From Bacillota bacterium (lineage in GTDB: Bacteria > Bacillota_I > Bacilli_A > Izemoplasmatales > Hujiaoplasmataceae): a DNA stretch of 64,000 nt. Positions 1 to 64,000 of the stretch are shown here, in pieces (position 1 is the stretch's first letter; each line of letters begins with the position of its first letter). The notes beneath the pieces are model-generated. The model searched no databases. It saw only the letters and a program-made list of their open reading frames with translations, and had not been told where the DNA came from. The DNA lies in contig JAHIRM010000013.1 in NCBI GenBank assembly GCA_018818595.1, forward strand, positions 124,001 through 188,000, in the 5' to 3' direction. A program made the translations under genes and the position numbers.

Positions 1-1356
1 GGAAATGTACTTGAAGCGACTCCATATGAAACAAAAACATATGAATATTCAGATACATGGTTGGATCAATTAGAATCATATGATATAATTATTAATGGAA
101 ATTCATCCTCTCAAGAATTTACTTATGATAACCAAGGAAATCCAATATCAATTGATTATTTTACATATAATGGAACGGCCTATGATTCGGCCACCCTAAA
201 ATGGAGCGGAAGACAATTAACGCAAATTGACATTAATAATTCATCATCGACAGTGTTTAAGATTAAATATTATTATAATGATCAAGGATATAGAATAAGA
301 AAAGAACTGTATACTTGTCAAGAATTGATTGAAACATTAACTGAAACAATTGAATATACATTACTAGGGGACTCAGTAATATATGAGACACATGGCACTT
401 ATCAGATTTTATACACTTATGATTATGATGGAACACTCATCAGCTTTAATTATGATAATGATGATTATTTCTATTTTAGAAATCAACAAGGCGATATAAC
501 ACATATCCTTGACACGTCAGGAAATACCATAGTAAAATATCGATATGATGCATATGGCAATATAATTGATATTCAAGATGTTTCTCAAAACTGCAGTATA
601 TCATCTGTTAATTCATATACTTATCGTGGGTACAGGTTTGATTCAGAAATTAATATGTACTATTTAAACAGTCGATACTATAACCCTGAAATTGGTAGGT
701 TTATTAATGCAGATGGATTACTGGGTCAAACAGGGAATGTGCAATCTACTAATATGTACGCATATTGTGCAAACAATCCAGTAATGTATCTAGATCCTAG
801 CGGATTTTTCTCTATTAGTCAGTTCTTTGCGGGATCATTGTTAGTTCTGACAGCGGTTGCTGCTATATCTATATCAATTGCTACATTTGGTGCCGCAACG
901 CCTCTTGCTATGACAATCATTGCAGGGATTACTCTTGGAGCTGGTGTGCTTACGGGTATCAATGGACTCTCAACGATAGGTGAATCTTTTACTGAGTATA
1001 ACCTTATTAGAGACGGACTATTTAACAATATTCTAGGATTAAGCGACAATGCATACAATACCTATTCAGCCATAACCGCAGGCGTGGCTATCGTCGGTTC
1101 AATGGCATGTTCTATATGGCAAATTGCATCTCCAATAAAGGGATTTACTGATCACGGGCTAAAACAGGCTCTGTTTAGGGATGGACATGGAGTTGCAGGA
1201 AGTGCAATTAGGGATGCTGTTAGAAATCCGTTGAAGGTAATTCTTCAGCCTGATTTCGCTCTAAAGTATTTTGGCAAGAATGCAGTCGTAGTGTTAAATG
1301 AGCTTGGATATGTCGTAACAACATATGCCACAAATCACTTGGGATGGAGGTTTTGA
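1..1356 (+). CDS. RHS/YD-repeat polymorphic toxin, 3' part (5' end outside window)
   Basis: The reading frame is open from the first base, so this is the C-terminal 451 residues of a larger protein. The first ~200 residues are tyrosine-rich YD repeats (YRYDAYGN). They are followed by an RHS core: YYLNSRYYNPEIGRFINADG, then NPVMYLDPSG at about residues 259-268. In this family the core ends a shell that encloses a variable C-terminal toxin released near the core's end. Here the tip is a hydrophobic, glycine/alanine-rich stretch of about 110 residues, then a basic domain with DHGLKQALFRDG, AIRDAVRNP, KYFGKNAVVVLN and VVTTYAT. That H..R..K..T order resembles small BECR-fold RNase toxins, but this is inference. 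The stop lies 5 nt before the likely immunity start. Export route and target are unknown. Confidence 0.85.
   Translation, partial: GNVLEATPYETKTYEYSDTWLDQLESYDIIINGNSSSQEFTYDNQGNPISIDYFTYNGTAYDSATLKWSGRQLTQIDINNSSSTVFKIKYYYNDQGYRIRKELYTCQELIETLTETIEYTLLGDSVIYETHGTYQILYTYDYDGTLISFNYDNDDYFYFRNQQGDITHILDTSGNTIVKYRYDAYGNIIDIQDVSQNCSISSVNSYTYRGYRFDSEINMYYLNSRYYNPEIGRFINADGLLGQTGNVQSTNMYAYCANNPVMYLDPSGFFSISQFFAGSLLVLTAVAAISISIATFGAATPLAMTIIAGITLGAGVLTGINGLSTIGESFTEYNLIRDGLFNNILGLSDNAYNTYSAITAGVAIVGSMACSIWQIASPIKGFTDHGLKQALFRDGHGVAGSAIRDAVRNPLKVILQPDFALKYFGKNAVVVLNELGYVVTTYATNHLGWRF
775..797 (+). repeat. Parental RHS core/tip junction (NPVMYLDP codons)
   Basis: These codons close the RHS core of the intact gene. 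The right half, CCAGTAATGTAT followed by TAGATCCT, is shared with the orphan tip starting at 1661. The left half differs (AACAATC instead of ATTACTC), so the parental copy is not palindromic. Confidence 0.6.
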
Positions 1357-1361
1357 ATTCT

Positions 1362-1640
1362 ATGATTGAGATAACTTTATCAAAAGAAGAATTACAACTA
1401 TTTCATGAGGTTTTTTTGAAGTCGGATTACTTCAAACGGTTTGATATCACTAACCATAGTGTAAGAATCGATAATAATGAAAAGAAGAACCTTGAATATT
1501 TCATCGACCAAATTATGGATTACTTTATTCTGCATGGACTGAAGAAGAACTCTGAACCAAATTTGCTTGGCATCGAACTCGAAAATTTGAATGACAAATT
1601 TATAAAGGAATTACAGAAGATAAATGATGACCTAGTTTAA
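1362..1640 (+). CDS. Putative immunity protein for the RHS toxin
   Basis: This encodes 92 residues, acidic and probably helical, with no membrane segment or signal peptide. I do not recognise the family. The ATG at 1362 is preferred over the ATG at 1344 because GGAGG at 1346-1350, inside the end of the toxin gene, sits upstream of it. The gene follows the toxin stop immediately, which is the standard position for a cognate immunity gene in RHS/CDI loci. A small acidic cytosolic protein would fit binding to the basic nuclease-like tip. The immunity assignment comes only from position and size. Confidence 0.6.
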   Translation: MIEITLSKEELQLFHEVFLKSDYFKRFDITNHSVRIDNNEKKNLEYFIDQIMDYFILHGLKKNSEPNLLGIELENLNDKFIKELQKINDDLV

Positions 1641-1642
1641 TA

Positions 1643-2179
1643 TTGCTTAATTCTAGATACATTACTCCAGTAATGTATGTAGATCCTGAAGGAGAATTCC
1701 TGCACTTAATTGTTTTTGTGGTCGTTGTTTTGTTTTTAGCAACAACTATTGCTTTGACACCACCCGAAGAAAAATCAGGAGAAAATATATCAGTATCATT
1801 TTCTGCGAACCCAGATCCACTTGCGGTTGGATATGAATTTCTTGGAAAAGGACTTGAAGTTCAGTATATTGAGAATGGTACATCTTGTAATATATATGGT
1901 GAATGTAGTCAGTTTACATCTTTGAATGGCCAATTGGGATTATATGGAGCAAGTTTTACGACATCAGAAGGCGAAGATACTATGAGTTATTCTTATTCAA
2001 TATTTTATTTATCATATGATCCTCAGAATATTTTAGACATTAATTCATGGGGAGGAGGTATTTCACTTGGCTTTTCTGGAGGATTACCTTATATAGGATC
2101 TACTAGTGCATATTTGGACATTAATTTATTTGGTATAATAATAGATTTCTTTGGAGTTGGTAGCAATGGAACGTCATAA
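1643..2179 (+). CDS. Orphan RHS C-terminal tip 1 (putative toxin module)
   Basis: The frame opens with LNSRYITPVMYVDPEG. This is an RHS core remnant in which LNSRY is joined directly to PVMYVDP, with the intervening 30 or so core residues missing. A membrane segment follows (about residues 21-40), then a glycine/serine-rich, probably beta-structured region (ISVSFSANPDP, GGGISLGFSGG) of unknown function. The only start is TTG at 1643, with no Shine-Dalgarno sequence, so it may be untranslated unless recombined onto a full rhs gene. It overlaps the next gene by 14 nt. It is called an orphan tip because it retains core sequence; toxicity is inferred. Confidence 0.5.
   Translation: MLNSRYITPVMYVDPEGEFLHLIVFVVVVLFLATTIALTPPEEKSGENISVSFSANPDPLAVGYEFLGKGLEVQYIENGTSCNIYGECSQFTSLNGQLGLYGASFTTSEGEDTMSYSYSIFYLSYDPQNILDINSWGGGISLGFSGGLPYIGSTSAYLDINLFGIIIDFFGVGSNGTS
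1661..1677 (+). repeat. Palindromic junction repeat, copy 1
   Basis: The sequence is ATTACTCCAGTAATGTA. The first 14 bases form a perfect inverted repeat (ATTACT-CC-AGTAAT). It encodes ITPVM at the start of the orphan tip and recurs identically at 2807-2823. Confidence 0.75.
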
Positions 2180-2564
2180 TAGTGATTTGTTAAAGAGATA
2201 TAAAAAAAGCATTTCCATTGATACATTAATGTGTATGTTGCCAGAAGTGCTTTTTGGTCTTTTCTTTCCTGCAATTAAAAATATCTTTCAAGATAGCATT
2301 CATCTAGTACTAATTTGTACATTTCTTTTGTCCTTTCTTATATACTTATTTCTTGATATCATTTTCCTAAAAAGAAGCCTGGGAAAGAGATTGTACCGGT
2401 TGGTTATATTAAAGCAATCAGAAGACAGAAAAGTGAAATACTTTCATTACGTTTATAGACGCTTTTTGGAATTGGCCATTCATTCTTTATTTACCAGAAC
2501 TTTTAGTGATAAATGTCGAATAATTGAACAGGCAACACATACGAGAATTGATTATTTTGATTAA
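2166..2564 (+). CDS. RDD-like membrane protein, putative immunity protein of tip 1
   Basis: The protein has 132 residues with two or three hydrophobic segments (LPEVLFGLFFPAI; LVLICTFLLSFLIYLFLDIIF). The second is followed by KRSLGKRLYRLVI, the pattern seen after the second helix of RDD-family proteins. The ATG at 2166 is chosen over TTG 2151 because GGAG (2153-2156) sits at good distance. It overlaps the end of orphan tip 1 and so holds the immunity position. A membrane immunity protein would suit a tip that acts at the membrane, which is inference. Confidence 0.55.
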   Translation: MERHNSDLLKRYKKSISIDTLMCMLPEVLFGLFFPAIKNIFQDSIHLVLICTFLLSFLIYLFLDIIFLKRSLGKRLYRLVILKQSEDRKVKYFHYVYRRFLELAIHSLFTRTFSDKCRIIEQATHTRIDYFD

Positions 2565-2580
2565 TTTTTAGTCATAGTAA

Positions 2581-2682
2581 GTATGCAATGATTTTATATT
2601 CGGCTATAATATTGTAATTGGTTCTGTTGAGGATAATATATCGCGAATCAGAAACTATATTAGAAAAATTACAAATAATTAG
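2581..2682 (+). pseudogene. Degraded fragment between orphan tips
   Basis: A 34-codon open stretch without a start codon reads as an ordinary protein end (FIFGYNIVIGSVEDN, then ISRIRNYIRKITNN) and stops at TAG. I do not recognise the family. It may be the tail of a lost immunity gene from a partly deleted cassette. Chance openness cannot be excluded. Confidence 0.25.
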
Positions 2683-2737
2683 ATAGATTGATAGAATTGA
2701 TGATTTTCACCAATATAAATTATTTATCTAAACCTGC

Positions 2738-3184
2738 ATGAAACAACCGAAAATCAATCTATTTGATTCTACTTCAGATACATTCGAACTAAAAACATAT
2801 TATGCAATTACTCCAGTAATGTATTCGGACATAACCGGAAATGCACCTGAATGGTTAGGTTACGATATTAGTCTAATCCCAACAAAACAATTGAACAATT
2901 TTGTAGTAATTGATAAATCACTCGTTAGAACATCTAGTATATTTTATCCAGAGAATCGTGATGATTACACAAAGGCATGGTCTCTAGTATCTGGTGTGAT
3001 TGCAGCTAATTTCATGATGTCATTCTATACAGCAGCTGGTGGACTTACTTTCTTTGGATTATCAACTCTTAGTAGTGTGTTGATTGGTGTTGCATTTTGG
3101 GCTATAACTGTAGTTGCAATTGCCGTAATTATTTATGTTGTTGTAGATTCTATAGCAAGTACTAACGAGAATGGATGGGAGTAG
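2738..3184 (+). CDS. Orphan RHS C-terminal tip 2 (putative membrane-active module)
   Basis: Residues 22-38 read YAITPVMYSDITGNAPE followed by W. The PVMY.D..GNAPEW pattern marks the end of an RHS core in Firmicutes-type proteins. The rest is about 110 residues with two long hydrophobic segments (VSGVIAANFMMSFYTAAGG and SVLIGVAFWAITVVAIAVII), so the tip could insert into membranes. The ATG at 2738 has no Shine-Dalgarno sequence, and the residues before the junction do not look like RHS core. As with tip 1, this looks like a stored cassette rather than an independently expressed gene. It reaches to 5 nt before the next start. Confidence 0.5.
   Translation: MKQPKINLFDSTSDTFELKTYYAITPVMYSDITGNAPEWLGYDISLIPTKQLNNFVVIDKSLVRTSSIFYPENRDDYTKAWSLVSGVIAANFMMSFYTAAGGLTFFGLSTLSSVLIGVAFWAITVVAIAVIIYVVVDSIASTNENGWE
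2807..2823 (+). repeat. Palindromic junction repeat, copy 2
   Basis: This is identical over 17 bases to the copy at 1661-1677 (ATTACTCCAGTAATGTA), again encoding ITPVM at the point where RHS core similarity begins. Confidence 0.75.
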
Positions 3185-3188
3185 TAAC

Positions 3189-3524
3189 ATGAGAAAACAC
3201 ATACTATATTATTTAGTTATTATTTTATCAAACACCTTATATTTTTTTATTCCTTTTCCTTTAGTTTTAATATTGATATATGGAGTCCAGACTGTTTTTA
3301 CACTTCACATTTATCAAGAAATCAATCGAACGCTAGGAGATAGAGTAAAAACAATTATAGGACTATGGGCATTATCTGTAGTAATACAGTTTTCAGGAAT
3401 ATACTATGTAGCAGTGACCTATTTCACTAAATCAATTTATAGTGTTATTATAGCGTTGTGTTTGTCTATTGAAATATGGATCATAGCTGTAATAAGATAT
3501 ATAAAAGACAGGCAAAATAAATAA
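3189..3524 (+). CDS. Small integral membrane protein, putative immunity protein of tip 2
   Basis: The protein has 111 residues and four predicted membrane helices covering most of its length (YYLVIILSNTLYFFIPFPLV onward; the last is SVIIALCLSIEIWIIAVIRY), with a basic C-terminus. No family is recognised. The ATG at 3189 is preferred because GGGAG (3177-3181) precedes it. It follows the orphan tip by 4 nt. Position and membrane character suggest immunity against the hydrophobic tip, but there is no sequence motif to confirm it. Confidence 0.5.
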   Translation: MRKHILYYLVIILSNTLYFFIPFPLVLILIYGVQTVFTLHIYQEINRTLGDRVKTIIGLWALSVVIQFSGIYYVAVTYFTKSIYSVIIALCLSIEIWIIAVIRYIKDRQNK

Positions 3525-3551
3525 AAAATAGGATAAATCACATATCTCTGA

Positions 3552-3746
3552 CTATATTACTCCGGTAATGTCTCTAGAAGTTTATCTTTCGAGAAAGACC
3601 ATTTTGATGATTACATCGATTTATTGTTTGCAATCGATGGATTTCTAAAACTGGGTTATATGGAGTACTTCACATTAGTAATTGCGAAACCACTTTCTAA
3701 AAAGGTCCGAAAACATAGAGCTTTATTTCGTCTATTAGAGTTATAA
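3552..3746 (+). pseudogene. Remnant protein fragment downstream of junction copy 3
   Basis: In the frame offset from the ITPVM reading, 64 sense codons run without a stop. They give a protein-like charged and hydrophobic pattern (SLSFEKDHFDDYIDLLFAID, then FLKLGYMEYFTLVIAKPLSK) ending with LFRLLEL. No start codon with a ribosome site precedes it. I do not recognise it. It is best read as the tail of a former effector or immunity gene in a decayed cassette. Confidence 0.3.
3556..3571 (+). repeat. Palindromic junction repeat, copy 3 (one-base variant)
   Basis: The sequence is ATTACTCCGGTAATGT. Relative to copies 1 and 2 it has one A-to-G change inside the palindrome, leaving a T/G pair in the arm. 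Downstream similarity to RHS core is lost after ITPVM. Confidence 0.65.
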
Positions 3747-3886
3747 GAATAATACTGATTTTCAAGGAACCAATATAAGAAGGTTTTATTTTTCTGTGCC
3801 AAACAGAAAAACAAAAAAATTATATATGATTTGTTAATAACCAAGTAAAAAATAATAGATTCGATATTTATTTTTCAATTATATAG

Positions 3887-3892
3887 TATAAT
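3887..3892 (+). promoter_or_regulatory. -10 box of the 3916 gene
   Basis: TATAAT lies 24 nt before the start codon, in an AT-rich stretch. No convincing -35 box is seen at the normal distance. Confidence 0.4.
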
Positions 3893-3915
3893 GTATCTAA
3901 AGGGGGAATGAAAAT

Positions 3916-4305
3916 ATGAAAGCTGAATTATTAATGGATTTGCTAAAACAAGAAAAAATAATTGATGATCGTGGATTGTACTCGAAGATTCAAATTGTCT
4001 ACTCTGAATATGCAAAAGTCTTAAAAGTAGCAAGCGGAATGACAACTAGCGCTGGACAAGATGGCTATATAGGTGTTTATGAAAACTCATTAGTTTGTTT
4101 TGAACATAGTTTAATTGGCGGAAAACCAACTAAAGAAGTATTTAGAGTTCCTTTTGAAAACATTTTAGAACATGAATTGAGGAAAGGATTTTTAGGATTA
4201 TCATTTGTTTTATTGATTAAAACAAATGAAAGGAAATATAAATTAGTAGCTACTTTAACTCGAAAACAACAAATTCAAGCCATTGAAGATGCAATTAAAA
4301 AATAA
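3916..4305 (+). CDS. PH-like domain protein of unknown function
   Basis: This is a 129-residue cytosolic protein. After a helical N-terminus it has a run of predicted beta strands (GYIGVYENSLVCFEHSLIGG, VFRVPFENILEHEL, LSFVLLIKTNERKYKLVAT) and a final helix (TRKQQIQAIEDAIKK). That layout resembles bacterial PH-like (YokE/bPH) domains; the assignment is by pattern and tentative. GGGGG at 3901-3905 serves as a ribosome site. It has its own promoter and terminator, so it is monocistronic, and it separates the RHS array from the hydrogenase operon. Confidence 0.6.
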   Translation: MKAELLMDLLKQEKIIDDRGLYSKIQIVYSEYAKVLKVASGMTTSAGQDGYIGVYENSLVCFEHSLIGGKPTKEVFRVPFENILEHELRKGFLGLSFVLLIKTNERKYKLVATLTRKQQIQAIEDAIKK

Positions 4306-4320
4306 TTTTACTTAATATAA

Positions 4321-4345
4321 AACAACCTTGAAGGTTGTTTTTTTT
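4321..4345 (+). terminator. Intrinsic terminator of the 3916 gene
   Basis: Arms AACAACCTT (4321-4329) and AAGGTTGTT (4331-4339) are followed by a U tract. Confidence 0.85.
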
Positions 4346-4385
4346 AAAAAAAAAGATTGATTTCATGTAATTGAAATCAATCTTT
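4346..4385 (-). terminator. Intrinsic terminator of the hyd operon
   Basis: On the minus strand an 11-bp stem (GATTGATTTCA / TGAAATCAATC, 4355-4382) is followed by nine U residues (4346-4354). Confidence 0.85.
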
Positions 4386-4400
4386 AAAATATATAGTTTC

Positions 4401-6122
4401 TTATTTTTGTTTTCTGTCGTGATAATGAGTATGTAATAAATGATGTGATTTTTCACCTAGAGGTTGTTTCAAAAAATCATCATATAAAGCTTTTACTTCA
4501 GGATTTTCATGTGATTTCCGAAGAGCCATATTGGAGTCAACTTGATAAGTAGAATCAATACGTTGTTGACGGATTTCGTTAGTAGTTCCATAAGGTTGTC
4601 CACCTCCACCGATACATCCTCCAGGGCAACACATAATTTCTATGAATGCATAAGGAGAAGTATTGTTTCTTACTTGTTCAGCGAGTTTCTTAGCATTAGC
4701 TAATGTTTGAGCAACAGCAACTTTCACCATTGTTCCGCCTAAATTCACTTCAGCTTCCTTAATTCCTTCTAATCCTCTTAAATCTTTAAAATCAATTTTT
4801 TCAAGTGGTTTTCCATTTACAACTTCATAAACGGTTCGTAAAGCAGCTTCCATAACTCCGCCAGAAGCACCAAATATAGCAGCGGCTCCAGTAGTAATTC
4901 CGAATGGAGAATCAAATTTGCTTTCTTCAAGACTTGCTAAATCAATACCCATTTGTTTGATCATTTTTCCTAATTCACGAGTGGTTAATACAACATCTAC
5001 ATCAGGAGTTTTCCCATCTAAACTCATTTCATCGCGTTTTGCTTCATATTTTTTAGCTGTACAAGGCATTACAGAAACAACGAAAATATCTTTTGGATTA
5101 ATTCCTGTTTTTTCAGCATAATAAGATTTTGCTAAAGAACCAAACATTTGTTGAGGTGATTTACAAGATGAAATGTGATCTAAAACGTCGGGGAAATGTT
5201 GTTCAGCATAATTAATCCAACCTGGGCAACAAGAAGTCATCATTGGTAACACTCCACCAGTTGTAATTCTATGAATCAATTCATTTCCTTCTTCGATAAT
5301 TGTTAAATCAGCAGTAAAATCTGTGTCAAACACCATATTAAAGCCTAATAATTTCATAGCTGAGACTAGTTTTCCAGTAACAATACTTCCTGCTTTTAAT
5401 CCAATTTCCTCACCAAGTGATACTCTAACAGCTGGAGCTACTTGAACGATAACATGTTTTGACTCATCGTTTAAAGCGTGCCATAAAATATCGGTATCAT
5501 CTTTTTCCATAATTGCACCGACTGGACATACGCTCGCGCATTGTCCACAGAAAGTACAAAAATCATCGGATAAATTATGTTCATAAGCTGCAGTGATTCT
5601 TACACCATGTCCTCTACCCATAAAACCTAAAACGTTTGTGGATTGAATGTTTTTACAAACATCAATGCAACGGCCACATTTAATACAACGATTGGGGTTT
5701 CTAACGATAGAAGGATTGGAATCATCGATTGGTTGAGGTTGTAACACAGATGGGAAACGGTTTTCATCGATTCCTAATGTTTTTGCAAGCGATTGAAGTT
5801 CACAATTCATGTTTTTAACGCATACAGTGCAATTCGTATCATGATTTGATAAAATTAATTCAGTGATTGTTTTTCTCGCATTTAAAACTCTAGGAGAATT
5901 TGTGTTAATAACCATTCCTTCTCTTACTGGAGTAGAACAAGAAGTTACTAATCCCTTTTGACCAACAATTTCGACTACACAAATTCGGCAATCAGATTTG
6001 ATGTCTAAATCAGGATAATAACAAAGTGTTGGAATATTGATATTATTTTCTTTTGCCGCATGTAAAATAGTAGTATTTTCTTTTGCAGAAACTTTTACAT
6101 TGTTTATGACTAAATTAACCAT
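4401..6122 (-). CDS. hydA: [FeFe] hydrogenase catalytic subunit HydA, NAD-linked type
   Basis: This 573-residue protein has all the cofactor sites of the family. A [2Fe-2S] plant-type site uses C34, C45, C48 and C62; a His-ligated [4Fe-4S] site uses H94, C98, C101 and C107; two [4Fe-4S] sites lie at C146-C156 and C189-C199. The H-cluster motifs are TSCCPGW (C298/C299), MPCTAKK (C354) and MCCPGGCIGGGGQP (C499, C503). It reduces protons to H2 (or oxidises H2) with electrons delivered through HydB and HydC. The start is supported by AAGGAGG 7 nt upstream. It is the last gene of hydCBA, 12 nt after hydB. The C-terminal tail is histidine-rich. Maturases HydEFG are not in the window. Confidence 0.95.
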   Translation of the reverse strand: MVNLVINNVKVSAKENTTILHAAKENNINIPTLCYYPDLDIKSDCRICVVEIVGQKGLVTSCSTPVREGMVINTNSPRVLNARKTITELILSNHDTNCTVCVKNMNCELQSLAKTLGIDENRFPSVLQPQPIDDSNPSIVRNPNRCIKCGRCIDVCKNIQSTNVLGFMGRGHGVRITAAYEHNLSDDFCTFCGQCASVCPVGAIMEKDDTDILWHALNDESKHVIVQVAPAVRVSLGEEIGLKAGSIVTGKLVSAMKLLGFNMVFDTDFTADLTIIEEGNELIHRITTGGVLPMMTSCCPGWINYAEQHFPDVLDHISSCKSPQQMFGSLAKSYYAEKTGINPKDIFVVSVMPCTAKKYEAKRDEMSLDGKTPDVDVVLTTRELGKMIKQMGIDLASLEESKFDSPFGITTGAAAIFGASGGVMEAALRTVYEVVNGKPLEKIDFKDLRGLEGIKEAEVNLGGTMVKVAVAQTLANAKKLAEQVRNNTSPYAFIEIMCCPGGCIGGGGQPYGTTNEIRQQRIDSTYQVDSNMALRKSHENPEVKALYDDFLKQPLGEKSHHLLHTHYHDRKQK

Positions 6123-6134
6123 TTCATTTCCTCC

Positions 6135-7394
6135 TTATATTCTTTCCGGATGTTCGATACGGTCGAGATAATCATCACGGAAATACCTAAGGGTAGAAAT
6201 AATGGCAGTCGGTGATGTTTGGCCTAATCCGCATAGTGAAGTTTGATGCATCACACGTGCAAGCGATTCTAAAGAAATGAAATCTTTAATGGTTGCGGTT
6301 CTTTCAATAAATTTTTTGATGATGTTTACAAGTTGAATGTGTCCTTCGCGACAAGGAGTACATTTTCCACAAGATTCATGTTCAAAAAAATGCACGGTTT
6401 TAAGTAAAATATCAAATAGGTCATAGCGATCATCAATAACAATAATAGCCCCTGCACCTGTTTTTGACTCGAACTCTTCAAATCGTTCGAAATCAATAAT
6501 CATATCAAGCATATATTCTGGGATGATAGGACCACAAGCCCCACCTAATTGAACCATTTTAATTTTTCGGTCATTTTCAACGCCTTTTCCTAATTGAACA
6601 ATGACATCACGAATTGGAACACCAAAGGGGATTTCAAAAACGCCTTTGTTTTTAACATTTCCAGAAAGTGAAAGTAATTTCGTTCCTGTAGAAGAAGGAG
6701 TTCCAATTTTAGCAAAATTTGCGCCTGTCATTTCGATAATGGTTGGAATAGTAGAAAAAGTCTCTACATTGTTAATAAGTGTTGGTTTATTAAACAATCC
6801 TTTAGAAGTTGGAAAAGGAGGTTTAACACGTGTACGGCCAGGTTTGCCTTCAATAGACTCAATTAATGCAAACTCTTCACCACAAACGTAAGATCCAGCT
6901 CCTGAACGCACTTCAAGTTCGAAGTTAAAATTTTTATTTAGGATATGAGCTCCTAAATAACCTCTTTTTTTAGCTTCATCAATGGACCATTTCATAATTC
7001 CAATCGCTTTTTGATATTCACCACGAATATAGATGTATCCTTTTGTAGCTCCAGTTGAATAAGCAACAATAATCATACCTTCGATTATTTGGTGAGGATC
7101 ATTTTCCATTAAATAACGATCTTTAAAGTTTCCTGGTTCGCCTTCGTCAGCGTTACAGATAATATATTTTTCTTTATCTGATTCTTTTGCAAGACCCATC
7201 ATTTTTTTAGCAACTGGGAAACCTGCACCACCACGTCCGCGAAGATAAGAAGTTTCAATTTCTTCAATAATAGAAGTTTTTTCCATAGACAATGCTTTTG
7301 TTAAGTTTTGATAACCATTAAAGTTAATATAATCATCAATAGATAGGGGATTAATTTTTCCAAATCGTTTGGAAATTAATTTCATTTCGATCAT
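6135..7394 (-). CDS. hydB: NADH-dependent hydrogenase subunit HydB (NuoF-like), short form
   Basis: The 419 residues cover the NuoF/HndC core: flavin site GRGGAGFP (53-60), nucleotide site RSGAGSYVCGEE (163-174), and a [4Fe-4S] site ESCGKCTPCREG plus TSLCG (C342, C345, C348, C388). The subunit takes electrons from NADH through FMN. Compared with the ~600-residue HydB/HndC of bifurcating hydrogenases, it lacks both the N-terminal [2Fe-2S] domain and the C-terminal 2x[4Fe-4S] ferredoxin domain, ending 31 residues after C388. The start at 7394 overlaps the hydC stop by 4 bp (ATGA), implying coupled translation. Confidence 0.92.
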   Translation of the reverse strand: MIEMKLISKRFGKINPLSIDDYINFNGYQNLTKALSMEKTSIIEEIETSYLRGRGGAGFPVAKKMMGLAKESDKEKYIICNADEGEPGNFKDRYLMENDPHQIIEGMIIVAYSTGATKGYIYIRGEYQKAIGIMKWSIDEAKKRGYLGAHILNKNFNFELEVRSGAGSYVCGEEFALIESIEGKPGRTRVKPPFPTSKGLFNKPTLINNVETFSTIPTIIEMTGANFAKIGTPSSTGTKLLSLSGNVKNKGVFEIPFGVPIRDVIVQLGKGVENDRKIKMVQLGGACGPIIPEYMLDMIIDFERFEEFESKTGAGAIIVIDDRYDLFDILLKTVHFFEHESCGKCTPCREGHIQLVNIIKKFIERTATIKDFISLESLARVMHQTSLCGLGQTSPTAIISTLRYFRDDYLDRIEHPERI

Positions 7395-7852
7395 AGCATG
7401 TATACCCGATACTCAGACAAAATCGCTTTGATTTTATTCGCAGTTAAATTTGTGTAAGTCTTATCATCAATTCTCATTGCAGGAGCAGCATCGCAACAAC
7501 CGATGCAACTAGTGTATTCTAATGTAAATTGTTGATTAGAAGTAGTTTCATTAACTCGAATTCCAAGTTCCTTTTCAATGATTTTTAATACGTTAATATC
7601 TGAGGCTACATAACAAGGTACGTCTTTACAAACTTGAATAATATGTTTTCCTCTTGGAACAGTTGAAAAAAAAGTATAAAATGACATTACACTACATACT
7701 TTACTTTCTGGTACATTTAAATATTCGGCAATTTCGGCTATTTCTTCGTTAGAAATATAATGATCGTTCTTTGTTGATTGAAAATCAAGCAATATTTCAA
7801 TTAATTGATCTTCTGTTTTTGGATATTTTTTTAAAATTTCTTTTAACAACAT
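7391..7852 (-). CDS. hydC: NADH-dependent hydrogenase subunit HydC (NuoE-like)
   Basis: This 153-residue thioredoxin-fold [2Fe-2S] protein of the NuoE/HndA family carries ligands CKDVPC (C75, C80) and CIGCC (C116, C120). It has the usual N-terminal helical part (EEIAEIAEYLNVPESKVCSV). It relays electrons between HydB and HydA. It is the first gene of the operon, translated from ATG at 7852 with GGGAGG a few bases upstream. The length matches the family. Confidence 0.93.
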   Translation of the reverse strand: MLLKEILKKYPKTEDQLIEILLDFQSTKNDHYISNEEIAEIAEYLNVPESKVCSVMSFYTFFSTVPRGKHIIQVCKDVPCYVASDINVLKIIEKELGIRVNETTSNQQFTLEYTSCIGCCDAAPAMRIDDKTYTNLTANKIKAILSEYRVYML

Positions 7853-8137
7853 ATTGAGTCCTCCCGTTAGATAAAATAAAAAATGACAATCAAGAAAGAA
7901 TTGTGCCCAAGTGTAGTAAGTGAGTTATGTCTTTTCGCATGTGAAGTAAAAATTGGTATCTTTTCGCCTTAGGGGTTTATTCTTATTAAAATGAAACTGA
8001 TACTAATACTTTTACAAAAAAAAAATAGTTTTTCTCCGAATAGAAAATGAAAATTAAAAAGGTAAACAATTCGTCAAGCAATCGATATGGAAATTTAGCC
8101 TCCTTGAAATGCATATTTAGCATAAAACTTTAGTTTT

Positions 8138-8166
8138 ATTATAACGTTGATAGTGTGTAGTGTCAA
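8138..8166 (-). promoter_or_regulatory. Promoter of hydCBA
   Basis: On the minus strand this reads TTGACA, 17 nt, TATAAT, a perfect vegetative sigma-factor consensus. It lies nearly 290 bp before hydC. Confidence 0.8.
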
Positions 8167-8313
8167 TAAGTTTTTTTGAGTTAGAAGGAGACATAGAAAA
8201 GATATTTGCAAATAAAGATGATAACGAAAGAATTTCATTGGATTTTTCTAAATTTATTAAAAAAAAGAGGATTCAAGTTCTTACATTCACTTCTAAAACC
8301 TAAATTCTAAATC

Positions 8314-8342
8314 TTGAATAATACTGAAAAAATATGTATAAT
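8314..8342 (+). promoter_or_regulatory. Promoter of mscS
   Basis: TTGAAT, 17 nt, TATAAT, about 40 bp before the start codon. Confidence 0.7.
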
Positions 8343-8381
8343 ATGTTATACTATTTATGAATTTGAAAGTGGGGAAAGTAT

Positions 8382-9422
8382 ATGTCAATAATCATTGCTT
8401 CAATATGGATGAATTCTATATTATCTGTCGTTATTGTTTTGACAGTATTAGGCATCTTTATATTTCAAAAAATAATGACAAATAAATTTCAAGCAACATT
8501 AAAACAATGGAATTTAATCTTAATTTACATTGTAGAATTTATAATATTTATCGGAGCAATTGTCGGAATCTTGTTTATCTGGGAGTATGATTTTGGAACA
8601 ATGGTTTCTGATTTTTTAACAAATGCTGAAACATTAATTCGAGCAAAAACAGGGGCAATATTTGGTTCGATTCTTACAATTTTTATTGCAACTTTAATTA
8701 TAAAAGCCAGCAAACTTGCGTTGTATCACTTAGAAGGCAAAGCAAGCTTTGGCCAAAAAAGAAAAAAAACAATTGCAAAAGTTTCCATGAGTATTATTAA
8801 ATACGTAACCTATATAGTCACAATTATCGTTATACTTGCATTGTGGGAAGTTAATGTAATTCCTGCTCTTGCAGGTCTCGGAATGGCAGGCCTTGTTATT
8901 GGGTTAGGTGCTCAAAAATTTATCAATGACTTAATTAGTGGATTTTTCATTATTTTTGAACATCATTTTGATGTTGGAGACAAGGTAGAAGTTGGTGGTT
9001 TTAAAGGAGAAGTTACAGACATAGGGTTAAAAACCACAAAAATACGTAATTGGAAAGGTGAAGTAAAAATTGTTGCAAACGGAGACATTACAACCTTGAT
9101 TAATTTTTCCAGAAATCCTTCTATCGGAATTGTGGATTTTGGAATTGCCTATAAAGAAGATGTGGCAAAAACGACAGAATTACTTAATAAAGAATTACCA
9201 ACATTGGCACTTGATTTTCCAGATATTATAGAAGGGCCAAAAGTGTTGGGAGTGATTGAACTTGCAAGCAGTAGTGTAAACCTTCGTGTCATCGTAAAAA
9301 CAGTCTCAGAATCTCATTATGGAATTGAAAGAGCGATTCGTCAACGAATTAAAGAACTGTTGGACCAAAACAAAATTGAAATACCATTTCCACAAGTTGT
9401 TGTTCATTCTCAAAAAGAATAA
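8382..9422 (+). CDS. mscS: MscS-family mechanosensitive channel
   Basis: The 346-residue membrane protein has N-terminal helices at about 7-28, 45-70 and 90-115, a helix near 147-165, then the pore-lining segment (PALAGLGMAGLVIGLGAQKF, ~167-186). The amphipathic ISGFFIIFEHHFDVGDKVEV follows, then the beta domain (GFKGEVTDIGLKTTKIRNWK) and a cytosolic alpha/beta domain. These are hallmarks of MscS-like tension-gated channels that release solutes on hypo-osmotic shock. GGGGAAAG precedes the ATG. It is monocistronic with its own promoter and terminator. It has one helix more than E. coli MscS. Confidence 0.92.
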   Translation: MSIIIASIWMNSILSVVIVLTVLGIFIFQKIMTNKFQATLKQWNLILIYIVEFIIFIGAIVGILFIWEYDFGTMVSDFLTNAETLIRAKTGAIFGSILTIFIATLIIKASKLALYHLEGKASFGQKRKKTIAKVSMSIIKYVTYIVTIIVILALWEVNVIPALAGLGMAGLVIGLGAQKFINDLISGFFIIFEHHFDVGDKVEVGGFKGEVTDIGLKTTKIRNWKGEVKIVANGDITTLINFSRNPSIGIVDFGIAYKEDVAKTTELLNKELPTLALDFPDIIEGPKVLGVIELASSSVNLRVIVKTVSESHYGIERAIRQRIKELLDQNKIEIPFPQVVVHSQKE

Positions 9423-9429
9423 ATGATAA

Positions 9430-9460
9430 ACGATATCTTTTAAAAGATGTCGTTTTTTTT
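9430..9460 (+). terminator. Terminator of mscS
   Basis: An AACGATATCTT/AAGATGTCGTT stem with a TTAA loop and one G-U-type pair, followed by a U tract. Confidence 0.85.
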
Positions 9461-9493
9461 GGTTTAATTCTTTTATATTCCTTAGATTATGAA

Positions 9494-9522
9494 TTGAATA
9501 AGAAATTGAATTATGATATAAT
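9494..9522 (+). promoter_or_regulatory. Promoter of aspS
   Basis: TTGAAT, 17 nt, TATAAT, 38 bp before the aspS start. Confidence 0.7.
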
Positions 9523-9560
9523 AACCACAAGCACAAACAGCTATTGAAGTGAGGGAAAAC

Positions 9561-10880
9561 ATGGAAAAAATTTATTTAAAGGATTTAAATGAGTACTTTA
9601 ATCAAAAGATTGAAATTTGCGGTTTTGTCGACAAAATTCGCGATTTACAATACGTTCAATTTATTATATTAAGAGATTCTTCTGGAAAAGTGCAAATAAC
9701 AATTGAAAAAAATGACGAGTGCAAAACGATGAATGAAATCGTTTCTAAATTGACAAAAGAAAGCACAATTTCTGTCAAAGGAACGATATTTGATCGACCA
9801 AATGTTAAATTAAGAGGCATCGAGTTTATTCCAACTTCCATCGAAGTTACAAGCGTTAGTTTAGAAGAACTACCGATTGACATATTAGATTACACCAATA
9901 AATCCAATAAAGAATTAAGACTTGATAATCGTTTTTTAGATTTGAGATTAGATAAAAATTATCTTATTTTTAAAGCTCAAACACTTGCAGAAATGGCTAT
10001 GAGAGAATATTGGATTGAACATAATTTTATTGAAATCCATTCACCCAAAATTTTAGGGACTGCATCCGAATCTGGAGCTGAAGTTTTCAAAATGGATTAT
10101 TTTGGAAAAACAGTTTATCTAGCACAATCTCCACAATTTTACAAACAAATGGCTATGGCAGCTGGCTTTAATAATGTGTTTGAAATTGGACCTGTATTTA
10201 GAGCCGAAAATTCACATACAGCCTATCACGCAACTGAATTTACAAGTGTGGACTGTGAAATGAGTTGGATTAAATCTCACCATGATGTGATGGATTTAGA
10301 AGAAGCAATTTGTAAACACGTATTAAAAAAGCTTAAGATAAATTTAAGCGCAGAATTTAAAACATTATTTAATGAAGAAATTAATGATAGTGACATCAAT
10401 TTTCCGAGAATTCCTTTTTATGAAGCTAAAAAAATCATTCAAGAAAAATATAAATATTTTGGAGAAAAAGAACACGATTTTGACCGTAAAGAAGAAGAAC
10501 TTATTGGAATGTATGCAAAAAAGAACTTTAAATGCGATTTTGTCTTTGTTATCGACTATCCTTTTGCAGCAAGACCTTTTTATCATATGATAGATGAAAC
10601 TACAGGATTAACTAAGAGTTTTGATTTATTATATAAAGGCATTGAAATTACAACTGGAGCTCAAAGAGAACACCGCGTTGAAATTTTGAAAGAACAAGCT
10701 ATTCAAAAAGAGTTACCACTTGAATCCATCGATTTTTACTTGAATTTCTTTAAATATGGAATTCCACCACATGGAGGCTATGGATTTGGACTTACTCGTT
10801 TCTTAATGAAATTATTTAATCTAGATAGTATAAGAGACGTAACATTCCTTTATCGCGGTCCGAATCGAGTAAACCCTTAA
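9561..10880 (+). CDS. aspS: Aspartyl-tRNA synthetase, archaeal-type (possibly non-discriminating)
   Basis: This 439-residue class IIb synthetase has an N-terminal OB-fold anticodon domain (~1-100), then motif 2 region FEIGPVFRAENSHTAYHATE and motif 3 GYGFGLTRFLMKLF. It lacks the ~120-residue GAD insertion of the bacterial AspRS and matches the compact archaeal/AspS2 form (PKILGTASESGAEVF; LAQSPQFYKQMAMAAGF). Such enzymes often charge both tRNA-Asp and tRNA-Asn, with GatCAB converting the latter. The ATG at 9561 is chosen over GTG 9549 because GTGAGGG ends 5 nt before it. An AsnRS identity is possible but the AspS2-like motifs favour Asp. Confidence 0.85.
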   Translation: MEKIYLKDLNEYFNQKIEICGFVDKIRDLQYVQFIILRDSSGKVQITIEKNDECKTMNEIVSKLTKESTISVKGTIFDRPNVKLRGIEFIPTSIEVTSVSLEELPIDILDYTNKSNKELRLDNRFLDLRLDKNYLIFKAQTLAEMAMREYWIEHNFIEIHSPKILGTASESGAEVFKMDYFGKTVYLAQSPQFYKQMAMAAGFNNVFEIGPVFRAENSHTAYHATEFTSVDCEMSWIKSHHDVMDLEEAICKHVLKKLKINLSAEFKTLFNEEINDSDINFPRIPFYEAKKIIQEKYKYFGEKEHDFDRKEEELIGMYAKKNFKCDFVFVIDYPFAARPFYHMIDETTGLTKSFDLLYKGIEITTGAQREHRVEILKEQAIQKELPLESIDFYLNFFKYGIPPHGGYGFGLTRFLMKLFNLDSIRDVTFLYRGPNRVNP

Positions 10881-10887
10881 AAAAGTG

Positions 10888-10919
10888 AACCAAACACAAT
10901 ATTTGTGTTTGGTTTTTTT
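10888..10919 (+). terminator. Terminator of aspS
   Basis: A 12-bp stem AACCAAACACAA/TTGTGTTTGGTT with a 3-nt loop, followed by a U tract. Confidence 0.9.
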
Positions 10920-10978
10920 GTTTTCGTTAAAAAAAAATAAAATTATGATAAAATAAAGTAGAATACGAGGTGAGTTCT

Positions 10979-12232
10979 ATGATAAAAGCCATTTTAATTG
11001 GAGCAGGAGCTAGAGGAATCGGGGTCTATGGAGCTTATGCTTTAAATCATTCCAAAGAAATTCAATTTATTGGTGTTGCTGATCCTGATATCGAAAGAAG
11101 ATCTTATTTTTCTATGCAACATCACATAGCTAAAACAAATCAATATAGTTTTTATGAAGATATTTTGAAACAACCACTTATGGCAGATGTGTGCTTTATT
11201 TGCACTCAAGATCATCTTCACATTGAACCAGCAAAATTGGCCTTAGAAAAAGGGTATCATGTATTTTTAGAAAAACCAATGGCAATCACTGCCAAAGATT
11301 GTATTTATTTAGGTGAACTAGCACATAAACTTGAAAAGAAATTAATGATTGGGCATGTATTACGATACACATCGTTTTTTTCGACCATTAAAGACATTAT
11401 TGAATCAGGCAAAATTGGAAAAGTCATGACGATTCAACACAATGAAAACGTATCTTTTTGGCACCAAGCACATAGTTATGTCAGAGGAAATTGGCGAAAT
11501 GTAAAAACATCAAGTCCAATGATTTTGGCAAAATCATGTCATGATTTGGATATTTTGTATTGGCTTGTAAATTCAAATCCAACTCAAGTATCTTCTTTTG
11601 GTGAATTATCATACTTTAAAGAAAGTGAAGCGCCTCTTGATGCGCCAAGCTATTGTATGGATGGATGCCCAAAAGAAAACACGTGTATTTATTACGCTCC
11701 AAAAGTCTATTTGAAGGCTCCTGATTGGATGAAACTGCCTGTATCGAATGATATGTCAGATGAAGGGTTATTAAAAGCATTAACAAAAGGGTCTTATGGA
11801 AGATGTGTCTATCAATGCGATAATGATGTTGTTGATCATCAAGTGGTTATTATAGAGTTTGAAAATGAAGTGACAGCTTCTTTTACCATGACTGCATTTA
11901 CTCACGAGAATACAAGAACGATAAAAGTAATGGGAACACTTGGTGAAATAAGAGGACATATGGAAAAAAACGAAATTGAAGTTTATCAATTTGGAATTGA
12001 TGAACCTATCGTAATGAATCTTGAATCAACAGAATATGGACATAGTGGCGGAGATTTTGGAATCATGAAAGCTTTTGTTCATTTGATAGAAGTAGGAGAT
12101 AACACTTCTATCACAAGCGAAAAAGCTTCTATTGAAAGTCATCTATTAGCATTTGCTGCAGAAAAATCAAGACTTGAAAAAAGAACGATCAATTTTGCAG
12201 ATTATGTAAAAGGAATTAGCAAACATGACTGA
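10979..12232 (+). CDS. Gfo/Idh/MocA-family oxidoreductase
   Basis: The 417-residue protein has an N-terminal Rossmann domain (IKAILIGAGARGIGVYGAYA) and the family signature HVFLEKPMAIT, whose lysine contributes to catalysis. A DLDILYWL segment follows in the substrate domain. A cysteine-rich insertion (about 220-290: SYCMDGCPKENTCIYYAP, then GRCVYQC) is seen in a subset of the family. The likely reaction is NAD(P)-dependent oxidation/reduction of a sugar or inositol-type substrate; the substrate is not evident. The ATG at 10979 is preferred over GTG 10970, with GAGGTG upstream. It overlaps the GNAT gene by 8 bp. Confidence 0.85.
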   Translation: MIKAILIGAGARGIGVYGAYALNHSKEIQFIGVADPDIERRSYFSMQHHIAKTNQYSFYEDILKQPLMADVCFICTQDHLHIEPAKLALEKGYHVFLEKPMAITAKDCIYLGELAHKLEKKLMIGHVLRYTSFFSTIKDIIESGKIGKVMTIQHNENVSFWHQAHSYVRGNWRNVKTSSPMILAKSCHDLDILYWLVNSNPTQVSSFGELSYFKESEAPLDAPSYCMDGCPKENTCIYYAPKVYLKAPDWMKLPVSNDMSDEGLLKALTKGSYGRCVYQCDNDVVDHQVVIIEFENEVTASFTMTAFTHENTRTIKVMGTLGEIRGHMEKNEIEVYQFGIDEPIVMNLESTEYGHSGGDFGIMKAFVHLIEVGDNTSITSEKASIESHLLAFAAEKSRLEKRTINFADYVKGISKHD

Positions 12233-13334
12233 ATATAGAACATGTGAAGAAAAAGAACATCGAAGCGCCATTGAACTTTCTAAATCAGTGTTCAAAGAAA
12301 ATATGGAAGAACAATTTCCTTTGCTTCTTGGAAAAACCAACCTTGAAAGAATGTTTGTTTGTGTAAAAGACAAAGAAGTCGTCTCTTTAGTAAATTATTA
12401 TCCAGCACATGTAAAACTAAACGAAAGTCATATTACAGTAGGCTCCATTGGATCTGTCTGTACTCACCAAAATTTTAGAGGTCAAAAAATGGCTTCAACT
12501 TTGCTTATTCTTGCTGAAAATCAAATGTTAAAGGAACAGATTAGAATCGCAATTATTTCAGGAGAAGGTGGCATTTATCATAAAATGGGGGCGACAGTTG
12601 TTGGAGATGTTGATGCATTTATCTTAAATAAAAGTAGCGTTGAAGCTTTTTCTCACTATTCACTATTGGAATATCAAGAGAAATACCTTAAAGAATTATT
12701 ATCGATTTATAATCAAGAAACCATACGGTTTGTAAGAAGCGAATCTGAATTTTCACTTTTAATCCTTGGGCAAACTTATCCAGATACGTTTGCTACTTAT
12801 CCTAATTTATTGATTTTCGAAAACGAAACACTTGTTGCCTATATCATTTTTGAAATGAAAAACAATTTAAAGTCACTTTTAGTAAAAGAATATGGAGGAT
12901 CAAGACAAGCGATTGTTGAAACCATACCTTTAATACTAAAAAAATATAATAAAAACAAATTAACGATTTTGGCTACTCCAGAAGATGAAATTCATGAAAT
13001 GTTAAAAAAGCACAAAGTGCATAAAACAGATCAACACGCTAGTTTCAAGATTATTGATTTTTTGGGACTGATTTCCGATTTAAAACCATATTTTTTATCT
13101 AAATTTGATGAAGAATTTTTAAATCAAATTAAGATTAAAATAGAAGAAACTAAGTATGTGTTTACATTCGAAAATGAGAAGTTTATAATTAATGATATTC
13201 ATGAACTAAATAAACTGATATTTGGACCAAATAAGAACATAATAAAGCAAGTTTCTTCTTTTACTTTAAAATTATTTTTAAAAGAAGTTTTTCCAATACC
13301 TTTTGTATGGACTCATAATTTGAATTATCAGTAA
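12225..13334 (+). CDS. GNAT-family N-acetyltransferase (Eis-like architecture)
   Basis: In this 369-residue protein the N-terminal half holds a GNAT fold with the acetyl-CoA loop RGQKMA at residues 85-90, preceded by GSIGSVCTHQNF. A second alpha/beta region and a C-terminal sterol-carrier-like part follow, the general layout of Eis-type acetyltransferases. The acceptor is unknown. It overlaps the preceding oxidoreductase gene by 8 bp, so the two are probably co-translated and may act on the same carbohydrate or amine pathway (inference). Confidence 0.75.
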   Translation: MTEYRTCEEKEHRSAIELSKSVFKENMEEQFPLLLGKTNLERMFVCVKDKEVVSLVNYYPAHVKLNESHITVGSIGSVCTHQNFRGQKMASTLLILAENQMLKEQIRIAIISGEGGIYHKMGATVVGDVDAFILNKSSVEAFSHYSLLEYQEKYLKELLSIYNQETIRFVRSESEFSLLILGQTYPDTFATYPNLLIFENETLVAYIIFEMKNNLKSLLVKEYGGSRQAIVETIPLILKKYNKNKLTILATPEDEIHEMLKKHKVHKTDQHASFKIIDFLGLISDLKPYFLSKFDEEFLNQIKIKIEETKYVFTFENEKFIINDIHELNKLIFGPNKNIIKQVSSFTLKLFLKEVFPIPFVWTHNLNYQ

Positions 13335-13347
13335 ATGGAGGGATAAT

Positions 13348-14145
13348 ATGTGGGGTTTAAGCAATGAAACTATCGCAACGATAGGAATCGCTTTTATTTT
13401 CATAATGACTACATTAGGAGCTGCAATGGTATTTTTCTTTCGAAAAGCCTTAAGTCCTAATTTCAAAAAAATCTTTTTAGGGTTTGCTGCAGGGGTTATG
13501 ATTGCAGCATCTTTTTGGTCGCTGTTAAGTCCTGCAATTGCAGAAGCAGAAAATCAAGGATTAATTGGTTGGATTCCAGCTGCAATTGGTTTTATTGGTG
13601 GTGGATTATTCTTGTTATTAGTGGATAATTTGTTACCTCATCTACATATTGGAGAAGACAAACCAGAAGGACTAAAATCTTCACTTAAAAGAACGACTAT
13701 GTTGGTTTTTGCTGTTACGCTTCATAATATTCCAGAAGGGTTAGCTGTAGGACTAGCATTTGGATTAGCTTTAAAAACAGGATCAACTTATGCAATTGCA
13801 GCTGCATTTGGATTAGCACTTGGAATTGGAATTCAAAACTTTCCAGAGGGAGCGGCTATTTCCCTTCCTTTAAAACAAGAAAAATTGTCTACAGGGAAAT
13901 CGTTTTTATATGGAATGATGAGCGGAGCGGTAGAACCAGTCTTTGCAGTAATTGGTTTAATTCTTGCAACGCAGTTGTCTTTTATAATGCCTTGGTTTTT
14001 AGCTTTTGCTGCAGGAGCGATGATTTATGTAGTTGTTGAGGAATTAATACCCGAGTCACAGCTTGGAGAACATTCGAATGTAGGAACGATGGCTGTTATG
14101 ATTGGTTTTGTGTTAATGATGATTTTAGATGTGGCTTTAGGATAA
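13348..14145 (+). CDS. ZIP-family divalent metal transporter
   Basis: A 265-residue membrane protein with about eight helices and the two signature metal-site helices: HNIPEGLAVGLAFG (~127-140) and IQNFPEGAAISLPL (~160-173). The first keeps the His/Asn/Glu set; in the second the usual His is Gln-Asn, as in many bacterial ZIPs. ZIP proteins import Zn2+, Fe2+ or similar ions. GGAGG is located 7 nt before the ATG. It follows the GNAT gene by 13 bp. Confidence 0.9.
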   Translation: MWGLSNETIATIGIAFIFIMTTLGAAMVFFFRKALSPNFKKIFLGFAAGVMIAASFWSLLSPAIAEAENQGLIGWIPAAIGFIGGGLFLLLVDNLLPHLHIGEDKPEGLKSSLKRTTMLVFAVTLHNIPEGLAVGLAFGLALKTGSTYAIAAAFGLALGIGIQNFPEGAAISLPLKQEKLSTGKSFLYGMMSGAVEPVFAVIGLILATQLSFIMPWFLAFAAGAMIYVVVEELIPESQLGEHSNVGTMAVMIGFVLMMILDVALG

Positions 14146-14169
14146 AACAAAGAATGTGAGGAAATCAAA

Positions 14170-14898
14170 TTGGATGTGAACTCTTTAAAAATTATATATG
14201 AAGACAATCATCTAATTGTCTCCATCAAACCAGCTGGTGTGTTATCACAAGCAGGAGAAAAAAAAATACCAGATATGTTAACTTTGATTAAATCGTATTT
14301 AAAAGATAAGTACCTCAAGCCAGGGAATGTATATTTAGGGCTTGTCCATCGCTTGGACTTGAATGTTGGCGGCTTAATGGTGTTTGCTAAGACATCCAAA
14401 AGTGCATCGAGACTATCTGAAGCGATTCGTGATCATGTCTTTGAGAAGCAATATATGGCTATCGTTCAAGGGGTTATACCCGTTGGACAAAAAGACACAC
14501 TTACAGATTATTTAAATAAAAACGAAGAATTAAGAAAAAGTGAAATTAGTGAAGAATCCTCTGGGAAAAAAGCCATTCTTGAATATGAGATACTGGCAAA
14601 TTCTAATCTATATGGAGGAATTTCGTTAGCGAAAGTTAGACTTCTAACAGGTCGTTTTCATCAAATAAGATCTCAATTTTCGAATTTTGGTCATCCATTA
14701 TTAGGAGATCAAAAATATGGAAAAAAAACATCTATTTTGTCTAATGAACTAGGACTTTGGGCTTATTATCTTGAGTTTTTGCATCCAACCTCAAAAGAAA
14801 CTATGACTTTTACTGAATATCCAAATACAAATATCTTTTCTATGTTTTCAACAATATTTGAAACATTTAAAAAGAAAGATTGCGAGGAATATAAATGA
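14170..14898 (+). CDS. RluA-family RNA pseudouridine synthase
   Basis: The 242-residue protein has catalytic motif HRLD (about residues 58-61), here followed by LNVGGLMVFAKT rather than the usual R.TSGL. It retains the conserved C-terminal TGRFHQIRSQF and HPLLGDQKYG blocks. It converts uridine to pseudouridine in rRNA or tRNA; the target site cannot be told. It lacks an S4 domain. The TTG start at 14170 has TGAGGAAATC upstream, and no nearby ATG gives a full N-terminus. It overlaps galM by 4 bp, placing it in the galactose operon. Confidence 0.88.
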   Translation: MDVNSLKIIYEDNHLIVSIKPAGVLSQAGEKKIPDMLTLIKSYLKDKYLKPGNVYLGLVHRLDLNVGGLMVFAKTSKSASRLSEAIRDHVFEKQYMAIVQGVIPVGQKDTLTDYLNKNEELRKSEISEESSGKKAILEYEILANSNLYGGISLAKVRLLTGRFHQIRSQFSNFGHPLLGDQKYGKKTSILSNELGLWAYYLEFLHPTSKETMTFTEYPNTNIFSMFSTIFETFKKKDCEEYK

Positions 14899-15905
14899 AA
14901 ATATCCAAAAAGTATGTGAAAGCGAATATTGTTGAAGTGACTGTAGAGACACCAAATGGTTCCGTATTTGCCTTTATCAATATAGGAGCCGCTTTGACAA
15001 AGTGGATTACTTCTGACAACACTCAAATTGTTGCTAGTTATCAAGATTATCTTGATTACTTTAAACCTGGAATGTATTTAGGGACAAATGTTGGATTAAC
15101 TGCTGGTAGAATAAAAGATGGACGTTTTTCATTGGATAATATTACTTATCAATTTGAAAACCCAGAAATTAATTTATTGCATTTTGGGAAAGAAGGAATT
15201 TCATTTAAGGAATTTTCTATATTTGAAGAAGCAAACGAAGATAATAAAGTTATTTTAAGATTTTCACTTGATTATCAACATTCTGTCTTACCTGGGATGC
15301 AAAGAATCGATATCTTTTATACCATTACAGATAACTGTTTATTCATTGAATACAAAGTAGTTTCAACAGAAACAACCATTTGCAATGTTACAAATCATTC
15401 GTACTTTAATCTGGATGGTGATTTTGATTATGAAGTTAAAAGTCATTTCCTAGAAGTGAAAAGCCCATTGGTAGTAATACCCAATAAAAGAATGATTGGA
15501 GATTTGCTACTTAACGTTCAAGATACTATTTTTGATTTTAGAAATGAAAAGCAAATAATACCTGTAATTAATGATCGATCTCTTCAAGAAGATGTTACAA
15601 AGGGATTAGATCATTACTTTATACTTTCTGAAAATGAAGAATTTAATGTTTGTTTATCATCAAAAAAAACAAATCGGAAGTTATATGTTTCAACCAATTA
15701 TCCAGGAATTACTATTTATTCAACTAATTATCCCGATAAAAGTATTTTGCATACTTCAAGGCCGCTTGCCTATCATTCGGCCATTGCGATTGAACCACAT
15801 TTTCAATCGAATGCGATTAATGATTCAAGATTTCTTACCTACATTTTGGAACCCAATAGAACATATGAACATTTCATAGAATATCGATTGGAGGAATCAG
15901 CATGA
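14895..15905 (+). CDS. galM: Aldose 1-epimerase
   Basis: A 336-residue galactose mutarotase family protein. The beta-sandwich motifs include NVGLTAGRIKDGRFSLD near the N-terminus, NVTNHSYFNLDGD with the catalytic His (~residue 172), and ITIYSTNYPD toward the end. It interconverts alpha and beta anomers of galactose or glucose, feeding the Leloir pathway. The ATG overlaps the rluA-type stop (ATGA) and its own end overlaps galE by 4 bp. Confidence 0.9.
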   Translation: MKISKKYVKANIVEVTVETPNGSVFAFINIGAALTKWITSDNTQIVASYQDYLDYFKPGMYLGTNVGLTAGRIKDGRFSLDNITYQFENPEINLLHFGKEGISFKEFSIFEEANEDNKVILRFSLDYQHSVLPGMQRIDIFYTITDNCLFIEYKVVSTETTICNVTNHSYFNLDGDFDYEVKSHFLEVKSPLVVIPNKRMIGDLLLNVQDTIFDFRNEKQIIPVINDRSLQEDVTKGLDHYFILSENEEFNVCLSSKKTNRKLYVSTNYPGITIYSTNYPDKSILHTSRPLAYHSAIAIEPHFQSNAINDSRFLTYILEPNRTYEHFIEYRLEESA

Positions 15906-16888
15906 ACCTATTAGTATTAGGTGGAGCAGGTTATATCGGAAGTCATTTTGTCAAGGAAGCATTAAATCAACAACATCAAGTAATCGTCCTTGATAATCTT
16001 CAAACTGGCCATTTAGATGCCGTCTCAAAAAAGGCGAAATTCATACAAGGTGATATTCGCGACAAACAAATTATGGATACTCTTTTTAAAACCAATCGAA
16101 TTGATGCTTGTATACATTTTGCGGCTAATTCTCTTGTTGAAGTCTCAATGAAATCTCCAAACGAATATTTTGATAATAATGTGTATGGGACAATTGTTTT
16201 ACTCGAAATGATGGCGAAATACAATGTCAAAAAACTCGTGTTTTCTTCATCAGCTGCAGTGTATGGACTTCATAAAGAAATGCCCATTACTGAAACGTTT
16301 TTAACTCTTCCTACGAATCCTTATGGAGAGTCAAAACTAATGATGGAAAAAATGATTTCTTGGGCCGATACGGCATATGGAATTAAATACGTCAGTCTAC
16401 GTTACTTTAATGTTGCAGGAGCTTCAGCGGATGCATCCATAGGAGAAGACCATCGTCCTGAAACTCATTTAATACCAATTGTATTACAAGTACCTTTGAA
16501 GAAAAGAGAAGTCATAACAATATTTGGAAACGATTACGATACGTTAGATGGAACTTGTATTCGTGATTATATTCATATTGATGATTTAGTTTTAGCCCAT
16601 CTTAAAGCACTAGATTATCTTGAAGCTACTACGACATCTAATGTATTTAATTTAGGATCAAATCAAGGATATTCTAATCTTGAAATCGTGAATCAAACCA
16701 GAATAATAACAAACCACGATATTCCAGTAAAAATTGGTGAAAGACGACCAGGAGACCCAGATAAATTAATAGCTTCTAATCAAAAAGCTTTCACTGTTTT
16801 GGATTGGAAACCGCAAAAAAACTTAAATGATATAATTTCTTCTGCTTGGAAGTTTCATCGATTACATCCAAATGGATATAAGGAGTGA
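15902..16888 (+). CDS. galE: UDP-glucose 4-epimerase
   Basis: A 328-residue short-chain dehydrogenase/reductase with NAD site GGAGYIGSHF (residues 7-16), catalytic Ser in FSSSAAVYG and the YGESK catalytic Tyr/Lys pair. The family blocks LRYFNVAGA and RDYIHIDDL follow. It interconverts UDP-galactose and UDP-glucose. It lies between galM and galT in a four-gene overlapping operon. Confidence 0.95.
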   Translation: MNLLVLGGAGYIGSHFVKEALNQQHQVIVLDNLQTGHLDAVSKKAKFIQGDIRDKQIMDTLFKTNRIDACIHFAANSLVEVSMKSPNEYFDNNVYGTIVLLEMMAKYNVKKLVFSSSAAVYGLHKEMPITETFLTLPTNPYGESKLMMEKMISWADTAYGIKYVSLRYFNVAGASADASIGEDHRPETHLIPIVLQVPLKKREVITIFGNDYDTLDGTCIRDYIHIDDLVLAHLKALDYLEATTTSNVFNLGSNQGYSNLEIVNQTRIITNHDIPVKIGERRPGDPDKLIASNQKAFTVLDWKPQKNLNDIISSAWKFHRLHPNGYKE

Positions 16889-16892
16889 AGGT

Positions 16893-18365
16893 ATGATAAA
16901 CACAAATCTAAATAGATTACTAAAATACGCTTTAGATGAACATTTGATTGAAGCGAGTGATTATGATTATTCAGTAAATCAACTTTTGTATTTATTGAAA
17001 TTGGAGTCATTTAAAAAGGAAGAAATACTTGAAGACTTTGATTTTTTTGAAGTCTTACAAGAAGTATTGATTTTTGCATCAGAAAAAAAAATAATCAATC
17101 TTGAAATAGAAGAAGATCATTTTGAAGCAAAACTAATGGATTGTTTTTTACCTAGGCCTTCCGAATTAAATGCTAAATTTAATCAATTGTATAAAACGGG
17201 CCCAATGACTGCTACGAATTATTTCTATCATCTATCTAAAGCTTCAAATTATATTAAAACACAAAGAATTGATAAGAACCTTCGTTTTGTCTATCAAGGG
17301 AAATATGCACCACTAGATATAACAATTAATCTATCAAAACCAGAAAAAGATCCCAAATTAATTGAGTTAAAAAAACAAGATAAAAATAATACGTATCCAA
17401 TTTGTGCTCTTTGTATGGAAAATGTAGGCTATTATGGGAATGAAAACAAAGCAGAAAGAAGTAATCACCGTGTAATTGATTTGACAATCAATCACGAAAC
17501 TTCTCAATGGGGATTCCAATATTCTCCTTACTCCTATTTTAACGAACACGCTATTATTTTAAGAAAAGAACATACCCCTATGAAGGTTGACTCAAACACC
17601 TTTAAAGAATTAGTGGATTTTATCAATAAATTCCCTCATTATTTAATGGGTTCAAATGCTGGATTACCCATTGTTGGCGGGTCGATTCTGAATCATTATC
17701 ATTTTCAAGGTGGAAGATATGAATTTCCAATTGAAAAAGCTCGAATATTAAAAAGCTATAAAAAAAGAAAAGTTGAAATTGAAGTATTAGATTGGCCTTT
17801 ATCAGTTTTAAGAGTTGTTGGAAGTAATGAAGATTACGTTTTAGATATGGTGAATCAAATTTTTGAAGCTTGGAAGGAATATAGTAATGAAGCTATTGGA
17901 ATTTTTGCCAAGACAACAGAATCGCATAATACGATTACCCCGATAGTAAAACTAGATGGATCAAAATACAATTTTTATATTGTATTAAGAAATAATCTAA
18001 CCACAATGAAAAGACCATATGGACTTTTCCACCCAAGAGAAGAATATTTTCATATTAAAAAGGAAAACATTGGTTTAATTGAAGTGATGGGATTAGCAGT
18101 TCTTCCTGGAAGGTTAAAAAAGGAATTAGATCTCATAAAGCTTTGTTTACTTGAAAATCGAAATCCTCAAGAGTATAAAGAACTTGAAAAACACATTTCA
18201 TGGATTGAAGAAATGAAATTAAAACAAGAAAGTTTTGAAGATATCAATCTATTTTTAGAAAATCAAGTTGGAAGTATTTTTGAAAAAGTATTAGAAGATT
18301 GTGGTGTATTTAAAGAACAAAATCAAGAGGAGTTTTATCATTTTGTAGAAAATTCAATTTATTAA
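16893..18365 (+). CDS. galT: UDP-glucose--hexose-1-phosphate uridylyltransferase, Firmicutes type
   Basis: The 490-residue protein is of the longer GalT class found in Firmicutes (GalT2). An N-terminal helical region precedes PICALCMENVGYYG, and the nucleotidyl-transfer motif is NHYHFQGG (H-x-H-x-Q, around residue 265). It exchanges UMP between UDP-glucose and galactose-1-phosphate. The ATG at 16893 is preferred over the in-frame ATG at 16872 because AAGGAGTG sits between them. No galactokinase is in the window. Confidence 0.92.
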   Translation: MINTNLNRLLKYALDEHLIEASDYDYSVNQLLYLLKLESFKKEEILEDFDFFEVLQEVLIFASEKKIINLEIEEDHFEAKLMDCFLPRPSELNAKFNQLYKTGPMTATNYFYHLSKASNYIKTQRIDKNLRFVYQGKYAPLDITINLSKPEKDPKLIELKKQDKNNTYPICALCMENVGYYGNENKAERSNHRVIDLTINHETSQWGFQYSPYSYFNEHAIILRKEHTPMKVDSNTFKELVDFINKFPHYLMGSNAGLPIVGGSILNHYHFQGGRYEFPIEKARILKSYKKRKVEIEVLDWPLSVLRVVGSNEDYVLDMVNQIFEAWKEYSNEAIGIFAKTTESHNTITPIVKLDGSKYNFYIVLRNNLTTMKRPYGLFHPREEYFHIKKENIGLIEVMGLAVLPGRLKKELDLIKLCLLENRNPQEYKELEKHISWIEEMKLKQESFEDINLFLENQVGSIFEKVLEDCGVFKEQNQEEFYHFVENSIY

Positions 18366-18368
18366 AAA

Positions 18369-18391
18369 AACGTCGGAAGTCTCGACGTTTT
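18369..18391 (+). terminator. Terminator of the gal operon
   Basis: An AACGTCG/CGACGTT stem with a 7-nt loop and a short U tract. Confidence 0.65.
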
Positions 18392-18403
18392 CGATGAATA
18401 ACA

Positions 18404-18432
18404 TTTCATAAATTATGATTATATGATATAAT
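18404..18432 (+). promoter_or_regulatory. Promoter of proS
   Basis: TTTCAT, 17 nt, TATAAT, 24 bp before the start codon. Confidence 0.6.
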
Positions 18433-18456
18433 TATGTATCAATAGAGGTGGAAACA

Positions 18457-19899
18457 ATGGGACAACAAAAAGATAAGTTAGTTAAAGAAATTACGAGTAG
18501 AGATGAAGATTTTGCACAATGGTATACTGATGTCTGTAAAAAAGCAGAATTAATGGATTATACAGATGCAAAAGGATTTATTATCTACCGACCATACGGA
18601 TACGCATTATGGGAAAATATTCAAAAATTTCTTGATATAGAATTCAAAAAAACAGGACATGAAAATGTGTATATGCCTTTGGTCATTCCGGAATCTCTAT
18701 TTCTAAAAGAAGCAGAACATGTAAAAGGATTTGCTCCCGAAACCGCAATTGTGACGATTGGTGGCAATGAAATTTTACCAGAAAGGCTTATTATTCGACC
18801 TACTTCTGAAGTTTTATTTTGTGATCACTATTCAAAAATCGTTTCATCCTATCGAGACTTGCCAAAAAAATACAATCAATGGTGTAGTGTTGTTAGATGG
18901 GAAAAAACAACCAGACCTTTTTTGAGAGGATCAGAATTTTTATGGCAAGAGGGGCATACCATCCATGCCACTGAAGAAGAAGCAAGAGCAGAAACACTCG
19001 GGATTTTAGATATTTACAAATCACTTGGAAGTGAACTATTAGCTATTCCTTTTGTGACAGGCAAAAAAACGAATAAAGAAAAGTTTGCTGGTGCAGAAGA
19101 AACATACACTATTGAAGCGTTGATGCATGACGGAAAAGCATTGCAAAGTGGAACAACACATTTCTTTGGAACGGGTTTTGCTAAGGCATTTAATATTAAT
19201 TTCCAAGATAAAGATAGTATTTTGAAACCCGTTAATCAAACATCTTGGGGTGTTTCAACTAGACTAATTGGTGCAATCATTATGGTTCATGGTGATGACT
19301 CAGGGCTTGTATTACCTCCTCGAGTTGCACCGATTCAAGTTATCATCATACCTATTCAATCACAAAAAGAAGGGGTGCTTGAAGCAGCAAAAAGCATATT
19401 TGATTCACTCTCAGAAAAAGGAGTTCGTGTTAAAATCGATGATTCAGATAAATCTCCTGGATGGAAGTTTTCCGAATCCGAGATGAAAGGAATTCCTATA
19501 AGAATTGAAGTTGGACCTCGTGATCTTGCGAAAGGCGAATGCATTATAGCGAAACGATATAATGGAGAAAAAATCACAATTAAATTAATTGACTTATCCA
19601 TTCAAATTCCTTTATTATTACAAGAAATTCATGAAAAAATGTATCAAAAAGCGCTTGATAACGTTTTTTTAAATACAAGACCAGCCTATACTTATCAAGA
19701 ATTTAAACAAATTTTGGAATCAAAACAAGGATATATAAAAATGATGTGGTGTGGAAATCAATCTTGCGAGGATTTAATCAAAGAAGAAACCTCAGCCACA
19801 GCGAGATGCATTCCTTTTCACCAAGAGCATTTGACTGATAACTGCCCTGTTTGTGGAAGAAAAGCAGAGAAATTAGTTTATTTTGCAAAAGCATATTAA
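18457..19899 (+). CDS. proS: Prolyl-tRNA synthetase, short (archaeal/eukaryote-like) form
   Basis: The 480-residue class IIa enzyme shows motif 2 region RPTSEVLFCDHY, RWEKTTRPFLRGSEFLWQEG and motif 3 GVSTRLIGAIIM. It has no editing insertion between motifs 2 and 3. The C-terminal zinc-type domain shows MMWCGNQSCE and CPVCGRKAE. This is the form used by archaea, eukaryotes, mycoplasmas and some Firmicutes. The ATG at 18457 is chosen over GTG 18448, which lies within the Shine-Dalgarno AGAGGTGG. Confidence 0.95.
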   Translation: MGQQKDKLVKEITSRDEDFAQWYTDVCKKAELMDYTDAKGFIIYRPYGYALWENIQKFLDIEFKKTGHENVYMPLVIPESLFLKEAEHVKGFAPETAIVTIGGNEILPERLIIRPTSEVLFCDHYSKIVSSYRDLPKKYNQWCSVVRWEKTTRPFLRGSEFLWQEGHTIHATEEEARAETLGILDIYKSLGSELLAIPFVTGKKTNKEKFAGAEETYTIEALMHDGKALQSGTTHFFGTGFAKAFNINFQDKDSILKPVNQTSWGVSTRLIGAIIMVHGDDSGLVLPPRVAPIQVIIIPIQSQKEGVLEAAKSIFDSLSEKGVRVKIDDSDKSPGWKFSESEMKGIPIRIEVGPRDLAKGECIIAKRYNGEKITIKLIDLSIQIPLLLQEIHEKMYQKALDNVFLNTRPAYTYQEFKQILESKQGYIKMMWCGNQSCEDLIKEETSATARCIPFHQEHLTDNCPVCGRKAEKLVYFAKAY

Positions 19900-19910
19900 A
19901 AAAACTACCT

Positions 19911-19943
19911 AAAAAGAAGACGTGTAAATTTACACGTCTTTTT
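19911..19943. terminator. Bidirectional terminator between proS and fumB
   Basis: A perfect 24-bp palindrome (19917-19940; half AAGACGTGTAAA) is flanked by A and T tracts, serving proS and the minus-strand fumarase genes. The fumB stop codon lies inside the stem. Confidence 0.9.
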
Positions 19944-20466
19944 GAATGAATATGTCTCCACCAAAACTATCATATGCGACAATAACTGGAAAGTCTTCTA
20001 CCAAAAGTTCATAAATAGCTTCACTTTGAAGTAAGGGATATGCTAGTAATTTAGAAGATTTAACGGTTTTTGATAATTTAGCACCAATGCCTCCAGTTGT
20101 AATAAAATAAATGGCTTTATTTAGTTTAAGATTTTGCTTAAAGTCATCGCTTCTGTTTCCTTTTCCAATCATCATTTTTAAACCATGTTCCATTAAGACT
20201 GTACTAAATGGATCCATTCGGTAACTTGATGTTGGTCCGCAAGATCCAATAACCATTCCAGGTTTTGGAGGAGTAGGACCAACATAATAAATGATTTGAT
20301 TTTCAAAAGCAAAAGGAGTTGGTTTGTTTTCTTGAATAGTTTGTACTAATAATTGATGTGCAGCGTCTCTACCTGTGTAAATGATGCCTGTAAGAAGTAT
20401 TTCATCTCCAGCTCTAAGTTGTAACCTAGTTTTTTCATCAATAGGGGTTTTAATTTTTATCATCAT
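19930..20466 (-). CDS. fumB: Fumarate hydratase class I, beta subunit
   Basis: This 178-residue protein matches the C-terminal swivelling domain of Fe-S hydro-lyases (LRAGDEILLTGIIYTGRDAAH; GPTPPKPGMVIGSCGPTSSYRMD; FITTGGIGAKL). With the alpha subunit it hydrates fumarate to malate. L-tartrate dehydratase is the main alternative and cannot be excluded by sequence alone. It overlaps the alpha-subunit gene by 4 bp. Confidence 0.88.
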   Translation of the reverse strand: MMIKIKTPIDEKTRLQLRAGDEILLTGIIYTGRDAAHQLLVQTIQENKPTPFAFENQIIYYVGPTPPKPGMVIGSCGPTSSYRMDPFSTVLMEHGLKMMIGKGNRSDDFKQNLKLNKAIYFITTGGIGAKLSKTVKSSKLLAYPLLQSEAIYELLVEDFPVIVAYDSFGGDIFIQKDV

Positions 20467-21311
20467 TCACCTCTCAAAATCATTTTTTTCTTTCTTGCAG
20501 AATGGCACTGAATATTTACAGCAACGGGCAAAGAGGCAATATGGCAAGGAAAAGAATTCACCTTAACAGCCAAACAAGTTGTATTTCCTCCAAGTCCCAT
20601 TGGACCAATATTTAGTTGATTCACTTCATCTAAGAGCTCAGTTTCTAGCTGTTGATCTATTGGTAGATGTGCATGATCGTCTAAATCTCTAAATAAAGCT
20701 TCTTTTGCCATTAATGCAGCTTTTTCAAAATTGCCACCTATACCAATTCCTAATATAATGGGAGGACAAGATTTTCCTCCAGCCAATTTTACGGTTTCTA
20801 AAATAAAGTTCTTTACGCCTTGAATTCCAGAAGCAGGAGTCAACATTACTAAACGACTCATATTTTCACTGCCCGCACCTTTGGGTGCGATTTCAATTTT
20901 TAATGTGTCGCCTTTCACCAACTTTTGGTGAATAATAGCAGGAGTATTATCTAAAGTGTTTTGTCGTATCAAAGGATGATTGACAACTGATTTTCTCAAA
21001 TATCCTTCTAAATACCCTTGGCGAACGCCTTCGTTTATAGCATCTTCAAGATTGTAATTTATTTCGATTTCATTTCCGATTTCAAGAAAAACAACAGCGA
21101 TTCCTGTATCTTGACATAAAGGAATATGCTCATTTTTGGCGATTTCTTGATTTTCAAGAATTTGAGATAAAGTTGATTTAGCAAGTTTGAAAGTTTCGTT
21201 TTCAAAACTGATTTTTAATCTATCAATCAAACATTGATCTAAAGAAATTGCGGAAGTCATTATCATTTCTTTTACAGATTGAATTAGCAATTCTTTTGGT
21301 ATTTTTTTCAT
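20463..21311 (-). CDS. fumA: Fumarate hydratase class I, alpha subunit ([4Fe-4S])
   Basis: The 282-residue N-terminal domain of the Fe-S hydro-lyases has candidate cluster cysteines in PLCQDTG, GGKSCPP and GGNTTC. Substrate-site blocks (PLIRQNTLDNTPA; MLTPASGIQGV) are present. The oxygen-labile cluster fits an anaerobe. A -10 box TATAAT (complement of 21329-21334) and GAGGTGATTGC precede the start. Together with the hydrogenase it points to fermentative disposal of reductant, though fumarate reductase is not in the window. Confidence 0.88.
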   Translation of the reverse strand: MKKIPKELLIQSVKEMIMTSAISLDQCLIDRLKISFENETFKLAKSTLSQILENQEIAKNEHIPLCQDTGIAVVFLEIGNEIEINYNLEDAINEGVRQGYLEGYLRKSVVNHPLIRQNTLDNTPAIIHQKLVKGDTLKIEIAPKGAGSENMSRLVMLTPASGIQGVKNFILETVKLAGGKSCPPIILGIGIGGNFEKAALMAKEALFRDLDDHAHLPIDQQLETELLDEVNQLNIGPMGLGGNTTCLAVKVNSFPCHIASLPVAVNIQCHSARKKKMILRGE

Positions 21312-21455
21312 GCAATCACCTCAAAAATATTATATCATTTTTCATTAAAGTTATAAAGCAGTTAATGATTAAGTTATAGCAAATCAGCAATTGTATTTAT
21401 TTCTAAACTGCTTGTATCCATTATAGTGCATTTTTGTAAAATAATCTATTTTATA

Positions 21456-21484
21456 TTTACTTTTACTATGGATTTATATATAAT
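21456..21484 (+). promoter_or_regulatory. Promoter of degV
   Basis: TTTACT, 17 nt, TATAAT, 20 bp before the start codon. Confidence 0.55.
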
Positions 21485-21504
21485 GATTTCAGTAGGTGAC
21501 TAAT

Positions 21505-22353
21505 TTGAAGAAAATAAAATTAATTTCTGATAGTACTTGTGATTTGTCTTCTGATTTAATAAAAAAACTTGATATTGATATTGTTCCACTTTATGTGAAT
21601 TTTGTAGAAGAGTCATATTTTGATGGAGTGAACTTAACAACGGCTAAAATGTACGAACTTGTGAAAAAAAAGGGTTTGTTGCCTAAAACCGCGGCAGCAT
21701 CACCTGGTGCATTTTATGAAATTTTTGAAAGGTATCTAAAAGAAGAGTACCAAATAATATATTTAGGTATTGGTTCAAAATTCTCTGCTACTTTTTTAAG
21801 TGCTCATTCCGCAAAAAAAATGTTGGAATCAGATGACATTTTTTTAGTGGATTCAGAGAATTTATCTTCAGGCTCTGGTTTGTTATTGCTAAAAGCTGAC
21901 AAATTCAGACAAGAAGGAAATGACGCTCAAACCATAGTAAATAAACTTCTAGAGATTGTTCCAAAAGTAAGAAGCCAATTTGTTATTGATACTTTAGATT
22001 ATTTATATAAGGGCGGCAGATTAAATGCTCTCTCTGCGTTTATGGGAACCATGTTAAAAATTAAACCAATTATTAAAGTAAGAGATGGCGTAATGGTTGT
22101 TGGAAAAAAGGCTAGAGGAAATATCAATCAAGGTATTAATTTGTTAATTAAAGAAGTCATGGATTTAAAAGAGGAAATTGATTCAGATTTTCTAATGGTG
22201 ACTCATTCAATGGCACATAAATCTTATGAATACATATATAATGAAATCCACGATAAATTGCCCATTAAGCACATATATGAAACAGATGCTGGGTGTGTTA
22301 TTTCTAGTCATTGTGGAGAAGGAACTATTGGAATTTTGTATATTTTAAAATAG
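21505..22353 (+). CDS. DegV family fatty-acid-binding protein
   Basis: A 282-residue protein with typical DegV motifs: N-terminal KLISDSTCDLS, PKTAAASPGAF with the fatty-acid-binding TxxxSPG pattern, and FVIDTLDYLYKGGRLN. DegV/FakB proteins hold a fatty acid and present it to the kinase FakA for phospholipid synthesis. FakA is not in the window, so which lipid is bound is unknown. The TTG start at 21505 is preferred over GTG 21496, since AGGTGA (21494-21499) is at correct distance from the TTG. Confidence 0.88.
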   Translation: MKKIKLISDSTCDLSSDLIKKLDIDIVPLYVNFVEESYFDGVNLTTAKMYELVKKKGLLPKTAAASPGAFYEIFERYLKEEYQIIYLGIGSKFSATFLSAHSAKKMLESDDIFLVDSENLSSGSGLLLLKADKFRQEGNDAQTIVNKLLEIVPKVRSQFVIDTLDYLYKGGRLNALSAFMGTMLKIKPIIKVRDGVMVVGKKARGNINQGINLLIKEVMDLKEEIDSDFLMVTHSMAHKSYEYIYNEIHDKLPIKHIYETDAGCVISSHCGEGTIGILYILK

Positions 22354-22359
22354 GGAAAG

Positions 22360-22389
22360 AACTTACATAAATTGTAAGTTTTCTTTTTT
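22360..22389 (+). terminator. Terminator of degV
   Basis: An AACTTACA/TGTAAGTT stem with a 5-nt loop and a U tract interrupted by one C. Confidence 0.85.
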
Positions 22390-22396
22390 AAAATTA

Positions 22397-22416
22397 TTAG
22401 TTGACATCGCAACTAA
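22397..22416. promoter_or_regulatory. Probable MarR operator
   Basis: A perfect 7-bp inverted repeat (TTAGTTG, 6-nt spacer, CAACTAA) covers the -35 box of the marR-ABC promoter, placed for autorepression. Confidence 0.65.
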
Positions 22417-22429
22417 ATAGATATATACT
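22401..22429 (+). promoter_or_regulatory. Promoter of the marR-ABC exporter operon
   Basis: TTGACA, 17 nt, TATACT, 29 bp before the marR start. Confidence 0.8.
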
Positions 22430-22458
22430 TAAAAGTGATATTTAAGAAGGTGGTCTAA

Positions 22459-22902
22459 ATGATTAATAAATATGAGCATTTGATTAATAAATTTCGTCAT
22501 CGTTTTTTAGATGATAGTCTAAAGAATATTGGCATTAATGGACCTGCAGGGCCTTATTTAATTAAAATTAGTGAAGCAAAAACAATTAAAATGAATCAAA
22601 TCATTGTTCACTCTCCATTTCACAAATCACATACAACTAGAGCAATAAATGAGCTTAAAGATTGTGAGTTGATTATAAAAGTGAAAGATCCAGAGGATCA
22701 AAGAAGCTTTATACTCTCTATTACAAAAAAGGGAGAATTAATCGCGGATAAAGTTATAGAAATTCTTCGCAAGTGGGATGAATTAATTTTGAGTGCATTA
22801 AACGAAGAGGAAAAACAAATGATGCAAGTCATTACAGAGAAAATATATATGAAAGTGAAAGAACACTTCGAGGAGGATTTGCTTGATGAAAAAAATGTTT
22901 AA
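22459..22902 (+). CDS. MarR-family transcriptional regulator
   Basis: A 147-residue winged-helix protein. The recognition region reads MNQIIVHSPFHKSHTTRAIN, followed by the wing ELIIKVKDPEDQRSFILSIT with the conserved D..D.R of MarR proteins. Long terminal helices would form the dimer. It heads an operon with two ABC exporter halves and overlaps the first by 17 bp. A palindrome over the promoter's -35 box suggests it represses its own operon until a drug-like ligand binds (inference). Confidence 0.9.
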   Translation: MINKYEHLINKFRHRFLDDSLKNIGINGPAGPYLIKISEAKTIKMNQIIVHSPFHKSHTTRAINELKDCELIIKVKDPEDQRSFILSITKKGELIADKVIEILRKWDELILSALNEEEKQMMQVITEKIYMKVKEHFEEDLLDEKNV

Positions 22903-24724
22903 ATTTTTAAAACCATATTGGTTCCAAGTTTTTATTATCTTTATTTTAGTTTCTATTACTTCTATGGGAACTCTTCTTTTGCCAGATTATATGCGTATAA
23001 TCATTGGTCAAGGAATCACAGCTGAATATCAAAGTTTAGATCCAATATCAGGGGAATATATCGTTGTAGAAGAATGCGATGTTTTAGAAAACCCCGATAC
23101 CTGTAAAATTATCCAAAAAAGTGATTTTGGTATTATCGCAAAATATGGAGTAATCATGATTGGCGTTACGCTTGTATCATCGGTTGCGGCCATTATTTTA
23201 ATGTATGTTTCGAGTAATGTTGCAAGTAACACCGGAAAAGATATTAGACGAGATCTATACAAGAAAATTAATCAATTTTCGATGGCAGAAGCAGAACAAT
23301 TTGGCACATCCTCTTTGATTACAAGATCAACAAACGATGTAGTTCAAATTCAAAACTTTTTAATCATGGGGTTAAGAATGTTTTTACGAATTCCAATCTT
23401 CTTTATTGGTGGAATTATTATGAGCGTTCGGATTAGCAAAGAATTAACTGGAGTTCTTATTTTGGGTGTTCCAGCATTAATTATATTGATTGTTGTAACG
23501 TTTATTTTAGTTTTACCTTTATTTAAAGCTTTACAAAAGAAAGTTGATAAGCTCACTCTTGTCACAAGAGAAAGCATCAACGGAGTCAGAGTTATTCGTT
23601 CTTTTGGTCAAGGAGAAAAAGAAGTTAAACGTTTTCAAAATGCAAATGCTGATTTAACATCCACAACATTAAAATCAGGAAAAATCATGTCTATGTTAAA
23701 TCCTGCTGTCAACTTAATTTTTAATTTTGTAATCTTAGGCATCTTATATCTTGCATTTACTTTTGTATCAACTGGTACATTTGGAGATTATCAAAGTTTG
23801 GCTAATGTGTCAGCTGTCATTCAATATTCTACCCAAATCATGTTTAGCTTATTAATGCTTACCATGACCTTTATTATGTACCCTAGAGCTGAAGTGTCAG
23901 GAAAAAGAATACTTGAAGTTTTAGAAAAAGAAATTGTCATAAAAGATGAAGGCAACCCTATTTACGACGATTTAGATATCACTGGAAAAATTCAATTTAA
24001 CGATGTTTGTTTCAAATACGCAGACGCCGAAAAGAATGTGTTAGATCATATTTCATTTGAAGCAAATCCAGGAGAGACCATTGCAATCATCGGATCAACT
24101 GGGTCTGGCAAATCGACCATTATCAATTTATTGCCTCGCTTTTTCGATGTTACGTGTGGAAGTGTCACGATTGATGACATAAATGTATCTGATTTTACGT
24201 TGCATAAATTAAGATCAATCATAGGCTTTGTTCCACAAACTGCTACCTTATTTTCAGGAACCATTAAGGAAAATATTGGATATGGGAAAGAAGATGCGAC
24301 CTTTGAAGACATTCAATATGCCGCAAACATTGGACAAGCTTCTGAGTTTATAGAAGAAATGGATTTAAAATATGATTCTGTAGTAGAACAAGGCGGAGTT
24401 AATTTCTCTGGAGGACAAAAACAAAGAATATCGATTTCAAGGGCTCTAATTAGAAAACCTAAAATCTATATTTTTGATGATAGCTTTTCAGCTTTAGATT
24501 TTAAAACAGATGCAGCTCTTCGTAAGGCATTAAAAAAAGAAACCACAGACGCAACCGTCATCATTATTGCTCAACGAATCGGAACGATTATGGATGCAGA
24601 TAAAATACTAGTAATTCAAGAAGGAACCATTGTTGGAATGGGAAATCATCGTGAATTGTTAAAAACTTGTGAAGTATATAAAGAAATTGCTCTTTCTCAA
24701 CTTTCAGAGGAGGAACTAGCATGA
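22886..24724 (+). CDS. ABC exporter half-transporter with degenerate catalytic site
   Basis: This 612-residue protein has six membrane helices fused to an ATPase domain. Walker A is GSTGSGKST and the signature is the canonical FSGGQKQR. The Walker B end reads IYIFDDSFSALD (Asp where the catalytic Glu should be) and the switch His is Gln (IIIAQRIGTI). Such defects mark the degenerate half of heterodimeric multidrug exporters (BmrCD, TM287/288 type). An outside loop after helix 1 holds two cysteines. The ATG at 22886 has GAGGAGG upstream. The partner gene overlaps its end by 4 bp. Confidence 0.92.
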   Translation: MKKMFKFLKPYWFQVFIIFILVSITSMGTLLLPDYMRIIIGQGITAEYQSLDPISGEYIVVEECDVLENPDTCKIIQKSDFGIIAKYGVIMIGVTLVSSVAAIILMYVSSNVASNTGKDIRRDLYKKINQFSMAEAEQFGTSSLITRSTNDVVQIQNFLIMGLRMFLRIPIFFIGGIIMSVRISKELTGVLILGVPALIILIVVTFILVLPLFKALQKKVDKLTLVTRESINGVRVIRSFGQGEKEVKRFQNANADLTSTTLKSGKIMSMLNPAVNLIFNFVILGILYLAFTFVSTGTFGDYQSLANVSAVIQYSTQIMFSLLMLTMTFIMYPRAEVSGKRILEVLEKEIVIKDEGNPIYDDLDITGKIQFNDVCFKYADAEKNVLDHISFEANPGETIAIIGSTGSGKSTIINLLPRFFDVTCGSVTIDDINVSDFTLHKLRSIIGFVPQTATLFSGTIKENIGYGKEDATFEDIQYAANIGQASEFIEEMDLKYDSVVEQGGVNFSGGQKQRISISRALIRKPKIYIFDDSFSALDFKTDAALRKALKKETTDATVIIIAQRIGTIMDADKILVIQEGTIVGMGNHRELLKTCEVYKEIALSQLSEEELA

Positions 24725-26619
24725 AAAAAAATGACCAAGTAAAAAATAATATTGAGCAACAATCTCAAATCCAACAATCAAAAAAACCTTCTCCAAACAG
24801 AGAACATGGTCCTGGAAGTGGAATGCCACTTGGGCGCCCTGCAGAAAAAGCTAAGGATTTTAAAGGAACCACAAAAAGATTGATCAAGTTTTTAAAACCA
24901 CAATTACCTTTACTTATTTTAATGATATTGTTTACAATTATTATGACAATATTTTCTGTTATTACACCTAATTATTCAAGACAAATATTAAATACAATGC
25001 AAGGAATGATTAATGGGTCTGCCGATGCAGACAGCATTTCTTTAATTAAGACATTCTTTTACATAATCATCTTATTGTATGTATTTAGATTTATATTAGA
25101 GTTGATTTCGTATTTAATTGGAAATTCTGTAAGTGCCACAATTGGTAAGAACTTTAGAAATACATTAAGAGATAAATTAGAAACATTACCGATTCGATAT
25201 TTTGATTCAAAACAAACAGGAAATATTTTATCGGTGTTTTCAAACGATGTTGAAGTAGTAACAAGTTCCATTCAACAAAGTTTAATACAAATTATTCAAG
25301 CTATTCTCTTAATCATAGGAGTTCTAGCTATGATGTTTTATATATCATGGGAATTGACCATTATTGCATTAATTGTTTTACCACTTTATATCCTAGCGAC
25401 AACTTTAATTGCAAAAAAATCACAGTCTAAATTTATTCGCCAACAAAAACAACTTGGAAATTTAAATGGATATATTGAAGAGATGTTTACCGCTTTAAAA
25501 ATAGTAAAATTATTTGGTAAAGAAAAAGATTCCTTTAATAAATTTCAAAAGATAAATGAAGGATTAGCCACTGAAATGAAAGGTGCTCAATTCTTAAGCG
25601 GATTGATTCGTCCCATTATGGAGTTCATTTCAAATATAGGATATGTAGCCGTTGTTATTGTGGGTGGAATTCTTGCTGGAGCGACAAATCCTTTATTAAT
25701 TGGAGACATCACCATCTTTATTTCTTATCAAAGAAGTTTTGTCAATCCAATCTTAAATCTTGCTAATATTGTCAATATGCTTCAATCTACCATTGCTGGA
25801 GCAGAACGTATTTTTGAACTTTTAGATGCCGATGAAGAAACACTTGAAAAGAATTTAAAAGAGTTTGATAACGATCATTTTCAAGGACATGTTGAATTTT
25901 CTAATGTAGATTTTTCCTACAGTAAAGACAAAGATTTAATCAAAAATCTAAATCTTGAAGTTAGTTCAGGAAAACAAATCGCCATCGTTGGTCCAACTGG
26001 TGCAGGAAAAACAACTCTAGTTAATTTATTAATGCGTTTTTATGAAATTGATAAAGGAGAAATCAAAATTGATGGAATTTCATCAACGGATGTAAAAAGA
26101 ACAACATTAAGATCTCTCTTTGGAATGGTTTTACAAGATACATGGTTGTTCTCAGGTTCCATCAGAGAAAATGTTTCTTTTGGAAAAGAAAACGCCACAT
26201 TAGAAGAAGTGATTTCAGCATGTAAACAAGCTCATGTGCATCATTTTATTGAGACAATGCCACAAGGATATGATACAGTATTAAATGAAGATGCATCGAA
26301 TATTAGCCAAGGTCAAAAACAACTTTTAACCATTGCTCGTGCTATTTTGTTTAATCCTAAAATTTTAATCTTGGACGAAGCAACTTCATCAGTAGATACT
26401 AGAACGGAAGCCTATATCCAAAACGCAATGACTTTCATGATGGAAGGTAGAACAAGTTTTGTGATTGCACATCGACTTTCGACGATTAAAAATGCTTCAA
26501 CCATTCTTGTAATGGATCAAGGACAAATTGTCGAGCAAGGAACTCATAAAGAACTATTAGAGAAATCAGGAGTTTATGCTGAATTGTATTACAGTCAGTT
26601 TTTAAATGCAACAACTTAA
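24721..26619 (+). CDS. ABC exporter half-transporter, catalytic partner
   Basis: In this 632-residue protein the first ~45 residues are a charged, Gln/Lys-rich cytosolic extension (QQSQIQQSKKPSPNREHGPG). Six membrane helices and an ATPase domain follow. Walker A is GPTGAGKTT, Walker B ILILDEATSSVD has the catalytic Glu, and the switch His is present (VIAHRLSTI). The signature is altered to ISQGQKQ. An altered signature here plus an altered Walker B in the partner gives one active and one degenerate ATP site in a heterodimer. Likely substrates are drugs or lipids. Confidence 0.93.
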   Translation: MKKNDQVKNNIEQQSQIQQSKKPSPNREHGPGSGMPLGRPAEKAKDFKGTTKRLIKFLKPQLPLLILMILFTIIMTIFSVITPNYSRQILNTMQGMINGSADADSISLIKTFFYIIILLYVFRFILELISYLIGNSVSATIGKNFRNTLRDKLETLPIRYFDSKQTGNILSVFSNDVEVVTSSIQQSLIQIIQAILLIIGVLAMMFYISWELTIIALIVLPLYILATTLIAKKSQSKFIRQQKQLGNLNGYIEEMFTALKIVKLFGKEKDSFNKFQKINEGLATEMKGAQFLSGLIRPIMEFISNIGYVAVVIVGGILAGATNPLLIGDITIFISYQRSFVNPILNLANIVNMLQSTIAGAERIFELLDADEETLEKNLKEFDNDHFQGHVEFSNVDFSYSKDKDLIKNLNLEVSSGKQIAIVGPTGAGKTTLVNLLMRFYEIDKGEIKIDGISSTDVKRTTLRSLFGMVLQDTWLFSGSIRENVSFGKENATLEEVISACKQAHVHHFIETMPQGYDTVLNEDASNISQGQKQLLTIARAILFNPKILILDEATSSVDTRTEAYIQNAMTFMMEGRTSFVIAHRLSTIKNASTILVMDQGQIVEQGTHKELLEKSGVYAELYYSQFLNATT

Positions 26620-26646
26620 AGAGGAGGATATCCTCTTTTTTCTTTT
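26618..26646 (+). terminator. Terminator of the ABC exporter operon
   Basis: An AAAGAGGA/TCCTCTTT stem with a GGATA loop and a U-rich tail. Confidence 0.85.
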
Positions 26647-26781
26647 AAAATTCTAAAAAAAAGCGTATAATAATAGAGATATAATCTATTAATAATCTCT
26701 TTTATACTATAAATAATGTAAAGAGAACAAATCGGATAGAAAGAAATGGTATTATAGAGTTTGGAACTGCGAGGATAAATT

Positions 26782-28086
26782 ATGAAAGTAGGATTAATCT
26801 CACTTGGATGCGCTAAAAATTTAGTGGATTCTGAGATGATTTTAGGTATTTTAAAAGAAGCAGGAATCGAAATTGTTTCTTCTCCAGAAGAAAGCGATGT
26901 AATTATTATAAATACATGTGGATTTATCGAATCAGCAAAAGAAGAAACGATAAACACTATTTTAGAAATGAAAGAATTTGGAAAAAAATTAATCGTATGT
27001 GGATGTTATGCTGAGCGTTATAAAGAAAAATTAAAGGTAGAAATGCCTTTTATTGATCGAATCATCACTTTAAAAGATTATCCAAAAATTCATCTAATAT
27101 TGCAAGAAGAATTTATGGATAAAGCCTTAAAATTCATGCCATTAAGATATGAATCAAGAATGCTTTCAACATCTTCAAAAACGCCATATGTGAAAATCAG
27201 TGAAGGGTGTAACAATCGATGTACTTATTGTGCTATTCCGTTAATTCGTGGAGGATTTCGATCAAGACCATTTTTAGAAATTATTAATGAGTGCAAACTC
27301 TTAATTAAAAATGGTGCAAAAGAAATCAATTTAATTAGCCAAGACACCACAAGATACGGATCCGATTTTTCGCCAAATCATGAAAGTTTACTTGCAAGCC
27401 TTATGGAAGAAATTGCTTCTCTTAATGGAGTCGTCATGGTTCGGGCTCTGTATCTATATCCAGATGAAATAACGCCTGAATTACTTCACACAATCAAAAA
27501 TAATCCTAAAATCGCATCTTATTTCGATATACCAATTCAACACATCTCTTCGTCTGTATTAAAAGCAATGAACCGAAGAGGAAATGAAACGCTTGTGAAG
27601 GAGTTACTTTATAAAATTAGAACGATGATTCCCGATGCAATCATTCGCTCTACTTTGATTGTAGGATTTCCAGGAGAAACAGAGGCTGATTTTGATCAGT
27701 TATACCATTTTGTAGAAGAGTTTCAATTTGATCGTTTAGGCGTTTTTGCTTATTCGAAAGAAGAAGATACTAAAGCGTTTCATCTAGACAATCAAATTGA
27801 TGAAAATATCAAGCAAGACCGACTACATCAAATTATGAAATTACAAAAGAAAATAGCGAAAAAATTAAATAAAGAACAAATCGGCAAAGTGCATCATACG
27901 ATTATTGAAGCCTATGATGAGGAATCTAAATTTTATTATGGTAGGAGTTATGCGTTTGCTCCTGATGACGTAGATGGATATATTGTTTTTATGTCAAAAG
28001 TGCCTCTATCTATTGGAGACGACATCGATGTTTTAATTACAGATGTTTTTATGTATGATTTAATTGGAGACGCTCAAATCTTATAA
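26782..28086 (+). CDS. rimO: Ribosomal protein S12 methylthiotransferase
   Basis: A 434-residue radical SAM methylthiotransferase. The N-terminal domain has cluster cysteines in SLGCAKNLVDSEM, NTCGFIESAKEE and CGCYAERY. The radical SAM motif is CNNRCTYC, followed by AIPLIRGGFRSRP, and a TRAM domain closes the protein. The SLGCAKN start and the SR[ST]RP region match RimO rather than MiaB. It attaches a methylthio group to an aspartate of S12. It starts a run of genes with short gaps; a TATAAT at 26666-26671 is a candidate -10 about 110 bp upstream. Confidence 0.93.
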   Translation: MKVGLISLGCAKNLVDSEMILGILKEAGIEIVSSPEESDVIIINTCGFIESAKEETINTILEMKEFGKKLIVCGCYAERYKEKLKVEMPFIDRIITLKDYPKIHLILQEEFMDKALKFMPLRYESRMLSTSSKTPYVKISEGCNNRCTYCAIPLIRGGFRSRPFLEIINECKLLIKNGAKEINLISQDTTRYGSDFSPNHESLLASLMEEIASLNGVVMVRALYLYPDEITPELLHTIKNNPKIASYFDIPIQHISSSVLKAMNRRGNETLVKELLYKIRTMIPDAIIRSTLIVGFPGETEADFDQLYHFVEEFQFDRLGVFAYSKEEDTKAFHLDNQIDENIKQDRLHQIMKLQKKIAKKLNKEQIGKVHHTIIEAYDEESKFYYGRSYAFAPDDVDGYIVFMSKVPLSIGDDIDVLITDVFMYDLIGDAQIL

Positions 28087-28100
28087 AAAGGGAGAATACT

Positions 28101-29030
28101 ATGTTTATTGAATTAATGGTTAAAGGATTTATAATCGGAATAGCTTTTATTATCCCTGGAGTAAGCGGAGGGACTTTAGCAATTTATCTTGGAGTATACG
28201 ATAAATTGCTGCAATCAATTGGAAATATTTTTAAAGAGTTTAAAAAAAGTGTTGCCTATCTCTTTCCTATTTTCTTAGGAATTGGATTGTCCGTTGTCGT
28301 TTTAGCAAAACTGTTAGGATTTTTAATCCAATGGAATTCGTTTATAACACTTTTATTTTTCATTGGACTCATTTTTGGAGGAATTCCTAGCATTTTAAAA
28401 AAAGTAGGAAAAGAAAATGCAACTGTCTCAGGATATTTAGCTTTCTTCATTGCTTTTGGAATTGTGCTTTTGCTTTTAATGAGTCAATTATCTCAAACCG
28501 GAATTGGAATTGCTCATTTTGATATGACATTGATGAACTTTTTACTTTTAATCTTGCTCGGAGCCATTTCATCCATTACAATGATTGTTCCTGGGATTTC
28601 AGGATCTGCACTTTTAATGGCGTTAGGTTTTTATACAGCAATAGTCACAAATGTAATAGGAAATGTATTTGATTTTTCTGTAATAGGATATAATTTATAC
28701 GTGATTATTCCATTTGCAATAGGTGCCGCTTTAGGAATTATATTGTTTAGTAAAGTTATTGTTTTCTTTTTAAAGGAGTATCCAAAAGAAACCTATTTAG
28801 CAATTGTTGGATTTATTCTAGCCTCTGTTGTAGTAATCTTCTTAGAGATTAGAGACCCAAGTACTGGTGGAGTATTTACAGATCAATTGCCCATTTATAA
28901 TTTCCTTTGGAATTTTATTAAAACGAATGTATTATCCGTTATTTTTGGCGTTTTAAGCTTAGTGCTAGGCGTTTTTTCCGCAACGTTATTAGTAAAATTG
29001 GAGTTTAAACTCAAAAAAAATGAAAGTTAA
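28101..29030 (+). CDS. DUF368 membrane protein (PopT-like undecaprenyl-phosphate translocase)
   Basis: The 309-residue membrane protein has about eight to ten helices. Two inverted-repeat-like blocks are visible: FIIPGVSGGTLAIYLGVYDK (~17-36) and MIVPGISGSALLMALGFYTA (~158-177). The PGxSG pair is the DUF368 signature. Members of this family recycle the C55-phosphate lipid carrier across the membrane. Spacing of 14 bp to rimO and an 11-bp overlap with the next gene indicate one operon. If the host is wall-less, the carrier would serve glycan or glycolipid export rather than peptidoglycan (inference). Confidence 0.88.
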   Translation: MFIELMVKGFIIGIAFIIPGVSGGTLAIYLGVYDKLLQSIGNIFKEFKKSVAYLFPIFLGIGLSVVVLAKLLGFLIQWNSFITLLFFIGLIFGGIPSILKKVGKENATVSGYLAFFIAFGIVLLLLMSQLSQTGIGIAHFDMTLMNFLLLILLGAISSITMIVPGISGSALLMALGFYTAIVTNVIGNVFDFSVIGYNLYVIIPFAIGAALGIILFSKVIVFFLKEYPKETYLAIVGFILASVVVIFLEIRDPSTGGVFTDQLPIYNFLWNFIKTNVLSVIFGVLSLVLGVFSATLLVKLEFKLKKNES

Positions 29031-29835
29031 AACCATTCAAGCAAAATCATTTATGACAAAGACAAACATTGGAGGATCTGATTTTACTTGCAATCCATTT
29101 ATTGGTTGTCAACACGGTTGTATCTATTGTTATGCAAAATACATGTTAAATGGAAGAGATACAAACGAGATTTGGGGATCTTTTGTCGAGGTAAAACAAT
29201 ATTTAAACCACAATATTCCAAAAGGTACTGGAAGCAAAAATTTGATATTTAGTAGTGCAACTGATCCGTATCAACCAATCGAAAAAAACGTTGAATCTGT
29301 AAAACACATTTTAGAAGATATCGTGGAAAGTGATTTAAAAGTATCGATTTTAACGAAATCTGGTTTGATCGTACGAGACATTGATTTACTGTCCAAAATG
29401 AAGAACGTTGAAGTTGGATTTAGCATTGCTTTAAACGATGAACTCGCGAAACAGATTGAACCAGGAGCTAGTTTGCCTTCCGTTCGAATAGAAGCTTTAA
29501 AAGCCTTAAAAGAAAGAGGAATTAAAACTTACGTATTCATTGCACCAATCATTCCTATTTTAACGAATGTGTTTCAAATTATTGATAGTACAAAAGATTT
29601 TGTTGATTATTATATGTTTGATTCCTTGAATTTAAAACATCCAGACAATCAAAAAAATATTTTTCAATTTATTAATCAGTATTTTCCTGATTTATTAAAA
29701 GATTATCAAGATATTTTTATCCACAGAAATAGTCCATATTACAACTCTTTGAGAGATGGGATTATAGACTATGTTAATAAAAATAATATTCAAATAAGAT
29801 ATATCTACGATAGAAAAGAGGAACGAAGATGGTAA
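29020..29835 (+). CDS. SPL-family radical SAM protein
   Basis: A 271-residue protein with radical SAM motif CQHGCIYCYAKYM (C-x3-C-x2-C, about 30-42), preceded by GGSDFTCNPFIG. The following blocks (FSSATDPYQPIE, SILTKSGLIVRD) are typical of the spore-photoproduct-lyase-like family found in non-sporulating bacteria. It is shorter than true SplB, and the function of this subgroup is unknown. It overlaps the DUF368 gene by 11 bp and the next gene by 7 bp. Confidence 0.85.
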   Translation: MKVKTIQAKSFMTKTNIGGSDFTCNPFIGCQHGCIYCYAKYMLNGRDTNEIWGSFVEVKQYLNHNIPKGTGSKNLIFSSATDPYQPIEKNVESVKHILEDIVESDLKVSILTKSGLIVRDIDLLSKMKNVEVGFSIALNDELAKQIEPGASLPSVRIEALKALKERGIKTYVFIAPIIPILTNVFQIIDSTKDFVDYYMFDSLNLKHPDNQKNIFQFINQYFPDLLKDYQDIFIHRNSPYYNSLRDGIIDYVNKNNIQIRYIYDRKEERRW

Positions 29836-31001
29836 AAAAACAAGATGTACTATATTTAGAGCCTTACATTATAGAAAAAAGAAGATACTTGCATCAACAT
29901 CCAGAAACTGGTTTTGAAGTGAAGGAAACACATGACTATATCGCAAAAGAGTTAACAGATTTAGGAATTGAGACCATTTTGCACGTAGGTAAAAATTCAC
30001 TCATCGGATTAATCCATAACGGTAAAGGGCCAATTATAGGACTAAGAGCAGATATGGATGCTTTGCCTTTAGAAGAACAAAACGACGAATTAAGCTATAA
30101 ATCCATTCACAAAGGAATCATGCATGCATGCGGTCATGATAGTCATTCTGCGATGCTTTTAGGAGCCGCCTCCTATTTACAAACCCATAAGGATTTGTGG
30201 AAAGGAACGGTTAAACTGATTTTTCAAGAAGCGGAAGAGGGACCAAATCCTGGCGGGGCATATGAAATTGTACGTTCCAATCTATTAAACGATGTGGATA
30301 GTTTTTATGCTTTTCATGTATCTTCCGAATTTGAATCAGGAAAAATTGCCACTAAAAAAAATGCTACATTTGCATCAGCAGATACGATTAAAATGACTCT
30401 TCATGGAAAAGGATGTCACGCTGCTTATCCCCATTTAGGAATTGATCCTATTATTATGCAAGCAGAAGTTATCTTAGGGCTTCAGTTGATTCGCTCAAGG
30501 ATACTAAATCCTTTAGAACCTTCCGTAATAACCATTGCAAAAGTAGTATCAGGAACGACTCATAATATCATTCCAGATATTGCCTATTTAGAAGGCACAG
30601 TTCGAACCTTTTCTGTTGTCGTTAGGGAAAAAATCAAGTTAGAAATTGAAAAAGTATTAAAAAGTGTGACTGAAAAATATGGTGGGACTTATGATTATTC
30701 TTATATTTATGAATATGACCCCGTCATCAATACCCCATCAGAAGTAGATTACATCGAAAAAGTTGTTCATCAAACACTTGGAAATAATGTTTTTACTTTG
30801 TTAGATAGACCTTCAATGGGGGCAGAAGACTTTTCAAGATACATCCAATTAAAACAAGGTTGTATGATGTGGCTTGGAACCAGAAAAGATGAATCAACTT
30901 CTTTTGGTCTTCATCATCCCAAATTTAATCTTGATGAAAAAGCGTTACTAAATGGTTCGCTTCTATTCATAAATTTAGTTTTAGCATATGAGAAAGGGTG
31001 A
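29829..31001 (+). CDS. M20-family amidohydrolase (N-acyl-amino-acid hydrolase type)
   Basis: The 390-residue metallopeptidase has metal and catalytic motifs GLRADMDALPLEE, MHACGHDSHSAM and QEAEEGPNPGG. A dimerisation domain sits in the middle (KGCHAAYPHLGIDP), and MGAEDFSRYI and HHPKF provide the late metal ligand region. It hydrolyses acyl or aminoacyl amides of amino acids. It overlaps the next ORF region and is co-transcribed with the amidohydrolase that follows, suggesting amino-acid or peptide scavenging. Confidence 0.9.
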   Translation: MVKKQDVLYLEPYIIEKRRYLHQHPETGFEVKETHDYIAKELTDLGIETILHVGKNSLIGLIHNGKGPIIGLRADMDALPLEEQNDELSYKSIHKGIMHACGHDSHSAMLLGAASYLQTHKDLWKGTVKLIFQEAEEGPNPGGAYEIVRSNLLNDVDSFYAFHVSSEFESGKIATKKNATFASADTIKMTLHGKGCHAAYPHLGIDPIIMQAEVILGLQLIRSRILNPLEPSVITIAKVVSGTTHNIIPDIAYLEGTVRTFSVVVREKIKLEIEKVLKSVTEKYGGTYDYSYIYEYDPVINTPSEVDYIEKVVHQTLGNNVFTLLDRPSMGAEDFSRYIQLKQGCMMWLGTRKDESTSFGLHHPKFNLDEKALLNGSLLFINLVLAYEKG

Positions 31002-31005
31002 AATA

Positions 31006-32181
31006 ATGTATTTAATTAAAAACGCAAATCTTATTAGTATGAAAGACATCAATTACGAAATCACAGATATTCTACTTGAGGGTAAGACGATTAAAGCTAT
31101 TGGAAAATTAAATGAAAAGGATTATCCAAATGTTTTAATCATTGATGCCAAAGGGAATTATGTGACTCCAGGAATTGTCGACCCACATTGTCACATTGGA
31201 ATATTTGAAGAGGCAATTGGCTTTGAGGGCGCTGATGGAAATGAAATGACAAATCCTGTTTTACCAGAACTTAGAGCAATTGATGCAATTAAACCTCAAG
31301 ATGTAGCCTTCCAAGAAGCTCTTGAAGCAGGAGTAACAACCGTTTGTACTGGTCCAGGTAGTGCAAATGTAATTGGAGGTACGTTTTGTATCATGAAAAC
31401 AAAAGGCACTACCATTGATGATATGATTGTAAAAGAAGAATCTTCAATGAAAATGGCTTTAGGAGAAAATCCAAAAAGAGTGTATAACTCTAAAAGTCAA
31501 ACGCCTCAAACCAGAATGGCTTCTGCAGCACTTATTAGAGACGCTTTAATGAAAGCCAAAGAATATAAAGTGAAAAAGGATAAATATCAAGAAGATTTAG
31601 CAAATGGAAAAGAAGGAATTGTGAAACCAGAATCCAATATGAAATGGGAATCTCTTTCAAGAGTATACGATGGCTTTTTAGTTAAAATACATGCTCATCA
31701 ACAAGATGATATCGTGACCGCCATTCGCATTATTAATGAATTTGGATTAAATGCGACAATCGAACATGCAACAGAAGGTTATTTAATTACTGATTACTTA
31801 GTGAAATATAATCAAAGAGTAATCATTGGGCCAACTCTTGGTTCAAAATCAAAATATGAACTTCGAAATAAAACGTTTAAAGCTGCAAAGATTTTATCCG
31901 ATGCAAAAGTAGAATTTGCCATTATGACCGATCATCCCGTTATCCATTTAGCTAATGCTTTGACTCAAGTTGGATTATTTGTCAAAGAAGGTTTAAGTGA
32001 ATTAGAAGGATTTAAAGCCGTCACAATCAATGCGGCCAAAATCAATGAAATTGATAGCCAAGTTGGAAGTATTGAAGTTGGAAAAGATGCTGATATCGTT
32101 ATCTGGGATGGACATCCTTTACATTACTTAACAAAAACAAATTATGTTTTCATCAATGGAGCCATTGCGTTTCAACGTTAG
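31006..32181 (+). CDS. Amidohydrolase-superfamily metal-dependent hydrolase
   Basis: This 391-residue protein is a TIM-barrel amidohydrolase with a composite beta domain at both ends. Metal-site motifs are VDPHCHIG (H-x-H), KIHAHQQDD, TIEHATEGY and MTDHPV (final Asp), in the imidazolonepropionase/prolidase-like branch. The natural substrate is not evident. The ATG at 31006 is preferred over 30988 because GAAAGGGTG lies between them. It follows the M20 hydrolase by 4 nt. Confidence 0.85.
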   Translation: MYLIKNANLISMKDINYEITDILLEGKTIKAIGKLNEKDYPNVLIIDAKGNYVTPGIVDPHCHIGIFEEAIGFEGADGNEMTNPVLPELRAIDAIKPQDVAFQEALEAGVTTVCTGPGSANVIGGTFCIMKTKGTTIDDMIVKEESSMKMALGENPKRVYNSKSQTPQTRMASAALIRDALMKAKEYKVKKDKYQEDLANGKEGIVKPESNMKWESLSRVYDGFLVKIHAHQQDDIVTAIRIINEFGLNATIEHATEGYLITDYLVKYNQRVIIGPTLGSKSKYELRNKTFKAAKILSDAKVEFAIMTDHPVIHLANALTQVGLFVKEGLSELEGFKAVTINAAKINEIDSQVGSIEVGKDADIVIWDGHPLHYLTKTNYVFINGAIAFQR

Positions 32182-32182
32182 A

Positions 32183-32209
32183 AAAAAAACACGGAATTTT
32201 CCGTGTTTT
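32183..32209. terminator. Bidirectional terminator between the amidohydrolase and ppa
   Basis: An AACACGGAA/TTCCGTGTT stem with A and T tracts on both sides. The ppa stop codon overlaps its edge. Confidence 0.85.
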
Positions 32210-32708
32210 ATTTTTTGTTTTGTTCTTCAATGAAGGCTTCTTGGTATTTATCAATTAAGTTTATGGCATCTTGTTTTGGATAGTAATCCAATACTTCGAC
32301 GTGATGACCTGGTTGTAATTCTTTATAGTTTCTAAAGAATAATTTGATTTCTTTTAATTGCAATTCTTTAAAATCTGTTATATCTTGAATGTCTTCAAAT
32401 CGAGGATCTGCATCCACGACTGCAATTAACTTTTCGTCGTGCTCTCCAGAATCGTACATATCCAAATATCCTACCACTCTAGCATCTACGATACATCCTG
32501 GAAATGTTGGAGTAGTCGCAAGAACCAATATATCCAAAGGATCTCCATCTTCCGCTAATGTTTCTTCAATAAATCCATACTCAGCAGGGTAAGTCATTTT
32601 TGAATACAGTACTCGGTTCAACTTAATTCGATTCTTTTTTTTGTCAACTTCATATTTGTTTTGTGTACCCATAGGGATTTCAATAATAGCTTCGATAACT
32701 TTTGGCAT
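32208..32708 (-). CDS. ppa: Inorganic pyrophosphatase (family I)
   Basis: A 166-residue soluble pyrophosphatase. It shows IEIPMGTQNKYEVDK, MTYPAEYGFIEETLAEDGDP with the active-site Glu/Asp pattern, the signature DGDPLDILVL and DADPRFEDI. It hydrolyses PPi from biosynthetic reactions. The start at 32708 is preferred over the upstream in-frame ATG at 32732, as AAGGAGA is just before it. Monocistronic, with its own promoter. Confidence 0.95.
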   Translation of the reverse strand: MPKVIEAIIEIPMGTQNKYEVDKKKNRIKLNRVLYSKMTYPAEYGFIEETLAEDGDPLDILVLATTPTFPGCIVDARVVGYLDMYDSGEHDEKLIAVVDADPRFEDIQDITDFKELQLKEIKLFFRNYKELQPGHHVEVLDYYPKQDAINLIDKYQEAFIEEQNKK

Positions 32709-32734
32709 GAGTTCTCCTTTTATCTTTCTCAATG

Positions 32735-32763
32735 ATTATATCGTATCTGAATTCTTTTTTCAA
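32735..32763 (-). promoter_or_regulatory. Promoter of ppa
   Basis: On the minus strand TTGAAA, 17 nt, TATAAT, about 27 bp before the start. Confidence 0.75.
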
Positions 32764-32850
32764 GTTAATGATACTGAATTATTATTTTTTAAGATTTAAG
32801 AATATTATTTTTTAATTTTATGATAAAATATAGAGTAAGAGGTGGTTTCA

Positions 32851-33288
32851 TTGGTTTATTATAGCTTCTTTTTGATAGGAATCAATATAACAATTCATAA
32901 CATATCTTTTGCTATAGTAGGAAGTTCATTTTCCGATTTTTTACTTCAAAATTTAGGATGGTGTATCTTACTTATCTTTTTGCTTTTTGCAATAATCTTT
33001 TACATTATTTTTAGAAAAAAGAAAAATAGCAAGGTTGATATTATGAGTAATGATAATATCGAAGCAATTCTTAACTGTTTTGGAACCTTAGAGAACATCG
33101 TTTCTTGCTCACTTGAAGGATCGAGATTAAAAGTACTGACAAAAGATATCAGCAAAGTGGATTTAGTATCCATAAAAGCGTTAAAAGCTCAAGGTATTTT
33201 TGTTTCAGGCAACCAAGTAAAATTGATATTTTCTTTTGATGTACATCCGCTTGTTGATTATATAATAAATCAAAAAAAGGAGAAATGA
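32851..33288 (+). CDS. Membrane-anchored PTS EIIB-like protein without phosphocysteine
   Basis: The 145-residue protein has two N-terminal hydrophobic segments (about 3-22 and 33-55), then a basic stretch (FRKKKNSK). A domain of about 75 residues follows, with the fold pattern of glucose-family EIIB: NIEAILNCFGTLENIVSC, then GSRLKVLTKDISKVDLVSIK and GNQVKLIFS. Aligning SRLKV with the usual TRLRV puts Glu at the position of the phosphorylated Cys, so phosphotransfer looks lost. The TTG start at 32851 has AGAGGTGG upstream. It sits 3 nt before the HPr gene. A regulatory or HPr-docking role is inference. Confidence 0.7.
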   Translation: MVYYSFFLIGINITIHNISFAIVGSSFSDFLLQNLGWCILLIFLLFAIIFYIIFRKKKNSKVDIMSNDNIEAILNCFGTLENIVSCSLEGSRLKVLTKDISKVDLVSIKALKAQGIFVSGNQVKLIFSFDVHPLVDYIINQKKEK

Positions 33289-33291
33289 ACA

Positions 33292-33558
33292 ATGATTGAA
33301 TCTAAATTTAAAATTGGGTACCCTCTTGGACTTCACGCAAGACCTGCGACAATGTTGGTAAGTAAAGCCAATAGCTTTCAAGCCGAAATGACAATTGAAT
33401 TTAATGAAAAAAGAGTAAATTTAAAATCAATCATGGGAGTACTGTCATTAAGTGTACCTCAAAACAAAACGTTTATCATTACATTTAATGGTAGAGATGA
33501 AGAAGAAGCTTCTCAAGCAATCAATCGAATTATTAACGAAATCAATTTAATGAAATAA
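33292..33558 (+). CDS. ptsH: Phosphocarrier protein HPr
   Basis: An 88-residue HPr. The active His lies in GLHARPATMLV (His at ~16), and the regulatory Ser site is NLKSIMGVLSL (Ser at ~47). Both are intact, so it should serve PTS transport and HPr-kinase/CcpA-type control. AAGGAG precedes the ATG. No enzyme I is adjacent; instead it is paired with a membrane EIIB-like protein. Some HPr-like proteins with this gene context are not general PTS carriers. Confidence 0.93.
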   Translation: MIESKFKIGYPLGLHARPATMLVSKANSFQAEMTIEFNEKRVNLKSIMGVLSLSVPQNKTFIITFNGRDEEEASQAINRIINEINLMK

Positions 33559-33561
33559 ACG

Positions 33562-33591
33562 AAGGGCATCTGTAAAAGATACCCTTTTTTT
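33562..33591. terminator. Terminator downstream of ptsH (and facing trpS)
   Basis: An AAGGGCATCT/AGATACCCTT stem with one mismatch, a GTAAA loop and a U tract on the plus strand. Confidence 0.8.
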
Positions 33592-34591
33592 ATTTTCTTT
33601 TTCTACCAAGCCCAATTTTTTGTTTGCATTTTTCTAGCTTTCTAAAGGCAAATTGAGAAGCAACTTCTTTTCCTTTGTCTAATATTTCATCTACAATAGA
33701 AGAATTAATGATTTCAGTATATCGTTTTTGTAAAGGAATCAGTTCTTTTACAACTAAATCTGCTAAATCCTCTTTAAATTCTTTATAACCTAGATTTTTG
33801 TATTTTTTGACAATATCGTCAATTTCTAAACCTGTCAAAGAAGCATAAATATTCAATAAATTTGCAATACCCGTTTGATGAATTGGATCATATTTTACAA
33901 TCCCTAACGAATCCGTAACAGCGGATTTTATTTTTTTTACGATGACATTTTCATCATCAAATAAAGAAATATACCCTTTATCTGATTCATCTGATTTACT
34001 CATCTTTTTATCAGGATTTTGTAAATCCATAATTCTCGCACCAACTTTTGGAATTAAAGGAGTTGGCACGATAAAGAAATCTCCATATCGATTATTGAAA
34101 CGAGTGGCAATATCTCTTGTAAGTTCTAAATGTTGTTTTTGATCTTCTCCCACGGGGACATAATCAGCATCATATAATAAAATATCAGCTGCCATTAAGG
34201 ATGGATATGTAAACAACGATGCAGTAATTCCGCTTTCTTGTTTTTTGGATTTATCTTTAAATTGCGTCATTCTTTCTAATTCACCCATATAAGTAAAGCA
34301 TTGCAAAATATATCCAAGTTCAGCATGTTCTTTTACTTCAGATTGGATAAATAATATTGTTTTTTCTTTGCTTAAACCAGCAGCTAAATAGATAGCAATG
34401 ATGTCTTTTGTTCTTTTCCTCAGTTCTGAAGCGATTTGAGGAGTGGTAATAGCGTGCAAGTCTGCCACAAAAAAGTAAAACTCTGCATCGGGCATTTCCC
34501 TTTGCATTTTAACAAATACTTTAATTGCGCCCAAATAATTTCCTAAAGTCAATGTTCCTGTAGGTTGAATTCCTGATACGATTTTTTTCAT
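33590..34591 (-). CDS. trpS: Tryptophanyl-tRNA synthetase
   Basis: The 333-residue class I enzyme has the HIGH-type motif PTGTLTLGNYLG (10-21), the KMSKS motif KKMSKSDES (~203-211), and the Trp-pocket blocks FIQSEVKEHAELGYILQCFT and YVPVGEDQKQHLEL. It charges tRNA-Trp. The gene is preceded by a T-box leader whose specifier reads UGG, so expression responds to uncharged tRNA-Trp. It is monocistronic. Confidence 0.96.
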   Translation of the reverse strand: MKKIVSGIQPTGTLTLGNYLGAIKVFVKMQREMPDAEFYFFVADLHAITTPQIASELRKRTKDIIAIYLAAGLSKEKTILFIQSEVKEHAELGYILQCFTYMGELERMTQFKDKSKKQESGITASLFTYPSLMAADILLYDADYVPVGEDQKQHLELTRDIATRFNNRYGDFFIVPTPLIPKVGARIMDLQNPDKKMSKSDESDKGYISLFDDENVIVKKIKSAVTDSLGIVKYDPIHQTGIANLLNIYASLTGLEIDDIVKKYKNLGYKEFKEDLADLVVKELIPLQKRYTEIINSSIVDEILDKGKEVASQFAFRKLEKCKQKIGLGRKRK

Positions 34592-34611
34592 AATTTTCCC
34601 TCCAATAAAAA

Positions 34612-34804
34612 AATCGCCCTTAAATAAAGGACGATTTAACGCGGTACCACCTTTGTTCTAGTTTACACTAGCACTCATTCCTTTAACGCAGGATTACGGA
34701 TGGGATTAGCATCACTCACTGGTCCATTCATCCTATTTTCCTTGTTCTCACCTACCACAAGGTCTCTTGTTTTTTCCTAGGATTACTATTTCAGTTCATC
34801 GTTT
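34612..34804 (-). ncRNA. T-box leader of trpS
   Basis: The minus-strand leader contains the T-box core AAAGGTGGTACCGCG. It is followed by a terminator hairpin (AAATCGTCCTT / AAGGGCGATTT, then U tract, complement of about 34611-34636). A UGG triplet at the complement of 34724-34726 (GAAUGGACC context) lies where a stem I specifier is expected and matches tryptophan. Binding of uncharged tRNA would favour the antiterminator. Confidence 0.9.
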
Positions 34805-34810
34805 TGATAT

Positions 34811-34839
34811 ATTATATCACTTCTAATTTTGTAATTCAA
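34811..34839 (-). promoter_or_regulatory. Promoter of the trpS T-box transcript
   Basis: On the minus strand TTGAAT, 17 nt, TATAAT. It overlaps the last codons of pepF. Confidence 0.75.
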
Positions 34840-36586
34840 CCTCTAATTGATCAACTAATTCAGTTAATCGATTTACAACAGCCATAAAAGCGTCTTGTTT
34901 GGTTAAATCCACTCCAGCATCCATCAATTGTTTGATTGGGAAAGCACTTCCACCGGATTTCAAGAGTCCAATGTATTTGTCAAATGAACCACTAACGCCA
35001 TTTTTAACATCTTCATAGATTTTTAAAGAAGCAGCAAAACTCGTTGCGTATTGGTATACATAAAATGGAGTATAGAAAAAGTGAGGAATGTATGCCCATA
35101 CGAAAGGTTTCATGTCTTCTTTTTCAATATTGATGTCATAGAATTCTTTATATAGGTTTATCATAATGTTTGATAAATTATCGGCTGTGATTGGTTGACC
35201 AGTTTCAACTAATTTATGAGCTTCCAGTTCATAAATGGCAAAAAGAGTTTGTCTGTAAAATGTTGAAAGAATATCATCAATTGCTCTTTGTAATAATGAA
35301 ATTTTTTCATTTCTTGAAGCTTTGCTTTCCTTTATAAAATAATCGAGAAGATTATGTTCGTTAAAAGTAGAAGCAACTTCTGCCACAAAAATAGTATAGT
35401 TTTGCAAGGAAGAAGGTTGTGTTTCTGCAGCAAACATGGAATGAATGGAATGACCTGCTTCATGAGCAACCGTAAATACATCAGGTAATGATTTCGAATA
35501 ATTTAGTAAAATGTAAGGATGAAGATTAGGCATAGAGGAAGAATAAGCTCCTGTTCGTTTGCCTGGTTGTTCAAAGACATCCACAAAACCATCTTTTAAC
35601 ACATCTTTTGCTTTTTCTTGGAAATAATTCGGAAAATGAGAAATGGAATTAAAGAATAATTCTTTTGCTTCTTCGAATTCATATTCTTTATCCGAATGTG
35701 CAAGATCTAAAAATCGATCATATGTATGATATTCTTCTAATTTCAATGTTTTTTTGACAAGTTGAATGTATTTTTTGATAGGAGCAGTATTATTTCTTGC
35801 GACACTGGCAAGAGATTGATAAACTTCAACAGGAATGGCATTATTAAATAAGTAACTTTGAACACAACTTTTATAATTTCTTGATTTCATAATTGCATAA
35901 TCATTTAATAACACGTTTTTATAAATGCTAGCATAAGTGTTTTTATGCATTTCGTAATAAGAAAAAACAGCTTCAAAGATATCTTTTCTTTCAGAAGGAT
36001 TTTCACTTTTTTTAATGAAAGAACGATAATTGCTATTTGAGATTGTTACAATCTCGCCATTGTCTAACATGACATCTTGATTTTCCATATCAGCAACGGA
36101 TAAAGAACCATACAAATCTCTGCCAGAATCAGCTAATTGATTAAAATTAGCTAATAAAGCTTCTGCTTGATCATCTAAAATATGTGCTTGACGACGGAAC
36201 AGTTTTTCAAAGGAAAAGCGAAATTCTTCCAGTTCAGGATTTCCTTCAACAAATTTCATAACTGTATCTTTGCCAAGCTTAATTAGTTCTGGCTCTTCAA
36301 AAGAAATGGATTCTTGAAATTTTGAGTAAAGGATTTGAATTTTTTGTAATTGGCTTGCGTTATTCATGTCTTTTTTATTTAAGTCGCTTTTTAAACTAGC
36401 ATATTGATAAGCTCTAAGTCCATAATTTTCCATATCCTTTTGTAATAGAAAATATTCTTTAAAACTTAATTCATTACCTAATTTGCCTTTATAGGTTGAA
36501 AGTAAAGTAATAACTTCAGCTGTTTTTTGAACAGCCTCTTCAAAAGCTTGATCATTTGGGAATAAATAAGATAAATTCCAGTTCAT
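34823..36586 (-). CDS. pepF: Oligoendopeptidase F (M3B)
   Basis: This 587-residue cytosolic zinc peptidase has active-site motif TVAHEAGHSIH (HExxH, around residue 385), followed by the third zinc-ligand Glu region AEVASTFNEHNL. Further M3 blocks are GKRTGAYSSSM and PFVWAYIPHFFYTPFYVYQY. It cleaves short peptides. The start at 36586 is preferred over 36607 because AGGAGGT is at 36598-36604. It is monocistronic, with a TATAAT (complement of 36619-36624) upstream. No strong terminator was seen before the trpS promoter. Confidence 0.94.
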   Translation of the reverse strand: MNWNLSYLFPNDQAFEEAVQKTAEVITLLSTYKGKLGNELSFKEYFLLQKDMENYGLRAYQYASLKSDLNKKDMNNASQLQKIQILYSKFQESISFEEPELIKLGKDTVMKFVEGNPELEEFRFSFEKLFRRQAHILDDQAEALLANFNQLADSGRDLYGSLSVADMENQDVMLDNGEIVTISNSNYRSFIKKSENPSERKDIFEAVFSYYEMHKNTYASIYKNVLLNDYAIMKSRNYKSCVQSYLFNNAIPVEVYQSLASVARNNTAPIKKYIQLVKKTLKLEEYHTYDRFLDLAHSDKEYEFEEAKELFFNSISHFPNYFQEKAKDVLKDGFVDVFEQPGKRTGAYSSSMPNLHPYILLNYSKSLPDVFTVAHEAGHSIHSMFAAETQPSSLQNYTIFVAEVASTFNEHNLLDYFIKESKASRNEKISLLQRAIDDILSTFYRQTLFAIYELEAHKLVETGQPITADNLSNIMINLYKEFYDINIEKEDMKPFVWAYIPHFFYTPFYVYQYATSFAASLKIYEDVKNGVSGSFDKYIGLLKSGGSAFPIKQLMDAGVDLTKQDAFMAVVNRLTELVDQLEVELQN

Positions 36587-36696
36587 AAATAAAAAACCTC
36601 CTATCATTGTATGAGATTATTATAACATCATTTTTTAAAAAAGTAGAACAAATTTGTATCTTTATGGTATAATACAACGAGGAAAGAAGGGAAAAA

Positions 36697-37149
36697 ATGA
36701 TAACATTATATACAAGTTCAAGTTGCTCTTCCTGTCGGAAAGCTAAAAAATGGCTTGAAGAAAATCAAATACCTTATAAAGAAAAAAATATCATTGGTAT
36801 TCGACTAACGCGAGATGATATTATCAATATGCTAAAATTCTCTGAAAACGGATTCGAAGACATTATTTCAACCCGTTCTAAAATATTTAAAGATAGTAAT
36901 TTAGATACAGATGAAATGAGATTTGGAGAATTAGCCGATTTTATTATTCATAACCCCACGATTTTAAAAAGGCCAATTATCATCAATGACAAAATTATGC
37001 AAACGGGATACAACGAAGACGAAATTAGAGCTTTTATACCTAGAAGATTTCGCGATAATGTGATTTGTCAAGAGTGCGATGATGATTGTGAATACAAGCG
37101 TTCGATTAGAGAAGCATTAGCAAAAGCAAATAGAACAAGAACTTTATAA
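36697..37149 (+). CDS. spx: Spx/ArsC-family regulator, Spx-like
   Basis: The 150-residue thioredoxin-like protein has redox pair CSSC (residues 9-12, within TSSSCSSCRKAKKWL). It has the Spx/ArsC blocks GFEDIISTRSKIFK and LKRPIIINDKIMQTGYNEDE. The RPI motif and CxxC favour Spx, which binds the RNA polymerase alpha C-terminal domain under thiol stress, over arsenate reductase. The C-terminus has extra cysteines (ICQECDDDCEYK). TATAAT at 36668-36673 is a likely -10. Confidence 0.85.
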   Translation: MITLYTSSSCSSCRKAKKWLEENQIPYKEKNIIGIRLTRDDIINMLKFSENGFEDIISTRSKIFKDSNLDTDEMRFGELADFIIHNPTILKRPIIINDKIMQTGYNEDEIRAFIPRRFRDNVICQECDDDCEYKRSIREALAKANRTRTL

Positions 37150-37153
37150 TTTA

Positions 37154-37179
37154 AAAGATGGAAAACTCCATCTTTTTTT
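37154..37179 (+). terminator. Terminator of spx
   Basis: A perfect AAAGATGGA/TCCATCTTT stem with a 4-nt loop and a U tract. Confidence 0.9.
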
Positions 37180-37208
37180 CTTGAAAGCGTTTTAATGACA
37201 GAGATATG

Positions 37209-37237
37209 TTGATAAAACTTGGTTTTTCGTGTAGAAT
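37209..37237 (+). promoter_or_regulatory. Promoter of gap
   Basis: TTGATA, 17 nt, TAGAAT, 49 bp before the gap start. Confidence 0.55.
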
Positions 37238-37285
37238 AATAGGGAAGAATATAATTTATATTAAAAATATAGGAGGAAATAGAAT

Positions 37286-38296
37286 ATGTCAGTAAAAGTT
37301 GCAATTAATGGATTTGGAAGAATCGGTCGTTTAGCATTTAGAGTTATGTTTGGTAATAGTGATTTTGATATTGTTGCAATCAATGATTTAACAGATGCAG
37401 AACAATTAGCTTATTTATTAAAATATGATAGCAGTCAAGGAAGATATGGAAAACAAGTATCTTTTGAAGGCAATTATTTAATTGTTGAAGGAAAGAAAAT
37501 TCCTGTTTATGCTCAAAAGAACCCTGCAGACCTTCCATGGAAAGATCATTCAGTGGATGTAGTATTAGAATGTACTGGATTCTTTACTTCAAGAGAAAAA
37601 GCAATGCTTCATTTACAAGCTGGTGCAAGAAAAGTCATTATTAGTGCTCCTGCAAAAGAAAAAGATGTTCCAACAGTCGTATTTGGCGTAAATGAAAATT
37701 CTTTATCAGGAGAAGAAACAATTATTAGTGCAGCTTCTTGTACTACAAACTGTTTAGCTCCAATTGCAAAAATATTAGATGAAAACTTTGAAATCCTAAG
37801 AGGGTTCATGACTACAGTTCATGCTTATACAAACGATCAAGCTACTTTAGATGTTCCTCATTCAAAAGGCTTTAGATCACGTAGAGGTAGAGCAGCAGCT
37901 GCAAATATCGTTCCAACTACTACTGGAGCTGCAAAAGCAGTAGCACTTGTTTTACCACAACTAAAAGGTAAAATGGATGGATTAGCTTTAAGAGTTCCTG
38001 TTATTACTGGTTCCATTGTAGACTTAGTGGTTGAACTTAAAAAGAAAGTTACCGTAGAAGAAATAAACGCCGCTGTAAAAGCTGCAGAGTCTGAAGTGGT
38101 TGGTTATACAGAAGATCCAATCGTATCAAGCGATGTCATTGGCATTTCTCAAGGAACTATGTTTGATGCATCTAGTACAATCGTAATGGAAGTAGATGGA
38201 AAACAACTTGTTAAAATATTAGCATGGTATGATAACGAAGCTTCCTTTACTTGGCAAATGGTTCGTACATTAAAACATTTTGCGGAATTGATTTAA
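37286..38296 (+). CDS. gap: Glyceraldehyde-3-phosphate dehydrogenase
   Basis: The 336-residue glycolytic enzyme has the NAD site [13 protein letters not shown] (4-16) and catalytic Cys in [15 protein letters not shown] (~153-167). The catalytic His region is [10 protein letters not shown], and the C-terminal block is [12 protein letters not shown]. It oxidises glyceraldehyde-3-phosphate with NAD. AGGAGG 10 nt before the ATG is among the strongest ribosome sites in the window. It is monocistronic, not clustered with pgk or tpi. Confidence 0.97.
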
Positions 38297-38300
38297 ACCA

Positions 38301-38324
38301 AAGCATCCGGCAGGATGCTTTTTT
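38301..38324 (+). terminator. Terminator of gap
   Basis: An AAGCATCC/GGATGCTT stem with a GGCA loop and a U tract. Confidence 0.9.
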
Positions 38325-38351
38325 CTCATGATATAGAAAGAAGGAACCCTT

Positions 38352-38963
38352 TTGACTTTTCTTTTAGATTTACTTGATAAACTTCAACAATTTATTTTAA
38401 GCAATATCTGGTTTGCACCGCTTGCTGCGGTGTTTTTACCATTTTTAGAAGCCGTAATTCCTTATTTACCATTAACCATGTTGGTAGCTTTTAATTTAAC
38501 TATCATGGCAAGTGCTTATGGAACGGTTCAAGGAACCGTCTTAACCATTCTTCTTTCTACATTAGGCTCTTTTTTAGGAATGTTTTTGATATTTGGAATT
38601 ATTCGTTCAACGTTTGGACCATATTTTGTAAAAAAAGTTGAAGATCATAAATACGGTAAAAAGTTTTTAAATATGGTGTCTGGACCGAATGTGTGGTTGG
38701 TTCTCATTATTTTATCAAATCCTTTTTTACCATCTTCTATTTTGAACTATGCCATTTCTCTTACTAAAATAAAAGTTTCAAAATATATATTTTTAACCAT
38801 TACGTCTAGATTAATCATTGTCATGTTTTTAGTGTTTTTAGGATCAGTATTTGATATTCAAAATCATCCAATCAATGCTTTATGGTTTATTCTGATTTAT
38901 CTTGTATTATTTGGAATATGGATGTTGTGGACTAAGTTAAAAAAGAACAAAGAATCGATTTAA
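38352..38963 (+). CDS. VTT-domain (DedA/TVP38-like) membrane protein
   Basis: The 203-residue membrane protein has about five helices. The N-terminal PFLEAVIPYLPLTMLVAFN and LLSTLGSFLGMFLIFGIIRS, then the FLPSSILNYAISLTKIKVSKYI region, match the VTT/SNARE-associated fold of DedA and TVP38/TMEM64 proteins (half-helices, the Phe/Pro-rich FLP motif). Relatives move or scramble lipids, some recycling undecaprenyl phosphate. The start is TTG 38352 with AGAAGGA upstream. Its terminator separates it from the padR operon. Confidence 0.75.
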   Translation: MTFLLDLLDKLQQFILSNIWFAPLAAVFLPFLEAVIPYLPLTMLVAFNLTIMASAYGTVQGTVLTILLSTLGSFLGMFLIFGIIRSTFGPYFVKKVEDHKYGKKFLNMVSGPNVWLVLIILSNPFLPSSILNYAISLTKIKVSKYIFLTITSRLIIVMFLVFLGSVFDIQNHPINALWFILIYLVLFGIWMLWTKLKKNKESI

Positions 38964-38969
38964 AAAAAC

Positions 38970-38996
38970 TCACTTAAAAAAAAGTGATTTTTTTTT
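38970..38996 (+). terminator. Terminator after the VTT-domain gene
   Basis: A short TCACTT/AAGTGA stem with an A-rich loop and nine U residues. Confidence 0.7.
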
Positions 38997-39006
38997 AAAA
39001 TAATTG

Positions 39007-39035
39007 TTGACATTATATACTATGTATTGTATAGT
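39007..39035 (+). promoter_or_regulatory. Promoter of the padR operon
   Basis: TTGACA, 17 nt, TATAGT, 24 bp before the padR start. Confidence 0.8.
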
Positions 39036-39037
39036 AT
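39017..39037. promoter_or_regulatory. Probable PadR operator
   Basis: A perfect 7-bp inverted repeat (ATACTAT, 7-nt spacer, ATAGTAT) occupies the spacer and -10 box of the promoter, placed for autorepression by PadR. Confidence 0.6.
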
Positions 39038-39058
39038 TACACATAGGGAGGTATTCGC

Positions 39059-39361
39059 ATGGACAGTCAATTAAAAAAAGGTTTTTTAGAACTTCTTGTG
39101 TTAGCGTCCATAAAATTTGAAGACTCTTATGGTTATTTAATTGTACAAGAAGTTTCCAAAGTACAAGATGTATCCGAGTCGACGCTTTATCCAATTTTGA
39201 AAAGATTAGAAATACAAAATTTAGTTAGTACGTATCAAACCATTTTCAATTCAAGAATTCGGAAGTATTACAAAATTACAAAAAGTGGGTTACAAAAACT
39301 AAAGGAATCAGAATCAGATTTTGTAGAAATGAAACAAATTTATGACTATGTTTTACGATAA
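39059..39361 (+). CDS. PadR-family transcriptional regulator
   Basis: A 100-residue winged-helix protein. LKKGFLELLVLASIKFEDSY is the family's N-terminal helix region, ESTLYPILKRLE the recognition helix, and RKYYKITKSG the wing. It is the short PadR-s2 type with a minimal C-terminal dimer helix. AGGGAGG precedes the ATG. It heads an operon with a HAAS/DUF1700 protein and a DUF4097 protein, a common trio thought to sense envelope state, and likely represses it through the palindrome on the promoter. Confidence 0.9.
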   Translation: MDSQLKKGFLELLVLASIKFEDSYGYLIVQEVSKVQDVSESTLYPILKRLEIQNLVSTYQTIFNSRIRKYYKITKSGLQKLKESESDFVEMKQIYDYVLR

Positions 39362-39376
39362 GAGGAGGATTTTTAA

Positions 39377-39925
39377 ATGAAAAAAAATGATTTTATAAAG
39401 AATTTAAAATTACAATTAGAATTTTTAGATAAGTCAGAAAAAGAAGAAATTCTAAGTTACTACGAAGAGTTAATACAAGATGCAATAGATAATAACGAAG
39501 GAGAAGAATCTTTTATCCTAAGTTTGGGAAGAATTGATGATTTAGTAAAAACCATCAAAACTGATGAAACCTTTATTCAAAAAGTAAAAGAAAAACGTGA
39601 ATTCTCCTTGATAAATGCTTTTGGGGTTTCGGTTCGAATTATTGGATACTTTCTATATGCAATTTTATTCATAATCGTCGTATCTGTTGGGTTTAGCTTT
39701 GCTGTTTCAGGGATCGCAGTTTCAGTTCAAGCGATTATTCAATACATTCTTGAAAGTTCAAAACCAGTTTCAATACAACTGATGTATCTGGGACATTTCA
39801 CAGTGGGAGTGGGATTCTTACTATTAGGAATTGGATTGATTCAATGGTTTTTCGATCAAGCAAAAGATTGGTTAAATCAAATTATGCGCAAAGTTCAATC
39901 ATGGCAAAAAAGGGAAGGTGTTTAA
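39377..39925 (+). CDS. DUF1700 (HAAS-domain) membrane protein
   Basis: The 182-residue protein starts with MKKNDFIKNLKLQLEFLDKS and EEILSYYEELIQDAID. This is the helical HAAS domain that pairs with PadR-type regulators. Two membrane segments follow (about 82-112 and 131-153), then a basic amphipathic end. It probably links the envelope to the PadR regulator; direct evidence for that in this genome is only the gene order. AGAGGAGG lies upstream. Confidence 0.82.
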   Translation: MKKNDFIKNLKLQLEFLDKSEKEEILSYYEELIQDAIDNNEGEESFILSLGRIDDLVKTIKTDETFIQKVKEKREFSLINAFGVSVRIIGYFLYAILFIIVVSVGFSFAVSGIAVSVQAIIQYILESSKPVSIQLMYLGHFTVGVGFLLLGIGLIQWFFDQAKDWLNQIMRKVQSWQKREGV

Positions 39926-39926
39926 G

Positions 39927-40760
39927 ATGAACCGATTGGTAAAAATAGGATTTGCATTATTGTTAATAGGAATTGGTGTATCGATAGCGTTTGGTATTAT
40001 CTCAGGTGAAGGGATTTCAAGTTTCTATAAAGCAGAAGATTATGAATTAAGAGAATTAACTTACAGCGCAGATGAATTTTCTTCCATAGACCTTTTCTTA
40101 GATAATAAACAAGTAATCATACTTCCAAGTGAATCAGACGAAATAATCTTAAGTTTTTATGAATCAGAAAAAAGTTGGATGGATGTTACATTAAGTGGCA
40201 CATCACTTGAAATCCAAAATGAGCAATTATGGTATGCGGATTTCTTCATTGGATTTGATTTCTTTAATCTTTCAACTTATAATAAATTTTATTTATATTT
40301 GCCTACAACCGAAATTTATAATTTGTATGTAGACACATCCAATGGAAGCATTGAAGTCAGTGATTTAAGCGTATTTGATGAACTTAATTTAAACAGTTCA
40401 AATGGGGAAGTCACACTTATAAACGTTACTGCATTACATTCAGTTTTAGTCGATACTTCCAATGGTAAAATAATATTAAATAATGTTGAAGCGCTTGTGA
40501 TTGAAGTTGAAACATCAAACGGAGCCATTGAAGGATCTTCTATCTTAGCTGAATCTATTGATTGTTATACTTCAAATGGACCAATCAGTATGCAAGTAGA
40601 AGGAAATTTTGATGATTATTTTGTTTCATTAAACACAATCAATGGAAAGCTTTATATTGATGATGGAGAAGTGGTTGTAAATCAATATCACACAACTTTA
40701 GAGAACGAAATTAAATTAAGGACTTCAAACGGGACGATTCGATTAAATTTTACGAATTAA
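39927..40760 (+). CDS. DUF4097-family membrane-anchored beta-helix protein
   Basis: A 277-residue protein with an N-terminal signal-anchor (LVKIGFALLLIGIGVSIAFG). A repetitive extracytoplasmic beta region follows, in which a TSNG-type turn recurs about every 20 residues (DTSNGSIEV, NSSNGEVTL, DTSNGKIIL, ETSNGAIEG, YTSNGPISM, RTSNGTIRL). This is the DUF4097 pattern, a putative adhesin or envelope-stress partner. The ATG at 39927 is preferred over GTG 39918, one base after the stop of the previous gene. Confidence 0.85.
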   Translation: MNRLVKIGFALLLIGIGVSIAFGIISGEGISSFYKAEDYELRELTYSADEFSSIDLFLDNKQVIILPSESDEIILSFYESEKSWMDVTLSGTSLEIQNEQLWYADFFIGFDFFNLSTYNKFYLYLPTTEIYNLYVDTSNGSIEVSDLSVFDELNLNSSNGEVTLINVTALHSVLVDTSNGKIILNNVEALVIEVETSNGAIEGSSILAESIDCYTSNGPISMQVEGNFDDYFVSLNTINGKLYIDDGEVVVNQYHTTLENEIKLRTSNGTIRLNFTN

Positions 40761-40784
40761 AAAGCACAGATTTTGTGCTTTTTT
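40761..40784 (+). terminator. Terminator of the padR operon
   Basis: An AAAGCACA/TGTGCTTT stem with a 5-nt loop and a U tract. Confidence 0.85.
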
Positions 40785-40841
40785 GTTTATTGATTCAAAG
40801 AATATGTTATAATATATAAAAATGATTTTGAGGTGATAGAA

Positions 40842-42104
40842 ATGAACAAACTCATATTTAAAAAACATCGTCAAGAATTTGCGGACCAAATGAAAGAGTA
40901 TTCGTTTGCCCTTTTTTACTCAGGAGAAGCTCCTCACAAAACAGCAGATCAATTCTATCAATATGTTCCAAATCGGAATTTCTATTATTTGACAGGACTA
41001 AAAAATGCAAATAATATATTACTGCTCTTAAAAACAGAATCTTCTTTTTTAGAGTTTATGTTTATTGAAGAAGCAAGTGATTTTGCGACAAAATGGCTTG
41101 GAAGACGATTGACAAAAGATGAAGTTTCTACTATTTGCGATGTTGAAGTGAAAAACATCCATTTTTTGAATGAATTCACGAATTTTGTGTCCCAACAAAT
41201 ATTATCGAATTCAAGAAAGGCCTTAACGGTTTTCCCAAAGAAAGTCTATCTTGATTTATATCGTTCAAAACCAAATTCAAGACCAATTAGTCTTGATCAA
41301 AGTGATTTTTTCTTAAAAAATTATCCAGAAATTCGCATTCAAAACGCCAATGAAATTTTAGATATAAAAAGAATGTATAAATCGCAAGAAGAGGTGGCTC
41401 TTATCTCTCAAGCAATTGAATATGCAAAAAAAGGAATTGAAGCGATTTTTCGTTTTACAAAACCTAAATACAATGAACATCAATTAGAAGCTTTGTTTGA
41501 ATATACGATTAAATCAGAAGGAAGTGAGGGATTGTCTTTTAATTCCATTATAGCTAGTGGTAAAAATGCAACCATTTTACATTATGAAGATAATTTCTGT
41601 GAAATAAAAGATGGCGATTTAGTATTGCTTGATTTAGGAGCACTATCAGATACTTATGCATCCGATATTTCAAGAACGTTTCCAGCAAATGGAACATTTA
41701 CTTCAAGACAAGCTAAAATTTATGAAATTGTACTTTCTGTAAACAAAAAAACCATTGAATATGTTAAACCTGGTATTTTCGTTGCTGATTTAAATCGATA
41801 TGCAAAAGATCTACTTACTCAAGGATTAAAAGCAATTGGTTTGATAAAAGAAGACTCCGAAATTGATAGATATTATTATCATTCAGTAAGCCACTATCTT
41901 GGACTTGATGTTCATGATGTAGGAACTTATCAAGAGCCTTTAAAACCTGGAATTGTCCTTACGGTTGAACCAGGACTTTACATTGAAGAAGAAGGGCTTG
42001 GCATTCGAATCGAAGACAACGTCTTAGTTACAGAAGAAGGACACATTAATTTAAGTGAATCGATTATTAAGGAAATGAAAGATATTGAAGCATTTATGAA
42101 ATAA
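40842..42104 (+). CDS. pepP: M24-family aminopeptidase P (Xaa-Pro)
   Basis: The 420-residue protein has an N-terminal creatinase-like domain (FYQYVPNRNFYYLTGL) and a pita-bread catalytic domain. Metal ligands lie in LVLLDLGALSDTYASDISRT (two Asp), HSVSHYLGLDVHDVG (His), TVEPGLYIEEEG (Glu) and RIEDNVLVTEEG (Glu). It removes N-terminal residues preceding proline. GAGGTGAT precedes the ATG at 40842, chosen over GTG 40833. TATAAT at 40808-40813 is a likely -10 box. Confidence 0.92.
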   Translation: MNKLIFKKHRQEFADQMKEYSFALFYSGEAPHKTADQFYQYVPNRNFYYLTGLKNANNILLLLKTESSFLEFMFIEEASDFATKWLGRRLTKDEVSTICDVEVKNIHFLNEFTNFVSQQILSNSRKALTVFPKKVYLDLYRSKPNSRPISLDQSDFFLKNYPEIRIQNANEILDIKRMYKSQEEVALISQAIEYAKKGIEAIFRFTKPKYNEHQLEALFEYTIKSEGSEGLSFNSIIASGKNATILHYEDNFCEIKDGDLVLLDLGALSDTYASDISRTFPANGTFTSRQAKIYEIVLSVNKKTIEYVKPGIFVADLNRYAKDLLTQGLKAIGLIKEDSEIDRYYYHSVSHYLGLDVHDVGTYQEPLKPGIVLTVEPGLYIEEEGLGIRIEDNVLVTEEGHINLSESIIKEMKDIEAFMK

Positions 42105-42124
42105 CACGTTTGAAAGGATATGAA

Positions 42125-44365
42125 ATGAACTATATTGAAGGGTTGATTAAACAATATTTGTTTTACAGCGACGATAGTTCCTATTCAGTTATTAAAGTTG
42201 AAATAATTGATACAAATGAATTGGATTTACTTCATTTTGAACCCACAGTTATTGTTTGTGGGTTTTTTCCTCGTTTAGATGCTCTTCATCGATACCGTTT
42301 TTTTGGAGAAGTTACCAATCATCCAAAATATGGAGTTCAATATAATGCAAATCGATTTGAGAGATTAATGGAAAAAACGAGAGAAGGAATCATAGATTAT
42401 TTATCCAGTGATCTTTTTAAAGGCATTGGTCCAAAAACCGCTGAAAATATTGTTGATTTTTTAGGAGAAGATACCCTAGATCAAATAGCAAATAATCCAG
42501 ATGTTTTAAATAACGTACCTTTAATGAATGAAAAAAAGAAGAACATTATTGAAACCAACATTATCAAAAACAGACAAGTCGAGTCGACACTTGTATGGTT
42601 ATATGGATTTCAAATATCTCCAAAAATGGCAATGAAGATTTATTCACATTATGGCTTTTCCGCAATAGACATCATTAAAACAAACCCCTACATTCTAATG
42701 GATGATATTGAAGGAATTGGATTTAAACGAGCCGATGAAATTGGGTTGAAAATTGGATTTTCCTTTGATAATCCTTTAAGAATTAAAGCCGTTATTTCGT
42801 ATTTGTTGATCGAGTATATGAATAAATATGGAGACACTTTCTTATTAAAAGAACGACTTGTTGCTTATACGTTGTCTTACTTAAACGTCAGTGAAGATTT
42901 TTATATAGAAGAATCACAAATTTTTGATATGTTAGACGTCCTAGCAAGTGAAAATAAAATCATTTATCAAGAAGATAAAATTAGTTTGACTCATCTTTTT
43001 TATGCAGAAAAAGGAATTTCAAATTATGTGTTTCAATTAAATGAAATCAAAGAGGAATCCTTTGACTTAGATTTAATTGAAACATACATCTCTGACTTTG
43101 AAAAATTATCATTTATTGAATATACTCCTATTCAACGGCTTGCGATTAAAACAGCGTTAGAAAAACATTTTGTTATCATTACCGGTGGCCCAGGAACAGG
43201 GAAAACAACCATCATTAATGGAATTGTACATGTTTATAAGTTGATGCATCAAAACGATTTATCTATTCGATCAAAAATAAAACTAGCAGCTCCTACAGGA
43301 AAAGCAGCCAAACGTTTAAAGGAAGCTACCAATATGGAAGTTACCACTATTCACAGATTATTAGGTCTTGATTACGAAGGTCATTTTACGTTTAATGAGC
43401 ACAATAAAATCGAAGCATCTTTGGTTGTTATTGATGAAGCATCCATGTTAGATGTTCTTTTAGCAAAACAATTATTTAGGTCTATTCAACTACGTACCAA
43501 AGTCATAATCGTAGGAGATGACAATCAACTACCCTCTGTTGGACCAGGACAAGTATTGACGGATTTACTTGAATCTGATTTATTCCCGGTTGTAAAATTA
43601 AATAAAATTCATCGTCAAGCCTATGATTCTTCCATTATTTCTTTGGCCTATGATATTCTAAATCAAAATTTAAGCGAAAATCTGATTCAAAATAATGAAG
43701 ATCGAAAATTCATACGTTCAAACGATTCGTTAGTTTCTAGTGTCGTTTTAAAAGTGATTCAAGAAGCCATAAACGAAGGATTTGATTTGCAAGAAGATAT
43801 TCAAGTTCTAGTGCCAATGTACAAAGGAATAAATGGAATTGATCACTTAAATCAATTAATTCAAGAACGGTTCAATAAACAGCACTTATCACATAAAATC
43901 ACGAATGGGGATAAAACATTTTGTTTTAATGACAAAGTATTACAACTTGTTAATCAACCAGAAGACTCCATAATGAATGGAGATTTAGGAGTAGTAGTTG
44001 GAATAATTGAAGATAAAGAAATGCTAGTTGATTTTTCTGGCAATCAAGTAAAATATAACGTAAAAGATTTTGATAATCTTGCGTTAGCTTATGCAATCAG
44101 CATCCATAAATCTCAAGGAAGCGAATTTAAAATAGTCATTTTACCACTGGTAAGAAGTTATACGATTATGTTAAAAAGAAAACTACTTTATACAGCAGTC
44201 ACAAGAGCAAAAGAAAAACTAATAATGATAGGTGATTATTCTGCGTTAAGACAAGGAGTGTCAGGACAAGAAGTCCCTCGTAATACACTTTTAAAATCAT
44301 TTTTATCACAAGTTGAATCCAATCATCTAAGTGAGAATCTTCTCACAATTGAAGATTTTTTATAA
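42125..44365 (+). CDS. recD2: RecD2-type ATP-dependent DNA helicase
   Basis: In this 746-residue SF1B helicase the N-terminal ~300 residues have an OB-like part and helix-hairpin-helix repeats (FKGIGPKTAENIVDFLGE; MDDIEGIGFKRADEIGLKIG). The motor follows, with Walker A GGPGTGKTTI (~354-363), motif II VVIDEASMLD, GDDNQLPSVGPG, and motifs V/VI (YAISIHKSQGSEF; LYTAVTRAKEKL). The N-terminal extension distinguishes RecD2 from RecBCD RecD. It unwinds DNA 5' to 3' in repair. The ATG at 42125 has AAAGGAT upstream. Confidence 0.93.
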   Translation: MNYIEGLIKQYLFYSDDSSYSVIKVEIIDTNELDLLHFEPTVIVCGFFPRLDALHRYRFFGEVTNHPKYGVQYNANRFERLMEKTREGIIDYLSSDLFKGIGPKTAENIVDFLGEDTLDQIANNPDVLNNVPLMNEKKKNIIETNIIKNRQVESTLVWLYGFQISPKMAMKIYSHYGFSAIDIIKTNPYILMDDIEGIGFKRADEIGLKIGFSFDNPLRIKAVISYLLIEYMNKYGDTFLLKERLVAYTLSYLNVSEDFYIEESQIFDMLDVLASENKIIYQEDKISLTHLFYAEKGISNYVFQLNEIKEESFDLDLIETYISDFEKLSFIEYTPIQRLAIKTALEKHFVIITGGPGTGKTTIINGIVHVYKLMHQNDLSIRSKIKLAAPTGKAAKRLKEATNMEVTTIHRLLGLDYEGHFTFNEHNKIEASLVVIDEASMLDVLLAKQLFRSIQLRTKVIIVGDDNQLPSVGPGQVLTDLLESDLFPVVKLNKIHRQAYDSSIISLAYDILNQNLSENLIQNNEDRKFIRSNDSLVSSVVLKVIQEAINEGFDLQEDIQVLVPMYKGINGIDHLNQLIQERFNKQHLSHKITNGDKTFCFNDKVLQLVNQPEDSIMNGDLGVVVGIIEDKEMLVDFSGNQVKYNVKDFDNLALAYAISIHKSQGSEFKIVILPLVRSYTIMLKRKLLYTAVTRAKEKLIMIGDYSALRQGVSGQEVPRNTLLKSFLSQVESNHLSENLLTIEDFL

Positions 44366-44380
44366 CGTTTGAAAAACGTT
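44364..44380. repeat. Inverted repeat at the alaS promoter -35 edge
   Basis: Arms AACGTTT (44364-44370) and AAACGTT (44374-44380) with a GAA loop. It ends on the first base of the -35 box and has no U tract, so it is more likely an operator or chance than a terminator. Confidence 0.4.
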
Positions 44381-44408
44381 TGCAAAAAGTAAAAAAATGT
44401 TGTATAAT
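44380..44408 (+). promoter_or_regulatory. Promoter of the alaS T-box transcript
   Basis: TTGCAA, 17 nt, TATAAT. Confidence 0.75.
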
Positions 44409-44414
44409 ACCTTC

Positions 44415-44632
44415 AAATCGATGCGAAAGATAAGTAGAAATTTTATTTAAAATAAAGAGAGTTTAGGGTTGGTGAAACTAAACAATAAATAAAATTTTGA
44501 AGCTCCTTTCAAGAGGTGTTAAAAACACCCGTAACTCTCTGCGTTAAAGAGATAGAGTGCTAGTTTTCTAGAACAAAGGTGGTACCGCGATAAAATCGTC
44601 CTTTATATGTTAAGGATGATTTTCTTTTTTTG
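44415..44632 (+). ncRNA. T-box leader of alaS
   Basis: The T-box core AAAGGTGGTACCGCG (about 44575-44589) is followed by a terminator hairpin (44592-44623) and a U tract. A GCU triplet at 44502-44504 (GAAGCUCC context) is a plausible alanine specifier, matching the downstream gene. Confidence 0.9.
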
Positions 44633-44644
44633 GGAGGATAAATC

Positions 44645-47281
44645 ATGAGATATTTAACAGGAAATGAAATCAGACAAATGTGGTTAGACTTTTTTAAAGA
44701 AAAAGGTCATTCCATCGAAAAAGGAGCATCCTTAATTCCAAATGATGATCCGACTTTACTATGGATGAATGCAGGAGTAGCCGCTTTAAAAAAATATTTT
44801 GATGGGACTATTGTTCCTAAAAACCCTCGTATTGTTAATGCACAAAAATGCATTAGAACCAATGACATTGATAATGTTGGAAAAACCGCAAGACATCACA
44901 CCTTTTTTGAAATGCTTGGAAACTTCTCAATAGGAGATTATTTTAGAGAAGAAGCTGTTGCTTGGGGATATGAATTACTCACTAGTCCTAAATGGTTCGG
45001 ATTTAACAAAGATGACTTATATATTACTGTTTATCCTACTGACGAAGAGACAAAAGCCTTGTGGATAAAACTTGGTATCGATAAAGACCATATCATTCCA
45101 ACTGTGGATGGTAATTTTTGGGAAATTGGAGAAGGTCCTTGTGGACCTTGCACGGAAATCTTTATTGATCGAGGACCTACATTTGGTGATTTTAACAAAG
45201 ACGCAATCAAAGATGATATCGATAACGATCGTTTTGTTGAAATCTGGAACATTGTTTTTTCTCAATATAATGCAAAACCTGGGCTACTTCGACAAGATTA
45301 TCCTGAACTTCCAAATAAAAACATCGATACCGGATGTGGATTAGAACGACTTGCCTCCGTGATTCAAAATGCTCCTACAAATTTTGAAACAGATTTCTTT
45401 TTACCAATCATTAAGCGACTTGAAAGCATCTCAGGAGTTCCTTACAAAGGCCAAATGGCTTTTAAAGTAATATCTGATCATATAAGAGCTGTTACCTTTG
45501 CAATAGCTGATGGAGCAATTTTATCAAACGAAGGAAGAGGCTATGTTCTTAGAAGACTTTTAAGAAGAGCAGTTAAATATGGAAAAACGTTAGGAATTAT
45601 TTTTCCGTTTTTAGATCAATTAGTCGATGAAGTTCTATTTGTTATGAAAGATTTTTATCCAAATTTGATTGAACAAGAAGACATCATTAAGAAAATTGTT
45701 ATAGCAGAAGAAACTAAATTTCTGGAAACATTAGTGAGCGGTGAAAAACGCTTTGAAACCATTGCAATGGTTTCTAAGAATAATCTAATTAGTGGTGAAG
45801 ATGCTTTTTTGTTATATGATACTTTTGGATTTCCGATTGAATTAACGATGGAATACGCTTTAGAATTAGGACTAAAAGTTGATACAGTAGGATTTCTTCA
45901 AGAAATGGAAAAACAAAAAGACAGAGCCAGAAATGCAAGAAAAGACATTCAATCTATGAAATCACAAAACGAAGAATTTTTAGACTTCAAAACTCCAAGT
46001 GAGTTTGTTGGATACGATTTATTGTTTGTAGAAACAAAAATCATCAAAGTATTTCCGGAAGGACTTGTACTAGAAAAAACACCGTTTTATGCGACTTCTG
46101 GTGGACAAGTATCCGATACTGGAATCATTTATAATGATCAATTTGTGGTTTCGGTAATCGATGTTTCTAAAATGCCAAATGGCCAATTTCTTCATCAATA
46201 TACTGTTTTAGAAGGACAAGTAATTGAAGGAGCACAAGTTAATGCAAAAGTAGATGAACTAAAACGAAAACAAACGACTTACAATCACTCTGCCACTCAT
46301 TTGTTATTTAAAGCTCTAAGAGATCTATTTGGAGGCCATATTTCCCAACAAGGAAGTCAAGTCACAAGTGAGACACTTCGTTTCGATTTTAATCATTATG
46401 AATCCATTACAGAAGAACAACTATTGATTCTTGAAAAAATGGTTAATGACATGATTTCAGAGCATTACATCGCATCAACGGACATCATCACAGTAAAAGA
46501 AGCAATCAAAAGAGGTGCAATAGCTGAATTTGGTGAAAAATACGATGATTTAGTTCGTGCAGTCAATTTAAAATATTCACTCGATTTATGTGGAGGAACT
46601 CATGTATCTGATTTGTATGATATCAAAAAATTTGCAATCAAAAGTTTTTCTTCCATTGGATCTGGTATTTATCGAATCGAAGGATTAACAAATGACAATG
46701 TGTATTCGATTAAAGATTCTTTGATTGGGATGAATCAAGACGCAGACAATCTGTTAAAAAAAGCAAACTCGATTGTGGAGAATGCAATATCAGAGCACAT
46801 TAATTTATCATTTCACTTTTCTTTTTCTTCTGAAGTATTAGGAAGTTATCAAGATGTTTTAAATAAACGTCAAGAACTTCATGAATTGCAAAAAGAAGTG
46901 AAGGAATTAGAAAAAGATTACTCAAGACAAAAAGAAAGCAATGTAATGAGTCATATGGACACTTACTTTAATCAAATCATCAATAATCGTCTTATCACAA
47001 AAGTCGACAATTTAGAGATTCAAACATTAAAACAATTAGTAGACAATATCATGGACAAAATAGAAAAAGGAGTGGTATTCATTGCTTCAGTTCTAGAAGA
47101 CAAAGTGGTATTTATTGCAAAAAGCAATGATCCAAAGATTCATGCGGGCAATCTTGTAAAAACAGCTGCACTCCTCTGTGATGGAAATGGTGGAGGCCGA
47201 CCTGATTTTGCTCAAGCCGGAGGAAAAGATAAAACTAAAGTGGATGAAGCACTTCAAAAAATTAAGGAGCTGTTATTATGA
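44645..47281 (+). CDS. alaS: Alanyl-tRNA synthetase
   Basis: The 878-residue class II synthetase has an N-terminal catalytic domain (EIRQMWLDFFKEKGH; RIVNAQKCIRTNDIDNVG; GCGLERL). The editing domain has the zinc motif HSATHLL plus CGGTH (~556-656), and a C-terminal coiled-coil and DHHA1 domain ends with GGGRPDFAQAGG. All parts are full length. GGGAGG precedes the ATG. It opens the conserved alaS-ruvX-DUF1292 block and overlaps ruvX by 4 bp. Expression responds to uncharged tRNA-Ala through its T-box. Confidence 0.97.
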   Translation: MRYLTGNEIRQMWLDFFKEKGHSIEKGASLIPNDDPTLLWMNAGVAALKKYFDGTIVPKNPRIVNAQKCIRTNDIDNVGKTARHHTFFEMLGNFSIGDYFREEAVAWGYELLTSPKWFGFNKDDLYITVYPTDEETKALWIKLGIDKDHIIPTVDGNFWEIGEGPCGPCTEIFIDRGPTFGDFNKDAIKDDIDNDRFVEIWNIVFSQYNAKPGLLRQDYPELPNKNIDTGCGLERLASVIQNAPTNFETDFFLPIIKRLESISGVPYKGQMAFKVISDHIRAVTFAIADGAILSNEGRGYVLRRLLRRAVKYGKTLGIIFPFLDQLVDEVLFVMKDFYPNLIEQEDIIKKIVIAEETKFLETLVSGEKRFETIAMVSKNNLISGEDAFLLYDTFGFPIELTMEYALELGLKVDTVGFLQEMEKQKDRARNARKDIQSMKSQNEEFLDFKTPSEFVGYDLLFVETKIIKVFPEGLVLEKTPFYATSGGQVSDTGIIYNDQFVVSVIDVSKMPNGQFLHQYTVLEGQVIEGAQVNAKVDELKRKQTTYNHSATHLLFKALRDLFGGHISQQGSQVTSETLRFDFNHYESITEEQLLILEKMVNDMISEHYIASTDIITVKEAIKRGAIAEFGEKYDDLVRAVNLKYSLDLCGGTHVSDLYDIKKFAIKSFSSIGSGIYRIEGLTNDNVYSIKDSLIGMNQDADNLLKKANSIVENAISEHINLSFHFSFSSEVLGSYQDVLNKRQELHELQKEVKELEKDYSRQKESNVMSHMDTYFNQIINNRLITKVDNLEIQTLKQLVDNIMDKIEKGVVFIASVLEDKVVFIAKSNDPKIHAGNLVKTAALLCDGNGGGRPDFAQAGGKDKTKVDEALQKIKELLL

Positions 47282-47694
47282 GAATACTAGGTTTGGATTT
47301 AGGATCTAAGACGTTAGGTATTGCTCTTTCAGATCCAAGCGCGATATTAGCAAGTGGGATTGAAACATTTACATTTACAGAAGGAAATTATCAAATACCC
47401 CTTGACTACATCGCACATTTTATTGATAATAATAAAGTAGAACTTGTCGTCTTAGGCTATCCTAAAAACATGGATGGTTCGACGGGTTTTCAAGCGAAAA
47501 TTTCGGAAGATTTTAGAGATGAATTAAAACAAAAAACAAAGGCAACGATTGTATTGTGGGATGAAAGATTGACATCAAGAATTGTCAATCAAGTGATGAT
47601 TAACGCCAATATGAGTCGAAAAAAACGAAAAGAAAAAATTGACAAGCTTGCCGCAACAATCATATTACAAAGCTACTTAGATAGCAGAAAGTGA
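47278..47694 (+). CDS. ruvX: RuvX/YqgF-family RNase H-like nuclease
   Basis: The 138-residue protein has the YqgF signature MRILGLDLGSKTLGIALSDP with its first catalytic Asp. VVLGYPKNMDGSTGFQA and LWDERLTSRIVNQ (second acidic site) follow, with KIDKLAATIILQSYLD at the end. It acts as a Holliday-junction resolvase or in 16S rRNA 5'-end maturation. It overlaps alaS (ATGA). Confidence 0.94.
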   Translation: MRILGLDLGSKTLGIALSDPSAILASGIETFTFTEGNYQIPLDYIAHFIDNNKVELVVLGYPKNMDGSTGFQAKISEDFRDELKQKTKATIVLWDERLTSRIVNQVMINANMSRKKRKEKIDKLAATIILQSYLDSRK

Positions 47695-47700
47695 GTTACT

Positions 47701-48018
47701 ATGGGAAACGAAATGGAATATTTATTAGTTACAGATGAAAATGGAAATGAAATTGAATGTGAAATTCTTTTAACATTTGAATCCGAAGAATTTGGTAAAT
47801 CATATGTTGTTTATCAAATAAAAGATGATGAATCAGGGGAATACTATGCTGCAAGTTATAATCCAGATGATGATGACGAAGGCAAATTAGTTCAAATAGA
47901 GACAGACGCTGAATGGGATTTAGTTGAAGAAGTATTAGAAAGCTTTTTAGAAGACGAAGAAGAAGCTGAAGATGAAGAAGAAATAGTTGAAGATGAAGAA
48001 GAAGGCAAAGAAGAGTAA
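47701..48018 (+). CDS. DUF1292 family protein (YrzB-like)
   Basis: A 105-residue protein with a DUF1292 core (LVTDENGNEIECEILLTFES; YYAASYNPDDDDEGKLVQIE), followed by a highly acidic tail of ~25 residues, nearly all Glu and Asp. Function unknown. It is always close to ruvX in Firmicutes, as here, 6 nt away. The stop codon lies in the stem of a downstream hairpin. Confidence 0.88.
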   Translation: MGNEMEYLLVTDENGNEIECEILLTFESEEFGKSYVVYQIKDDESGEYYAASYNPDDDDEGKLVQIETDAEWDLVEEVLESFLEDEEEAEDEEEIVEDEEEGKEE

Positions 48019-48040
48019 TTAGTTACTCTTTTCCCTTTTT
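48011..48040 (+). terminator. Possible terminator after the DUF1292 gene
   Basis: An AAGAGTAA/TTACTCTT stem with a TTAG loop, then a U-rich tail broken by CCC. It could give partial termination before trmR. Confidence 0.55.
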
Positions 48041-48054
48041 TAGTTGGTGATTTT

Positions 48055-48678
48055 TTGAAAAACGAATATTTAAATCGATTAAATTCGGTATTTGATGATC
48101 CTGTTTTAAAGAGACTCCGTAAAGAATCCATTCAAGAACAAATTCCTATTATGACAGAAGAAGGAATTCATTTTCTAATTCAATTAATCCAAATCGGAAA
48201 AATAAATCGTGTTTTGGAAATCGGAACTGCGATTGGGTATAGCGCAATTGCAATATCTAGGCATACATCCGCAACCGTTGTAACGATTGAAAAAGATAAA
48301 CGAATGGAAATTCGCGCCAATAAAAACATTGAAGAATCTAACTTAAAAGATAAAATTAATGTTATTTTTGCTGATGCGTTAGACATAGAAATTCAATCAT
48401 TAGATAAAGTGGACTTGATCTTCATTGATGCTGCAAAAGCACAATATATCAAGTTTTTTGAGAAATATGAACCAATTTTGTTAGATAAAGGTGTCATTAT
48501 TTCTGATAATTTATTATTTAGAGGTCAAGTAGAAGATACGTCTAGTATCATAAGTCGTAACAGAAAACAATTGGTTCGTAAAATCCAAAAATATAATACT
48601 TGGTTGTTAGAAAATCAAAATTTTAATACTTATATTTATGAAATTGGCGATGGAATTGCAGTTTCTATTAAAAAATGA
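48055..48678 (+). CDS. trmR: tRNA 5-hydroxyuridine O-methyltransferase (YrrM/TrmR-like)
   Basis: The 207-residue SAM-dependent O-methyltransferase resembles the COMT type: VLEIGTAIGYSAIAIS is the SAM motif I, VTIEKDKRM motif II and VDLIFIDAAKAQYIKFFEKY the metal/substrate region. Next to two U32 proteins it matches the B. subtilis yrrMNO set. There YrrM (TrmR) methylates ho5U34 of tRNA to mo5U34. The TTG start at 48055 is the only start giving a full N-terminus. Confidence 0.85.
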   Translation: MKNEYLNRLNSVFDDPVLKRLRKESIQEQIPIMTEEGIHFLIQLIQIGKINRVLEIGTAIGYSAIAISRHTSATVVTIEKDKRMEIRANKNIEESNLKDKINVIFADALDIEIQSLDKVDLIFIDAAKAQYIKFFEKYEPILLDKGVIISDNLLFRGQVEDTSSIISRNRKQLVRKIQKYNTWLLENQNFNTYIYEIGDGIAVSIKK

Positions 48679-48687
48679 GGTGAAAAC

Positions 48688-49569
48688 ATGAGAATCGTTG
48701 CAACGTTAAAATCAATGGATGAAATTGAACATTTAGGCAATATTGGCGTTGATGTATTCTTAGTTCAAACCAATTATTTTACTGCAAAAGCCGTTTATCC
48801 TTTTTCTTTATCCGAAATAGATCTAATTGTAAAAAAAGTAAAACAAATGCAAAAATCAATTTACATTTTAATGAACACAATGATCCACGAAACGGATTTA
48901 GTGGAACTTCATAATTATTTATCCATATTAAACAAAATGAACGTAGATGGAATTGTGTGTTTTGATATGACCATTCTTGTGGCCTCAAAAGAACATAATA
49001 TGGAACACTTAATGATTTATCAACCAGGGACAATGAATACAAATGGTTACGATTCTTGGTTTTTACATCAATTCAAAATTAAAGGAATGACTATTTCGAA
49101 GGAAATAACTTTAGAAGATATTATAGACATTTCTTCGAATCATCATCACTTAGAAATTTCGCTTGTTGGTCATGGATATTTAGATATGTTTTACTCTAGA
49201 AGACCGTTGCTTACAAATTATTTTTCTTTTAAAGGAGAAAAAATTCAAAATTATTTATCAAGTACTTCTTTTTATTTAAAAGAAGAAATGAGAAAAAACG
49301 AAGAATATCCTATCGTTGAAGATCGATTTGGCACTTATATCTTTCGCTCCAAAAAACTATCTTCTTTTCAAGAACTGGGTGTGTTAAAGCCTTACTTAAC
49401 GGATTTGTTTTTAGAAAGAATCTTTATGAGTGATGATGAATATTATCAAGCAATTAAGGCATATCAAAATGAATCTCTAGTTTCATCGTTTTTCAATACA
49501 TACAATAAATTATATGACAGCGGATTTTATTACCGAAAAACTGAGAAAATAAAAGGTGAAAACGAATGA
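48688..49569 (+). CDS. U32-family protein, small partner (YrrN/TrhP1-like)
   Basis: A 293-residue TIM-barrel-like protein of the peptidase U32 group. The pattern IVATLKSMDEIEHLGNIGVD at the N-terminus is typical, but the [4Fe-4S]-type cysteine cluster of the larger partner is missing. In B. subtilis the pair YrrN/YrrO (TrhP1/TrhP2) hydroxylates U34 of tRNA. It sits 9 nt after trmR and overlaps the partner by 4 bp, supporting the same role. Confidence 0.8.
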   Translation: MRIVATLKSMDEIEHLGNIGVDVFLVQTNYFTAKAVYPFSLSEIDLIVKKVKQMQKSIYILMNTMIHETDLVELHNYLSILNKMNVDGIVCFDMTILVASKEHNMEHLMIYQPGTMNTNGYDSWFLHQFKIKGMTISKEITLEDIIDISSNHHHLEISLVGHGYLDMFYSRRPLLTNYFSFKGEKIQNYLSSTSFYLKEEMRKNEEYPIVEDRFGTYIFRSKKLSSFQELGVLKPYLTDLFLERIFMSDDEYYQAIKAYQNESLVSSFFNTYNKLYDSGFYYRKTEKIKGENE

Positions 49570-50750
49570 AGCCAGAACTATTAGCTCCAGCCGGAGACCT
49601 TGAAAAAGTAAAAATAGCATTATTATATGGCGCAGATGCGGTCTATATAGGTGGAACAAAGTTTTCACTTAGAGCTAGAGCATCTAATTTCTCATTAGTT
49701 TCAATAAAGGAAGCAGTTGATTTTGCTCATTCGATTCAAAAAAAAATTTATGTGACTACTAATATTGTTCCACACAATTCCGATTTACTTGATTTAGATC
49801 AATACTTACTTGATTTAGAAAGATGTCAAGTGGATGCCATTATTTGTTCAAGTCCTTATATTATTGACCGAGCAAAAACGCTCACTCACTTAAATATTCA
49901 TCTATCAACCCAATTATCCGTGACAAATAGTCTGCTTTCTAATTATTGGTATAATTATGGAATTTCACGAATTGTTTTAGCAAGAGAATTATCTCTTGAA
50001 GAAATTAAAACGATATCTCACAATACTTTATCGGAATTAGAAGTATTTATCCATGGAGGAATGTGCGTATCTTATTCAGGAAAATGCACGTTATCAAACT
50101 ATATGTCAAATCGAGACGCAAATAGAGGTGGGTGTGCACATAGTTGCCGCTGGAAATATGATCTATATCATCTCGATACAAAAATCAGCGAGGATTTTGA
50201 TTTTCAAATGTCTTCAAAAGACTTAGAAACGTTAGCTTTTATTCCTACTCTAATGGACCTTGGAATTTCATCTTTAAAAATTGAAGGCAGAATGAAATCC
50301 ATTCACTACATCGCCACAGTTGTATCAACCTATCGAATGTTAATAGATGATTATGATTTAAGACAAATCAAACCGATTTCATTTTATGAAAATGAAATAA
50401 AAAAAGCAGAAAATCGTTTAACATCATTTGGTTTTATGAAAGGGATAACTACACCTTTGCAACAGCTTTACAACATGAGAAGCGAAGAGCCAACCAAAGA
50501 GTTTGTTGGAATTGTGCTAAGTTACAATCAAGAAACCAAACAAGCAATGATTGAACAACGAAATTACTTCAAGCCGCAAGACATTTTAGAAGTGTTGAGC
50601 CCAACACAAATACCCATTCAATTTCAAGTAGGAGATTTATATTCTGAAGATGGACTCCTTTTAGACGCCGCAAGACATCCTTTACAAATAATATTGTTTC
50701 AATCTGATCTTGACTTAAAACCATATGATTTAATTAGGAAGGTGTTTTAA
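49566..50750 (+). CDS. U32-family tRNA hydroxylation protein (YrrO/TrhP2-like)
   Basis: The 394-residue protein has the U32 signature MKPELLAPAGDLEKVKIALL and YGADAVYIGGTKFSLRARA. The cysteine cluster CVSYSGKCTLSNYMS and GGCAHSCRWKY is a probable Fe-S site. Related TrhP enzymes make 5-hydroxyuridine at tRNA position 34, using prephenate in E. coli. Older annotation calls it a collagenase-like peptidase, but there is no protease evidence here. It overlaps its partner (ATGA) and abuts udk. Confidence 0.88.
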   Translation: MKPELLAPAGDLEKVKIALLYGADAVYIGGTKFSLRARASNFSLVSIKEAVDFAHSIQKKIYVTTNIVPHNSDLLDLDQYLLDLERCQVDAIICSSPYIIDRAKTLTHLNIHLSTQLSVTNSLLSNYWYNYGISRIVLARELSLEEIKTISHNTLSELEVFIHGGMCVSYSGKCTLSNYMSNRDANRGGCAHSCRWKYDLYHLDTKISEDFDFQMSSKDLETLAFIPTLMDLGISSLKIEGRMKSIHYIATVVSTYRMLIDDYDLRQIKPISFYENEIKKAENRLTSFGFMKGITTPLQQLYNMRSEEPTKEFVGIVLSYNQETKQAMIEQRNYFKPQDILEVLSPTQIPIQFQVGDLYSEDGLLLDAARHPLQIILFQSDLDLKPYDLIRKVF

Positions 50751-51371
50751 ATGACAAAACCAGTCGTAATAGCAGTCGCAGGTGGATCGTCCTCTGGAAA
50801 AACAACGGTTGTGAATAAAATACTAGCGACTCTGGGACATTTTGAGATTATTGTAATAAAACATGACGATTATTACAAAAATCAATCTTCACTTTCTATG
50901 GAAGAACGAAGAAAAGTAAATTATGATCATCCATTCTCCCTTGACAATGATTTATTTTACAATCATATTCAAGAGCTGATTTTAGGCCACTCTATTGAAA
51001 AACCAACTTATGATTTTGTGAATTTAACAAGAGCAAAAAAAGTAGAAATTGTTCATCCGGCAAAGATTATTATATTAGAAGGTATTTTAGTTTTAGAAGA
51101 TGAACGAATTCGAAATCTTGCTGATATCAAAATCTTTGTGGAAGCAGATGACGATTTGAGGTTTATTCGAAGATTGAAACGAGATACAAAAGAAAGAGGA
51201 AGAACCATAGAAAGTGTCATTGAACAATACTTGACAACTGTAAAACCGATGCATTATGCGTTTGTAAAACCATCAAAACGGTATGCGGATATCATTATAC
51301 CAAATGACTATTCTCATGATGTGGCTGTGGATTTAATAAATGCAAAAATTATTACTATCTTAAACAAATAA
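50751..51371 (+). CDS. udk: Uridine/cytidine kinase
   Basis: A 206-residue P-loop kinase. The Walker A motif is AGGSSSGKTTVV (10-21). The family blocks KHDDYYKNQSSLSMEERRKV, YDHPFSLDNDLF and YDFVNLTRA follow, then the lid RDTKERGRTIESVI. It salvages uridine and cytidine to UMP/CMP. It begins at the base after the U32 stop region, with AGGAAGGTG upstream, keeping the yrrO-udk-greA order of Bacilli. Confidence 0.95.
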   Translation: MTKPVVIAVAGGSSSGKTTVVNKILATLGHFEIIVIKHDDYYKNQSSLSMEERRKVNYDHPFSLDNDLFYNHIQELILGHSIEKPTYDFVNLTRAKKVEIVHPAKIIILEGILVLEDERIRNLADIKIFVEADDDLRFIRRLKRDTKERGRTIESVIEQYLTTVKPMHYAFVKPSKRYADIIIPNDYSHDVAVDLINAKIITILNK

Positions 51372-51415
51372 ACTATGTTATAATATAAAACACTAAAAGT
51401 AAGGGGACAAAAATT

Positions 51416-51883
51416 ATGGAAAACACTTTTAAATTAACGGAAGCCGGCTTTCAAAATTTAAAACAAGAATTAGAAACTTTGAAAGAAGTTGACCGCAAAC
51501 AAAATTTAGAAGCTTTAAAAGAAGCTAGAGCTCAAGGAGACTTGTCTGAAAACGCTGATTACGATGCAGCAAGAGACGAACAAGCAAGAATTGAAGCTAG
51601 AATCAAAGAAATAGAAAACATTTTAAAACATTCAGAAATCATTCGTGATACGAATTCAAGAGTAGTAATGATTGGCAAAACAGTCATTATAAAATTTTTG
51701 AGCAATGATAACGTGAGAGAATTTACAATTGTTGGTCATCTAGAAGCAAATCCTTTGCAAGGCAAAATATCCAATGAATCGCCAATTGGTAGAGCATTGA
51801 TTGGCCATAAAAAAGGAAATGTTATTCAATATAAAGCTGAGACTGGCACAGAATTATCCGTGGAAATTATCGATATCAAATAA
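51416..51883 (+). CDS. greA: Transcript cleavage factor GreA
   Basis: The 155-residue protein has an N-terminal coiled coil with its acidic tip (ARAQGDLSENADYDAARDEQ). The C-terminal FKBP-like domain includes ISNESPIGRALIGHKKGNVI. It rescues backtracked RNA polymerase. TATAAT at 51379-51384 suggests its own promoter inside the operon, and AAGGGGA precedes the ATG. Confidence 0.96.
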   Translation: MENTFKLTEAGFQNLKQELETLKEVDRKQNLEALKEARAQGDLSENADYDAARDEQARIEARIKEIENILKHSEIIRDTNSRVVMIGKTVIIKFLSNDNVREFTIVGHLEANPLQGKISNESPIGRALIGHKKGNVIQYKAETGTELSVEIIDIK

Positions 51884-51884
51884 T

Positions 51885-51912
51885 GAGAAAATGAAAATTT
51901 TTCTCTTTTTTC
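51885..51912 (+). terminator. Terminator of greA
   Basis: A GAGAAAA/TTTTCTC stem with a 7-nt loop and a U-rich tail. Confidence 0.75.
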
Positions 51913-51928
51913 TTTTGGAGGGTTGGAA

Positions 51929-52615
51929 ATGATTGGAATCATTGGAGCAATGGATAAAGAATTAGCTTATTTATTTGATGTTATGAAGCAAAATGAAGTG
52001 ATAGACATTGCTGATAAACGTTTTTTTGTAGGCGAAATATTTGATAAAAAAGTAGTTTTAGTAAAATCAGGAGTTGGCAAGGTAAATGCTGCCATAACAA
52101 CTACGCTTCTTTTGAAAACATTTTCCATCGATTATGTAATGAATATTGGCGTTGCGGGAGGACTGATTCCCGCAAAAGAAGGCAACATTATTTTAGCTGA
52201 AGCCGTTAGTTATTTCGATGTTTCTTTAATCGAAATTGATCATCTGCCCTTTGGTAAAATAGGAGATGAACCTTTACAAATTTTTACAGACTCAAATTTA
52301 AGAAAAAAAGCGATTACGGTCTTTGATAAACTGAAAATTCCTTATTTAATTGGTAACATTGTTTCAGGGGATCAGTTTGTTGTTTCTACGCGAGTTTTAT
52401 TGCCTATTCTTAATGAAATTGACAATGTTTTAGCTTGCGAAATGGAAGGCATGGCAATCGGAATGACTTGCTATAAATTTAACACTCCTTTTCTATCAAT
52501 CAGGGGAATATCAGATGTGATTGACGACCCGATTCAAACAAAAATCTATAAAGATATCGTTACCGATGTTGCTAAAAAGACAACGGATTTTGCCATCGCT
52601 TTTTTGGAGGCTTAA
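51929..52615 (+). CDS. mtnN: 5'-methylthioadenosine/S-adenosylhomocysteine nucleosidase
   Basis: A 228-residue nucleoside phosphorylase-fold enzyme with IGIIGAMDKELAYL, GVGKVNAAITTTLLL, NIGVAGGLIP, CEMEGMAIGMTCYKF (catalytic Glu/Met) and IRGISDVID (catalytic Asp). It cleaves adenine from MTA and SAH, byproducts of SAM enzymes, several of which are in this window. The ATG at 51929 is chosen over TTG 51923 with GGAGGG upstream. Confidence 0.95.
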   Translation: MIGIIGAMDKELAYLFDVMKQNEVIDIADKRFFVGEIFDKKVVLVKSGVGKVNAAITTTLLLKTFSIDYVMNIGVAGGLIPAKEGNIILAEAVSYFDVSLIEIDHLPFGKIGDEPLQIFTDSNLRKKAITVFDKLKIPYLIGNIVSGDQFVVSTRVLLPILNEIDNVLACEMEGMAIGMTCYKFNTPFLSIRGISDVIDDPIQTKIYKDIVTDVAKKTTDFAIAFLEA

Positions 52616-52616
52616 G

Positions 52617-53306
52617 ATGAAAACGGTTCAAATAGGAACAAAACAAATGTCGTACGATATCCGTTATAAAAACATAAAAAATACTTACTTAAGAATCAAG
52701 AAAAATAGTCACTTATTGATTACTACAAATAAATTAGTTTCGGAATCAGAAATTATCAAATTTATCCAAAAGAATGAAGCGAAGATCCATAAAATGATTG
52801 ATATTCCACAAAGATTAAATTTATATAATTCTGATTTTGTTTCTATTTTCGGACAAAAGATTCCTCTTGAAAAAGTGAAATCTTCCAATCAAAAAATCAT
52901 ATTATCTAACAATATTCTTATTTACCAAACAAACCAACAAGACTTAAATCATAAAAAATTAGAATCATTTTTTCAAACAATAGTATTAGATACTGTAAAA
53001 GTGATGCTTTTAACTTTGGAAGATACGTTAGGGAAAGAAATTAATCTTAACAACATTACTTTTAAGAGTCAGCTTATGAAAAGTCAATTTGGTAGTTGTC
53101 ATATCAAAAAAAGAATCATTAAGCTAAATAGCGTTCTTTGCCGATTTGAAAAAAAGTACTTACACGCTATTTTACTTCATGAACTCATCCATTTAGTGGT
53201 TCCAGGACATCAAAAATCCTTTTATGATTTACTCTTAAAATATGAACCAAATTACAAAATCATGCGCAAAGAATTAAAACAATTATTTAAGAATTACGAG
53301 GTGTAA
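52617..53306 (+). CDS. YgjP-like zinc metallohydrolase
   Basis: The 229-residue protein has an N-terminal beta region with the family opening YDIRYKNIKNTYLRIKK and a C-terminal minigluzincin-type domain. The latter has QFGSCHIKKRIIKLNSVLC, HELIHLVVPGHQKSFYDLL (zinc motif HExxH-like, HELIH) and a following His. Its biological substrate is unknown. It starts at 52617, two nt after the mtnN stop, with TTGGAGG upstream. Upstream in-frame codons overlapping mtnN are not part of it. Confidence 0.85.
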   Translation: MKTVQIGTKQMSYDIRYKNIKNTYLRIKKNSHLLITTNKLVSESEIIKFIQKNEAKIHKMIDIPQRLNLYNSDFVSIFGQKIPLEKVKSSNQKIILSNNILIYQTNQQDLNHKKLESFFQTIVLDTVKVMLLTLEDTLGKEINLNNITFKSQLMKSQFGSCHIKKRIIKLNSVLCRFEKKYLHAILLHELIHLVVPGHQKSFYDLLLKYEPNYKIMRKELKQLFKNYEV

Positions 53307-53308
53307 CT

Positions 53309-55117
53309 ATGCCGTTTTTACCAATTAATCGTTTGGAAATGGAAAACAGCGGAATCAGTCAACCTGATTTTGTATTTGTTACAGGAGACGCATACTGCGA
53401 TCATCCTTCTTTTGGCACGGCAATTATCGCTAGAATTTTAGAAAGACACGGATTTACAGTTTGTATTCTTTCTCAGCCAAATGTAAAAGACTCAAATTCC
53501 TTTCTAGAATTTGGTAAACCACGACTTGGCTGGCTTGTAAATAGTGGGAACATTGATTCAATGGTTAACCACTATACAGTCAATAAAAGAAAAAGGAATT
53601 CAGACACATATACTCCTGGTGGAGTTGCAGGTAAAAGACCAGATAGAGCCGTTATTAAATATAGCAATCTCATTAGAGAAATCGACTCTGAAAATGTAAT
53701 AATTGTTGGAGGGATTGAGGCATCACTTCGAAGACTTTCCCATTATGATTACTGGGAAGATCACATTCGTAAAAGCATTTTAATTGATTCAAAAGCAGAC
53801 TTGTTAGTCTATGGTATGGGCGAATTAGCAATCGTTGAAATTGCAGAAGCATTAGATGCTGGACTAAAAGCCACTGATATCATTTACATTAAAGGAACGG
53901 TTTATAAAACGAATAATGAAGATTTGATTGCGCAAAACTCAATTGTTTTACCTTCTTTTGATGAATTAATTGCTTCAAAAGAAACATATGCAAAATCTTT
54001 TATGATTCAATACAAGAACACCGATGCTATTTCTGCAAGACCACTTGTCGAAAATTATAAAAATCATTATGTGGTTCAAAACCCTCCTCAGCCTCCTTTA
54101 ACTGAATTTGAAATGGATCAAATTTATACTTTACCATTTATGAGACGTCCTCATCCTTTGCAAGAAAAACAAGGACACATTAAAGCAATGGACGAAGTAC
54201 TATTTAGCATTACAATTAATCGCGGTTGTTATGGAGGATGTTCTTTTTGTGCTTTAACGATGCATCAAGGAAGAACGATTCAATCTAGAAGCAAAGAATC
54301 TGTTGTGTTAGAAGCAAAAGAATTTGAAAAAGACGAAGAGTTTAAAGGGTACATTCACGATGTAGGTGGGCCAACAGCAAACTTTTACCACAAATCTTGT
54401 AAGCAACAAGAAAAATATGGAGTATGTCAAAACAGGCAATGCATTCAAGATGAACCTTGTTCGCAATTGATTGTTGATCATAGTGATTATTTAGCAGTTT
54501 TAAGAGAATTAAGAGAATTAGAAGGAATCAAAAAAGTTTTTATTCGAAGTGGAATAAGATATGATTATGTCATGTATGACAAAGATGATACTTTTTTTAA
54601 AGAACTAGTACAACATCATGTATCTGGGCAATTAAAAGTAGCACCAGAACATGTATCAGATCGAGTATTAGAAAAAATGGGTAAACCAAAAAAAGCTTTA
54701 TTTGATGAATTTGTTAGAAAATTTTATGCCATCAATAATCATATTCAAAAAGAACAATATCTTGTTCCCTATTTAATGAGTTCACATCCCGGATCTACCA
54801 TTGAAGATGCAATTATATTAGCAGAATACATACGGGATATGAAATACAATCCAGAACAAGTTCAAGACTTTTATCCTACCCCTTTGACTCTTTCTACAAC
54901 CATGTATTATACCGGGTTAGATCCAAGGACCATGACTCCTCTTTATGTTGCAAAATCTGCTCAAGAAAAAGCCATGCAAAGAGCATTAATCCAATACCGC
55001 AATCCGAAAAACTATGATTTGGTATTTGAAGCGTTAATGAAAGCAAAACGTTATGATTTGATTGGTTTCGAACCTACTTGTTTGATTAAACCAAAAAAAG
55101 GTCGTTCTTGGAGATGA
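53309..55117 (+). CDS. YgiQ-family radical SAM protein
   Basis: The 602-residue protein has an N-terminal domain of the UPF0313 family (DFVFVTGDAYCDHPSFGTAI; YTPGGVAGKRPDRA; VGGIEASLRRLSHYDYW). The radical SAM motif is GCYGGCSFCAL (C-x3-C-x2-C, around residue 309). A cysteine-rich segment (SCKQQEKYGVCQNRQCIQDE) and a C-terminal extension follow. The reaction is unknown. It is 2 nt after the ygjP-like gene. Confidence 0.9.
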   Translation: MPFLPINRLEMENSGISQPDFVFVTGDAYCDHPSFGTAIIARILERHGFTVCILSQPNVKDSNSFLEFGKPRLGWLVNSGNIDSMVNHYTVNKRKRNSDTYTPGGVAGKRPDRAVIKYSNLIREIDSENVIIVGGIEASLRRLSHYDYWEDHIRKSILIDSKADLLVYGMGELAIVEIAEALDAGLKATDIIYIKGTVYKTNNEDLIAQNSIVLPSFDELIASKETYAKSFMIQYKNTDAISARPLVENYKNHYVVQNPPQPPLTEFEMDQIYTLPFMRRPHPLQEKQGHIKAMDEVLFSITINRGCYGGCSFCALTMHQGRTIQSRSKESVVLEAKEFEKDEEFKGYIHDVGGPTANFYHKSCKQQEKYGVCQNRQCIQDEPCSQLIVDHSDYLAVLRELRELEGIKKVFIRSGIRYDYVMYDKDDTFFKELVQHHVSGQLKVAPEHVSDRVLEKMGKPKKALFDEFVRKFYAINNHIQKEQYLVPYLMSSHPGSTIEDAIILAEYIRDMKYNPEQVQDFYPTPLTLSTTMYYTGLDPRTMTPLYVAKSAQEKAMQRALIQYRNPKNYDLVFEALMKAKRYDLIGFEPTCLIKPKKGRSWR

Positions 55118-55851
55118 TCGCGAAGTATTTAAGAAATGTTACGATGCAAGATTTAGGCCCTAACCCGCCACTTTCCATGATTCTTGAATCTGTTCAAAAG
55201 CAATTGCAAATTTCAACAGATTTTTATAGTCAAGATCTCGGATTTGGGTATGAACAGATGAATATTATCGGATTGTTTTGGGTTATCTCAAGAATTCGAG
55301 TAGAGTGGAAATCTTTGCCTGTATCAAATCAAACGATTCAAATTGAAACATGGCCAAACCCTATCACAAAACTAGGGATTATTTGGAATTATCGGATTAT
55401 GGATTTAAATGGAATTGAACTTTTAAAGGCAATGGCTCTTTGGAGTATCGTAAGCCGGAGTACTCTAAAACTTCAAAACGCTCTTCAATCGAATGTTGTT
55501 GATAAAAATCTTGTTTTTGAATCTGACACAGTATTTTTTCAAATTAATTTTAAAAAAATATCTCCAATCGAATTACAAATGAATCAAACAGCGATTTGCA
55601 AACGTATTTTATCAAAAGATATTGATGAAAATCTACATGTCAACAATTCTTGTTATATTCGTTACGTTGTAGAATCGCTTGAACATAAAACCAGCCCAAA
55701 TACCTACCAAATTCATTACATACAACCGTTATACGTTAATGAAGAGATAGAGCTGATTTTAAAACCAAAAGATGAGTGGATTCAACTAGATGGTTTTGTT
55801 TTAAGGCAAGGCCTAAAAGTTCTTTCTTTTCAAGCCAAAATCGAGGGTTAG
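55114..55851 (+). CDS. Acyl-ACP thioesterase
   Basis: The 245-residue protein is a tandem hot-dog fold of the FatA/acyl-ACP thioesterase family. FWVISRIRVEWKSLPVSNQT and IETWPNPITKLG make up the first domain; the catalytic-site region VNNSCYIRYVVES lies in the second (Asn and Tyr in place of the plant Asn/His pair order). It would release free fatty acids from ACP. The ATG at 55114 overlaps the previous stop as ATGA; TTG 55108 with AAAAGG upstream is a possible alternative. Confidence 0.82.
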   Translation: MIAKYLRNVTMQDLGPNPPLSMILESVQKQLQISTDFYSQDLGFGYEQMNIIGLFWVISRIRVEWKSLPVSNQTIQIETWPNPITKLGIIWNYRIMDLNGIELLKAMALWSIVSRSTLKLQNALQSNVVDKNLVFESDTVFFQINFKKISPIELQMNQTAICKRILSKDIDENLHVNNSCYIRYVVESLEHKTSPNTYQIHYIQPLYVNEEIELILKPKDEWIQLDGFVLRQGLKVLSFQAKIEG

Positions 55852-55866
55852 TTACTTTATAAAATT

Positions 55867-55893
55867 CGATGATTTTCTATCATCGTTTTTTTT
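55867..55893 (+). terminator. Terminator after the thioesterase gene
   Basis: A CGATGAT/ATCATCG stem and an eight-U tract. Confidence 0.9.
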
Positions 55894-55934
55894 ATAATGT
55901 GATTTTGATGATTAGAAATCACAAAATAAAAAAA

Positions 55935-55963
55935 TGGACTTTTTTGCGATTATTAGGTATAAT
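55935..55963 (+). promoter_or_regulatory. Promoter of the yqeG-com operon
   Basis: TGGACT, 17 nt, TATAAT, 26 bp before yqeG. Confidence 0.55.
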
Positions 55964-55988
55964 ATAGATTAGTATTTGGAGGTAAGAA

Positions 55989-56549
55989 ATGATTGGAATA
56001 TTTGTAAAAGATTCATTGTTTTGTCCAGATGATTATCAAAAAACCGTTTTTGATATTAACTTTGAGGCTTTAAAACAAAAAGGAATTAAAGCCTTACTGA
56101 TTGATTTGGATAATACATTAATACCATATGATGAAACTTCACCTAATGATTTAATCATTCAATTGTTTTCTAAACTTACTCTTTTAGAATTCCAAATTGT
56201 TATTATCTCAAACAATCACTATGATCGAGTTAAATTTTTTTCAAATCAAGTGCATTCTTTATTTGTTAGCAGTGCAAGAAAGCCTTTAAAAAGAGGATTT
56301 AAAAAAGCATTTAATTTCCTTCATGACGTAACATGTAATCAAGTTTGCGTTATTGGAGATCAATTTATGACAGATGTCCTAGGCGGAAAACGAATGGGAT
56401 TTAACGTTATCGTTGTAGATGCCATTAAACGAAACGTTGAAAAGTGGTATACTAAATTAAATCGAAAACTTGAAAAGAGAGTATTAGTAAAGTTAAAAAA
56501 ACATAATATTGCGTATTTTAACGAATTACATTTAGCAGAGAAGAGGTAG
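55989..56549 (+). CDS. yqeG: YqeG-family HAD phosphatase
   Basis: A 186-residue HAD IIIA protein: motif I LLIDLDNTLIPYD (DxDNT), motif II VIISNN, and the late motif CVIGDQFMTDVLGGKRMGF with the Mg2+-binding Asp. It belongs to the YqeG group that dephosphorylates phosphatidylglycerophosphate in some lineages (Gep4/PTPMT-like). It opens the conserved yqeG-yqeH operon, with GGAGG before the ATG. Confidence 0.9.
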   Translation: MIGIFVKDSLFCPDDYQKTVFDINFEALKQKGIKALLIDLDNTLIPYDETSPNDLIIQLFSKLTLLEFQIVIISNNHYDRVKFFSNQVHSLFVSSARKPLKRGFKKAFNFLHDVTCNQVCVIGDQFMTDVLGGKRMGFNVIVVDAIKRNVEKWYTKLNRKLEKRVLVKLKKHNIAYFNELHLAEKR

Positions 56550-56555
56550 AAAACT

Positions 56556-57674
56556 ATGACTGAACTATATTGTAAGGGTTGTGGAGCATTAATTCAAACC
56601 ATCGATAAAACTTTGCCGGGATTTGTTTCAGAAACGATGACAGACTCTTTTGAACAAAAAAATCTTCTTTGTCAAAGATGTTATAGAATACGTCATTACA
56701 GCGATATTATTACTTACAGTTTATCCAATGATGATTACCTAAATGTCATTAATAAAATTAGCAAAGAAAATGCTTTAATAGTTAAAATCGTTGATATATT
56801 TGATTTTTCAGGTTCATTTGTTCCAGCCATTAAACGACTTACTGGAAATGAAGATGTTATTTTAGTGGGAAACAAAATGGATTTACTTCCCAAAAACGTG
56901 AAACCAGAACGTATCTTAAATTGGCTAAAACAAATGCTTGCAAGTGAAGGATTTAGCGTTTTGGATAGTATTCTAATTTCCGCTAAATACGGGAATAATT
57001 TTGATGACTTAATGGCAATTATTGAAAAGCATAAAGGAAAAAGAAATGTATATATCGTTGGGTCAACCAATGTAGGAAAATCAAAAATAATTAATCAAAT
57101 CTTAAAACGTTATCTTGGATCACCTGCTGATGTTGTCACTGTGTCTTCATCACCAGGAACAACCATTGGTCTTGTAGGATTTCCTCTTTTAGATGGCACA
57201 ATGATTTTTGATACACCAGGTGTAATTAATAAACATCAATATACACACTATTTGACGAGACCTTCTTACAAATTAACCGTTCCAAAAAAAGAAGTAAAAC
57301 CTTTGGTTTTTCAACTAAACGAAGGACAAACTTTATTTTTTGGTGGTCTTGCAAGACTTGACATTATCAACGGTGAAACAGGGGACAAAGTGAATGTGGT
57401 AACTTATTTTGCCAATACGTTAAACATTCATCGTACGAAAACCATTCGCGCTGATGAACTGTACGAGACTAAATTGTATTCATTACTTACTCCACCATTT
57501 AATGAAGATGAAGCAGTTCCAAAATGGGTTTTTCATGAGTTTAAAATTAGAGACAATTCAAAATATGACATCGTCTTTTCTGGACTTGGGTTTGTTACCA
57601 TAAGAGCCCCATTTTATGTGAGAGCTTTTGCTCCTTTTGTTGTGGGTGTTTACTCGAGACCCGCGATTATTTAA
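56556..57674 (+). CDS. yqeH: Ribosome biogenesis GTPase YqeH
   Basis: The 372-residue circularly permuted GTPase has an N-terminal zinc finger (CKGCGALIQ and LCQRCYRIRHY). The GTPase motifs run in order G4 VGNKMDLLP, G5 ISAKYG, G1 GSTNVGKSKI and G3 DTPGV. A C-terminal domain follows. It is required for assembly of the 30S subunit in Firmicutes. Spacing to yqeG is 6 nt. Confidence 0.95.
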   Translation: MTELYCKGCGALIQTIDKTLPGFVSETMTDSFEQKNLLCQRCYRIRHYSDIITYSLSNDDYLNVINKISKENALIVKIVDIFDFSGSFVPAIKRLTGNEDVILVGNKMDLLPKNVKPERILNWLKQMLASEGFSVLDSILISAKYGNNFDDLMAIIEKHKGKRNVYIVGSTNVGKSKIINQILKRYLGSPADVVTVSSSPGTTIGLVGFPLLDGTMIFDTPGVINKHQYTHYLTRPSYKLTVPKKEVKPLVFQLNEGQTLFFGGLARLDIINGETGDKVNVVTYFANTLNIHRTKTIRADELYETKLYSLLTPPFNEDEAVPKWVFHEFKIRDNSKYDIVFSGLGFVTIRAPFYVRAFAPFVVGVYSRPAII

Positions 57675-58255
57675 TGAAATCATTAGAGGAACTATATCGT
57701 TTAGTTTTTAATAAATTACAGAAAGACCAAAAAAGACAAATTCATACAGAAGGTGTCATTTCAACCGCAATTTCTTTATGTGGTGTTTATGGAATAGACC
57801 CTATAAAAGGAGAAATTGCAGGACTTTTACATGATTCAACCAAACTTGAATCGAAAGAAGAAACTATTTCGAGAATCATACATTTTTTTGGAAAAGAAGA
57901 ATTAAATCTCTGGCCACCTAAAGCGTGGCACGCCTTAAGCGCTTGTGATTATGCAAAACATGAGTGTGAAATAGACGACGAAGACATTTTAAATGCTATT
58001 TGCTTTCATACAACAGGAAGAAGTGACATGTCTATCCTTGAAAAAATCATTTATGTAAGTGATTTTATCGAGGATTCAAGAAAAAATGTCAATGAAAAAC
58101 TTAAAAATCTTTCTAAAATTAATCTAGATAAAACCGTCTTTGAGATAATGAAATTAACAATTAGTCATCTAACTCGTAATGGCGAATTTATCGCCAAAAT
58201 TACGAAAGAAGCCATTGATAATTATCAAATGAAATTGGAGGAAATGAATGAGTGA
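57674..58255 (+). CDS. yqeK: YqeK-like HD-domain Ap4A hydrolase
   Basis: A 193-residue HD-superfamily protein. The metal site is seen as IHTEGVISTA, AGLLHDSTK (HD pair), CDYAKHECEIDDEDILNAI and ISDFIEDSRK-like VSDFIEDSR. The YqeK group hydrolyses diadenosine tetraphosphate symmetrically. In Bacilli it follows nadD, but here it directly follows yqeH: the last base of the yqeH stop is the A of its ATG. Confidence 0.9.
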   Translation: MKSLEELYRLVFNKLQKDQKRQIHTEGVISTAISLCGVYGIDPIKGEIAGLLHDSTKLESKEETISRIIHFFGKEELNLWPPKAWHALSACDYAKHECEIDDEDILNAICFHTTGRSDMSILEKIIYVSDFIEDSRKNVNEKLKNLSKINLDKTVFEIMKLTISHLTRNGEFIAKITKEAIDNYQMKLEEMNE

Positions 58256-58589
58256 TCTTTTGCAAGTTGTCACCAAAACATTAAGTGATTTAATACTAAC
58301 AGATATAAGAATATTTGATTTTAGAGGGTTTTCACCTTATTTTGATTATCAAATAATTGCTTCAGCTTCGAATGAAAGGCAAGTTCACGCGGCAATTGAT
58401 CATCTTGCCAAATCTTTGCCTAAAGATGCGATTAGAAGAATCGAAGGGGCAAGTGAAAATCGTTGGATTTTATTTGATTTAGGTGAAATAATTGTCCATG
58501 TCATGCATCAAGAAGATCGCGCCTATTATAAAATTGAAAAGCTATTTTTTGAAAGAGAAGAAATCTTTCTTGAAGGTAATAAAGAGTGA
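58248..58589 (+). CDS. rsfS: Ribosome silencing factor RsfS
   Basis: A 113-residue protein with the RsfS/Iojap blocks DIRIFDFRGFSPYFDYQIIA, SASNERQVHAAIDHL and WILFDLGEIIVHVMH. It binds ribosomal protein L14 (uL14) and blocks subunit joining when nutrients are scarce. It overlaps yqeK by 8 bp and the next gene by 4 bp. Confidence 0.95.
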   Translation: MSDLLQVVTKTLSDLILTDIRIFDFRGFSPYFDYQIIASASNERQVHAAIDHLAKSLPKDAIRRIEGASENRWILFDLGEIIVHVMHQEDRAYYKIEKLFFEREEIFLEGNKE

Positions 58590-59263
58590 GCTATGATTTA
58601 TTAGCTTCTTTTTATGACGCTTTTATTGACCATGAGATCTATCAAGAATACATAAATTTAATTGATAAATATACTTCAAAAGGAACTTTACTTGATATTG
58701 GATGTGGAACGGGGACCCTTTCTTTAGAACTTTCCCAAAAAGGGTTTCAAGTTATGGCTACCGATTTAAGTGAAGAAATGTTGCAGATTGTAAATTTTCG
58801 AGCAAATGAGGAACATATTCCAATCAAGATTGCAGTTTACGATATGTTAGATCCTTTCTCATCCACATATGATACCGTTATTGCTTCTATGGATGTGATT
58901 AACCATTTAGCAGATTTAGAAGATGTTTTATTTGGTTTCACAAATATTTATGAAGGTTTAAATGAAAATGGAGTTTTTATTTTCGATGTTTTAAGTGCAG
59001 AATACATCGATGCTTTAGATGGATACGTAGAAGATGATCAAGAATTTCAATTTCATTGGGAATCCCATAAAGGAAACAAAGAACATAGCATTGTTCATAC
59101 AATCACTTTAAATCTACAAGGAGAAAATCAAGAAGTAAGAATTTACGAAGAAACTCATGATATTTCGCTTTATGAGTCGATAAGTCTTAGAGTAGGTTTT
59201 AAAATTCTTGAGAAAAAGGTATTTCCTGAGCGCACCATTTTTGTTCTACAAAAAACTGAATAA
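58586..59263 (+). CDS. YqeM-like class I SAM-dependent methyltransferase
   Basis: The 225-residue Rossmann methyltransferase has motif I LLDIGCGTGTLSLELSQ (~35-51), motif II VMATDLSEEML and the post-motif TVIASMDVINHL. The substrate is unknown; the yqeM position in the yqeK-rsfS-com block suggests a translation-related or small-molecule target. The GTG start at 58586 overlaps rsfS by 4 bp. Confidence 0.9.
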   Translation: MSYDLLASFYDAFIDHEIYQEYINLIDKYTSKGTLLDIGCGTGTLSLELSQKGFQVMATDLSEEMLQIVNFRANEEHIPIKIAVYDMLDPFSSTYDTVIASMDVINHLADLEDVLFGFTNIYEGLNENGVFIFDVLSAEYIDALDGYVEDDQEFQFHWESHKGNKEHSIVHTITLNLQGENQEVRIYEETHDISLYESISLRVGFKILEKKVFPERTIFVLQKTE

Positions 59264-59307
59264 AGAATTTAAATCTAGCAAGCGTAGTATTTTTATGAGG
59301 TGATATA

Positions 59308-60312
59308 ATGCTTTCATTTATACGCAAATATGCTGGGTTTTTTTTATTGCTTTTTGGAGTAATTGGGATTATTGTAATAAACGGTTTCAATAAAGATTCA
59401 GATACAACGATTGTAACATCCATTGCCAGTCCATTGACTTATCAACAAACGACGACTTCTAATTTAGTACTTGAAAGTGTATTTGTCGATATCAAGGGAG
59501 AAGTTTTGTATCCTGGAGTTTATGAAGTTGGAAAAAGTATGAGAATTTCAGATGTGATTTTACTATCTGGTGGATTACTACCAAGTGCGGATGTAAGTAA
59601 AATTAATTTATCAAAAAATGTATACGATGAGTTAGTAATTATCATACCAAAATCTGAAACAATCATTGAAGTTCAAACTCAAAGTGAATTTGTTTATGTG
59701 GATATCAAAGGCGAAGTTCTCGTTCCTGGAGTTTATAAATTGGAACAAGGAAAAAGAATTATGGATGCACTCCTTTTAGCAGGAGGCCTTACAAATGATG
59801 CGGATACAAGCTCTATTAATTTATCTTTAATTGTAAGCGATCAGTTAGTTATTTTTATTCCAGAAAAAAGCCAATCAATCGATTCCGAAGACTCAAGCAG
59901 TCATTTGTTTAAAGTCACAATTAGTGGAGAAATTGTTCAACCAGGACAATATTTTGTGGATGATACCTATACGCTTCAAACCTTAATCAATGAAGCTGGC
60001 GGCGTTACTATTAACGCTGACACGACAAATTTACTCTACTCCATGCCTTTATACATTGGGTTTGAATTATCTATTCCCAATCTCCAAGAAAAAATCATTA
60101 GTTCGGGTCAAGATTTATCTGGGAAAATCAATATTAATAAAGCCAATTTAGAAGCGTTAATGACTCTAAAAGGTATCGGAATAATTTTGGGTCAGCGAAT
60201 CATTGATTACCGAGCTGAATTTGGTGATTTCTTATCTATTGAAGATATTGTGTTAGTATCTGGAATCAAAGATAGTATTTATGAACAAATTAAAGATTAC
60301 ATTACTGTCTGA
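59308..60312 (+). CDS. comEA: ComEA-type competence DNA receptor with three SLBB domains
   Basis: A 334-residue protein with an N-terminal membrane anchor (FFLLLFGVIGIIVINGF). Three tandem SLBB-type repeats follow at about 53-112, 130-190 and 205-270 (VDIKGEVLYPGVYEVGK; VDIKGEVLVPGVYKLEQGKR; VTISGEIVQPGQYFVDD). The C-terminal helix-hairpin-helix DNA-binding domain reads KININKANLEALMTLKGIG, then GQRIIDYRAEFGDF. ComEA binds incoming DNA outside the membrane and hands it to ComEC. Usual ComEA has one SLBB and about 200 residues. It overlaps comEC by 32 bp. Confidence 0.9.
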   Translation: MLSFIRKYAGFFLLLFGVIGIIVINGFNKDSDTTIVTSIASPLTYQQTTTSNLVLESVFVDIKGEVLYPGVYEVGKSMRISDVILLSGGLLPSADVSKINLSKNVYDELVIIIPKSETIIEVQTQSEFVYVDIKGEVLVPGVYKLEQGKRIMDALLLAGGLTNDADTSSINLSLIVSDQLVIFIPEKSQSIDSEDSSSHLFKVTISGEIVQPGQYFVDDTYTLQTLINEAGGVTINADTTNLLYSMPLYIGFELSIPNLQEKIISSGQDLSGKININKANLEALMTLKGIGIILGQRIIDYRAEFGDFLSIEDIVLVSGIKDSIYEQIKDYITV

Positions 60313-62452
60313 ATCTGGTAAATTTATTCATGTTGGAATTGTCGTTTTATTGTTTTTATTGAGTCTTAAAGAAGTTCTTATCATTCCTTTTCTTTTTGCA
60401 GAACTCCTATTTTTATGCAAAAAAGCTAAAAACATTTTTGTGATTTGTTTGACTGTATTATTTGTGATGCAACTTCGGATATTCTTAACAGAAGAAGTAA
60501 CGTTTGATGATACAAAGAGTAGTTTAGAAGGAAAGGTAGTCGATGTATTTCAAACCAAATTTGTTTTGCTTCAAGGCACAAAAAAATACTACGTATATTC
60601 CGACAATCTAGTATCGGTTTCTCCAGGAGATTTGGTTGTTATTGAAGGGGATTTTTTTGAAAATGAATCACAACAAATACCTCATACATTTGATTATCAA
60701 ACTTATTTAAATACAATAGGAATTACCGCCTCTTTTTACGCAACGGATGTTTTTGTAACGAATCATCATTTTCATATAAATCAAATAAAAACCTCCATTT
60801 CAGAATATATTCTTTTGAATTTTTCACAGAAAACAAGTCCTTTTTTATTATTACTGGTTTTAGGAAACTCCGAATATGTAAGTGACGAATTTAACATAGC
60901 AACAAAAGAATTGGGAATAACGCACTTGTTTGCCTTGTCAGGAATGCACGTTGGAATGATTGTTGCATTTTTAAATCAACTGTTAAAAAGGTTTTATTTA
61001 CAAAAAAAACACCATCATTTTTTGATAGGCGTTTTTTTAGTAATATATAACATTATAACTGGATTTTCCGTTTCGATTGTAAGAGCTTCCTTGTTGATTA
61101 TCACTTTATTTTGGAATGAGGATAAAAATCTTCTTTTCTCTCGAACGGATTTATTAACGTTCTCTTTTGTCCTTTATTTACTTTTTAATCCAAATTATAT
61201 ATTGTTGTTAGGATTTCAATTAAGTTATTTAGTTGCCTGCGCTATTCTTCTTGGAAGGATATTTTTTTATAAGAATTCACATTTAATTCAAGTACTTAAA
61301 ATTACATTACTTGCTAATTTAGTTAGTTTACCTTTATTGCTCGAAACAAACAAATCATTTGGAGTTATTACTATTTTTGCGAATGTATTTTTTATTGAGT
61401 TTGTAAGTAAGATGTTTTTACCTTTATCTTTTTTAACCCTTTTCATTGTGATTTTTGATCCAATATATGGATACGCTACCTCACTTTTTTTAAAAGGAAT
61501 TGAATTATTTAATTTCTATAATTTCCAAATCACTTTTAATTTTCCAAACAATGCATTCAAAATAATGTATTACATCATCATATTTCTTTTACTAAAAGCC
61601 TATTTAAATAAGAAACGAACACTTATATATGGATTTTACATGATAATTCTTATTATAGTCACTGTTTCATTAAACACCACGATTGGCATTACGTATGTAA
61701 AGGTTTTTGATGTAGGACAAGGAGATGCAATACTTGTCCATCAAAATAACTGTAATCTATTGATAGATACAGGACCAATTGATGACTTTGATGGCATAAT
61801 TGAATACCTAAAAGGAGAAAACATTTCTTCAATCGATATTTTGCTTATAACACATAATCACGAAGATCATTATGGTGAAGTTGATGATATTATTAAGTCC
61901 ATTGATGTAAAAATGATTGTCGCTGGAACTAGTATAAAAAATAATGAAAACATTTTAGTTACGCTTACAAAAGAAGGTGATACGATTAGCTGCAAAGGAC
62001 TAGAATTTCAAGTCTTAAATTCCTATCAAACAAATTCCTTAGAAAATAACAATTCGATCGTGTTGTATGGAAAGATTGGGAATGATTATTGGTTATTTTT
62101 AGGAGATGCTGAATCAAAAATCGAAAAAGAACTTATCGATAAATATGATTTGCAAGTGGATATTCTAAAAGTATCACACCACGGAAGTTCTAATGCAACA
62201 ACCGAATCATTTTTAAATGCAATCCAACCAAAAACTGCAATAATATCAGTGGGAATAAATAACATCTATCAACATCCAAGCGAAGAAGTTCTAAATCGTT
62301 TTAAGAAAAGAGAAATTTTTGTTTTGAGAACAGATCAAGTAGGGACGATTACCATATTTTATGGAATCATCAAGAATCAGACGTTTTTTCAAACGTATAA
62401 GCATCAACAATTCTTTTGGAATCAATTCCCAAGCATACTCGATTCTTCTTAA
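60281..62452 (+). CDS. comEC: ComEC/Rec2 DNA uptake channel
   Basis: The 723-residue membrane protein has an N-terminal OB-like outside domain, the competence domain (ITHLFALSGMHVGMIVAFLN; GFSVSIVRASLLII) and several helices. A C-terminal metallo-beta-lactamase domain follows, with FDVGQGDAILV, LLIDTGP, LLITHNHEDHYGE and KVSHHGSSNATTESFL. It conducts single-stranded DNA into the cell. The ATG at 60281 lies inside comEA and its ribosome site is weak, so translation is probably coupled. It is near full length. Confidence 0.93.
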   Translation: MNKLKITLLSESGKFIHVGIVVLLFLLSLKEVLIIPFLFAELLFLCKKAKNIFVICLTVLFVMQLRIFLTEEVTFDDTKSSLEGKVVDVFQTKFVLLQGTKKYYVYSDNLVSVSPGDLVVIEGDFFENESQQIPHTFDYQTYLNTIGITASFYATDVFVTNHHFHINQIKTSISEYILLNFSQKTSPFLLLLVLGNSEYVSDEFNIATKELGITHLFALSGMHVGMIVAFLNQLLKRFYLQKKHHHFLIGVFLVIYNIITGFSVSIVRASLLIITLFWNEDKNLLFSRTDLLTFSFVLYLLFNPNYILLLGFQLSYLVACAILLGRIFFYKNSHLIQVLKITLLANLVSLPLLLETNKSFGVITIFANVFFIEFVSKMFLPLSFLTLFIVIFDPIYGYATSLFLKGIELFNFYNFQITFNFPNNAFKIMYYIIIFLLLKAYLNKKRTLIYGFYMIILIIVTVSLNTTIGITYVKVFDVGQGDAILVHQNNCNLLIDTGPIDDFDGIIEYLKGENISSIDILLITHNHEDHYGEVDDIIKSIDVKMIVAGTSIKNNENILVTLTKEGDTISCKGLEFQVLNSYQTNSLENNNSIVLYGKIGNDYWLFLGDAESKIEKELIDKYDLQVDILKVSHHGSSNATTESFLNAIQPKTAIISVGINNIYQHPSEEVLNRFKKREIFVLRTDQVGTITIFYGIIKNQTFFQTYKHQQFFWNQFPSILDSS

Positions 62453-62518
62453 TTGAAATTCCCGGATAAAACTTTATCTTTCATTTTTTTCATGATATAA
62501 TCATATCGGTGATTAGAG

Positions 62519-63490
62519 ATGGAAAAAAATCGTTATTTGCTTTATGGGACAGATCATTATTGTATTAAAAATAAAACATTATCAATTTTGAACTTACACA
62601 ATATCTCACTTGAGTGCGCAGAGTTTTACGATATGGATGAAAGTCTATTAGATGAAGCGATAACAAGTGCGATGACCATTCCTTTTTTGGATGAAAAAAA
62701 AGCAGTCGTGATTTCGAATGCTTCCTTTTTATCGCAAAATAAATCACCAAAAGAACTAAATCATCAATTTGATTTATTTTTAAGTTATTGGAATAATCCA
62801 AACCCTACAACCGTTTTAATTATTCAAGCTCCTTATGAACGACTTGATTCTCGAAAAAATTTAGTGAAGATTATTCAAGATCAAGCAGAGGTTACTATTT
62901 GTCAAAAGAATGAATCGGAAGACCTTTATGCACTCATAAAAGATATTCTTAAAGAAAAAGAAAAAACGATAGATGCTAACGCACTTCAATTGTTTGTTTC
63001 TAGAACAAGTTATGATAAAACGCTCATGATGAACGAACTAGATAAAGTGCTTATGTACATTGATAAGGATACAAAAATAGATATTTCAATTATTAGAGAA
63101 GTTGTATCAAGAAATTTAGAAGACAATATTTATCAGTTAGTAAATGCCGTTTTATCGCAAGATGGAAGAACGATTATGAGTATCTATCAAGATTTAATTA
63201 AAATCAATACAGAACCGATGTGGATGATTGGTGTTATCGTAAACAAATTCCAAGAGATTCTTTACACCAAAGAATTAATCCATTTAAATTATCAATTTGA
63301 AGATATCATGAAATATTTTTCTGTTACAAAAGGTAGAGCGTACTATATGGTTAAAAATGCAAAAGAAGTAGAAGATCAGATGCTCATGAGATATTTGAGT
63401 CAATTAGAAATGCTTGATTACCAAATTAAAAGTGGACAAATCGATAAAAGAATCGGACTTGAATTATTTTTGTTAAAGATAAACAAATAA
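62519..63490 (+). CDS. holA: DNA polymerase III subunit delta
   Basis: A 323-residue clamp-loader subunit of the HolA/YqeN family. It has an N-terminal RLLYG-like YLLYGTDHY, the central helical region SRTSYDKTLMMNELDKVLMY, and the C-terminal collar domain (LNYQFEDIMKYFSVTKGRAY; GLELFLLKINK). It lacks a functional ATP site, as expected. It is located between comEC and rpsT as in Bacilli. Confidence 0.93.
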   Translation: MEKNRYLLYGTDHYCIKNKTLSILNLHNISLECAEFYDMDESLLDEAITSAMTIPFLDEKKAVVISNASFLSQNKSPKELNHQFDLFLSYWNNPNPTTVLIIQAPYERLDSRKNLVKIIQDQAEVTICQKNESEDLYALIKDILKEKEKTIDANALQLFVSRTSYDKTLMMNELDKVLMYIDKDTKIDISIIREVVSRNLEDNIYQLVNAVLSQDGRTIMSIYQDLIKINTEPMWMIGVIVNKFQEILYTKELIHLNYQFEDIMKYFSVTKGRAYYMVKNAKEVEDQMLMRYLSQLEMLDYQIKSGQIDKRIGLELFLLKINK

Positions 63491-63498
63491 ATGTTTAG

Positions 63499-63530
63499 AA
63501 AGAAAAAAAGCCAATTGGCTTTTTTTCTTT
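63499..63530. terminator. Bidirectional terminator between holA and rpsT
   Basis: A 14-bp stem (AAAGAAAAAAAGCC and its complement) around AATT gives a U tract on either strand. The rpsT stop codon overlaps its end. Confidence 0.85.
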
Positions 63531-63789
63531 AAAGAACATTAACTTTTCTAGTTAAGCGTGATTTTTGTCTTGATGAATAATTATTGTGATGAACGCCTTT
63601 TGCGACAGATTTGTCAAGTTTTTTGTATGCGATACTTAATGCGATAACAGCGGCATCTTTGTCCTTTTTTTCCACTGCCATTTCAACATTTTTAATTGCA
63701 GTTTTTAATGATGATTTAAAAGAAGCGTTAGCTAAACGTCTTTTATCATTTGTAAGATTACGTTTTATTTGCGACTTAATATTTGCCAT
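63529..63789 (-). CDS. rpsT: Ribosomal protein S20
   Basis: The 86-residue basic helical protein has MANIKSQIKRNLTNDKRRLA and HHNNYSSRQKSRLTRKVN, typical bacterial S20. It is encoded opposite to holA, the usual arrangement. Start ATG 63789 has GGAGGTGAT upstream. Confidence 0.97.
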   Translation of the reverse strand: MANIKSQIKRNLTNDKRRLANASFKSSLKTAIKNVEMAVEKKDKDAAVIALSIAYKKLDKSVAKGVHHNNYSSRQKSRLTRKVNVL

Positions 63790-63819
63790 ATAATCACCTC
63801 CATAGACATAAGCGTTATT

Positions 63820-63848
63820 ATTGTATCAAATTTAATCAAAAAAAGCAA
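63820..63848 (-). promoter_or_regulatory. Promoter of rpsT
   Basis: On the minus strand TTGCTT, 17 nt, TACAAT, about 30 bp before the start. The remaining bases to 64000 show no gene. Confidence 0.55.
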
Positions 63849-64000
63849 TAATGATAATTAATTATTTTTTCTTTCAAAGCTCAATTTTCAAAGATTTAAT
63901 GAAAAATTTGAATATATTCTTCAAAAAGGAAATTAATCCTATATTTTCGCACATTTTCGCATTAATTTTTAAAAGTGAATGGTTATAAAGTTTTTGATGT

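Follow-up and report, generated by a model that had tools for sequence, protein, structure and literature searches.

A membrane-anchored EIIB-like protein without phospho-Cys, encoded beside HPr and found across its bacterial class

The EB-HPr locus

The locus studied here raises the question of what an EIIB-like membrane protein does when its phosphorylation site carries no cysteine and an HPr gene follows it directly. The analysed stretch, hereafter the window, comprises 64,000 nucleotides (contig positions 124001-188000) of a 1.87-Mb draft genome that is 95% complete. We use the name EB for solo, membrane-anchored, Cys-less EIIB proteins, and anonymous labels for families, f1 being the family of the window and f3 a sister family. 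The features of the locus are the following:

32837-32845, + strand: ribosome site of EB, AAGAGGTGG, preceding the TTG start
32851..33288, + strand: EB, Cys-less EIIB-Glc-like membrane protein of 145 aa, TTG start and TGA stop
32953..33009, + strand: conserved membrane helix of EB (residues 35-53)
33049..33285, + strand: EIIB-fold domain of EB (residues 67-145), from the AlphaFold2 model and Foldseek matches
33115..33117, + strand: Glu89 codon of EB, at the phospho-Cys position (Cys421 of E. coli IIBGlc) by alignment
33124..33126, + strand: Arg92 codon of EB, opposite Arg424 of IIBGlc in the alignment of solo proteins
33220..33222, + strand: Lys124 codon of EB, by alignment
33292..33558, + strand: HPr, 88 aa, with His15 (GLHARPA) and Ser46 (LKSIMG), PF00381 match
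33562..33592, + strand: hairpin followed by a T-run, 3' of HPr, read from the sequence

Only 3 nt separate the EB stop codon from the HPr ATG, and the ribosome site of HPr (AAAGGAG, 33276-33282) lies within the 3' end of EB. The earlier note had described this HPr as having intact His and Ser sites, which proved correct: the protein matches PF00381 with 89.7 bits (cut-off 23) and contains both GLHARPA and NLKSIMG. The pair is flanked by the genes of inorganic pyrophosphatase and tryptophanyl-tRNA synthetase (trpS), both on the opposite strand. The hairpin and T-run, scored on the trpS strand only, read as a putative end common to EB-HPr and to the oppositely oriented trpS. A promoter scan found 8 promoters against a chance mean of 5.0 (sd 2.3), which is no clear excess. 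A read-through fusion of EB and HPr under code 4, with the TGA of EB read as Trp, was rejected, and code 11 was used because the main genes nearby keep open frames when TGA is not read as Trp. The window also contains two T-box leaders, one upstream of trpS (34624-34808, - strand) and the other at 44412-44606 (+ strand).

Relationship of EB to glucose-type EIIB

Compared with E. coli IIBGlc, EB gave a phmmer E-value of 2e-6 in an alignment that is ungapped over 60-62 residues, and a profile of 44 EB relatives matched the same protein with E=2.2e-18. TIGR02002 was matched by 44/44 of these relatives and PF00367 by 28/44 (E<=0.01); EB alone remained below the cut-offs of PF00367 (16.5 bits vs 27) and TIGR00826 (17.1 vs 45.75). 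The AlphaFold2 model of EB (16 sequences) had a pLDDT of 85 overall, rising to 93-96 in most of the EIIB domain, in which it predicted a helix at residues 67-76, strands at 83-89, 92-97, 113-119 and 122-127, and further helices at 105-110 and 132-144. The best PDB match of this model in Foldseek was the EIIB structure 3bp3 (E=8e-7, TM 0.82 by target length), and 3bp3, 3bp8 and 1o2f, all of them EIIB, ranked among the top matches. Comparison with PHROGs gave nothing useful.

The EIIB pattern that the earlier note had read in EB is borne out by the ungapped IIBGlc alignment, the profile match and the predicted EIIB-like fold; the absence of such a fold, which it had named as counter-evidence, was not what structure prediction returned. 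By homologous sequence and modelled fold, EB appears to belong to the glucose/sucrose-type EIIBs (PF00367, TIGR00826, TIGR02002; IIBGlc, 1iba, 3bp3, 1o2f), with which it shares the fold, the ungapped match and the Asn-Ile and Arg424 positions. It differs from them in lacking the phospho-Cys and an EIIC, in having a membrane helix of its own, and in carrying Lys124 where they have Gln. A chance resemblance is ruled out by the E-values, the ungapped profile match and the fold, and a decaying glucose permease pseudogene by the class-wide spread, the intact frames and the conserved residues.

The active-site position

The motif DACITRL of E. coli IIBGlc aligns over SLEGSRL of EB, and therefore Glu89 replaces Cys421, as had been claimed from the sequence. 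An upstream cysteine (in VSC) could have been the true active residue, and this was checked: Cys86 lies three residues off the active position, at a mostly hydrophobic alignment column, and was found in 1/44 sequences (alignment A5). It was thus ruled out as a misplaced active Cys.

To describe the family, solo proteins (under 260 aa, n=107) and EIIC-fused EIIBs (n=8) were compared in one alignment, the loci having been picked by match and frame length, blind to the residue. The active-site Cys was present in 0/107 solo proteins vs 8/8 EIIC-fused EIIBs. In its place the solo proteins had E (29), D (20), T (14), V (8), S (8), N (7), K (7), Q (6), I (4), L (2) or R (2). An acidic residue is consequently common among solo EB proteins, not general (49/107 overall; 27/31 in f1). 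The proposal that a negatively charged residue permanently mimics phosphocysteine may apply to the proteins with E or D and is not general in the family, in which T, V, S, N, K and Q also occur. The position of Arg424 is more uniform, with R in 72 and K in 30 solo proteins (102/107). At position 124, which we take to be Gln456 of IIBGlc, 76/107 solo proteins have Lys and 8/8 EIIC-fused EIIBs have Gln.

Membrane anchor

Two membrane helices had been proposed for EB. The helix at residues 35-53 is conserved, exactly one membrane helix being predicted in 40/44 relatives; the hydrophobic stretch before it (residues 6-24) is a borderline case, with a hydropathy of 1.72 and a model confidence of about 64, so that only one of the two helices is upheld. 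A Lys-rich stretch follows helix 35-53 and, by the positive-inside rule, the EIIB domain would lie on the cytoplasmic side. In two f10 loci (L156 and L157) four membrane helices are predicted for EB, not one, and it still adjoins HPr.

Distribution of EB and of the EB-HPr pair

Matches to EB were found in 63/101 relatives with a single-protein query and in 80/101 with a profile, and the profile matched 357/394 genomes of a sample of the class; some of the matches in each count are long frames in which EIIB is fused to EIIC. The best 150 of the 357 matches were all in short frames. A phylum-level search returned genomes of the same class only. Nine solo proteins of small TGA-code genomes (f17, f23, f28) also match the EB family profile. 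Solo, Cys-less EB is found across the class and is not a local oddity. Seven genomes of a sister family, f2 (G034, G036, G038, G040, G042, G044 and G046), gave no full-length match to EB and no match to HPr or enzyme I, and HPr kinase was never over the cut-off in them.

The coupling to HPr stated in the earlier note stands as gene organisation. HPr directly follows EB in 30/31 f1 loci, the exception (L024) stopping at a contig edge, in 24/26 f3 loci, and in 11/37 loci elsewhere in the class, that is, all or some of those of four more families (f10 2/2, f12 6/6, f16 1/2, f22 2/2). Two further pairs were identified in f10 (L039) and f12 (L045). Spacing is mostly from -4 to +15 nt, and 48 to 73 nt in f10. 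In all, the pair is conserved in 6/17 families looked at. Its neighbours differ: pyrophosphatase and trpS in f1 and f3, and queA in f12, f16 and f22, with tgt as well in f22. EB did not adjoin HPr in any locus of f5, f7, f9, f11, f13, f15, f18 and f20, and the same holds for all nine loci of f17, f23 and f28.

EB in genomes without HPr and the PTS of the host

HPr matches were absent from 170/394 genomes of the class and from 60 of the best 150 EB-bearing genomes (40 in f13, 9 in f18, 6 in f9, 2 in f7 and 1 each in f5, f16 and f3); these genomes are drafts and some of the absences may be gaps. In G109 (f16) the gene next after EB is a methyltransferase (cluster c3) which in f12 comes after HPr, and in G043 (L059) and G067 (L049) EB adjoins trpS with HPr missing between them. 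No match to HPr, enzyme I or HPr kinase was obtained in the latter two genomes. HPr as the sole partner of EB is ruled out by the presence of EB in genomes without any HPr, and because EB is kept there its main job would be independent of HPr.

The host genome encodes enzyme I together with an EII set of the ascorbate/galactitol type. Near its enzyme I gene there are a PRD regulator with EIIA, PTS_IIB, an EIIC-GAT permease and a second HPr (L036). No PF00367 EIIB or PF02378 EIIC match was found in this genome (95% complete), and therefore the genome offers EB no EIIC of matching type. A third HPr-like gene lies between pgk and tpi in the glycolytic cluster (L037:8323-8568), with GLHAELA replacing GLHARPA.

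His15 loss in EB-linked HPr

Among the EB-linked HPrs of f1, five have Gln15 (GLQARPA; G010, G018, G025, G029 and G032, two of which are single-contig genomes) and two have Asn15 (GLNARPA; G006 and G014), while the other 23 retain His15. The HPr tree requires two separate His15 changes in f1. All seven genomes without HPr His15 lack a match to the enzyme I N-domain and possess HPr kinase. Ser46 is retained in every EB-linked HPr of the f1 and f3 loci, L039 and L045, including those without His15. Since Ser46 and HPr kinase persist after enzyme I loss, HPr would here probably be a regulator and not a His-phosphate donor. The pattern of His loss is not universal, because three f3 genomes (G049, G063 and G064) gave no enzyme I match and yet retain His15, and in genus g6 of f1 His15 is likewise present where the enzyme I match examined comprises just an N-terminal half.

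A known HPr homologue of this kind is Crh, which has His15 replaced by Gln and Ser46 kept, according to PMC9631020. Judged by its sequence, the HPr of genus g11 (f1) looks Crh-like, with Gln15, Ser46 and an HPr kinase in the genome. It differs from Crh in being the sole HPr found in its genomes and in lying within the EB operon. The EB-HPr pair, with His15 lost twice and Ser46 and HPr kinase kept, offers a clean natural test of a non-phosphocarrier HPr.

Possible functions of EB

Our best explanation, which we regard as evenly poised between right and wrong, is that EB, an EIIB no longer capable of phosphotransfer, acts outside the PTS as a docking module at the membrane, in some lineages jointly with HPr. 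Sequence and model show an EIIB-Glc domain detached from EIIC, with one predicted membrane helix as its anchor, and deprived of its phospho-Cys family-wide; because of this loss EB should be unable to carry phosphate by EIIB chemistry. The protein appears to keep the fold and a former active face that, from the alignment, would be basic and Cys-less (Arg92, Lys124), and so EB would most likely dock a cytoplasmic partner at the membrane constitutively. Its job would be outside sugar phosphotransfer, because it is retained where no enzyme I, or no HPr, was detected. In the lineage of the window EB would be co-produced with HPr, which probably regulates the same process. A precedent for a membrane EIIB as docking site is E. 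coli IIBGlc, which sequesters Mlc at the membrane (PDB 3bp8). That EIIB, however, has catalytic activity, and docking there is governed by its phosphorylation, whereas EB would be dead in phosphotransfer. In the open-licence PMC literature we found no account of an EIIB that lacks the Cys and is paired with HPr, which is weak evidence of absence.

In the model drawn from the earlier note, the acidic residue would permanently mimic phosphocysteine and EB would serve HPr specifically, for docking or sensing at the membrane. The adjacency of both genes in six families and in more than one gene neighbourhood agrees with this, as does the E or D of most f1 proteins. However, fewer than half of all solo proteins are acidic at the site, EB stands apart from HPr in 11/17 families looked at, and the EB-bearing genomes without HPr (G043, G091 and G109 among them) are many. 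In the standard PTS pathway HPr is not known to contact EIIB directly. Dedication to HPr is consequently weakened, and we consider it unlikely.

Other candidates for the docked partner come from outside the PTS. MG_129 / MPN_268 of Mycoplasma is called an "orphan PTS EIIB", lacking both EIIC and EIIA as partners, in the excerpts of PMC13047044, a 2026 pooled-AlphaFold3 study which predicts that MG_129, like HPr, contacts the SRP receptor FtsY, and which contains one FtsY-MPN_268 crosslink. EB resembles MG_129 in being a solo membrane EIIB in a host without PF02378 EIIC, and the nine short solo proteins of small TGA-code genomes look like the same kind of protein, a kinship that we infer from the description given there. 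Cys loss and the HPr operon are features of EB that go unmentioned for MG_129 in those excerpts. EB might then be a membrane-side partner of FtsY, with HPr as a second FtsY ligand, and carbon state would be linked to membrane-protein targeting. That EB outlives the PTS would be expected of the partner of a universal protein, and the EB-HPr gene pair fits both proteins acting in one process, for which it would be independent support. Nevertheless, the published contact is a prediction, the ends of its sole crosslink are 33.4 A apart in the model, EB is tied to MG_129 by description, and neither ftsY nor ffh appeared next to EB among the named neighbours, most neighbour clusters being unannotated. 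We treat this reading as a concrete but unlikely candidate.

An action of EB on enzymes of central carbon metabolism at the membrane, with transketolase as an example, is highly improbable. EB is directly upstream of transketolase in 6/6 f5 and f18 loci (L152, L162, L163, L165, L175 and L188, one of them cut by a contig end), with gaps of -8 to 18 nt, and it adjoins pyruvate formate-lyase in several f15 loci; nevertheless, the link is limited to these families. That EB remains a phosphocarrier through another residue is hardly credible: E, D, T or S at the site could be phosphorylated in principle and Cys86 is close by, but the residue at the site varies across the family, Cys86 is present in only 1/44 aligned sequences, and EB persists where neither enzyme I nor HPr is detected.

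Returning to the docking module outside the PTS, its widest form would be that dead, membrane-anchored EIIBs left the PTS class-wide and became the docking part of a core membrane process, with FtsY as candidate, and that in many lineages HPr was recruited to feed in the metabolic state through Ser46, without involvement of phosphotransfer at His15. Taken as a whole, this is speculative and rather a long shot. EB itself is real, conserved and under-described, and its first published trace is in Mycoplasma. If the docking explanation is right, EB would be a pseudo-enzyme PTS domain that outlives the PTS itself, and its retention in very small genomes would point to an unnamed function in near-minimal cells.

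Finally, a lone N-terminal half of enzyme I (224 aa; L207:2796-3470 and L208:2971-3645) was observed in g6, an f1 genus in which HPr His15 is kept. It consists of the N-domain and the mobile domain, with no PEP-binding domain at the locus, and similar enzyme I frames of 225-270 aa occur in other f1 members.
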